Below are positions 1 to 30,238 of a DNA stretch of 30,238 nt, piece by piece. This DNA comes from a virus. A program made the position numbers and the translations under genes. How positions within the stretch are numbered: the first letter of the stretch is position 1; each line of letters begins with the position of its first letter. The DNA lies in IMG/VR virus record IMGVR_UViG_3300028595_000048, positions 1 to 30,238 of that record; one strand, written 5' to 3'. The notes beneath the pieces are model-generated. The model was not told the DNA's origin. It saw only the letters and a list, made by a program, of their open reading frames with translations, and did no database searches.

Positions 1-164
1 CCCAGAATTCTTGACACACTTGCTTGCTCGGACCAATTTCTGCCATTTCCAGTCGCACCTGGCGACGGTCGACGGACTTGACCACGCCGCCGGATTGTGC
101 GACCATGCAGACTCGGCGGCCGTAGCCGCTGTATTCGGCGTCCTGGTACCGGAGGCAATAGGCG
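1..164. other. Left-edge stretch, possible minus-strand gene start
   Basis: No plus-strand gene is convincing before the methylase. On the minus strand the frame reading leftwards from about position 180 is open to the window edge and has a protein-like composition (for example AYCLRYQDAEYSGYGRRV). It lacks an ATG, GTG or TTG until a methionine codon at 106-104, and upstream it ends in TGA TAG. It could be the beginning of a divergent gene, a gene remnant, or simply the antisense of an open plus frame. The ribosome binding site of the methylase (GGAGG near 150-155) lies in it. Confidence 0.2.
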
Positions 165-887
165 ATGTCGTATCCTGGAGGAAAGGCGGGAAGCGGAGTC
201 TATCAGGCCATCATCAATCAAATTCCTCCACACTCCATCTATGTGGAGCCATTCCTCGGCGACGGTGGGGTTCTTCGACGGAAGACGCCGGCGGATCTGA
301 CGATTGGAGTGGAGGCCGATCACGACGTGTTGCAGCGGTGGCAGGGGACCGAGGTTCCGAATATGGAACTCTACTGCTGCGATGGCATCGAATGGCTCAA
401 GCACCGATTCGGGCTGTACCTGCAGGCCAGCGAAAACGCCGGCGGCGCCGCTGGATCCGGCGGCGAAGTACTCGACACCATGGTCTATTGCGACCCGCCT
501 TATCCGTTGGTCACCAGATCAGGCGGACGGCTCTACCGTTACGAATTCACCGACGAGCAGCACATCGATTTGCTACGGGTGGTGAAACGCCTGCCGTGTA
601 TGGTCGCCGTATCCAGCTACTGGTCCGAGTTGTACGAGGCAGAACTCGCCGGCTGGCGGACGGTCACGTATCAGGCCACCAACCGCGCCGGTGCCAAAAC
701 CACCGAGTGGCTGTGGTGCAATTATCAGAATCCGGTCGAACTGCACGACTATCGGTACGTCGGCAGGGACAAACGCGAGCGTGAAAAAATCACCCGCCGT
801 GTCCGCAACTGGACGGCAGGTCTCGACCGCATGCCGTCTCTCGAACGCCAGGCGATTGTTTCTGCGATCGCACGCCGCTGGAAGTAG
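165..887 (+). CDS. DNA adenine-N6 methyltransferase, D12 class (Dam-like)
   Basis: The 240-residue protein should transfer a methyl group from S-adenosylmethionine to N6 of adenine in duplex DNA. It has the D12 (MethyltransfD12) signature in order: YPGGK at residues 3-7 (motif X), YVEPFLGDGGV at 26-36 (SAM-binding motif I) and the catalytic DPPY at 110-113. Length is normal for the family. ATG 165 is preceded by GGAGG at a good distance, and motif X starts at residue 3, as in relatives, so the start is firm. No restriction enzyme gene lies nearby, so it is an orphan; in phages such enzymes usually protect against host restriction. Its target site cannot be read from sequence. It lies left of the putative attachment site, so in a prophage it may be outside the element or at the far end of the circular phage map. 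Confidence 0.92.
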   Translation: MSYPGGKAGSGVYQAIINQIPPHSIYVEPFLGDGGVLRRKTPADLTIGVEADHDVLQRWQGTEVPNMELYCCDGIEWLKHRFGLYLQASENAGGAAGSGGEVLDTMVYCDPPYPLVTRSGGRLYRYEFTDEQHIDLLRVVKRLPCMVAVSSYWSELYEAELAGWRTVTYQATNRAGAKTTEWLWCNYQNPVELHDYRYVGRDKREREKITRRVRNWTAGLDRMPSLERQAIVSAIARRWK

Positions 888-952
888 CGGCGCGAGCAGC
901 TCGACGACTTTGCCCGTAACTGGCTACCTCCTCTCTGTCGTCGGTAACTACC

Positions 953-997
953 AGACTGTCGATCCAGTGGTTGGGGGTTCGAGTCCCCTCGGCCTCG
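953..997 (+). other. tRNA 3'-end fragment, candidate attachment site
   Basis: A T-arm can be folded exactly: stem GGGGG 973-977, loop TTCGAGT 978-984, stem CCCCT 985-989 (written CCCCT after a G-T closing pair), then CGGCCTC 990-996 and discriminator G. No matching acceptor 5' strand (GAGGCCG) or D-arm lies upstream, and the stretch before it does not close a 5-bp anticodon stem, although CTGTCGATCCAG resembles the right half of one with anticodon GTC. Tyrosine integrases commonly use tRNA 3' ends as attB and carry this piece in attP, and an integrase gene lies 1.1 kb downstream. This reading is inference. The expected partner is an intact tRNA gene, probably Asp, sharing this tail. Confidence 0.5.
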
Positions 998-1006
998 CTG
1001 CGTTTT

Positions 1007-1031
1007 TGTACCGGAATAATGATCCGGTACA
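1007..1031. promoter_or_regulatory. Inverted repeat TGTACCGGA-N7-TCCGGTACA
   Basis: Perfect 9-bp arms (1007-1015 and 1023-1031) flank the 7-nt centre ATAATGA, ten bases after the tRNA fragment. The same architecture recurs at 1117-1143. It may be an operator for the downstream repressor or a core or accessory site for the integrase; tyrosine recombinase cores have inverted arms around a 6-8 bp overlap. No T-tract follows, so it is not a terminator. Confidence 0.5.
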
Positions 1032-1116
1032 CCGTGCAAACCTGCTCTCGGCGGCATTTTGACCGCCTATTGGCGATCGGAATCCGCACTGGATGGACGA
1101 TACGTGCGAGCGCGAG

Positions 1117-1143
1117 GTGTACTGGATTGTCACTCCAGTACAC
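1117..1143. promoter_or_regulatory. Inverted repeat GTGTACTGGA-N7-TCCAGTACAC
   Basis: Perfect 10-bp arms (1117-1126, 1134-1143) flank the 7-nt centre TTGTCAC. It matches the repeat at 1007-1031 in arm consensus (TGTACYGGA / TCCRGTACA) and spacer length while the centres differ. Conserved arms with free centres point to a dimeric DNA-binding protein, either the XRE repressor encoded at 1340 or the integrase. Confidence 0.5.
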
Positions 1144-1298
1144 CAATCAGCGACGCGATTAGGCCATGCCCCGGATCATCGCCGACGTGCATGAGTGACT
1201 CCTTGGAAAGGAGCCGGCGGTGGTGCTGGTCGCTGACGCTCGACCTGCCCGCCGCCAGCCGGGTGGCGGCTGGAGGGGCATTGTAGCACAAGAAATCG

Positions 1299-1326
1299 TT
1301 GACGGATCGACCGTATACGGTACGAT
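1299..1326 (+). promoter_or_regulatory. Promoter-like site with operator palindrome before the repressor gene
   Basis: TTGACG (1299-1304) and TACGAT (1321-1326) are 16 bp apart. The perfect 12-bp palindrome ACCGTATACGGT (1310-1321) fills the spacer, placed where a bound repressor would block RNA polymerase, which suggests autoregulation. One difficulty is that transcription from this -10 would begin about at the first ATG (1334), giving a nearly leaderless message although a GGGAGG Shine-Dalgarno sits at 1327-1332; the palindrome is the firmer part of this call. Confidence 0.4.
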
Positions 1327-1339
1327 GGGAGGCATGAGC

Positions 1340-1594
1340 ATGGCAGCGATTGACAATTTTAGAGAGAATTTGAAAGCCGTCCTAGCGGAAAAAGGCGTTA
1401 CGCCAGGAGCGCTCGCGGGGCGTCTCCATACGAGCCGGAGCTACATAGGTAGAATCCTGCAAGGCGAAGCGGAGCCAACAGTTAGCAAGGCCGAGGCCAT
1501 TGCCCACGCGTTAGGTGTGCCGTACATCTCCCTGTATCTCAGTCCGGCTGACTTCGCAGCGTCCCTCCACTCGGAACACCACGTTCCAGCTTGA
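1340..1594 (+). CDS. Small XRE-type helix-turn-helix regulator (repressor candidate)
   Basis: This 84-residue protein is almost only a Cro/C1-type DNA-binding domain: helix 1 around residues 5-17, then the helix-turn-helix at about 20-42 (TPGALAGRLHTSRSYIGRIL) and two closing helices to about 68. It would act as a dimeric DNA-binding protein on operators in this region. ATG 1340 is chosen because GGGAGG at 1327-1332 is 7 nt away; ATG 1334 in the same frame is too close and the longer GTG frame (from 1220) runs through the promoter. No peptidase or dimerisation domain is present, so it is not a LexA/CI-type cleavable repressor. Its position upstream of the integrase suggests control of lysogeny or integration. 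An antitoxin is an alternative, but no toxin partner is visible. Confidence 0.8.
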   Translation: MAAIDNFRENLKAVLAEKGVTPGALAGRLHTSRSYIGRILQGEAEPTVSKAEAIAHALGVPYISLYLSPADFAASLHSEHHVPA

Positions 1595-1619
1595 CAGGAC
1601 GTTCCTTATCCGGTACATT
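1591..1619 (+). promoter_or_regulatory. Sigma70-type promoter TTGACA-17-TACATT
   Basis: A consensus -35 hexamer TTGACA (1591-1596), overlapping the stop codon of the regulator gene, stands 17 bp before TACATT (1614-1619). The half site TCCGGTACA (1609-1617), identical to an arm of the 1007-1031 inverted repeat, covers the -10, so the same protein may control it. It would drive the 1657 ORF and the integrase. Confidence 0.5.
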
Positions 1620-1620
1620 C

Positions 1621-1656
1621 CACGATCGCAGTTACTCTTGAACTGGTGCGATCGTG
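1621..1656 (+). promoter_or_regulatory. Leader stem-loop just before the 1657 gene
   Basis: Perfect 10-bp arms CACGATCGCA (1621-1630) and TGCGATCGTG (1647-1656) enclose a 16-nt loop. The second arm ends directly at ATG 1657, so in the mRNA from the 1591 promoter the start codon would abut a stable hairpin, which should restrict translation; as DNA it could be another protein-binding palindrome. No T-tract follows. Confidence 0.45.
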
Positions 1657-1854
1657 ATGGCTGGCGCGTTTTCTGAATCTGAATTCTCTGCGGGCGACTC
1701 TCGCCCGATCCGCGTTTTGCTGGACGCGGGGGACTTCCGTACGCTCGTTTCCGGTGGGGTCGTTCTTGCCGGTGGCGTTGAGATTGCGCTTGGCGAAATC
1801 GGCTTCAAGGCACTGGCGGCCATGGTTTTGCAGGCATGGCGGAAAAGCCGATAG
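1657..1854 (+). CDS. Small hypothetical protein
   Basis: The product is 65 residues from ATG 1657, or 66 from the overlapping GTG 1654. It has a polar N-terminus, a middle VLLDAGDFRTLVSGGVV and a C-terminal predicted helix ending in a basic WRKSR. The composition looks like coding sequence and its promoter is good, but no family is recognised and no Shine-Dalgarno is seen because a hairpin arm occupies that place. Its position between repressor and integrase would suit an excisionase or small regulator. No helix-turn-helix is evident, so that remains a guess. Confidence 0.5.
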   Translation: MAGAFSESEFSAGDSRPIRVLLDAGDFRTLVSGGVVLAGGVEIALGEIGFKALAAMVLQAWRKSR

Positions 1855-2078
1855 CGTCTCTGATCGCACCAATTCTCGGGATAACTACCGCGTTCTCTGG
1901 TAGGTGGTGTGGTGGATCCAATAAGGGCGATTGACCGCGTGACTACGGTAGGAGCATGGAATGCATACGTTGATTTTCCACCTCAAAGCGGCAGGGAGGC
2001 GGCTACCCACGGACGGCAGCGGATACGGGCTGACGTCGGATTGTTGGAGAGGAGCTCGCAATCCAAGGAGCGCAGACG

Positions 2079-3041
2079 ATGCTCTGCAAATCGATGAGCC
2101 TGCGAGCGTTTTTCCACGAATTCTATGCCGCCGTTGTCATGGAATCGCCGACAGATTCGGCGAAGGGCAAGTACCTGCTGGCCTTGGCGCACTGGGAACG
2201 AATCACGGGCGATCCGCCCCTGGATCGGATCAGCGCAATCGATCTTGCGACGTTCAAGGCCGGGTTGGCGGCGGCCGGGCTCGCGGTAAATACCGTTCGC
2301 GGCTACTGCGACCACATACAATGGGTCCTGGACCAGGCAGGCCCGCCGGCTGCAGTACGCCGTCTTCGCACGGCGGCCGGGCTGCTGGATGCTGTGCCGT
2401 GGACCAAGCCGCCACGCCGGCAGACCGTGAAGAAGGAGCCGACGAGCAGCGAGAGAATCGTAGCGATCTACCTGTCGGCCGACAATGCCACGATCCCTCG
2501 GATCGTTGGGATAACGGCGGGTGCCTGGTGGCGTGCCCTGATCTCTACCATGGCTTCCACCAGTTTGCGAATAGGTCAGCTGGTCGAAGCTCCCTATTCG
2601 TCGATGTACTGGGACGCGGCCTCGCCGCGACTGGTATTGCCGGCGTCGGTGTGCCGGAAGAGCCGATCGGACGAGACGCACCCTTTACTCGACGTCGCGT
2701 TTCGCGACTTACTGGCGATCCGAGGCGAGCGGGCGTTGCTGTTTCCTGCCTATCCACAGCCGCATGCCAAGTCGGCGATTTTCAAGCAGTTTCATCGGCT
2801 GGAAAAAGCGGCCGGGCTGGAGCCCAGCCCCGGCGTAGCGTTTCACGGCATTCGCCGGCGCGTCTTGACGGATCTTGCCAAGCAGGACCCGTCCGCCGCG
2901 CAATTGGCTGCCGGTCATGCTTCATTCCGCACGACGTTACAGAGCTACGTCGGTGCGGAGCTACTGAGCGACGCTTTGCCCCGTACCGAACTGTCTCAGC
3001 AACTCAAGCGGGCGTGGGCGAGCGGCGGTTCAATCGGGTAA
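2079..3041 (+). CDS. int: Tyrosine recombinase, phage integrase
   Basis: The 320-residue enzyme should catalyse site-specific recombination between attP and attB through a covalent 3'-phosphotyrosine intermediate. The N-terminal half (about 1-110) looks like a SAM-like core-binding domain (WERITGDPPLDRIS... VNTVRGY). The catalytic half shows Arg I in TSLRIGQL (R164), the box II pair in FHGIRRR (H256, R259), H280 in AAGHASFRTTLQSY and the nucleophile Tyr 290. Length is usual for phage integrases without a large arm-binding domain. ATG 2079 follows AAGGAG at 8 nt. The gene is last in its unit and is closed by the terminator at 3080-3120. The candidate attachment site lies 1.1 kb upstream, with the repressor between them. 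Confidence 0.9.
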   Translation: MLCKSMSLRAFFHEFYAAVVMESPTDSAKGKYLLALAHWERITGDPPLDRISAIDLATFKAGLAAAGLAVNTVRGYCDHIQWVLDQAGPPAAVRRLRTAAGLLDAVPWTKPPRRQTVKKEPTSSERIVAIYLSADNATIPRIVGITAGAWWRALISTMASTSLRIGQLVEAPYSSMYWDAASPRLVLPASVCRKSRSDETHPLLDVAFRDLLAIRGERALLFPAYPQPHAKSAIFKQFHRLEKAAGLEPSPGVAFHGIRRRVLTDLAKQDPSAAQLAAGHASFRTTLQSYVGAELLSDALPRTELSQQLKRAWASGGSIG

Positions 3042-3079
3042 GCGAGGTCACCGTCCGGTGGAACCGGGCGATTCTGGGC

Positions 3080-3120
3080 AATAACGCGGGTGGCAGGGAA
3101 TGCTGCCCGCGTTATTTTTT
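3080..3120 (+). terminator. Intrinsic terminator after the integrase
   Basis: An 11-bp perfect stem AATAACGCGGG (3080-3090) / CCCGCGTTATT (3106-3116) with a 15-nt loop is followed by a run of T to 3120. It separates the lysogeny unit from the early genes. Confidence 0.85.
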
Positions 3121-3138
3121 CGTGCGCTGGGGTGGGGA

Positions 3139-3279
3139 ATGACGGAGACGCTGGTGGTGGTTGGGGCTGTGATGTTCGTCTTGGTCGTGGTGGCGTCCGT
3201 TGGCGTGGTTTGTGCAGTGCGGGATCTGCGGCGGAACCTGGACGACAATACGGACCAGCGGTGGACGAACGATGTGTGA
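3139..3279 (+). CDS. 46-residue single-span membrane protein
   Basis: This short frame codes for an acidic/polar start (MTET), one uninterrupted hydrophobic helix at about residues 5-27, and a charged tail (RDLRRNLDDNTDQRW). The hydrophobic core is rich in Val. The predicted topology is N-out/C-in, since the positive residues follow the helix. A GGGG Shine-Dalgarno-like run lies before ATG 3139. It falls between two terminator-like structures and could be a superinfection-exclusion or other membrane accessory peptide; no family is recognised. Confidence 0.5.
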   Translation: MTETLVVVGAVMFVLVVVASVGVVCAVRDLRRNLDDNTDQRWTNDV

Positions 3280-3284
3280 TGCAA

Positions 3285-3379
3285 GCCCGCCGGCCGATGG
3301 GTGCTTGGGTTGTGCCTGAGTACTGTGGACGCTCCCGTGTTGGTGTGGGGCCAATCGGGATGGCCGGCGGGCGTTTTTT
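3285..3379 (+). terminator. Long-loop stem with T6 tract upstream of csrA
   Basis: Perfect 11-bp GC-rich arms GCCCGCCGGCC (3285-3295) and GGCCGGCGGGC (3362-3372) enclose 66 nt and are followed by G and six T (3374-3379). The arms and T-tract fit intrinsic termination of the 3139 gene, but such a long loop is unusual, so the intervening sequence may itself fold into a structured leader or small RNA. It lies 36 nt before the csrA start. Confidence 0.55.
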
Positions 3380-3415
3380 CCTGTTCCATTTTCATGTTTT
3401 GTAACGGAGTACGAG

Positions 3416-3613
3416 ATGCTGGTTTTGCAGCGGAAGAAGAACGAGAAGATTTGTATTTTCGGGCGGATGATCACGGTGACCGTGGTCGAGATCCGTCACG
3501 ACAAGGTGCGGATAGGGATTACTTGCCCGAAAGAAATTACCGTCCATCGTGAAGAGGTCGAGGCCAAGCTGGAGGCCAAGGTTGCTGCGGATCGCGAGAG
3601 GGGGGCGGCGTGA
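3416..3613 (+). CDS. csrA: CsrA/RsmA-family RNA-binding regulator
   Basis: The 65-residue protein aligns along its whole length with the carbon storage regulator CsrA, a dimer that binds GGA motifs in mRNA leaders and blocks or alters translation. The N-terminal MLVLQRKKNEKI strand, the ITVTVVEIRHDKVRIGI core and the PKEITVHREEV segment are all recognisable; residues equivalent to L4, R6 and R44 of E. coli CsrA, which contact RNA, are kept (L4, R6, R45). The usual threonine at position 5 is Gln. The Shine-Dalgarno ACGGAG contains a GGA, so self-repression is possible. It heads the early operon and its stop overlaps the next ATG (TGATG). Bacterial csrA is a known family; here it is surrounded by phage genes, suggesting that the phage rewires host translation. 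Confidence 0.93.
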   Translation: MLVLQRKKNEKICIFGRMITVTVVEIRHDKVRIGITCPKEITVHREEVEAKLEAKVAADRERGAA

Positions 3614-3816
3614 TGGGTGTGATGACGCGGCACGAGCAAAAAGGGCAGATGCTGCTTGACGCGGACGATCCGAACGTGATCAAGCGGCGGTGTCGTGTGT
3701 GCGGGCGGCCGTTGCGTTCGCGGCGGTCGATCGTCAAGGGATGCGGGCCGACGTGTGCGCGGAGGCAGAGAGAGGAGTCAGGAGGGAGTCATGTCGACGA
3801 CAGAGCTGAGTCTTAA
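3613..3816 (+). CDS. Small zinc-knuckle protein, DUF6011-like
   Basis: The 67-residue basic protein contains CRVCGRPL followed 12 residues later by KGCGPTC, the pattern of the DUF6011 family (CxxCGRxL...GxGPxC), a small zinc-binding module frequent in phage and actinobacterial accessory genes with no established function. ATG 3613 overlaps the csrA stop as TGATG, indicating coupled translation; ATG 3622 is an alternative. The 3' end overlaps the next gene by 26 nt in another frame. Confidence 0.7.
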   Translation: MGVMTRHEQKGQMLLDADDPNVIKRRCRVCGRPLRSRRSIVKGCGPTCARRQREESGGSHVDDRAES

Positions 3817-4087
3817 ATCGTTGCACTTGTTGTCACCGGGACTGGCCGACGATTTCCAGCAGCAGTTGGAGGCGGCCGTGCAGGACTGCAAGCAGCGTCC
3901 GAGCCTACCGGACAAGCGAGAGGTCACGCTCAGGCTGGCCGTGACACCGCATCCTGAAGATCCGGACGACGTGGCGATCCAGCCGGTGACGACGCGCAAG
4001 ACGCCCGCTAGGAAGATCGATCCGATCCGAGCGAGGCGGACGCCGAAGAACCAGCTGCAGTTTGATTTCCTGGACGAGTATCTGTAA
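3791..4087 (+). CDS. Hypothetical early phage protein
   Basis: The 98-residue protein starts at ATG 3791 directly after GGAGGGAG; the frame extends further upstream but that part lies inside the zinc-knuckle gene and has no ribosome binding site. It has an N-terminal leucine-rich amphipathic region (LKSLHLLSPGLADDFQQQLEAAVQDC), a middle predicted beta section (REVTLRLAVTPHPED, DVAIQPVTTRKT), a basic linker and an acidic-aromatic end LQFDFLDEYL. This layout resembles small proteins seen beside replication genes of other phages, but the function is unknown. Confidence 0.75.
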   Translation: MSTTELSLKSLHLLSPGLADDFQQQLEAAVQDCKQRPSLPDKREVTLRLAVTPHPEDPDDVAIQPVTTRKTPARKIDPIRARRTPKNQLQFDFLDEYL

Positions 4088-4099
4088 GGAGTTGGCACT

Positions 4100-4309
4100 A
4101 TGGCTGGGCGATGGGTAGATCCGATGCAGTTCTTGAGCGAGGACGATCGGCAGGCCGTGAAGTCGATTCGCGAGTCGCAGCTCAAGACGCAGCAGTTGCG
4201 GCGGGACACTGGGCTGAAGTTGCCAATGCGATTGATGCCGGTGCGATTGTCTGAGCGTTTGCAGGAAGCGCATCTGCGAGCTGCGCGGGCTGCTGGGTAC
4301 TCGGTGTAG
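4100..4309 (+). CDS. Hypothetical 69-residue basic protein
   Basis: ATG 4100 follows AAGGAG at 8 nt, and the gene fits the tight spacing of the operon (12 nt after the previous stop). The product is rich in Arg, Gln and Leu and is probably mostly helical (EDDRQAVKSIRESQLKTQQLRR and RLSERLQEAHLRAARAAG). It has no cysteine pairs or membrane helix. No family is recognised; a nucleic-acid or protein-binding role is only suggested by charge. Confidence 0.65.
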   Translation: MAGRWVDPMQFLSEDDRQAVKSIRESQLKTQQLRRDTGLKLPMRLMPVRLSERLQEAHLRAARAAGYSV

Positions 4310-4325
4310 CAAAAAGGAGGCTTCC

Positions 4326-4676
4326 ATGTTTCGTTTTTTCCAGGGTCCAGCGGACGGTAGACGGCTGGCTCTGCGTCGTGCCCCAATGCTGCTGCGTGTC
4401 GTAATCGACGAGGACACCGGCGATGTAGACGGGCTGGACTTGCTGGACGACGAGCCACGTCCGAAAGAAAACGTGTTTGTCTACCGGCTCATCCTAGGGT
4501 CCGTGTCCAGCGGTATTGCTTGCACGGGTACGCGTGGAGCCGGCTGTATACCGTTCGTGTCCGCGGATTACGTTCTGCACGACAACCAGCCAACTGATGG
4601 CCAGTCGGGTGACCGGTGTCGATGGCGCGAGTGGTGTGAGGCAGAAGCGGCGAAGAATGGATGGGTGGCCGCCTAA
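4326..4676 (+). CDS. Hypothetical early phage protein
   Basis: The 116-residue protein has a strong start (AAAAAGGAGG before ATG 4326). The N-terminal half reads MFRFFQGPADGRRLALRRAP followed by LLRVVIDEDTGDVDGLDLLDDEP and a strand with YRLI, a form seen in small phage proteins that pair a 'GPADG' start with a final 'YR' strand. The C-terminal half contains Cys 66, 73, 98 and 105 and ends WREWCEAEAAKNGWVAA, possibly a small metal site. Function is unknown. Confidence 0.65.
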   Translation: MFRFFQGPADGRRLALRRAPMLLRVVIDEDTGDVDGLDLLDDEPRPKENVFVYRLILGSVSSGIACTGTRGAGCIPFVSADYVLHDNQPTDGQSGDRCRWREWCEAEAAKNGWVAA

Positions 4677-4722
4677 GGAAAACGCAGCTGACTATTCCAC
4701 GGAAGTACTCGAAGGTCGACGG

Positions 4723-5823
4723 ATGTCCGCAGGGAAGCAAACACAAAAAACGATCAACTGGGAACGATCAACCCAGCTGCGTACGATCGACGGTGCCTGC
4801 TTGCCGACCACTCGCACCAGCGACGGCGGCAGCGTGTCATCAGGCGTCCTGAAAGGTGTTCTTCGTGCCATTGATAGCTACTGCCGTGGCTCGTGGGGCT
4901 TTCCGTCGCAGAAACGGCTTGTTAAGGAGTCCGGCTTCTCAAAAAGACAGGTACAGCGTGCCATTGAGGTACTGCAGAAGATTGGCGTCTTGATGGTCGA
5001 GAGGCGGTCGTTTGGGAAGGGGCGTCGTACTGGTAATTTCTACTGCATTCTCTTCAGCGACTTGGCCCTGTTTCTCCCACGCGACGAGGCAAGTACTGTG
5101 ACCGATCAAAGTGCCACTGTGACCGATCAAAGTGCCACTGTGACCGATCAAAGTGCCACTGTGACCGATCAAAGTGCCACAGTGGCACTTTCCATGAAGC
5201 GCCCACCAGAAGCGCCCAAGGAAACGCCACCCCCTACCCCCTCGACCGCAACGGCCACTGTCGGCACCAGATCCGACGACACCGGGCATGACTGGAGGAG
5301 GGCGGCGGCGGAGTTGCGTTCGGAGGGGGTACGGTTTGTTTCGACCGTGATTGACGCGGCCAAACGTGGTGGACTGTCACCAGAACAGTTCGACGCGGAG
5401 GTTTTGGACGTGTACCGGGCGAATCGGTCGCGGTTTACGAGCCCCGGGGCGATGCTGACGCGATTGCGTCACGGGGAGTGGCCCGCGGAGGGCGTGGTCA
5501 AACCGCGGGCCGTGCACGAGGCACGCGTCCGGAAGAAGGGCCAGAGGGCCAGGGAGGCAGCGGAGCACCGGGCACGCATCGCGGAACAGCAGGCCTGGCG
5601 AGCGGAGTTTGCCTCGTTGAATGCGGCGTACGGTGCCGAGCTGGACGGCATGGAGGACTCGGAGTTGATGGAGTTGGCCCGACTGGCGTGGCCGACCCAC
5701 GCGTGTGATTTTATGTGGTCGCGGTTCCGTCGCGATCGCCGGAACAGTTACGAGCGGTATCTACTGCTAATAGCGATGGAGGGTTATCCCGTGCCGACGG
5801 CTAATAGAAGGCCAACCTCATGA
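4723..5823 (+). CDS. Winged-helix replication initiator candidate with internal iterons
   Basis: The 366-residue protein has an N-terminal helix-turn-helix domain at about residues 35-110 (WGFPSQKRLVKESGFSKRQV, then VQRAIEVLQKIGVLMVERR), as in HTH_36-type domains of phage and plasmid replication proteins. Residues 125-152 are four exact TVTDQSA repeats, then a Pro/Thr linker and a C-terminal helical, basic region with a long charged helix (about 255-300). ATG 4723 is chosen with AAGG upstream; ATG 4657 in frame overlaps the preceding gene. The stop overlaps the next start as ATGA. An initiator with origin repeats inside its own gene, followed by an exonuclease gene, resembles the lambda O arrangement. 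It could instead be a regulator. The helix-turn-helix is clear, the replication role is inferred. Confidence 0.7.
   Translation: MSAGKQTQKTINWERSTQLRTIDGACLPTTRTSDGGSVSSGVLKGVLRAIDSYCRGSWGFPSQKRLVKESGFSKRQVQRAIEVLQKIGVLMVERRSFGKGRRTGNFYCILFSDLALFLPRDEASTVTDQSATVTDQSATVTDQSATVTDQSATVALSMKRPPEAPKETPPPTPSTATATVGTRSDDTGHDWRRAAAELRSEGVRFVSTVIDAAKRGGLSPEQFDAEVLDVYRANRSRFTSPGAMLTRLRHGEWPAEGVVKPRAVHEARVRKKGQRAREAAEHRARIAEQQAWRAEFASLNAAYGAELDGMEDSELMELARLAWPTHACDFMWSRFRRDRRNSYERYLLLIAMEGYPVPTANRRPTS
5095..5191 (+). repeat. Four perfect 21-bp iterons and terminal palindrome: candidate replication origin
   Basis: Four identical 21-bp units lie head to tail (5095-5115, 5116-5136, 5137-5157, 5158-5178). 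Each contains CGATCAA and GTGCC. The array runs into a perfect palindrome AAAGTGCCAC-A-GTGGCACTTT (5171-5191). Two further CGATCAA copies lie near the gene start (4751-4757, 4765-4771). Exact identity at the third codon position argues for selection on DNA or very recent duplication. Iterons inside an initiator gene are typical of lambdoid origins. A clearly AT-rich unwinding element is not visible next to the array, which weakens the call. Confidence 0.5.
5794..5811 (+). repeat. 18-bp exact repeat, copy 1
   Basis: CCGACGGCTAATAGAAGG occurs here and again at 7544-7561, in both cases 8-19 nt before a well supported start codon (5820 and 7581). Here it is inside the 3' end of the initiator gene. 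The AGAAGG end can serve as Shine-Dalgarno for the exonuclease gene, so it may be a translation or processing element. Confidence 0.5.
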
Positions 5824-6578
5824 TACTAGCTATCGACGCAACCAACGACGTCCACGTGATGGCCCACGCGATGGGCGACGCGACGCCAGACGGCCTGGCC
5901 GCGGCGGTTGTCACGCGGATGGAACACGCGGCCGAACTGGTCAACGCGTCGCATGTCGTGGCCGCCTTTGATGAACCGTCGAACTTCCGAAAAGAGTTGT
6001 GCCCGACCTACAAGGCCAACCGGTCGCATGATCCGCGGATCGGTGATTATCTGGCCGCGACCTTCCAGCGGTCCGCCGCGATCGCCACACCGGTCGCGGT
6101 CGCCGGATTCGAGGCGGATGACCTGTTGGCGACCCTGGCCGCGATCGGGGCCCGGCGGGCGGAAAAGGTGGTATTGGCAAGCCCGGACAAAGATCTCCGG
6201 CAATGCTTGCGGCCTGGCCTGGTTACGCAACTCAAGAAACTACAACGCCGCGGCGGCCGGTCGGTCCCGACGTGGTATTGCGCGGCGACCCTGCAAAAAG
6301 AGCACGGCCTATTGCCCTATCAATGGCCCGACTTCCAGGCCCTGGTCGGCGACCAGGGCGACAATATCACCGGTTGCCTTGGCATCGGTCCGAAAACCGC
6401 GGCGGCCCTTCTGACCGACCTCGGAACGCTTCACGCCATCCTCGCCAATCCCTGGCGGGCTAAGGTAACCGACCGGATCCGGCAAGCGCTGTTTGACTTC
6501 AAGAAACGGGCCGACTTGGTCCGAAAATTGGTAACACTGATCGATAATGTAGAAGGGGTAAACGATTGTCTGAGATGA
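5820..6578 (+). CDS. 5'-3' exonuclease, PolI N-domain/FEN family
   Basis: The 252-residue enzyme should cut 5' flaps or degrade 5' ends, removing RNA primers during phage replication. The metal-binding acidic residues of the family are all visible: D6 (ILAIDATN), D51 (AAFDEPSNFRKEL), the GFEADDLLATLA block (E99, D100, D101), D123 and D125 (SPDKDL), and D178/D181 (VGDQGDN). The helix-hairpin DNA-binding motif GCLGIGPKTAAALL is at 185-198, and FRKELCPTYKANR at 56-68 is the helical-arch signature. Length matches stand-alone phage and PolI-domain exonucleases; no polymerase domain follows. ATG overlaps the stop of the initiator gene (ATGA), so the two are translationally coupled. Confidence 0.93.
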   Translation: MILAIDATNDVHVMAHAMGDATPDGLAAAVVTRMEHAAELVNASHVVAAFDEPSNFRKELCPTYKANRSHDPRIGDYLAATFQRSAAIATPVAVAGFEADDLLATLAAIGARRAEKVVLASPDKDLRQCLRPGLVTQLKKLQRRGGRSVPTWYCAATLQKEHGLLPYQWPDFQALVGDQGDNITGCLGIGPKTAAALLTDLGTLHAILANPWRAKVTDRIRQALFDFKKRADLVRKLVTLIDNVEGVNDCLR

Positions 6579-6847
6579 ATGAACGCGAAACCCGCAACCT
6601 GGCCCGCTGGATCGAATCGACCTATCCCCACATCGAAATCGACATCCACAAACCGATCCCCGGCCAGGGATGGCGATTATTCTTGACCAACCGCACTTCC
6701 GGCCTCGGTTGGTTGGTATGGAAGGCCGACCGCGGGCACATCGCCCGCGACGGCCTGGCGGATCCGCGACAGGTCGACCCGCCGGCCGCGGCGAAAACGG
6801 CGCCAAAGCGGCCGTCGAATTGCACTAAGCAAACTATGCTGTTCTGA
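6575..6847 (+). CDS. Hypothetical protein coupled to the exonuclease
   Basis: ATG 6575 overlaps the exonuclease stop as ATGA; a TTG at 6566 in frame is less likely. The 90-residue product has an N-terminal domain of about 60 residues (ARWIESTYPHIEIDIH, GWRLFLTNRTSGLGWLVW) that looks like a small alpha-beta fold, then a basic Pro/Ala/Lys tail ending NCTKQTMLF. The end TMLF resembles the hydrophobic clamp-binding type of C-terminus, which fits a replication accessory but is weak evidence. No family is recognised. Confidence 0.65.
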   Translation: MNERETRNLARWIESTYPHIEIDIHKPIPGQGWRLFLTNRTSGLGWLVWKADRGHIARDGLADPRQVDPPAAAKTAPKRPSNCTKQTMLF

Positions 6848-6899
6848 GGCCACAAGCAAACGAACAAGGGCATCCAGTCGCAATTGAGTCAACCGAAAA

Positions 6900-6910
6900 C
6901 GGTACATTCC
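6900..6910 (+). promoter_or_regulatory. CGGTACATTCC, shared with the integrase-side promoter
   Basis: This 11-mer is identical to 1611-1621, where TACATT acts as the -10 of the TTGACA-17 promoter. Here TTGAGT lies only 13 bp upstream, too near for a standard -35, so it may be a binding site of the phage regulator or a promoter with a poor -35. It is in the 97-bp gap before the 6945 gene. Confidence 0.35.
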
Positions 6911-6944
6911 GCGAGGCTCTGGTTGAGTTTCGGAGGGTTATTTT

Positions 6945-7184
6945 GTGATCGCCAATCCGAGACTCGATCAACTTGTGCAAGTGTGGTATCGAGCTGGTGT
7001 CCGAAATCACATGCCGTACCACGGCCGCGTGGGGCGAGTGAAAGTCGTGTCTCGTGGCCGGCCTCGCAATCACGGCGTGCTGCTGGACGGCAAACTCGTG
7101 TCCGTGCCGTGCGGCAATTTGCGCAATCCACCACCTTGCGAGTGTGACCGAGATGGCGGATTGTGTTCGTGTGGTATCGGATAA
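6945..7184 (+). CDS. Small hypothetical protein with KOW-like core
   Basis: GTG 6945 stands 7 nt after GGAGGG and is the best start. The 79-residue basic protein contains HGRVGRVKVVSRGRPRNHGV and LLDGKLVSVPCGNL, a short SH3/KOW-like pattern of strands, then a C-terminal cluster of four cysteines (CECDRDGGLCSC) that could hold a metal. Function is not known. It follows the first real intergenic gap since csrA, so it may begin a new transcription unit. Confidence 0.6.
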   Translation: MIANPRLDQLVQVWYRAGVRNHMPYHGRVGRVKVVSRGRPRNHGVLLDGKLVSVPCGNLRNPPPCECDRDGGLCSCGIG

Positions 7185-7217
7185 CGCCTGCATTCACGGG
7201 GCCGCGAAAGGAAAAGT

Positions 7218-7517
7218 ATGAGTACAGAACCGACGACAACGCGGCTCCCGTGCAATGCCGTTGTTATCCGCCATCCGGTGGACGTGTTTTTCACGATGGT
7301 CCAGCGGCCAGACGGCGAATGGATGCGAGTTGGCAGACCGCACAGTACACGAGAGGCTGCTCGTGGATGGCTGCCGATCGTCAAAGGGCAATGGCGATTC
7401 TGCAAAACGTCGATACGAAAGCTGACTGTGAGATTCAAGGCCAACGGCGACGTGACCGAGGCCACAAAGCGACGATTGGATTGTGAGTTCAACATGGACC
7501 CGCCAACGCGCGGTTAA
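7218..7517 (+). CDS. Hypothetical protein
   Basis: The 99-residue product starts at ATG 7218 after GAAAGGAAAA. It is basic and appears to be a single small domain: an N-terminal strand pair (CNAVVIRHPVDVFFTMVQRP), a helix HSTREAARGWLPIVKG, a strand CKTSIRKLTVRFKANGDV and a basic end. The helix with TREAARGWLPIVKG recalls small phage proteins of unknown role. No catalytic motif is seen. Confidence 0.6.
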   Translation: MSTEPTTTRLPCNAVVIRHPVDVFFTMVQRPDGEWMRVGRPHSTREAARGWLPIVKGQWRFCKTSIRKLTVRFKANGDVTEATKRRLDCEFNMDPPTRG

Positions 7518-7543
7518 CGAACCCTGGCAGGCGTGTCTGAAAC

Positions 7544-7561
7544 CCGACGGCTAATAGAAGG
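7544..7561 (+). repeat. 18-bp exact repeat, copy 2
   Basis: It is identical to 5794-5811 and sits 19 nt before ATG 7581, in a non-coding gap. An independent GGAG lies closer to the start (7571-7574), so here the element is not needed as a ribosome binding site. Confidence 0.5.
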
Positions 7562-7580
7562 TTATCACAGGAGATTACAC

Positions 7581-8435
7581 ATGACTGGTTATGGTGGAGA
7601 AATCCAAGTTTGGATCAATGATGAAAATGGGACGCCGCAAGGTGTGAATCTTGAATCTGGCCGGGTGCCGGTTCAGACAAGATGGGGGAACCCACAGCCG
7701 AACTTTGGATACGTCAACGCCTCTCAATTGGACAAAAAGGAAACCATCTGGCCGGCGAACAATTCGAGCACGGTGATTGACGGCGATACGTATAGCGGCA
7801 ACGATCACCCGGCGTATTTGAGCGCTGAAGGAAACCTGTATTTCCGTTCGACGTCGGCATTGGATACAGCGGCCGGGACGGGCGCGCAGCGAATCAAGGT
7901 GGACTATCTGAAGGAGGACTTTACGCCCGTAACCGTGATCAAGGACACGGCGGGACTGACGCCGGTGCTGATCGCTGCCGACGTGTACCGGGTGAATCGG
8001 TCGAGCGTCTACGCCACGGGATCGACGGGCAAGCTCCAGGGCAATCTGGTGTATCACTCGCAGCCGGCCGGCAACGATGATGACGTGTACTTTTGGCACG
8101 AAGCAAACCGGTTTGTTTCGTTCGTGGGTATTTACACAGTTCCAAAAGACAAGGTGCTGTTGGTTCACCGGTGGGCCGCGAGTATGGGCAACGCAACGGT
8201 GGGCAACTATTCGCGAATCGTCATCGCGTGCAAACAGGATGATGCCGGCAATGCCCTAGACTTTTTTGTCGCGAAAGACGGCATTGTTGCGCACGGCGTG
8301 GCTGGGTCAAGCAACTTTGTGATGGACCCGCCGTATCGCATCATCGCCGGAATCGACATTCGTTTGACCGCGCAGACCAGCGTATCAAATGCGGTCGTGA
8401 CTGGCTCGTTTTGGGGCGAGTTGATCGACGCGTGA
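7581..8435 (+). CDS. Probable virion surface or fibre-type structural protein
   Basis: The 284-residue protein (ATG 7581 after AGGAG; an upstream GTG at 7533 has no ribosome binding site) is rich in Gly, Asn, Thr and Val with regularly spaced predicted beta strands. Sections such as AGTGAQRIKVDYLKEDFTPV, DVYRVNRSSVYATGSTGKLQ, FVSFVGIYTVPKDKVLLVHR and TAQTSVSNAVVTGSFWGELI have the pattern of phage and algal-virus structural proteins that form beta-sandwich decorations. It is followed by a double terminator and lies apart from the head and tail clusters, so it may be independently expressed. The family assignment is from general pattern only. Confidence 0.55.
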   Translation: MTGYGGEIQVWINDENGTPQGVNLESGRVPVQTRWGNPQPNFGYVNASQLDKKETIWPANNSSTVIDGDTYSGNDHPAYLSAEGNLYFRSTSALDTAAGTGAQRIKVDYLKEDFTPVTVIKDTAGLTPVLIAADVYRVNRSSVYATGSTGKLQGNLVYHSQPAGNDDDVYFWHEANRFVSFVGIYTVPKDKVLLVHRWAASMGNATVGNYSRIVIACKQDDAGNALDFFVAKDGIVAHGVAGSSNFVMDPPYRIIAGIDIRLTAQTSVSNAVVTGSFWGELIDA

Positions 8436-8564
8436 TGACGGCCAAAGTGACTTCAGTTCCAGCCCGACCGCCGCTCCCGTTCGCCGTCACGCTAGCATCT
8501 GTGCGAAATCTACCTTGCAGAACGCCACCGGGGTGGGTAGTATCCGGTCTGAGGGAGGCATCGG

Positions 8565-8619
8565 AAGCGGCTGGCGCTAGTGACCCGTGGGAGCGGGTGC
8601 TTGGACCAGCCGCTTTTTT
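8565..8619 (+). terminator. Intrinsic terminator, first of a tandem pair
   Basis: Arms AAGCGGCTGG (8565-8574) and CCAGCCGCTT (8606-8615) pair perfectly over 10 bp and end in six T (8614-8619). It lies 130 nt after the 7581 gene. The 8436-8564 stretch between shows no credible gene. Confidence 0.8.
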
Positions 8620-8710
8620 CGTGCGCCGCGGCGACATCGCGCAATGCGAATTGTTCGGTGTGGAGAGTCTTACATGGTGGGCCACGGCCCACCCTACCAT
8701 CGCGCCAGCG

Positions 8711-8769
8711 GTCGGCCCGGTCACGGCAGAAATGCCGGGGAATGGATTCCCGCCGGGTCGGCTTTTTTT
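8711..8769 (+). terminator. Intrinsic terminator, second of a tandem pair
   Basis: An 11-bp stem with three G-T pairs (8711-8721 with 8752-8762) encloses a small hairpin CGGCA-GAAA-TGCCG, followed by seven T (8763-8769). Together with the first terminator it insulates the early region from the late region. The 90 nt between the two hold only a short palindrome (GGTGGGCC/GGCCCACC). Confidence 0.7.
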
Positions 8770-8796
8770 GGCTTACCACTGAGACAAGGAGGTCTT

Positions 8797-9231
8797 ATGG
8801 GTCGCCCTTCCAAGAAGCTCGTCCGAGCGTCACTGATCCACGCGTTGCTGTATCAGCTGAAGAAGCTCGCCGTGCGCGAGGATCTCTCGCCGGGTATGAC
8901 CACGCCGATCCAGGCGACGATCCGCGGTACTGTCGGGTCTACGGCCGTCGAGGAATCGATCGACGGCGTCTTGACCGTCGGCCACGATTCCGAGGCGGCC
9001 AGCTCGAGCGGAGCCCCCGCTGAACAGGTGACGGCCGTGCTGCTGGACCAGCTGCCGGAGGCTCGTCGGCAGCTTGTGCTGCGCAGTCTTCCGGACAAAT
9101 ACCGCAAAGAGCAGCGGTTGCCCGAGGTGCCGAAAGAACGCCTGGAAGAGGCCAGGCAGTTCCTGAAGCAGCTCCGGAGCACGCGGACGGTCACGCGTCG
9201 CGGTACCGTGCGGTTTGCGCCAGCGGCTTAG
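8797..9231 (+). CDS. Hypothetical protein, first gene of the late region
   Basis: ATG 8797 follows AAGGAGG and is the correct start of a frame that extends upstream through the terminators. The 144-residue protein begins with a basic helix (GRPSKKLVRASLIHALLYQLKKLAV), has a central beta section (IQATIRGTVGSTAVEESIDGVLTVG) and a long charged helical C-terminal half with many Arg/Glu. It lacks membrane segments and recognised motifs. Being the first gene after two terminators, it might regulate late expression or act in DNA binding, but nothing in its sequence proves this. Confidence 0.65.
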   Translation: MGRPSKKLVRASLIHALLYQLKKLAVREDLSPGMTTPIQATIRGTVGSTAVEESIDGVLTVGHDSEAASSSGAPAEQVTAVLLDQLPEARRQLVLRSLPDKYRKEQRLPEVPKERLEEARQFLKQLRSTRTVTRRGTVRFAPAA

Positions 9232-9275
9232 TATTCGAATATCGAAATCCGTAACACATTCGAATTTCGAATGAC
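9232..9275. repeat. Interspersed TTCGAA repeat (family A), copy 1
   Basis: The non-coding stretch after the 8797 gene holds ATTCGAATATCGAAATCC and ATTCGAATTTCGAATGACC. Related copies lie at 10706-10752, 17497-17535, 19650-19688 and, inverted, at 24482-24542 and 27275-27322. The shared core is GAATATCGAAATTCGAA followed by ATTCGAATGACC. Confidence 0.65.
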
Positions 9276-9308
9276 CTAAGCACGGAGCGGCGTGTCTGGA
9301 ATGGCATA

Positions 9309-9599
9309 ATGCTTCAACGAAAACCACCCACCGAGGCCGGACTGCGTAAACGCGCCAAGGGTCTGCTCGTCGAGCGATTCGGCTACCAGTATGGGGCGGC
9401 AAAGGCCCTTGTTGCGAGATGTAACATGGACCAGGTGCGGGCCGTGCACTATGCGGCTCGCATGTCGCCGGACATAGGACAGGCACTTGTGTCGATCGTC
9501 GAGGACCAGGTGGCCGGGATTCCCCGGCCGGTGTTGCGGCGTGCGAAACCGAAAACGACGCGTCCGGTTTCCGCGGAAATGCAGGGGAGGTTGTTTTGA
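9309..9599 (+). CDS. Hypothetical helical basic protein
   Basis: The 96-residue product (ATG 9309, weak ribosome binding site) is Arg/Lys-rich and helical: LRKRAKGLLVERFGYQYGAAKALVARC, then DQVRAVHYAARMSPDIGQALVSIVED, then a basic Pro-containing tail. No motif is recognised. Its stop overlaps the TTG start of the next small membrane peptide, so the two are probably co-translated. Confidence 0.55.
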   Translation: MLQRKPPTEAGLRKRAKGLLVERFGYQYGAAKALVARCNMDQVRAVHYAARMSPDIGQALVSIVEDQVAGIPRPVLRRAKPKTTRPVSAEMQGRLF

Positions 9600-9700
9600 T
9601 CACGTACGACCAGCGGTTTCGCGCCGATCTGTTCTGGGTGACGATCGTGCTGGTGGCGTGCTCGGCGGTGTGGTTCGTGTGCAGTGTGCTTAGTCGGTGA
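9596..9700 (+). CDS. 34-residue membrane peptide
   Basis: A TTG start (9596) overlaps the preceding stop as TTGA and follows GGGGAGG at 5-6 nt. The product is a short polar head (ITYDQRFRADL), one hydrophobic helix (FWVTIVLVACSAVWFVCSVL) and SR. Size and single helix resemble very small phage membrane peptides such as holin-like or exclusion peptides, but this could also be a chance frame. A perfect 8-bp hairpin (9694-9712) spans its stop codon. Confidence 0.4.
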   Translation: MITYDQRFRADLFWVTIVLVACSAVWFVCSVLSR

Positions 9701-9744
9701 CTCGGTCACCGATTCGCAGGGGGGAAGTAGTTACAGGGTGCATC

Positions 9745-10122
9745 ATGCCTTTTACGTCACGGCTTGTTGTCGAGGACACGGGAACCGACGATCACGGTCG
9801 TCAGGTCTTCCGGCTCGTCCGACAGCTCCATTTCCACACCAGGGTATTCGCGGTCTCTGTGCCATCCGGCTTCGAGACGGACTTTGCGTCGATCCCTCGG
9901 TTTTTCTGGCGGCTGGAGCCGCCTGTCGGCCGCTCATGCCGCGCGGCTGTGGTGCACGATTATTTGTATCGCTCGGGCCTCGCCAGTCGCTGGATGGCGG
10001 ACGCGGTATGGAGAGAAGGCATGCGGGAACTGGGAGTGCACCCGGTCAAGCGGTGGGTGATGTGGGCGGCCGTGCGTTTGTTTGGCCGGGCCAATTACCG
10101 CAAGATGGCAGAAGCTGACTGA
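9745..10122 (+). CDS. DUF1353-like phage protein
   Basis: The 125-residue protein shows the signature of the DUF1353 family, phage proteins of undetermined biochemical role often near lysis genes: GFETDFASIPRFFWRLEPP (residues 44-62), then RAAVVHDYLYR (70-80) and MADAVWREGMRELGV. The family's conserved DxAS, HDxLY and D residues are present. ATG 9745 is preferred to the GTG at 9697 because family members start about this far before the first strand, although its ribosome binding site is weak (CAGGG). It ends nine bases before the next gene. Confidence 0.75.
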   Translation: MPFTSRLVVEDTGTDDHGRQVFRLVRQLHFHTRVFAVSVPSGFETDFASIPRFFWRLEPPVGRSCRAAVVHDYLYRSGLASRWMADAVWREGMRELGVHPVKRWVMWAAVRLFGRANYRKMAEAD

Positions 10123-10131
10123 GATTTCCCC

Positions 10132-11025
10132 ATGCTCCGAGCCCTCGTAATGACGCTCTGTTTGCTGGCCGCCGCCGCGGTGGTCGATGGGGCGGACTGC
10201 GTGCATCGCGTGCCGCTCAGCCGTTGCTGCCCGTGGTGCCCTCCAGGCGGCCGGTTGTGCCAGCCTGGCCCGATGCCGGTGCCGAGTCGGCCGACGACGA
10301 CATATCCGGCGGCCCCGCCGGCACAGCCGAGCCCACCCGTGACGCCGCCGAATTCCCAGCTGACTGCACGCGTCCAGCAATTGGAAGACGATCTGGATGC
10401 CTTGACCATCAAAGCGACCACAACGTACGAGGAGCTGCAGGGCCTGAATACGTCGATCCACTCGGTCCGCACGGAGCTGGCCACCGTGCGGTCGATCACG
10501 AAGGCGACTCACAGCGAGCTGACCACGTCGATCGATACGGTCCGGACATCCAGCGAGGAGGCGACGGATAGTCTGGCGTCCCAGTTGGCCAAGCGAGCTC
10601 CGGCCTGGCTGGCACTAGCCGCCGGCGGGACACCGATCGGCGCGGTTGGGGCGGCGGGATTATGGGCCGTCAGTGCGTGGTGGCAGCGACGACGGAAGAG
10701 GAAGACATCCGAAATCCGAACTCCGAACTCCGAAACAAATTCGAATGAGCCAAGCGGCGACGGTGTCGAGCGGTGTTACCGACGTCTGAGAGGTGACCTG
10801 ACGAAACTGCGTACGCGGATCGACCAGATGGCGAGTCAAGAACCGCAAGTGATCGTCAAGCAAGCCAAACGCGACCGCGAATTCGTCGAGATCGACACGG
10901 GATCCAAGCGATTGCAGGCCCTGCAGAAGGCCATGGACGAATACGTGTCTCGCAATCCCGGCGCGAGGGCCACTATTGAAACCCTGGAGGCGTTCGCCGA
11001 TCAATTCGAAAGCGGCGACAAGTAG
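10132..11025 (+). CDS. Exported or anchored coiled-coil protein
   Basis: The 297-residue protein begins with a typical signal peptide (residues 1-20, LVMTLCLLAAAAVVDGADC), followed by six cysteines, a Pro-rich section (about 48-72), a long coiled coil (about 75-150, LTARVQQLEDDLDALTIKA), a transmembrane helix (about 158-183, APAWLALAAGGTPIGAVGAA) and a charged cytoplasmic-type tail with KRDREFVEIDTGSKRLQAL. It could span the cell envelope, like a spanin, or be a surface exclusion factor; both are inference. A copy of repeat family A lies inside the gene (10706-10752) and codes for SEIRTPNSETNSNEPS just after the basic stop-transfer sequence, without breaking the frame. Confidence 0.6.
   Translation: MLRALVMTLCLLAAAAVVDGADCVHRVPLSRCCPWCPPGGRLCQPGPMPVPSRPTTTYPAAPPAQPSPPVTPPNSQLTARVQQLEDDLDALTIKATTTYEELQGLNTSIHSVRTELATVRSITKATHSELTTSIDTVRTSSEEATDSLASQLAKRAPAWLALAAGGTPIGAVGAAGLWAVSAWWQRRRKRKTSEIRTPNSETNSNEPSGDGVERCYRRLRGDLTKLRTRIDQMASQEPQVIVKQAKRDREFVEIDTGSKRLQALQKAMDEYVSRNPGARATIETLEAFADQFESGDK
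10706..10752. repeat. Family A repeat inside a coding region
   Basis: The stretch consists of repeated TCCGAA-type hexamers (ATCCGAACTCCGAACTCCGA) ending in AAATTCGAATGAGCCAAG, the same end as the other family A copies (TTCGAATGACC). It is in frame within the 10132 gene. Confidence 0.6.
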
Positions 11026-11100
11026 GTCTATTGCGTTTATTTTGTCCCTTACGTCCTTTTCGGAAGAGGGCGACACACCCAATCACGGAGGATGCACACT

Positions 11101-11931
11101 GTGCCGTATTTCAAAACCGACCAAGCTCTTTGGTACAACAACGGAATCTGGGGAGAGCTGGGTTACGCCGTTCCGAATTTCGGCAACGATCCGGCCACGT
11201 TGAATGCCGGGATTCACTACCTCGTCGCCGTGATGGGCCGCAACCTGTCCGCGATCATGCACCATCCGGACGCAGACAGCCGCGAGCCGCCGCGAATCAA
11301 GACGCTGACCAGGGTCCACAAGCTGATCACGCGGGCGCGTTCGATCATGGCCGGTCGTGATGTCGAGCCAAACGAGGGCGAAATGGAGGCTATCCATTCC
11401 AGCCCGGCGTCTCAGGACTTCGTTATCTTTCCCGTGCCGTACTTCCGCGTCCGAAATCCGTGGCTCAAGGAATGGTGTGGCTTGACGCTGAACGCCCTCT
11501 GCGAGGCTATGCAGCACACCGAAAACCGGAGGCCGTACGATTTCTCTACGGCCTTTTCCGGTGCTGTCGGTCAGTACCTGCACCGCGTCTATCGGCTGAT
11601 GGCCACCGAGTTGTTTGGTGTCCCGTCTGACGAGGCCAAGTTGCCAACCTTTACGCTGACCGACGAAATGCTCGGGACCTACGATCCCGGTAAGTACTTC
11701 ACGCAGACCGAAATGATTGACACGGTACCGCGGATCGAGTTGGTCCCCACCGAGGATGACTTGGAGTGCTTAACCAACGGGATCCCGGCCACGCTACTGG
11801 TGAATCTTCAGAAGTACCCATCGGGGCAAATGGTGAACGAAGTGCCGCCGGCCATGACGGCTGCTGCATCTGCAAACGCCGGCAACACAGAGGCAGGTGT
11901 TGCTGCCTTCCGGCCTCCGCCGGCAGTGTGA
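11101..11931 (+). CDS. Hypothetical late protein upstream of the terminase
   Basis: The start is taken as GTG 11101, nine bases after GGAGG; the ATG at 11092 lies directly against that GGAGG. The 276-residue product begins MPYFKTDQALWYNNGIWGELGYAVP, has several helices (ARSIMAGRDV; LKEWCGLTLNALCEAMQHT), and closes with an Ala/Pro-rich disordered tail. No enzymatic motif or membrane span is seen. The place just before the large terminase is where a small terminase is often found, but length and lack of a helix-turn-helix argue against that role. Confidence 0.6.
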   Translation: MPYFKTDQALWYNNGIWGELGYAVPNFGNDPATLNAGIHYLVAVMGRNLSAIMHHPDADSREPPRIKTLTRVHKLITRARSIMAGRDVEPNEGEMEAIHSSPASQDFVIFPVPYFRVRNPWLKEWCGLTLNALCEAMQHTENRRPYDFSTAFSGAVGQYLHRVYRLMATELFGVPSDEAKLPTFTLTDEMLGTYDPGKYFTQTEMIDTVPRIELVPTEDDLECLTNGIPATLLVNLQKYPSGQMVNEVPPAMTAAASANAGNTEAGVAAFRPPPAV

Positions 11932-11994
11932 TCGAACAGGCATAGGCCTGCGAAGACTTGACCCACCCTACACCAGCACAGAACCGGACTGCCG

Positions 11995-14163
11995 TTGACG
12001 GCCTACGAATCCAGGAAAGACCGCGAGCGCGCTCGCCAGGCCGAGCAGTCTCGCACGGGCCGGGATATCGGCCCGTTGCCGAAATGCAAGAACAAGCGGC
12101 GACGGGCGAGGGCCGAGAAGTCGCTCCGGGCGTGTTGCGAAGTCTATTTCCCGGGCCGCTTTCCGCTGGCCTGGTCCGACGATCACGTCGAGCAACTCGA
12201 CGCCATCGAACGCGTGGTCAAAAACGGCGGGTACCAGGCCATCGCCGCGCCGCGAGGCGATGGCAAGACGACCAGGCTGGAGATCGGCGTGTTCTGGGGC
12301 GTGGCCGTCATTGCCGCCCACCAGTACGGAGTGCTGCTGACCGCCACGGCCACTCACGCGCCGAAGCGAGTTGGGTCGCTCAAGACCGAGCTGTTGACTA
12401 ATGACCTGCTGCTGGAGGACTTCCCCGAGATCGTCTATCCGATTCGCTGTATGGCCGGGATCGCCAATCGGTGCGCCGGCATGCTGCTGGACGGATCGCC
12501 CTGCTGGCCTGGAGGGTCAGAATCCCCATGGGCACGCAAACGTATCGTTTTCCCTACGGTAGCCGGGGCCGCCGCTGGTGGGGCCATAATCGAGGCCTCC
12601 GGGCTCCTGGAGGCTACGCGAGGGCTGAACTACACCCGGGCGGACGGGACCGTAGCCCGGCCCACTATCGCCCTGATCGACGATCCGCAGACGGACCGGT
12701 CCGCCAGGTCGGCTCTGCAGAGCGAGCAGCGCGAGGATACCGTAGCTGCCGGGATTCTTCACTTGCCAGGCCCCGGCCGGCAACTGTCCGCCCTTCTGTC
12801 CTGCACAGTGATCGAGCCCGGCGACATGGCCGATCGGATGCTGGACCGGTCGATTCATCCCGAGTGGCACGGGATCCGCAAGCGGTTATTGCTGTCCTTC
12901 CCGGCCGGCTGCGATCCGCACAAGAAGGAGAAAGACAACCCGGAGGCCGAGGAGACGGCCAAGTACTGGGAGCGGTACGGGGAAATTTACCTGGAGGATC
13001 TGTCCGAAGGGAAAGACGGCAAACGTAGTACCAGGTACTACAAACGGCACCGCAAGAAAATGGATCGCGGAGCCGAGGCGGCTTGGCAGCATCGCAAGAT
13101 GCCGGACGAAGCATCGGCGATCGAGCACTCCATGCGGCTGTTCATTCGGGATCGGTCGTCTTTCTTCAGCGAGATGCAGAATCAGCCGGAGCCGGATCAG
13201 GCCAACGAGACGGTCGAGATGCTGACAGCCAAGCAGATCGCACGCCGCGTGTCCGGCTACCAGCTTGGCGAGATCCCGGAGAAGTGCGAGCGGCTGACGT
13301 GTTTTGTCGACGTGCACAAGCGACTGCTCTACTACGCGGTCTGCGCCTGGGAGTCAGGCTTCACGGGCCACGTGATCGAGTACGGCACGTGGCCGCATCA
13401 GACGTCCACGTACTTCGATTTGAAGCACTGCCGGCTGCCGATCCAGAAACACCCGGAGGTGACGGCGACAACGCTGGAGGGCCAGGTCACCCAAGCGGCC
13501 GAGGCGTTGCTGTCCGAGTTGGGCCAGCGGACGTGGACGCGGACGGACGGAGCGGAAGTGGCGTTAGAGCTGACTATGTTCGACGCCAACGGCACGGACT
13601 GGACCGACGAAATCTACGCGATTTGCCGGACAGCTCGGCGCCGGCACGGGCTGAAGGCGATGCCGACGCACGGCGTGGCTTGGGGGCCGGCGAAGAAACC
13701 CATGCGCCGCTGGGACAAGAAGACGGTCAAGGGGCAGCTGGGCGAGGACTGGCACATTCCGCCACCGAGTCGCGGCCGATCGATCCGGCATGTGCTAATC
13801 GAGGTAAACAGCCGCAAGAGTTTCCTTCACCGTCGCCTGGCCACCCCGCCAGGCGATCCCGGCAGCTTGACGCTATTTCACGGCACGGCCGCCAGGCATC
13901 GCGCCGTGAGCGAACACCTGACGGCCGAGACTGGGGTCAAGGTGTTCGGCCCCTACGGCGAGATGACCCAGTGGAAGCTGACGCCCAACCGAGACAACCA
14001 CTGGCTGGACTGCATCAGCAATTGTGCCACCGGTGAATCGATCCTCGGCGGGAAACTGGCGAATCCGAAGATGAAGCCGGCAGACAATCCGGCGCGAGAG
14101 AACAAACCGGCGGCAGGCAAGGCCAAGCCGAATGGGCGGCGCAGCCGTGTAGTGTATTTGTAA
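11995..14163 (+). CDS. terL: Phage terminase, large subunit
   Basis: The 722-residue protein is the ATP-driven motor and nuclease that packs phage DNA into proheads. The ATPase domain shows Walker A APRGDGKTT (residues 85-93), a TATATH motif (118-122 region) and Walker B TIALIDDPQ (224-232). The C-terminal RNase H-like nuclease shows Asp in FVDVHKR (D439), MFDANGTDW (D530) and HWLDC (D672), the expected spacing for its metal-binding triad. The N-terminus is strongly basic, and the C-terminal 40 residues are a Lys/Pro-rich tail. The first possible start is TTG 11995 without a clear ribosome binding site, so the exact start is uncertain. No small subunit gene is recognised nearby. Confidence 0.88.
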   Translation: MTAYESRKDRERARQAEQSRTGRDIGPLPKCKNKRRRARAEKSLRACCEVYFPGRFPLAWSDDHVEQLDAIERVVKNGGYQAIAAPRGDGKTTRLEIGVFWGVAVIAAHQYGVLLTATATHAPKRVGSLKTELLTNDLLLEDFPEIVYPIRCMAGIANRCAGMLLDGSPCWPGGSESPWARKRIVFPTVAGAAAGGAIIEASGLLEATRGLNYTRADGTVARPTIALIDDPQTDRSARSALQSEQREDTVAAGILHLPGPGRQLSALLSCTVIEPGDMADRMLDRSIHPEWHGIRKRLLLSFPAGCDPHKKEKDNPEAEETAKYWERYGEIYLEDLSEGKDGKRSTRYYKRHRKKMDRGAEAAWQHRKMPDEASAIEHSMRLFIRDRSSFFSEMQNQPEPDQANETVEMLTAKQIARRVSGYQLGEIPEKCERLTCFVDVHKRLLYYAVCAWESGFTGHVIEYGTWPHQTSTYFDLKHCRLPIQKHPEVTATTLEGQVTQAAEALLSELGQRTWTRTDGAEVALELTMFDANGTDWTDEIYAICRTARRRHGLKAMPTHGVAWGPAKKPMRRWDKKTVKGQLGEDWHIPPPSRGRSIRHVLIEVNSRKSFLHRRLATPPGDPGSLTLFHGTAARHRAVSEHLTAETGVKVFGPYGEMTQWKLTPNRDNHWLDCISNCATGESILGGKLANPKMKPADNPARENKPAAGKAKPNGRRSRVVYL

Positions 14164-14183
14164 GGCCACCTTTACGGAACTGC

Positions 14184-14208
14184 AGACCGGCTGCAGGCCC
14201 GTCTTTTT
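14184..14208 (+). terminator. Weak intrinsic terminator after the terminase
   Basis: AGACCGG (14184-14190) and CCCGTCT (14198-14204) pair with one mismatch around a 7-nt loop and are followed by five T (14204-14208). It is less stable than the other terminators and may only attenuate. Confidence 0.4.
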
Positions 14209-14232
14209 GGTCCCCTCTATTGGAGCCATCAC

Positions 14233-14481
14233 ATGCCCAAAAAGAAACCCGGCCGCCCGGCCGGCAGCAAGAACAGCCCGGCGGCTATCGTCGAAGTGGT
14301 CCCCGCCCAGTGCCCCGGCTGCCAATCGACGGCCCGCGAATCGATTCGCATCTTGAAGACGCGCCCGATCGCCGGGACAGCCCCAGGCGGCGCAGAGCGA
14401 ACGCACATCGTGTGGCGACGTGTGCGATGCAAGGCGTGCCAGCGGTATTTCACCGAGATGACTCATGAGAATCGGACGTGA
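14233..14481 (+). CDS. Small zinc-ribbon protein with AT-hook-like start
   Basis: The 82-residue protein (ATG 14233 after TTGGAG) begins with MPKKKPGRPAGSKNS, containing a GRP-type AT-hook-like segment, and has two CxxC pairs, QCPGCQS (about 26-31) and RCKACQRYF (about 65-73), forming a zinc ribbon. This suggests DNA binding, perhaps with the terminase, as small zinc proteins do in some packaging clusters. It is also reminiscent of transcription factors that act late. No closer family is recognised. Confidence 0.65.
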   Translation: MPKKKPGRPAGSKNSPAAIVEVVPAQCPGCQSTARESIRILKTRPIAGTAPGGAERTHIVWRRVRCKACQRYFTEMTHENRT

Positions 14482-14509
14482 AGAAAGGGACGATGACCGA
14501 TTTCTAGGC

Positions 14510-14700
14510 GGTGGCGTGACTGACCAGGTTGTGCGGCCGTGACGGTCTGGGCCCGGAAAGCGTGACACGACGGCCACTTGGTCTGTGACGCCGCCGGCGA
14601 GGTCGCTGTGACACCTCTTGACGAGCTGCCGTGACGTGACTACGCTGCGGACTGATCTGTGACACGGTGATCGCAGACGGTGTGACGCATGGATAAAGCG
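14510..14700. repeat. GTGAC-rich interspersed element (family C), copy 1
   Basis: The 228-bp gap between the zinc-ribbon gene and the cytosine methyltransferase contains no gene. Its first part (14510-14592) is about 90 percent or more identical to the reverse complement of 22038-22127. The rest repeats GTGAC at irregular steps of roughly 15-30 bp (for example CCGTGACGTGACTACG, CTGTGACACGG, GGTGTGACGC). Dispersal in opposite orientation and its non-coding nature point to a small non-autonomous repeat. Confidence 0.65.
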
Positions 14701-14709
14701 TAGTGTGCC

Positions 14710-15489
14710 ATGTTTTGTCTGTCGGTATTCCCTGGCATTGATTTGTTCGGGCGAGCCTTCGAAACCGAGGGCTTTTGCGTAGTCCGCGGCCCTGATCTTC
14801 TCTGGGGTGGTGACGTCCGGCGATTTCATCCACCCGCCGACCGGTTCGACGGAATCCTTGGTGGCACTCCGTGCCAGGATTTTTCGCAGGCCAGACGCTC
14901 ACCACCGACAGGGCAGGGCGTCGCCCTGATGGCGGAATTTTGCCGCGTCGTGCAAGTGGCGAACGTTGAATGGTACGTCCTGGAAAATGTCGCCAGGGCG
15001 CCTGATTGCAGAGTGCCAGGCTACGCATACCAGCGCATCGACGTGAATCAGGGATGGTATTCCGGCGTATCGCGGTTGCGGCATTTTCAGTTTGGGAGTC
15101 GGACAGGACAGACGCTTCAAATTCCGAGGGGCAAGCCCTGCCGCGGGTTGGACCCCGCGGCCTTGGCACATGACAGCCGAGGGTTTCGCGAGGTATGCAG
15201 GATCCAGGGTCTGCCGGACGACTACGATCTGCCGGGATTCACAGCAGCGGAAAAGGTGCGCGCTGTAGGCAACGGGGTGCCCATGGTGCTTGGCCGTGTC
15301 GTCGCGAGAGCCATCCGACGTGCGTACGGTCTGGGCGTCGACGGACGTGATCCGGTATTCAACAAATCCACCGTGGTTGTCCGGCGATGTGCCTGTGGAT
15401 GTGGCCGAGAGGTCACAGGCCGTGCGCTGTACGATTCGGCAACCTGCCGCAAGCGGGCAGAACGGGCCCGTGGACGCGCTAGAGCGTGA
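14710..15489 (+). CDS. DNA (cytosine-5) methyltransferase
   Basis: The 259-residue enzyme should methylate cytosine at C5. Motifs in order: I, LSVFPGIDLFGRAFE (residues 4-18); IV, GGTPCQDFSQ with catalytic Cys 55; VI, LENVARAP (ENV 92-94); VIII, VSRLRHFQFGSR (about 120-131); X, VRAVGNGVPMVLGRVVARAI (about 183-203). The protein is short, so the target-recognition region is small. After motif X it carries an added segment with a Cys cluster, CACGCGREVTG... ATC, a zinc-ribbon-like tail. No Shine-Dalgarno precedes ATG 14710. It interrupts the terminase-to-portal order and is flanked by repeats, so it may be a later insertion; protection of packaged DNA is the likely role. Confidence 0.88.
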   Translation: MFCLSVFPGIDLFGRAFETEGFCVVRGPDLLWGGDVRRFHPPADRFDGILGGTPCQDFSQARRSPPTGQGVALMAEFCRVVQVANVEWYVLENVARAPDCRVPGYAYQRIDVNQGWYSGVSRLRHFQFGSRTGQTLQIPRGKPCRGLDPAALAHDSRGFREVCRIQGLPDDYDLPGFTAAEKVRAVGNGVPMVLGRVVARAIRRAYGLGVDGRDPVFNKSTVVVRRCACGCGREVTGRALYDSATCRKRAERARGRARA

Positions 15490-15495
15490 ACTCCA
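15477..15495. repeat. Half copy of the hairpin element (family D)
   Basis: CGCTAGAGCGTGAACTCCA matches the right arm of the hairpin at 21216-21265 (CGCTAAAGCGTGAACTCCA) in all but one base. It contains the stop codon of the cytosine methyltransferase, so the gene end comes from the element. No second arm is found nearby. Confidence 0.5.
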
Positions 15496-15693
15496 GCGGA
15501 CCCCGTCCAACAAGAATGGGGATCCCCGATTTCCGTCGCGAAATCCCCTCAAGTCGATCTGGCGACCCGTCACAATTCGCCGTACTGTCCCGTTCGCGGA
15601 GCGCTAGCCAGGACGCCGATGCGGGTGCAAGGAAGGGATTACGATCGCCCGCGGAGGCGTGCCGTAGGCAACAGCGAACCCTGGAACCTGCTC

Positions 15694-15894
15694 ATGGCCG
15701 ACCATACCACAGAAATTGCACGTATTCGCGAGCTACTTCGCTCCGGCGCCAAGTCCGTCACGGTCGACGGTGTGACCACCACGATCGACACGGCAGAGCT
15801 GAAACGGCAACTCCGCGAACTGATCAACGACGACGACGCCAGCGTTGGCAACCGTAGGCCGTTTGCCCAGGGGGTCTACCTGGGAGGATTCTAG
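15694..15894 (+). CDS. gpW-like head-tail joining protein
   Basis: The 66-residue protein is taken from ATG 15694; the frame starts earlier (15619) but that section is basic, of low quality, and has no ribosome binding site. It shows the gpW layout: helix ADHTTEIARIRELLRSG, a strand pair AKSVTVDGVTTTIDT, helix AELKRQLRELINDDD and an end in NRRPFAQGVYLGGF, like the basic-aromatic end of lambda gpW. gpW binds the portal ring and closes the filled head. Its place between terminase and portal matches lambda order A-W-B. The region 15490-15693 before it has no convincing gene. Confidence 0.6.
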   Translation: MADHTTEIARIRELLRSGAKSVTVDGVTTTIDTAELKRQLRELINDDDASVGNRRPFAQGVYLGGF

Positions 15895-15974
15895 GTATCA
15901 GGTGTTAGGTGTCAGGTGTCAGTACGCCCAGCCACTACACCCCTGACACCTGAAACCTGACACCCGAAACCTGA
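15895..15974. repeat. GTGTCAGGT interspersed repeat (family B), copy 1
   Basis: Directly after the gpW-like gene, tandem AGGTGTCAGG-type units on one side and CTGACACCTGAAACCTGACA on the other make an imperfect inverted repeat around TACGCCCAGCCACTACACC. Related copies: 18620-18668, 21552-21567 and 23737-23820. It ends four bases before the portal start. Confidence 0.7.
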
Positions 15975-15978
15975 TTCC

Positions 15979-17496
15979 ATGCTCGCATCCATTCTTATGA
16001 CAGCCGCAACCCTGGCAGCGTGTACGAGCCTCTCAGTCAGCCCCCAGGGCGTGACCGAGTGGACGGACGCGCCGACACGGGCGACCAGCGCGGCCGGCTA
16101 TGATGCGATCAAAGGGAAGGGCCGCCGACAAGCACCAAGTTCGGCGACCATGCACGAGGACCGGCACTTAAACAGTGCCCAGCGCCGCCAGGCTATCGGC
16201 GGCGTGCGAGACTTGCGGCGGAACAGTTCCCTGGTCGATTGGATGATTCGCCGCCACCTCGACTACGTCGCGTCGTTCCGTTTCCAGGGAGCCTCGCCCG
16301 ATCGGACGTTCAACGAGGAGCTGGAAGCCTGGCTCCTGGAAGAATCCCGCCCCAACCGATTTGACGTTCGCGGCGTCCTTTCTCTTCCTCGCTTCGTCCG
16401 GCTGTGCGAAGCCATGGCCGTGCTTGACGGAGATATCGGGACGGTCTTCATCGAGGCCAATACAGGCCGACTGCAAGGCATCGAAGCCGATCGGGTCTGT
16501 GATCCCACCAGGTCCTGGACCGGCGACTGGGTCAACAGTAAAGACGAATGGTACAACGGCGTGCGCGTGGACGCGGACACAGGCCGCAGAATTGAATACG
16601 CGGTCCATCGACGTCGCGCCGGATATTCCGGATTGGAATACGAGCGGTCGATTCCCGCTGGCAACTTTCACCTGCACGGCTACTTGAGCCGGTTCGACCA
16701 GGTCCGCGGCATCTCGCCGCTGATGTCGGCCTACAACCAGCTCCGCGACGTGTATGAGGCTGAGGAATACGCCTTGGTCCGCTCCAAAGCCGCCAGCATG
16801 ATGTTGATGGCAGTCAAGCGATCGTTGGATTCTCCTCTGGGGGAAAAGCTGTACGAGCTGGACGAAAACGGCGAGCCGATCCCGAGCACCTATCAAGTGG
16901 ACGCTGGGCGTGGGCCAATCTTCTTGGACATGGATCCAGGGGACGAGGCTCAAATGCTGGACAGCGACAACCCCGGCGCTAATTTGCAGGAGTTCTGGAA
17001 GTTCGTTTCGCTGCTCGCGCTGAAAGCTCTCGACCTGCCTTATGGTTTGTTCGACGAATCGGCTAACAACTTTTTCGGCAACAAGACAGCTTGGCTAGGC
17101 TATGACCGAGCGTGCGAGGACAAACGAGACAACGTCCGTGCGCTGCTGGATCGAATCACGACGTTCAAGTTGCGAGTCGCGATCAAGCAGAAGCAGATCA
17201 GCCTGCCCAAGACCGACGGCAGGCAGTTGACGCTGGCCGACACTCCGTGGCGCTGGGTCGCAAGGAAAATGCCCTGGTGGCGACCGCTGGAAGAAGTAAC
17301 CGCATACCTCAAAGCGATTGAGGGCGGACTGACGACACCGCAACGCGTTTGCGCCGAGGCCGATCAAGGTGACTGGTACGACAACATGGATCAGATCGCC
17401 CTGGCGATCGAGTACGCCCGGAAGAAAGGCGTGCCGCTGAACTGGGCGGTGAATTCAGATCTGGCTGCCAGCGTGGCGGCGAACAGGACCGCCTAG
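15979..17496 (+). CDS. Portal protein, lambda gpB type
   Basis: The 505-residue protein forms the dodecameric ring at one head vertex through which DNA passes. Recognisable parts are the basic start with AAGYDAIKGKGRRQAP, the RNSSLVDWMIRRHLDYVASF helix, the core GDIGTVFIEANTGRLQGIEADRV, the HLHGYLSRFDQVRGISPLMSAYNQLRDVYEAEEYALVRSK section typical of lambda-type portals, and the stem/clip region FFGNKTAWLGYDRACE. Length is usual. ATG 15979 has no Shine-Dalgarno because family B repeats precede it; ATG 15997 is an alternative. It lies after the gpW-like gene and before the protease, the classic order. Confidence 0.85.
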   Translation: MLASILMTAATLAACTSLSVSPQGVTEWTDAPTRATSAAGYDAIKGKGRRQAPSSATMHEDRHLNSAQRRQAIGGVRDLRRNSSLVDWMIRRHLDYVASFRFQGASPDRTFNEELEAWLLEESRPNRFDVRGVLSLPRFVRLCEAMAVLDGDIGTVFIEANTGRLQGIEADRVCDPTRSWTGDWVNSKDEWYNGVRVDADTGRRIEYAVHRRRAGYSGLEYERSIPAGNFHLHGYLSRFDQVRGISPLMSAYNQLRDVYEAEEYALVRSKAASMMLMAVKRSLDSPLGEKLYELDENGEPIPSTYQVDAGRGPIFLDMDPGDEAQMLDSDNPGANLQEFWKFVSLLALKALDLPYGLFDESANNFFGNKTAWLGYDRACEDKRDNVRALLDRITTFKLRVAIKQKQISLPKTDGRQLTLADTPWRWVARKMPWWRPLEEVTAYLKAIEGGLTTPQRVCAEADQGDWYDNMDQIALAIEYARKKGVPLNWAVNSDLAASVAANRTA

Positions 17497-17535
17497 GAAA
17501 TACGAAGTTTGAAGAAGAATAACTTCGAATGACCA
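17497..17535. repeat. Family A repeat providing the next start codon
   Basis: GAAATACGAAGTTTGAAG followed by ATAACTTCGAATGACC fills the gap between portal and protease. The ATG inside the conserved TTCGAATGACC end is the start codon of the protease gene (17529). Confidence 0.55.
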
Positions 17536-18614
17536 AAACAACCGAAACCCGCAAAGCTCCGGCCGCCGCGTTGCACTTCGCGGCGCCGTGCGAGCTGGCC
17601 GCGTCGGCGGAAAAGGACGGCGTGACCAAGGCCCCAATTCACATGGTGGCCAGTTCTGGACAGCCGTTCGAGCACTGGTACTGGGGACGCGTGGTGGTCG
17701 ACGTGGAAAGCATGGTCCTGAATAAGGACCGCTACACGCTCGACTGGTGTCACTGGGAAAGTGAGATCCTCGGCTATGGCGTCGCCACGGTCAGAGAGGG
17801 CCAGCTGGCGATCGACGGAGAATTGATCAGCACACGCAACGACGACCGATCCCGCGAAGTCATGCTGAAAGGTGAGGCCGGCGTGCCGTTCGAGGCTTCC
17901 ATTAAGTTTGACCGTTCTGCCGGCCTGGTGATCGAGCAATACGACGCCGGCACGGAGGCTGTGGTCAACGGCCAGACGATCCCCGGCCCCATCAACGTAC
18001 TCCGCCAAACCTTACTCCGCGGCGTCGCCGTCTGCCCGTACGGAGCCGACCCGTATACTGAATCGGAGTTTTCCGCAGACGTCAACCGCGAAATTGAATT
18101 GACCATTACCCACCACTCCCAGGAGGCGATCATGCCCAAGGACCCATCCCAGACGCCAGCAGCGACCGACCCGAATGCCGAAGTACTCGGCACGGAGCCC
18201 ACGCCGCAAGTTCCCGCGGCCCCGGCCGAGGAACTCCGCGAGCAAGTCGCCAGCGAGCTGACCGCACGCGTGTCCGACTACCGTAGCCGATTCGGCGATC
18301 GAGGCACGGAATGGGCGATCGCCAACCGCCCCATGGTCGACTGTTACCAGGAGTTCGTGGCCGAGCTGAAAGCGTCACACGAAAAGGCCTTAAAAGCCAA
18401 GGATGAGGAGTTGGCTGGCGCCAAGAGCGCCGCCGTCGAGCTGCAGAGCCAGATCGATCAGCTGAGCCTCGGCGAAGAGACGCCGGTGAGCAGCACTCCG
18501 GTCAACGCCGAGAAGACGCCGGAGCAAAAAAAAGCGGCCGAGCTATCGGCCAGCATGCCCGATGGCCTGGCCAAGTTCGCCAGCGGCATCAAACTGCCGA
18601 CCAAGAAGGGCTGA
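17529..18614 (+). CDS. Prohead protease fused to scaffold-like C-terminus
   Basis: The 361-residue protein is a probable capsid maturation protease with scaffold. Residues about 35-190 have the form of the prohead protease fold: APIHMVASSGQPFEHWYWGRVVVD, DWCHWESEILGYGVATVRE, LISTRNDDRSREVML, GVPFEASIKFDRSA, VVNGQTIPGPINVLRQTLLRGVAVCPYGADPYTESEF, where the last block is a hallmark of these enzymes. From about 195 it becomes acidic and Ala/Pro-rich with coiled-coil (about 270-315, EKALKAKDEELAGAKSAAVE), as expected for an assembly scaffold. An internal ATG at 18132 (AGGAGGCGATC before it) could give the scaffold alone, as in lambda C/Nu3. Catalytic residues cannot be assigned with certainty. 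Confidence 0.7.
   Translation: MTKTTETRKAPAAALHFAAPCELAASAEKDGVTKAPIHMVASSGQPFEHWYWGRVVVDVESMVLNKDRYTLDWCHWESEILGYGVATVREGQLAIDGELISTRNDDRSREVMLKGEAGVPFEASIKFDRSAGLVIEQYDAGTEAVVNGQTIPGPINVLRQTLLRGVAVCPYGADPYTESEFSADVNREIELTITHHSQEAIMPKDPSQTPAATDPNAEVLGTEPTPQVPAAPAEELREQVASELTARVSDYRSRFGDRGTEWAIANRPMVDCYQEFVAELKASHEKALKAKDEELAGAKSAAVELQSQIDQLSLGEETPVSSTPVNAEKTPEQKKAAELSASMPDGLAKFASGIKLPTKKG
18132..18614 (+). CDS. Possible internal-start scaffold protein (Nu3-like)
   Basis: Within the protease gene a strong ribosome binding site (AGGAGG, 18120-18125) precedes ATG 18132 in the same frame at 6 nt. Translation from here would yield a 160-residue acidic, coiled-coil protein starting MPKDPSQTPAATDPN and containing the whole scaffold-like section. 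Lambda and many related phages make such a nested scaffold. The site is seen in the sequence; its use is inference. Confidence 0.5.
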   Translation: MPKDPSQTPAATDPNAEVLGTEPTPQVPAAPAEELREQVASELTARVSDYRSRFGDRGTEWAIANRPMVDCYQEFVAELKASHEKALKAKDEELAGAKSAAVELQSQIDQLSLGEETPVSSTPVNAEKTPEQKKAAELSASMPDGLAKFASGIKLPTKKG

Positions 18615-18619
18615 CCTCC

Positions 18620-18668
18620 GCCACCTGACACCTGACACCTGCGCCCTGACACCTAAAACCTGAAACCT
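18620..18668. repeat. Family B repeat, copy 2
   Basis: Tandem CACCTGACACCTG units, then CCTGACACCTAAAACCTGAA, lie between the protease and major capsid genes. Only one orientation is present, so no hairpin forms. The capsid gene keeps its own GGAG 8 nt before ATG 18687. Confidence 0.65.
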
Positions 18669-18686
18669 ACCCTCCCGGAGCCTGTT

Positions 18687-19646
18687 ATGACCCGCCCAAC
18701 CCTGCTTGACATCGCCAAGCGTAACCTGTCCGACAGCGAAGTCGGCCTAGTGGAAGAAGCCATTTACGAGACGCCCGAAGTCAGCGGCCAGTGCCGATGG
18801 ACGGGAAACAGCGTGGCCGGCGTCGGCCAGTCCAAGCCGATCAAAGGCTTGAACTACTACACCCGCGTCCGCACCGCGTTGCCCTCTGCCGGCTTCCGAG
18901 GCGTCAACGAGGGTGTGACGGCCGTCAAGTCGACCTGGGAAAACCGCCTCGTTGAGACCTTCATACTCAACCCGAGGTGGGAATGCGATCAGGCCGAGGC
19001 CGAGGCCAACGAGGACGGCCCGGAAGCGTTCATTGCCGAGGAAGCCGACGCGATCACGAAAGGCGCGTTCCTCCAGTTGGGCCGACAGTTCTACTACGGG
19101 ACGAACACCAGCTACGGCGGGCACGCCAAAGGCTTCCCCGGCCTAATCGACGCCTACGACGCGACCAACATGATGGTCGACGCCGGCGGCACTACGGCCA
19201 ACACGGGATCTTCCGCGTGGCTGGTCAAGTGGGGCCCTCGCGATACCCGCTGGGTAGTCGGCAATAACGGATCGTTTTCTATGTCCGATATCCGTATGGC
19301 CGACTTGCTGGACGGGTCTAGCAATCCGTTTACCGGATACGTGCAAGAAATGCTCGCCCGCCTCGGTTTGCAGGTTGCCAACCCGGCGATCAGCCTCTGC
19401 CGCATCAAGAAGCTGACGGCCGACAGCGGCAAGGGCCTGACCGACGACCTGATCACCCAAGCTATGATGAAAATGAAGATCCGGCCGGACGCCATCTTCT
19501 GCAGTCGTCGCAGTTGGGGCCAGTTGCAGCAATCCCGCACAGCGACCACGGCCACGGGCGCCGAGGCTCCCATGCCCACGGAAGTGCACGGCATCCCGCT
19601 GATGGTAACCGACGCAATCTACGACACCGAATCGCTTACGCTGTAA
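18687..19646 (+). CDS. Major capsid protein candidate (HK97-fold)
   Basis: The 319-residue protein follows the protease/scaffold gene, the standard place of the major capsid gene, and has suitable length and composition. N-terminal helices (LLDIAKRNLSDSEVGLVEEAIYETPEV) are followed by GLNYYTRVRTALPSAGFRGVNEGV, a long acidic helix ECDQAEAEANEDGPEAFIAEEADAITK resembling the spine helix of HK97-type capsids, FYYGTNTSYGGHAKGFPGLIDAY and the C-terminal P-domain-like part ending IPLMVTDAIYDTESLTL. PDAIFCSRRSWGQLQQSR is also typical. No direct signature motif exists for this fold, so the call rests on layout and context. Confidence 0.8.
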   Translation: MTRPTLLDIAKRNLSDSEVGLVEEAIYETPEVSGQCRWTGNSVAGVGQSKPIKGLNYYTRVRTALPSAGFRGVNEGVTAVKSTWENRLVETFILNPRWECDQAEAEANEDGPEAFIAEEADAITKGAFLQLGRQFYYGTNTSYGGHAKGFPGLIDAYDATNMMVDAGGTTANTGSSAWLVKWGPRDTRWVVGNNGSFSMSDIRMADLLDGSSNPFTGYVQEMLARLGLQVANPAISLCRIKKLTADSGKGLTDDLITQAMMKMKIRPDAIFCSRRSWGQLQQSRTATTATGAEAPMPTEVHGIPLMVTDAIYDTESLTL

Positions 19647-19649
19647 GTG

Positions 19650-19688
19650 AAATTCGAACTCCGAAGCACGCAATCCGAAACTGGAACC
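19650..19688. repeat. Family A repeat, degenerate copy
   Basis: AAATTCGAACTCCGAAGC and CAATCCGAAACTGGAACC lie between the capsid and decoration genes. The hexamer theme TCCGAA is the same as in the in-gene copy at 10706. Confidence 0.5.
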
Positions 19689-19711
19689 ATTCGTCCAAGG
19701 AAGGACAACTC

Positions 19712-20263
19712 ATGAAAACCCGCAAGACCCTAATCGGCCTCGGCCTGTTGGCCATGGCCATCATTCCGCTGTCCGCGATCTTCCTGGTACCGGCCTATCT
19801 CGTCTCGGCCCAGATCGTCCAGCTGTTCAGCGCCCTCACGTTGATCGGTATGGCGTTTGCGATCCAGGACAACGATTCGACGATGGTCAAAACCAAAGCC
19901 TTACCCGACGGAGCGGCTACGACCATCACAGACGGCATCGATCTTGGCCACGGGGCAAACGGTGACGTAGGCGGGAATTTCGAGCTGCAAATCGAAGCCC
20001 CGGCACTCGCGACGGCCGCTCTGCCTGACACTAAGACGATGACGTTCGACGTGTACCACGACACCGCAGTCGGCTTCGGTACGGAGGTATTGCTGATGGG
20101 TAGCGTGATCGTCCAGACGGGAGCCGACGGAGCCGGAGCCGCCGCCGTCACAAAGCAAGTACGCCTGCCGGTGGACTGCAACCGCTACATACGCGTAAAA
20201 GCCACCAATAGCGGAACAGGGGACGCCAGCGGCTCGGACATGACCGCCCGTTTGGTGTTCTGA
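19712..20263 (+). CDS. Capsid decoration (cement) protein with hydrophobic leader
   Basis: The 183-residue protein starts at ATG 19712 after AAGGAAGGA. From residue 47 (MAFAIQDNDSTMVKTKALPD) it resembles small beta-rich decoration proteins that follow the capsid gene in many phages (TTITDGIDLGHGANGDVGGN, MTFDVYHDTAVGFGTEVLL, VRLPVDCNRYIRVKATN). The first 46 residues form two strongly hydrophobic stretches (LIGLGLLAMAIIPLSAIFLV and VQLFSALTLIGM), which is unusual for a virion protein. ATG 19850, which would give a normal cement protein, has no Shine-Dalgarno. Either a membrane leader has been fused on, or the leader is cut off or not translated in most products. Confidence 0.65.
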   Translation: MKTRKTLIGLGLLAMAIIPLSAIFLVPAYLVSAQIVQLFSALTLIGMAFAIQDNDSTMVKTKALPDGAATTITDGIDLGHGANGDVGGNFELQIEAPALATAALPDTKTMTFDVYHDTAVGFGTEVLLMGSVIVQTGADGAGAAAVTKQVRLPVDCNRYIRVKATNSGTGDASGSDMTARLVF

Positions 20264-20392
20264 AAAAAACACAAAGATTTCGGAAGTTTTTACACGCCGA
20301 GCTGCCCAAAACGTAGGCAAATCGGCAACCGAAGCGATTAGTGCACAGATGCACACCAATGAGGCATCCCTGTCATCAGTCACCTGTCCCGC

Positions 20393-20755
20393 ATGATCAA
20401 CGCCGCTTTGAGCTGTGTTCAGACCCAGCGGAAAGTGTCCATTATCTACCACGATGGGGACACGCCCCATGGTCCTCTGGACGCAATCCCCGGCGAAACG
20501 CTGTACGAGACTGGCGACGGCGGGTACCAGATCAACAGCTGGCAGGCCCGTGATTTCCTGATCGAAGCCACCGACCTGGCCGATCTCTCGGACGGCCCAG
20601 ATGTTGGCCATTACATTCTGGAGACCGCCGAGGATGGCACGGTCAAACGATACGACGTGATGGCGCCGACGGGGGAACGGTGCTGGCGGTGGTTGGACCC
20701 GACCAGGCAGTGGATGCGCGTGCACACAAAACAGACCAACAGAGAAGTGACTTAA
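20393..20755 (+). CDS. Head-tail adaptor-like protein
   Basis: The 120-residue protein lies where connector proteins are found. Its beta-rich middle and end (SIIYHDGDTPHG, AIPGETLYETGDGGYQINSW, FLIEATDLADL, GHYILETAEDGTVKRYDV, GERCWRWLDPTRQWMRVHTKQ) match the form of phage head-tail joining proteins that end with a W-D/R-H-T-K segment. ATG 20393 has no strong ribosome binding site. The preceding gap 20264-20392 shows only A-rich sequence and no gene. The name is by analogy; confidence in coding is higher than in the function. Confidence 0.6.
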   Translation: MINAALSCVQTQRKVSIIYHDGDTPHGPLDAIPGETLYETGDGGYQINSWQARDFLIEATDLADLSDGPDVGHYILETAEDGTVKRYDVMAPTGERCWRWLDPTRQWMRVHTKQTNREVT

Positions 20756-20765
20756 CTGGACCACC

Positions 20766-21206
20766 ATGGCCTCTATTGACTCCATCGCCGACGCACTCGT
20801 AGCCGCGCTGATCGCCGCCGGATTCGCCGAGGCCGAAATCCGCCCGCTGCCGTACACGGAGCGGGAGGACTGCGCGGCCCGCAAGTGCGTCGTGATGTGC
20901 CGCAATATGCAATACCCAGATGGGCACCGCGGCGACTTTGACGAAATTGCCGAACTGGCGATCGTGCTGCAGAAGGCGATCACCAGTACGGACACAGACG
21001 CACTCCGCTCGTGCCTGGACGACACACAGACGCTGATTCGCCTCTGGGGCGAGAGTGGCGTCTTGCGTGCTGCCGTCCTAGCCGGCGCCGACTACGAAGA
21101 AGGCCCCGAGCATCCAACGGGCAACCTTTACGAACCTGAGATTCTGAACGACTTGCAACTGTACCAATCCGTCATGGTGGTCAGATATCGTCTCGAAGCC
21201 GCATAG
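20766..21206 (+). CDS. Tail terminator or completion protein candidate
   Basis: The 146-residue protein begins with helix IDSIADALVAALIAAG, then strand AEIRPLPYTERED, a central VVMCRNMQYP, helix GDFDEIAELAIVLQKAITSTDTDALRSCLDDTQTLIRLW and a final strand pair LYQSVMVVRYRLEA. The order helix-strand-strand-helix-strand and the place after the adaptor fit gpU/tail terminator-type proteins, which close the tail tube at the head end. Sequence similarity to any named family is not certain. Confidence 0.5.
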   Translation: MASIDSIADALVAALIAAGFAEAEIRPLPYTEREDCAARKCVVMCRNMQYPDGHRGDFDEIAELAIVLQKAITSTDTDALRSCLDDTQTLIRLWGESGVLRAAVLAGADYEEGPEHPTGNLYEPEILNDLQLYQSVMVVRYRLEAA

Positions 21207-21215
21207 CCACCCTCT

Positions 21216-21265
21216 GGAGTTCACGCTTTAGCGTGCTTCTGAAGACACGCTAAAGCGTGAACTCC
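21216..21265. repeat. Perfect 20-bp inverted repeat (family D, MITE/REP-like)
   Basis: Arms GGAGTTCACGCTTTAGCGTG (21216-21235) and its exact complement (21246-21265) flank a 10-nt loop. The element fills the gap between two genes and ends 10 nt before ATG 21276, in the place of that gene's ribosome binding site. No T-tract follows. A half copy lies at 15477-15495. The form and sequence resemble intergenic palindromes scattered through planctomycete chromosomes (recalled, not searched). Confidence 0.75.
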
Positions 21266-21275
21266 ACCAAAGACC

Positions 21276-21551
21276 ATGAACAGCAAACTTGCCATCACGA
21301 GCGAAACTCGCGTTTCGATCAGCCTTCTGATCGCCGCGGCCACGCTGCTGTTCGCGTTCCACTGTTACACCATGTCCGGCATCAATACGCGCCTCGGCAG
21401 CCTCCGCGACAAGCTCGACACGATTTCCAAGCAAACGACCAAGCTACTGTCCGAGAGCGACCACCACTGGACGCAACTGCAGCAGCAGCAGTTCGCCGCC
21501 GAACTGCAGCGGCGCAACCCGACCCTACACCTCCCCGACCCACACAGCTGA
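21276..21551 (+). CDS. Small membrane-anchored coiled-coil protein
   Basis: The 91-residue product has a short basic/polar head, a single transmembrane helix (about 14-32, ISLLIAAATLLFAFHCYTM), then a heptad-patterned helix (INTRLGSLRDKLDTISKQTTKLLSES) and a Gln-rich end. A membrane protein among tail genes is unexpected. It may belong to host-cell functions rather than the virion. The palindromic element directly upstream leaves it without a clear Shine-Dalgarno. Confidence 0.5.
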   Translation: MNSKLAITSETRVSISLLIAAATLLFAFHCYTMSGINTRLGSLRDKLDTISKQTTKLLSESDHHWTQLQQQQFAAELQRRNPTLHLPDPHS

Positions 21552-21567
21552 ACTGACACCTGACACC
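21552..21567. repeat. Short family B remnant
   Basis: CTGACACCTGACACCG follows the stop codon of the membrane protein gene and precedes the GGAG of the tail tube gene. It is too short to be sure on its own, but matches the other family B copies. Confidence 0.4.
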
Positions 21568-21578
21568 GGAGAAACGCC

Positions 21579-22037
21579 ATGCGCGGACGCGACGGAAAAA
21601 CCTATTACGATTCGGCCAGCAACTGGACAACGCCCACGTGGGTTGAACTGGCTAAGATCATCGACGAGACGATCACTCCGGCTGCCGACCTCGCTACCGG
21701 CGGAGCACGGGAGGAAGAGTACGAGGACAACGAGGTGGCCAGCCGCAAGTTCGAATGGAACTGCACGTACCGCTACAAGAAAACGTCCGTTGCTGCTGAC
21801 GCGGTCTACGCGGCCCTGCTGGCGCACTACGAAGCCGGCACGCCTGTTTTCATGGCCTTTATGGATGGCGCCATTACCACCAGTGGCACGAAGGGATGGC
21901 GATCGCCGATCCTGATCGACCAGATGCCCCAGCAGCGCAACCTCGGCGACCTGGTGGAAGTCACCGTCCACGGAGTCGGCAAGCTGTACGACGACAGCGG
22001 CACGATTCGCAAGAGCGAAAGCTACACCGTGTCGTAA
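21579..22037 (+). CDS. Major tail (tube) protein candidate
   Basis: The 152-residue protein (ATG 21579 after CGGAGAAA) stands upstream of the chaperone pair and tape measure gene, as tube proteins do. It has RGRDGKTYYDSASNWTTPTW at the start, a section with ATGGAREEEYEDNEVASRKFEW, the strand/helix AADAVYAALLAHYEAGTPVFMAFMDG and closing strands GDLVEVTVHGVGKLYDDSG, a common layout of small tail-tube folds. No named family is claimed. Confidence 0.6.
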   Translation: MRGRDGKTYYDSASNWTTPTWVELAKIIDETITPAADLATGGAREEEYEDNEVASRKFEWNCTYRYKKTSVAADAVYAALLAHYEAGTPVFMAFMDGAITTSGTKGWRSPILIDQMPQQRNLGDLVEVTVHGVGKLYDDSGTIRKSESYTVS

Positions 22038-22127
22038 GGCGTCACAGACCAAGTGGCCGGCGTGTCACGCTTTCCGGGCCCCGACCGTCACAACCGCACA
22101 ACCTGGTCAGTCACCCGACCGGCCACC
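22038..22127. repeat. Family C repeat, copy 2 (inverted)
   Basis: Starting one base after the tail tube stop, this stretch is the reverse complement of 14510-14592 with only a few differences and an 8-base insertion near one end. The common sections include GGCGTCACAGACCAAGTGGC and GCGTGTCACGCTTTCCGGGC (with changes in the other copy). It holds no gene. Confidence 0.7.
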
Positions 22128-22173
22128 GTTTCTTTACGCTTGCCACCAAAAATCCGTCAGTTGGAGAAAAACC

Positions 22174-22536
22174 ATGGCTCGATCCGCCCTCTCGAAAACC
22201 TCCCTTGCTCGCAACCTCGTCGGTAGCGTCTTAACGGATGAGACGTTTACCGAACTTGCCACAGGCACCGGCAATGGAGTGTATTTTCCGTTGCTCGGCA
22301 CTGACCTAATAGTCCTGAAAAACGACACCGGCGACGTGGCGACGTTTACCATCGTGGTCACGACACCGGCGGGCTATACGACATTTGGTATCACTGTTCC
22401 GTCGCCAACCATCGAGGTGGCCGATGGAAAGACGGTGGTTCTCCGAGTAGCCGACGTCCTGAAAGATGGGGACGGAAATGTGCAGGTCGACTGCGACGTC
22501 GCTGGCGAGATGCTTGTGTATGATCTGCGCGGATAA
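22174..22536 (+). CDS. Small virion structural protein candidate
   Basis: The 120-residue protein (ATG 22174 after TTGGAGAAA) is beta-rich: GTGNGVYFPLLGTDLIVLKN, TGDVATFTIVVTTPAGYTTF, VPSPTIEVADGKTVVLRVAD, VQVDCDVAGEMLVYDLRG. This repeating strand-turn pattern is like small Ig-like or decoration domains of phage particles. A place between tube and chaperone genes fits a tail-tube decoration. No catalytic residues are seen. Confidence 0.55.
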   Translation: MARSALSKTSLARNLVGSVLTDETFTELATGTGNGVYFPLLGTDLIVLKNDTGDVATFTIVVTTPAGYTTFGITVPSPTIEVADGKTVVLRVADVLKDGDGNVQVDCDVAGEMLVYDLRG

Positions 22537-22568
22537 GCAAACACACGACAAAATAAGGAATTGATCCC

Positions 22569-22898
22569 ATGTTGGAATCACCCGAGACGCCGGAGCCGGG
22601 TGTCGAGACGCCGGAGTTGGGTGTCGAGACGCCGGAGTTGGGTGTCGAGACGCCGGAGTTGGGTGTCGAGACGCCGGAGCCGGGTGTCGAGACGCCGGAG
22701 CCGGGTGTCGAGATAGAGTTGCGGGCGATCATCGAAGCACAAACCCGGGCGATCGTCGCGTTCCCTGACTCCATGTTTGTTGCAATCCCGGCCGGACGGC
22801 TTCGGCTACTAGCGATCCATGTGGATGCCCGCATCTGTGACGCCACACCACACAAAATTCGCGTCGGCGACCTGCGAAAAGCCCTTTCGCTGGCCTGA
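22569..22898 (+). CDS. Protein with six ETPELGV/ETPEPGV heptads
   Basis: The 109-residue protein (ATG 22569 after AAGGAA) starts MLESP, then carries six nearly identical heptapeptides (about residues 6-47) coded by a 21-bp minisatellite, followed by a 60-residue globular part (ELRAIIEAQTRAIVAFPDSM, RLLAIHVDARICDATPHKIR, VGDLRKALSLA). The acidic Pro-rich repeat is likely extended and flexible, with copy number prone to change. It lies just before the chaperone pair; function unknown. Confidence 0.55.
   Translation: MLESPETPEPGVETPELGVETPELGVETPELGVETPEPGVETPEPGVEIELRAIIEAQTRAIVAFPDSMFVAIPAGRLRLLAIHVDARICDATPHKIRVGDLRKALSLA
22584..22709 (+). repeat. 21-bp coding minisatellite, six units
   Basis: Six consecutive 21-bp units differ only at one dinucleotide (CC in units 1, 5 and 6; TT in units 2-4), which changes Pro to Leu. 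Near-perfect identity points to recent slippage or unequal exchange. Confidence 0.85.
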
Positions 22899-22983
22899 CA
22901 CCCCATAAGAACCAAAACAAAACACCACATTTGAGCGCCGTACCCTAGGTGCCCGGCGCAACGAAAATCGAGGATTCCTGGCT

Positions 22984-23511
22984 ATGCCTTCATTCCGCGA
23001 CACGAAAGACGAAATCTGGCAATACGAGCTGGACATTTCCGACGTCCGACGCGTCTACCGCCTGCTCGGCATCGACCTGATCGCGATGCCGGTGGACGAG
23101 CTGCTGGCTAAGCTCGCCAGCCCCTGTTTCGTGATCGACGTCCTCTATTGTCTGTGCGATCCCCAGGCCGAGGCCCGCGGTATCAGTGACGAGGAGTTCG
23201 GCCGACGCTTGGCGATCGACCTGGACCCGGTCGTCACGGACCTGGTGGAGGCTCATGCGGATTTTTTCCAGACGCTGGGCAAGGACCAGAAAGCGAAACT
23301 GATTCGCTCAGCGATTGGGAAAGCGAAAACCCTTATGGAGAAAGCCAAGGCGGCGGGCCCGGCGATCGAGCAAGCGATCGACCAGATGCTGGAGAGCCAC
23401 TGGACGAACCTGGACCGCGACCTGACCCGGCTGATAGATCGATCGCAATCTGGCGAGAAATCTACCGACTCGGCGCCATCGCCGACGTCTGGCCGGAACA
23501 ACGCGGCGTAA
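22984..23511 (+). CDS. Tail assembly chaperone, short form (gpG-like)
   Basis: The 175-residue protein is a probable tail assembly chaperone that coats the tape measure protein during tail assembly. Its N-terminal domain (DISDVRRVYRLLGIDLIAM, LASPCFVIDVLYCLCDPQAE, GISDEEFGRRLA) is of the type often found directly before tape measure genes. Helical C-terminal half (KLIRSAIGKAKTLMEKAKAA, IDQMLESHWTNLDRDLTRL) is followed by a low-complexity end after residue 152. A slippery heptamer at codons 125-126 gives an extended form, as for lambda G and GT. Confidence 0.75.
   Translation: MPSFRDTKDEIWQYELDISDVRRVYRLLGIDLIAMPVDELLAKLASPCFVIDVLYCLCDPQAEARGISDEEFGRRLAIDLDPVVTDLVEAHADFFQTLGKDQKAKLIRSAIGKAKTLMEKAKAAGPAIEQAIDQMLESHWTNLDRDLTRLIDRSQSGEKSTDSAPSPTSGRNNAA
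23355..23361 (+). promoter_or_regulatory. Probable -1 frameshift slippery site G_GGC_CCG
   Basis: The heptamer GGGCCCG fits the X_XXY_YYZ rule with GGC and CCG as zero-frame codons of the chaperone gene. The -1 frame is open from here to 23738. Lambda uses GGGAAAG at the equivalent place. A G/C-only heptamer is less slippery, and no other heptamer obeying the rule was found in the overlap. Confidence 0.5.
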
Positions 23512-23738
23512 CCTGGCGGAAACTCGCCTGGATGGCCGAGGCGAAACAATTTGACGACTGGGACCGCATGTCGGCCCTGCTTGCCAAGCTGCATAACTGT
23601 CACGCCCGCAGCCACGCGCAAGTCGAACCCGCCGACATGCACCCCATGATCAAGCAAGGCAGCCGGCCGGGAGCGCAGGAAACCACGGGCTCGTTCAATC
23701 GCGCCATGTGCGACGCCCTCGACCAAATCGAGCGATAG
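23358..23738 (+). CDS. Tail assembly chaperone extension (gpT-like, -1 frame)
   Basis: The -1 frame carries WREIYRLGAIADVWPEQRGV, then TWRKLAWMAEAKQFDDWDRM and SALLAKLHNCHA, a sequence typical of second chaperone parts (W-x2-I-Y-R-L-G ... MAEA ... DWD ... LLAxLHN). The convincing part begins about 23439, 90 nt before the first ATG (23532), and has no ATG, GTG or TTG before it. It therefore must be reached by frameshifting from the gene at 22984. The fused product would be about 250 residues. The 60-odd nt between the slippery site and 23439 give a low-complexity linker in this frame. Reinitiation at ATG 23532 for a 68-residue protein is the alternative. Confidence 0.6.
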   Translation, partial: PGDRASDRPDAGEPLDEPGPRPDPADRSIAIWREIYRLGAIADVWPEQRGVTWRKLAWMAEAKQFDDWDRMSALLAKLHNCHARSHAQVEPADMHPMIKQGSRPGAQETTGSFNRAMCDALDQIER

Positions 23739-23820
23739 GTGTCAGGTGTTAGGTGTCAGGTGTCAGAAAAGACGCAGGACACACGACCTGACACCTAACA
23801 CCTGACACCTGACACCTGAA
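23737..23820. repeat. Family B repeat forming a 24-bp perfect inverted repeat
   Basis: Arms 23737-23760 and 23787-23810 are exactly complementary over 24 bp (built of AGGTGTCAGGTGTTAGGTGT units) around a 26-nt loop. The first arm overlaps the stop codon of the chaperone extension and the repeat ends one base before ATG 23822. A large hairpin between chaperone and gp10-like genes would form in RNA. Confidence 0.8.
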
Positions 23821-23821
23821 C

Positions 23822-24478
23822 ATGCCCACCGCAACCGCCCTCAAATTCCGAGCCTTTCAGAAAGTCTGGATCGACAACGAGAGGGTACTGCGCACGATCG
23901 ACTCCCGATCCCTCCGCGGCATGCAACGCGTCGGCGCCGTCCTGAGGCGAGCGGCCCGCAAAAAAATCAAGCGACGCGGTGTCACGACCAAGATGTGGGA
24001 CCGCCTGTCGGCTGCCAGGGCCAACGCCCGCAAGACGCACGCCAAGCGCGACCAGCGGCGAGTCGACCGCATCATGGCCAGCATCCAGCGACGCCAGAAC
24101 ACGTCCAGCCCGGCCGGGCAGCCCCCGTTCGCCCACGTCCCCGATCACCCGGTCAACTCGATTCGAGCCATCTACTTTGCCGCCTTTCGTGATCGCGTGA
24201 TCGTCGGCCCGGTCAAAGCCAACCAGACCCACCTGGCCGGGAGCAACCGGGCTACCGTCCCCGAGCTGCTGGAGTTTGGCGGCGTCGCCGCGGTCAACGA
24301 AGTTTCCCACGACCAGGGCAAGACCTGGATCCGCAAGCACGGCCGCCGGAAGGTCCGACCCTGGCAGAAGCATCGCATCCGCAAAGCCCGCTACGGCAAG
24401 CGCAAGTTCATGAACCCCACCCTTGTCGAAAACGCCGACAAGACCGCCCAGATCATCGCCACTGCCCTACGGGCATGA
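23822..24478 (+). CDS. HK97 gp10-like tail or connector protein
   Basis: The 218-residue strongly basic protein has a helical N-terminus (AFQKVWIDNERVLRTIDSRS), a section NTSSPAGQPPFAHVPDHPVN followed by RAIYFAAFRDRVIVGPVKAN, PELLEFGGVAAV and a late RKFMNPTLVENADKTAQIIA. 'SPAGQPP', 'vGP', 'LLEFGG' and the final 'FM.P.L' block are the pattern of the gp10-like / minor tail completion proteins of siphoviruses. In other phages this gene is before the tube gene; here it follows the chaperones. The start directly after a family B hairpin has no Shine-Dalgarno. Confidence 0.65.
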   Translation: MPTATALKFRAFQKVWIDNERVLRTIDSRSLRGMQRVGAVLRRAARKKIKRRGVTTKMWDRLSAARANARKTHAKRDQRRVDRIMASIQRRQNTSSPAGQPPFAHVPDHPVNSIRAIYFAAFRDRVIVGPVKANQTHLAGSNRATVPELLEFGGVAAVNEVSHDQGKTWIRKHGRRKVRPWQKHRIRKARYGKRKFMNPTLVENADKTAQIIATALRA

Positions 24479-24481
24479 CTT

Positions 24482-24542
24482 CGTTTCCGTCATTTGATAT
24501 TCGTGCTTCGAATTTGTTTCGAATTTCGATATTCGTATTTAG
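24482..24542. repeat. Family A repeat, inverted copy
   Basis: The gap before the tape measure gene contains TTTGATATTCGTGCTTCG, TTTGTTTCGAATTTCGATAT and TCGTATTTAG, the reverse complement of the family A core. A nearly identical stretch (GTTTCGAATTTCGATATTCG TATTT) recurs at 27292-27317. Confidence 0.75.
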
Positions 24543-24557
24543 ACGTTAGGCCCCTTC

Positions 24558-27221
24558 ATGTCTGCCCGAGAAATCAAAGCCGGCCGCGCCGCGATCGAGG
24601 CATTCCTCGATACGTCGTCGTTGCAATCCGGACTGCGAGGACTGGGGCGCAAGCTTAAAGCCGCCGGGGCGATCGCCGCCAAAGCCGGCGCTGCCGTCAC
24701 CATGACCGGCGCGGGAATTCTCGCCCCGTTGCTGGCCTCGGCTGCCAGTTTCGCCAAGTCCGGCGACGTCTACAGCAAAATGGCGGACAAGACCGGCGCG
24801 ACGGTCGAGTCACTCTCGCAGCTAGGCTACGCCGCTGAAATCTCCGGAGCCTCCGTTGAAACGCTGGGCACCGGGTTCAAGTCGATGAACCGCGTGATCG
24901 GCGAAGCGGCCGACGGTACCAAAACCGGCATCGACGCCCTGTCCAAGCTCGGCCTGACCGTTGAGGATCTGCAAAAACTCTCTCCGGATAAACGGTTCGA
25001 GCTGATCGCCGATCGAGTCAGCAAGATCGCCGATCCGTCGTTACGCTCGGCCGCCGCCATGGAGGTGTTCGGCCGATCCGGCAATGAGCTACTTCCCATG
25101 ATGCTACGCGGAGCCGACGGCATCCAGCAGCTCCGCCAGCGAGCGGACGAGCTGGGATTGACGATCAGCAGCAGCGACGCGGCCGGCGCCACGGCCCTGT
25201 CGGACGGATGGACCGACGTCACCAAACAGCTCGCGAGAACCAAGGATATGATCGGCGCGAGTCTGGCTCCGACGCTCACTGACCTACTACAGCGAGCCAC
25301 ACCCGTCCTCACCAAGACCATCAAGTGGATCGACGCCAACCGCGAGCTCGTCGTATGGCTCGCAAAGGGTGCCGCGATTATCGCAGCCGTAGGCACGGCC
25401 ATCACCGTGTTTGGTGGCGGACTAATGGCGGCCGGCATGGCAGCCAGCGGACTGGCCACCGTCGTAGGCGGAATCGGGGCCGTGCTCGGTGTCGTGCTCT
25501 CGCCCATGGGCTTGCTGGTAGCCGCCGCGATCGCCGCGGGGGCTGCCATCTACGCTCTGGGTCGATCCGGTCAGCTGGACGGCCTGATCGACGGTATCAG
25601 CACGGTCATGCAGTGGGCCGGAGACCTCTTGGCCAAGTTCGGCGAATGGTCCGGCATCACTGGACTGATCAACTCCGTTTCCGGAGCACTCGGCGACGTC
25701 GGCAGCTACCTCGGCGGCGAGCTGATGGACCTAATCGGCGAACTGGGCGACATCTTCGGAGATACGTTTGCAGGCGTGCAGGACGCGATTGCGGCCGGCG
25801 ACTGGAAGTCAGTCGGCAAGATCATCATGTCCGGGTTGGAGGCCGCCTGGCTGGCCGGAGTCGCTACACTGACCGGAATCTGGGAATCGCTCAAGGTCGC
25901 CATGATCGAGGCCTTTGCGGGCGTGGTGATCGCCGTCCAAAAAATGTGGACGGACATGCAAAACAAGGTGTCTAACCTGATCATTGAATGGTCGACGCAA
26001 GACGGAGCCATGGGCGCCGCTGCCCGTGCCGTGCTGGGTGTTGACCTGCGCGGCATGGACGAACGCGACCAACGCCGGGCCGAGGACGCCCAACGTAACT
26101 CCATCGACCTGATGCAACAGCAGCTAGCCGAAGCCGAGGCTCAGCTGTCCCAGATCGGCGACACTGAGCTGGGAGTCACCGTAGACGAACCCGAGCCGGT
26201 CACCGATCCGCTAGAAGACGTCCGGGATCTTCCAGACGCCGAACTGGCCGTCACCGTAGACCAACCCGAGCCCGTAGCATTCGATCGGGTACCGCCTCCG
26301 GAGCCTGCACCCGCTGCAGCCCCACCGGTCGATCGAGCGACGCAGGATCCGGCGACGTCGGCCGCCACGCCTCCAGACCCAGCGCCGCCAGCTGCTCAGC
26401 CGGCCACGCCTCCGGAACTTGTACCCGCTGCAGCCCCACCCCCGGATCCGGAGTCGCAGGATCCGGCGCCGACTCTAGGAACGCCCCCAGGACCAGCGCC
26501 GCCAGCTGCTCAGCCGGCCACACCTGCCGAGCCCCCAGCCTCGTTTAACCCGAAGCCGGAGGCGCAGGCGTCGAACGGCCCCCAACCCCTCAACCAACTA
26601 GACGAGCGCCAGAAGCTACAAGACAAGGTCCTCGACCTCCAACGCCGCATCAGGCAATCCCAGGAAAACCTCGCCAGCGGCAACCTCCGCACCGGCCCCA
26701 CGATCGACCCGGCCGAGGAAGCCCAACGCCTGGTAGACCAAGCCACCGAAGCCAGCCAGGCCGCCGTCGGCGCCTACTGGGGAGGCCTCGCCAAAACGGC
26801 CAAAGACACCTCGCAGGTCCTGATCGACGAAGCCGACCAGGAAGCCGAGGAAGCCAAGGCACGACTGAAAGCAGCACGCGAAACCAGCGCAGCATCCCGC
26901 AAGGAGCGCGAAGCCGAGCGAGCAAAGGCAAATCAGGAACGCCAGGCCAAAGCCGCCGAGCGAGCGAAAGCCAACCAAAATACCGCCGTCACCGCCGCCG
27001 CCAAGAACGACGGACCGGACCCCACTGCCGACGGCAACGACACTATTCCAAAACGTAGCGTCGCCGGCACATTCTCCGGCTACCGCCTCGGCTCCCAGTT
27101 CTCCCGAGGCGGTCTTGAGCAGACCGCCCGCGAGCAACTGAGCGTCCAGAAGCAATCGCGAGACGAACAAAAAAAGACGAACAAGCATTTAGCTAGGCAG
27201 AAACTGGTCTACGGGGCTTAG
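24558..27221 (+). CDS. Tail tape measure protein
   Basis: The 887-residue protein should set tail length and be ejected into the host at infection. It opens with AREIKAGRAAIEAFLDTSSL and the small-residue helices typical of tape measures (AAGAIAAKAGAAVTMTGAGI), then a block much like TP901/Mu-type proteins: FAKSGDVYSKMADKTGATVE, LSQLGYAAEISGASVETLG, LGLTVEDLQKLSPDKRFELI, FGRSGNELLPMML. Hydrophobic helices follow at about 268-345, a Pro/Ala-rich linker at about 570-670 with repeats of PDPAPPAAQPATPPE type, and a charged coiled coil to the end. If the usual 1.5 Angstrom per residue applies, the tail would be about 130 nm. The ribosome binding site is weak. Confidence 0.88.
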   Translation: MSAREIKAGRAAIEAFLDTSSLQSGLRGLGRKLKAAGAIAAKAGAAVTMTGAGILAPLLASAASFAKSGDVYSKMADKTGATVESLSQLGYAAEISGASVETLGTGFKSMNRVIGEAADGTKTGIDALSKLGLTVEDLQKLSPDKRFELIADRVSKIADPSLRSAAAMEVFGRSGNELLPMMLRGADGIQQLRQRADELGLTISSSDAAGATALSDGWTDVTKQLARTKDMIGASLAPTLTDLLQRATPVLTKTIKWIDANRELVVWLAKGAAIIAAVGTAITVFGGGLMAAGMAASGLATVVGGIGAVLGVVLSPMGLLVAAAIAAGAAIYALGRSGQLDGLIDGISTVMQWAGDLLAKFGEWSGITGLINSVSGALGDVGSYLGGELMDLIGELGDIFGDTFAGVQDAIAAGDWKSVGKIIMSGLEAAWLAGVATLTGIWESLKVAMIEAFAGVVIAVQKMWTDMQNKVSNLIIEWSTQDGAMGAAARAVLGVDLRGMDERDQRRAEDAQRNSIDLMQQQLAEAEAQLSQIGDTELGVTVDEPEPVTDPLEDVRDLPDAELAVTVDQPEPVAFDRVPPPEPAPAAAPPVDRATQDPATSAATPPDPAPPAAQPATPPELVPAAAPPPDPESQDPAPTLGTPPGPAPPAAQPATPAEPPASFNPKPEAQASNGPQPLNQLDERQKLQDKVLDLQRRIRQSQENLASGNLRTGPTIDPAEEAQRLVDQATEASQAAVGAYWGGLAKTAKDTSQVLIDEADQEAEEAKARLKAARETSAASRKEREAERAKANQERQAKAAERAKANQNTAVTAAAKNDGPDPTADGNDTIPKRSVAGTFSGYRLGSQFSRGGLEQTAREQLSVQKQSRDEQKKTNKHLARQKLVYGA

Positions 27222-27274
27222 CCGCGACGTCACACCTGCGTAGCCTGGTGAGTCGCAGTCTTTCCTGATGGCTA

Positions 27275-27322
27275 ATTGATTTCGACGTTGTTTCGAATTT
27301 CGATATTCGTATTTCGACTTTG
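27275..27322. repeat. Family A repeat, second inverted copy
   Basis: GATTTCGACGTTGTTTCGAA and TTTCGATATTCGTATTTCG lie in the 109-bp gap between tape measure and next tail gene; this matches 24505-24541 closely. No gene or promoter is seen in the gap. Confidence 0.75.
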
Positions 27323-27330
27323 GGCCGCCC

Positions 27331-28179
27331 ATGTCCATCACGATCGCAGAACAGCCCACCAGCCAATCGGGTCGCGCCGCCGTCGACTCCACAACGGAGA
27401 TTGACTTGACCTGGCGACTCAAGGGCAGCGACATCCTATCCGCCCTGCTGACGGTCCTGGACGCCGAGGCACCCGCTACGATCACCGATCCCGTCTGGCT
27501 CCGTACACTGATCCGCGGGGCCATGCAATGGGAACGCATCGGGTTCGAACTCTACGATTTCACGATCACCTACATCGACCTCCTCGCCTACGACAAGAAG
27601 CGTGAGATCGACACTGGCGAAATTCGCTGGTCTGGATCCACTACGGGCGGCACGCTCCGCATTGTCAGCAGCCTAGAGACACTCGACAGCTACGCACCGT
27701 CCGGCGAAACAGCCCCGGATTTCAAACAGGCCATAGGTGTCACCAGCGAGGGCGGAGACCCCGAAGGCGTCGACATCGTAGTGCCGGCGTCGAAATTCAC
27801 CTGTGAATTTCGTCACCCCTTGGCAAGCTGTACGGTCGCTTTTCAGGCCCTTTTAGAGACGATGACGGGCACGATCAACGACGCCACATTCTATGGCCGC
27901 CCTGCAGGCGAAGTGCTGTTCCTCGGCGCCGACTGGGCCGTAGGCACGAAGGCCGATCCGTCGTTTACTTACCACTTTGTCCGCATGCCCAATTTGTCCA
28001 GTCAGACCATCGGCGACATCACTGGCATCAGCAAACGCGGCCACGACTACCTGTGGGTTCTCTTCGAATCTGAGGTTGACGACGCCGCCAAGTTTTTGGC
28101 AAAACGACCCAAGGCCGTGTACGTAGAGCGCATTTACCTGGAAACGTCATTCGCGGCCCTTGGTATAGGGGTCAGCTAG
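27331..28179 (+). CDS. Distal tail protein candidate
   Basis: The 282-residue protein follows the tape measure gene, where distal tail or baseplate hub proteins are encoded. It is a mixed beta protein: TSQSGRAAVDSTTEIDLTWR, FELYDFTITYIDLLAYDKKR, EIRWSGSTTGGTLRIVSSLE, GEVLFLGADWAVGTKADPSF, TYHFVRMPNLSSQTIGDITG and HDYLWVLFESEVDD. The part from FLGADW to the end resembles a short domain that many phage tail-tip proteins share, but I cannot name the family. Its stop overlaps the GTG start of the next gene by one base, so both are probably translated together. Confidence 0.6.
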   Translation: MSITIAEQPTSQSGRAAVDSTTEIDLTWRLKGSDILSALLTVLDAEAPATITDPVWLRTLIRGAMQWERIGFELYDFTITYIDLLAYDKKREIDTGEIRWSGSTTGGTLRIVSSLETLDSYAPSGETAPDFKQAIGVTSEGGDPEGVDIVVPASKFTCEFRHPLASCTVAFQALLETMTGTINDATFYGRPAGEVLFLGADWAVGTKADPSFTYHFVRMPNLSSQTIGDITGISKRGHDYLWVLFESEVDDAAKFLAKRPKAVYVERIYLETSFAALGIGVS

Positions 28180-30238
28180 TGGCACTCAAACCCGTTCAAC
28201 GCGGCGACAAGTGGACACCGTCCGCCAGCCGCGAAACCCAAGTCGGTGACGCCGTCAACTGGGTCCAGGCTACCCAGTTCTCCAAACAACGAGGCCTCGA
28301 CGCCCGCCTGCCCGATCCCGATCGCGTCCTAGCAATCAACGGCAGCTGCTCGGACTACGACCGGTTTGACGCCGTCGAACTCTACGACCCGATCGTCAAG
28401 CCAGAGGACAGCCTGTCGGCCTGGACCGATGGCCCGCCCGCATTCCGCGTCCGCACGCCCGAGAGCGAAAACGCACGCATCGTCATCCTGCAGGAGCCCC
28501 TGCCCACCTGTGGCACCCGCAAGGCGATCGCCAGCGGAGTCACGCGCACGCAAATCCACGTCAGTGCCGCCAGTCACCGTTTCGCCAAAGTATCGGCCGG
28601 CAGCCGACGCCTGGTCAGTACCGACGACACCAACGCCCCGGTCGAAATTATCTGGAAAGAAGACGGCACGGGCGAACTCTACGCCGACGTCCTCCTGAGC
28701 ATCCGACGATCGGCACCGACGACCGCAACCACCGCGGCGGCCACGACCAGCGAGCCGGACGAGTTCGAGGCCGCCTCCTGCACGGGCACCTGCAAGTGGC
28801 TTAGCCTCGACGGTGTCACCTGGTCCCTGGACACCGACGGTTGCGGACCCGCCACTACGACGACGGCCCCACCGACCACGACCGCCGTGCCAACCACGAC
28901 CGCCCAACCGACAACTACGACCACTTGCTGTGCCTTCCACATCGGCACAACCACGACGAATGGCCCCACGACTACTACCGACGGCCCCTCGACCACCACG
29001 ACCTCTTGCGAGTGTGCTTACCCGACGATCTGCCCCAGCGTCGCTTATGAGTGTACGTACACGTACTGCGTCTGCGGGGCCATCAACAGCCCGCCGGACT
29101 GCGACGCGTCCACGACCACCACCACCGACGCTCCGACCACCACGACCACCTGCGATTGCAGTTCCGTCGACCCGCCCGATCCCTGCAGTCAGGGCTGTGA
29201 CTGGGTTGGCATTCCCGGCCAGGACGGCTCGTGGTCCTGGACGCTGTACGCGAACGGGTGCGAATCCACCTGTGGGTGCCCTCGGCCGGAAACGGATCCC
29301 ACGTGTGCCGCTGCTCACACCGACTGCGTCCTGCCGCCGCCGCCCCCACCTACCACGCCCCCGCCGGGCTGTATGGGCAGCTGTCTCTGGATGTGGATCG
29401 ACGAGCTGAGCCTCTGGTACAACTACAATCATGGGTGTACGGGCTTGCACTTCTGCAACTGTCAACCGCCCAGCGTGCCCGGACCATGCGGCGCCTCGGA
29501 TTGCTGCGAAGATCGCACCCCGTGCGTAGCGACGTCGGGTAGCGGGGGCGGCAGTCCTGCCAGCACCACGACCAGCGAGTGGACTTACTGCCAGTACGTG
29601 TGCTATGGCGAGACGACCACCAGCACGACAGCGGGTCCAACGACGACCACCACGCCCGACTGTGACACCGGCAGCTGCACCTACCTAAGCGACGCCACTG
29701 CTACCGGCTGGGTAGGTCCGTCCGACAGCACGTGCCCCTCCGGCTGCCCCTGCAGCGAGCCTGCCCGCCTGCCCTACGACGATTGCGAGGTCGTCTCCCG
29801 TCCCTGCACGGGCACGACAGGGCCACCGACCACCACTACGGCAGTTCCCACCACGACAACGACGCTCGTATGCAGCGGCCCGTGCGTCTCTGAGTGCGAT
29901 GGGGATACGGGTGTTTGGTCGCATATATCGAGCGACTGCAGCGGCCCTTGCCCGGAGCCAGGGGAGTGCGGATGTTGGTCCGTACCGACAGACCCCTGCG
30001 GCCCCGGAAACGACGGCGAAACGCAAGACGTCGGCTGCGAGTGCTTAGGGTCTCCGACGACCACGGCAGCTCCGACCACGACGGCAGCTCCGACCACGAC
30101 GGTAGCTCCGACGACGACGGCAGCTCCGACGACGACGGTAGCTCCGACGACGACGGCAGCTCCGACGACGACGGCAGCTCCGACGACGACGGCAGCTCCG
30201 ACGACGACGGCAGCTCCGACGACGACGGCAGCTCCGAC
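28179..30238 (+). CDS. Cys-rich modular protein with Thr-Pro linkers, unfinished at right edge
   Basis: From GTG 28179 (after AGGGG; one-base overlap with the preceding stop) the frame is open to the end of the window: 686 codons, no stop. Residues 1-185 are Cys-poor and end in RRSAPTTATTAAATTSEPDE. After this come Cys/Trp modules separated by Thr-rich linkers (PTTTTAVPTTTTT). Modules start near residues 201 (CTGTCKWLSLDGVTW), 336 (CSQGCDWVGIPGQDGSW), 398 (CMGSCLWMWIDELSLWY), 495 (CDTGSCTYL) and 565 (CSGPCVSECDGDTGVW), each with a later Cys group such as GCESTCGC. A further Cys-rich part lies at about 277-302. The end is ten 18-bp units coding for TTTAAP/TTTVAP. Its place after the distal tail gene suggests a tail-tip or receptor-binding role. 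The function is inferred. Confidence 0.8.
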   Translation, partial: MALKPVQRGDKWTPSASRETQVGDAVNWVQATQFSKQRGLDARLPDPDRVLAINGSCSDYDRFDAVELYDPIVKPEDSLSAWTDGPPAFRVRTPESENARIVILQEPLPTCGTRKAIASGVTRTQIHVSAASHRFAKVSAGSRRLVSTDDTNAPVEIIWKEDGTGELYADVLLSIRRSAPTTATTAAATTSEPDEFEAASCTGTCKWLSLDGVTWSLDTDGCGPATTTTAPPTTTAVPTTTAQPTTTTTCCAFHIGTTTTNGPTTTTDGPSTTTTSCECAYPTICPSVAYECTYTYCVCGAINSPPDCDASTTTTTDAPTTTTTCDCSSVDPPDPCSQGCDWVGIPGQDGSWSWTLYANGCESTCGCPRPETDPTCAAAHTDCVLPPPPPPTTPPPGCMGSCLWMWIDELSLWYNYNHGCTGLHFCNCQPPSVPGPCGASDCCEDRTPCVATSGSGGGSPASTTTSEWTYCQYVCYGETTTSTTAGPTTTTTPDCDTGSCTYLSDATATGWVGPSDSTCPSGCPCSEPARLPYDDCEVVSRPCTGTTGPPTTTTAVPTTTTTLVCSGPCVSECDGDTGVWSHISSDCSGPCPEPGECGCWSVPTDPCGPGNDGETQDVGCECLGSPTTTAAPTTTAAPTTTVAPTTTAAPTTTVAPTTTAAPTTTAAPTTTAAPTTTAAPTTTAAP
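30057..30238 (+). repeat. 18-bp tandem repeat coding for TTTAAP/TTTVAP
   Basis: Ten units of 18 bp (consensus ACGACGACGGCAGCTCCG) run to the window edge, with variants ACC for ACG and GTA for GCA in the first units. The array is cut by the edge, so its true length is unknown; assemblies often break in such arrays. Confidence 0.9.

Follow-up and report, generated by a model that had tools for sequence, protein, structure and literature searches.

A predicted virion fibre of Cys/Trp modules on threonine-rich linkers, with an associated glycosyltransferase, in a phage linked to Planctomycetota

Two kinds of described systems are among the closest to the protein reported here. The β-tulip proteins include, according to a review, gpD, gp8.5, TW1 gp56, the triplex proteins and MoeA (PMC7602432). 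The decoration proteins of this fold are trimeric on capsids and resemble the phi29 appendage, gp8.5 combines a β-tulip base with a spike that protrudes from it, and attachment can be mediated by decoration proteins (PMC7602432). The second kind concerns sugars on the particle: in work cited in PMC11256854, the virions of the mycobacteriophages Che8 and Rita are glycosylated by phage enzymes. On the side of the host, Cys-rich proteins occur in planctomycete cell walls (PMC8567305).

The window, that is, the whole stretch of DNA analysed here, corresponds to the complete record IMGVR_UViG_3300028595_000048, which comprises 30,238 bases and has no end repeats. Family profile searches identified genes for a terminase (gpA type), a lambda-type portal, a protease, a GP7-type capsid protein and a tape measure protein upstream of the last gene. 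The phage also has integrase and repressor genes, which suggests that it is temperate. For the capsid protein (18687-19646), the closest phage record is 33% identical and belongs to Akkermansia phage Chantilly, likewise a phage of the PVC group; Chantilly was considered as a fuller relative and rejected, as it shares the capsid type but differs in the two genes examined at its tail end. Two DNA methyltransferase genes lie at 165-887 and 14710-15489 (PHROGs). Heptamer arrays of AGGTGTC / CCTGACACCTGACACCT occupy three intergenic gaps (15893-15974, 18622-18668 and 23737-23819), each immediately 5' of a late gene (portal, capsid and a 218-aa gene), and in two of the gaps they form inverted arrays that face each other. 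Another heptamer type, ATCCGAA / TTTCGAA, is found near 10707-10745, 19650-19685 and 27280-27320, while in-frame 21-bp tandem repeats at 5095-5184 and 22583-22713 encode TVTDQSA-type and ETPELGV-type peptides in other genes of the window.

The right end of the window is read on the plus strand throughout. The tape measure protein (887 aa; 24558..27221) was assigned with PHROGs (tail length tape measure, 5e-45) and is 43% identical over 344 aa to its counterpart in the Planctomycetota genome G460. It is followed by a 282-aa tail protein (27331..28179), which shares 36% identity (4e-47) with L172:4647-5441 and whose gene lies directly 5' of the fibre gene in relatives. The fibre gene itself (28179..30238) starts with a GTG codon that overlaps the TAG of the upstream gene 27331-28179 by one base, and its 3' end lies past the contig edge. 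As the initial annotation had stated, the frame (28179-30236) is open for 686 codons as far as that edge, and the encoded protein contains 51 Cys, 16 Trp and 136 Thr residues. Profile searches of Pfam, PHROGs and NCBIfam gave no family match for the protein, and its N-terminal anchor matched nothing in Pfam or PHROGs, so that neither corresponds to a fibre family known to these collections. No solved structure matched below E 0.3. Single-sequence searches returned nothing for the whole protein against viral contigs and phage records, for the array protein of the viral contig L012 against phage records, or for the tail protein and the capsid protein of the window, each alone, against viral contigs, because these queries were too narrow.

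The protein carries five homologous Cys/Trp modules, all of which were found by a profile of other phages only. With this profile, built without any window sequence and applied with a domain cut-off of at least 8 bits, we obtained five domains in the real protein versus a mean of 0.001 in 1,000 plain shuffles and 0.008 in 1,000 shuffles with fixed Cys positions, and the real total score was reached by none of 2,000 shuffles. The consensus of 26 aligned modules reads C-x(2,3)-C-x-W-x(n)-W-x-L-x(n)-C-x(n)-C-x-C-x2-P-x(n)-C, in which C, C, W and C are invariant and C, C, P and C are present in at least 90% of the modules. Some of the 26 had been chosen partly by the same Cys/Trp pattern, and the independent profile and shuffle test therefore weighs more. 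None of the 26 modules matched a Pfam family, no PDB sequence matched a module, and no fold match was significant, although these searches may have missed a relation to known small Cys-rich domain families. The AlphaFold2 model of module 2 (pLDDT 89, pTM 0.68) shows a β-hairpin with a third strand; on this prediction, the module is a confidently modelled small Cys-rich fold without a Pfam or PDB match. The Cys/Trp modules on mucin-like linkers proposed from the sequence are thus real, as a profile free of window sequence recovers all five and no shuffle equals their score.

The gene begins with the anchor domain, a predicted β-tulip of residues 1-~180 (28179..28718), which leads through a first Thr/Ala-rich linker (28719..28778) into module 1 (residues 201-222, 28779..28844; 11.1 bits with the non-window profile), a half module without the C-x-C part. 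Thr-rich linkers that include a short CC piece (28854..29006) and a short Cys-rich stretch (residues 277-308, 29007..29102), which scores only 1.1 bits and is no standard module, separate it from module 2 (residues 336-383, 29184..29327; 17.7 bits), which is complete. A poly-Pro linker (residues 385-396, 29331..29366), found at the equivalent position in G460 and in the genome G519, is followed by module 3 (residues 398-449, 29370..29525; 11.1 bits) and module 4 (residues 495-543, 29661..29807; 13.5 bits), both complete and with a short CQYVC piece (residues 471-475) between them. Module 5 (residues 565-620, 29871..30038; 8.2 bits) is atypical in that its first Trp position is non-aromatic. 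Finally, an 18-bp tandem repeat (30052..30238; 10.4 copies, 95% matches) codes for TTTAAP/TTTVAP, and the assembly ends inside it. The earlier description of five similar modules joined by Thr-Pro-Ala linkers consequently holds for the homology of the five, but two of them, modules 1 and 5, depart from the type, and the linkers consist of one poly-Pro stretch and others that are Thr-rich without being near-identical.

Near-identical linker repeats occur only in this terminal array, and the assembly probably broke off at the contig edge because of it. Complete relatives terminate in T/S/P-rich tails, and the break of the contig probably lies near the end of the array protein. It had also been suggested that module number could vary by recombination between linkers. 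The data do not support this: the other window modules are just 24-33% identical to module 2, which marks them as old, the close relatives in G460 and G519 have the same five, and the order is partly kept. Collinearity of module order was supported between the window and L012 (permutation fraction 0.025), weak between G460 and L012 (0.08) and not supported between the window and G460 (0.21), so that a conserved order between distant phages appears at most as a tendency. Slippage in the 18-bp repeat would alter the length of the tail and leave the module count unchanged.

Relatives were sought with DNA patterns for the junction between Thr linker and module, a degenerate scan having been dropped because the module alignment was too variable for it. 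The junction pattern yielded viral contigs with long ORFs of like build; most matches were due to chance and were removed by a module profile HMM, which retained five true viral relatives (L005, L012, L017, L113 and L146). Low-scoring matches in G424, G425, G429 and G462 were set aside. In L146, a papain-family protease gene (5373-6263; Peptidase_C1, 1.2e-4) lies a few genes 3' of the array. A pattern scan of genome contigs returned mainly unrelated organisms, but also a Fimbriiglobus genome (Planctomycetota), which served as the starting point for a scan of the phylum. That scan, with up to 18 candidates scored per genome, gave at least one array in 392 genomes and revealed the array of G328, and a scan of the family of G328 led to the array-bearing G460. 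Complete array relatives are known from five contigs of viruses and from three genomes of Planctomycetota. A profile search with the modules, as the initial annotation had proposed, thus found similar array proteins in both phages and Planctomycetota; related phages do have such a protein, and the modules do align with one another.

Two of the three array-bearing Planctomycetota genomes share the gene order tape measure, tail protein of 264-282 aa, array protein and glycosyltransferase. On the contig G460:C341, the tape measure protein (43% identity), the tail protein (36%), one more protein (60%) and the N-terminal part of the array protein (28%, 2e-9) are homologous to those of the window, and the contig continues from the phage block into bacterial genes. 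By eye, McrBC-like, large helicase and SIR2-like genes adjoin this phage block (L172/L176, G460:C341:10856-31809), a possible defence island. A profile of the tail protein matched in 20 of the 170 genomes of the family of G328. The closest homologous block to the window thus lies in a Planctomycetota genome, and the anchor domain is encoded in 18 of the 246 Planctomycetota genomes sampled (7%), in none of 249 Pseudomonadota and in one of 199 Acidobacteriota. The planctomycete host assumed earlier is therefore well supported by these sequence comparisons. The third genome differs in context: the array of G328, with SSSSSP linkers and a glycosyltransferase (L161/L162, G328:C1:1328400-1356000), sits within a bacterial chromosomal island whose other genes encode more glycosyltransferases, a helicase, an AAA+ ATPase and a protein that, by eye, resembles PIWI-domain proteins. 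No recognisable virion genes were found in the readable part of this island, alongside which about 12 kb read N.

The anchor domain is more widespread than the array. An HMM of relatives without the window detects it in the window protein with 76 bits (1.9e-25), and a separate scan found it encoded at 340 viral loci. In a first round (27 proteins, 31 loci) it stood directly after the tail protein in most loci, and among the best 80 of the 340 loci a tail gene lies beside the anchor gene in all 80. Its C-terminal continuation varies, being an array in the window, L172, L215 and L183, a Ser-rich region in L220, L234, L181, L298 and L308, collagen-like GPT repeats in L314 and short domains in other loci. 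Judged from these sequences, the anchor is a separate domain with interchangeable C-termini, the plan of phage adhesins; a conserved N-terminal anchor with an exchangeable C-terminal part is the feature of phage receptor-binding and tail fibre proteins that is present here.

The AlphaFold2 model of the anchor is of moderate quality, with a mean pLDDT of 69, block means of about 70-91 over residues 50-170 and a poor prediction of the first 46 residues. Its best fold matches were HFTV1 (Z 11.5), FCWL1 (10.2), T1 (9.9), phi29 gp12 (9.1) and phi29 gp8.5 (8.0), and every match that ranks before a drop in Z from 7.0 to 4.6 belongs to the decoration, head-fibre base or appendage proteins of phages; lambda gpD, SHP, herpesvirus triplex proteins and MoeA-type proteins rank lower. 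Because these matches coincide with the β-tulip set of the review (PMC7602432), the modelled anchor very probably has a β-tulip fold. The tail-tip location given in the initial annotation is consequently uncertain. Synteny makes the tail end the slightly more likely site on the virion, as the fibre gene follows the tape measure and tail protein genes outside the head module; the predicted fold, known from proteins that decorate capsids and from the bases of head fibres, makes the capsid more likely.

A glycosyltransferase gene comes next in all eight readable array loci (G001, G002, G003, G004, G005, G460, G519 and G328), or beside six of six arrays after merging close relatives. By comparison, it is present at only one of the ~49 anchor loci that have no array and enough downstream DNA, the exception being L228, where a Thr/Cys-rich small protein precedes it. 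The association is significant by Fisher's exact test (2e-7; six merged lineages versus the ~49 anchor loci without an array), the loci having been selected by array or anchor and never by enzyme. The window stops before any downstream glycosyltransferase gene is reached; its fibre gene would probably end shortly past the TTTAAP repeats and be followed by one. The enzymes 3' of arrays form one family with the start TIGMATYDD or similar, which matches Pfam Glycos_transf_2 and is of GT2 type. A profile of this family aligned to most of the catalytic domain of polypeptide GalNAc-transferases, within positions 18-247 of 288 and with weak similarity (E 4e-6 to 3e-3), whereas for most bacterial GT2 enzymes among the matches listed the alignment was limited to the N-terminal part. 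A scan of five relatives, one of them with an incomplete sequence, revealed no C-terminal ricin-type lectin domain. The family thus appears to bear a distant and weak resemblance to mucin-type O-GalNAc transferases, with a predicted activity to match, and the enzyme may coat the linkers of the array with sugar, although its substrates could be glycans on the host surface instead. With a glycosyltransferase adjoining every readable array, O-glycosylation of the fibre, as previously suggested, is predicted and probable.

Taken together, we lean slightly towards interpreting the protein as a surface fibre on the virion of a temperate Planctomycetota phage, in which an anchor would bear Cys/Trp modules on glycosylated Thr linkers and serve attachment to the host envelope. 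The β-tulip anchor would trimerise on the phage particle, and the neighbouring enzyme would O-glycosylate the Thr linkers inside the infected cell. The module cysteines would pair at or after lysis; a point against disulfide-held modules is that phage proteins acquire their fold in the cytoplasm, an environment in which disulfides are poorly formed before lysis. The moderate quality of the anchor model and the G328 array, in an island without recognisable virion genes in its readable part, also weigh against the fibre reading. The stiff glycosylated stalk would then keep the modules away from the particle and allow them to contact the Cys-rich, protein-rich planctomycete envelope, enabling attachment; in this reading the modules would bind a host receptor. 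A narrower proposal, to which we give somewhat less than even credence, is that the Thr-linked disulfide-bead fibre and its own mucin-type O-glycosyltransferase form a dedicated cassette that builds a mucin-like virion fibre, with the bead as a new domain family.

The fold of the anchor also fits a head fibre, a reading that we regard as possible but rather doubtful. A trimeric β-tulip anchor would then sit on the capsid, as in phi29 gp8.5 and lambda gpD, and the array would radiate from the head as a glycosylated brush that shields the particle or adheres loosely to surfaces, with a separate gene encoding the tail receptor-binding protein. The leading fold matches, the plan of gp8.5, the attachment role open to decoration proteins (PMC7602432) and the collagen-like C-terminus in L314 agree with it. 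It accords less well with the position of the gene, which adjoins that of the tail protein rather than the capsid gene in the 80 best loci; in the window the capsid gene is followed by a different small gene, and phi29 gp12, a tail appendage, has the same fold. Alternatively, modules and glycosylated linkers could bind nothing and be a mere spacer or shield, which protects the virion or lifts an unseen C-terminal binding domain. The C-terminus is missing in the window, and L012 and G460 do have a different Cys-rich stretch C-terminal of the modules; the array proteins of G460 and G519, however, finish with a long T/S/P tail and have no globular domain at their end, and we consider this explanation unlikely.

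A non-virion role, as a surface protein that the phage carries for lysogenic conversion or that derives from a host, is brought to mind by the G328 array among host-like glycosyltransferase genes and by the Cys-rich proteins of planctomycete walls (PMC8567305). We hold it to be very improbable, given that the N-terminus does not look like a signal peptide by eye and that both the anchor domain and the position in the late structural block are conserved in phages. An assembly artefact or chimeric ORF at the contig edge, which the terminal 18-bp repeat might evoke, has a negligible chance of being correct, since independent contigs and genomes contain complete homologues that agree with it in architecture and gene neighbours.

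If the virion-fibre interpretation is true, a phage produces a fibre that is mucin-like, bonded by disulfides and coupled to an enzyme, which would be a concrete candidate for the way in which tailed phages handle the unusual planctomycete surface. It would also offer structural biology a domain family whose structure is still to be solved, and studies of bacterial O-glycosylation a glycosyltransferase naturally paired, in compact form, with its Thr-rich substrate. The anchor domain is, in addition, a marker for finding planctomycete prophages.

Compared with known systems, the nearest counterpart is the prophage block of G460:C341 (L172) with its near twin G519:C174 (L215), which has the tape measure, tail protein, anchor, five modules and poly-Pro linker in the same order as the window. 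Unlike the window, both are complete, with a long T/S/P tail and two glycosyltransferases next, and their N-terminal identity to the window is 28%. The proteins phi29 gp8.5, lambda gpD, T1 and TW1 gp56 share with the anchor its predicted fold and the combination of an anchor with a protruding C-terminal part. The window fibre has no sequence-family match to these β-tulip proteins, its gene lies beside tail and not capsid genes, and its C-terminal part is a Cys/Trp array instead of a helical spike. With Che8 and Rita, as far as the cited account describes them, the window system has in common phage glycosyltransferase genes and glycans on virion proteins, the latter only predicted here; in that account the major capsid protein is modified, whereas here a Thr-rich fibre would be tied to one enzyme family. 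The neighbouring enzyme is like the polypeptide N-acetylgalactosaminyltransferases in its GT2-type profile over most of the catalytic domain and in the adjacent Thr/Pro-rich, acceptor-like linkers; it differs in that it resembles them weakly, showed no lectin domain and has an activity that is a prediction. The array protein is, in sum, a variant of the anchored virion fibre with exchangeable outer parts, a plan already known, and what is new here is the anchor domain with its swapped C-termini, its β-tulip prediction, the association with a glycosyltransferase and the unmatched fold of the module.
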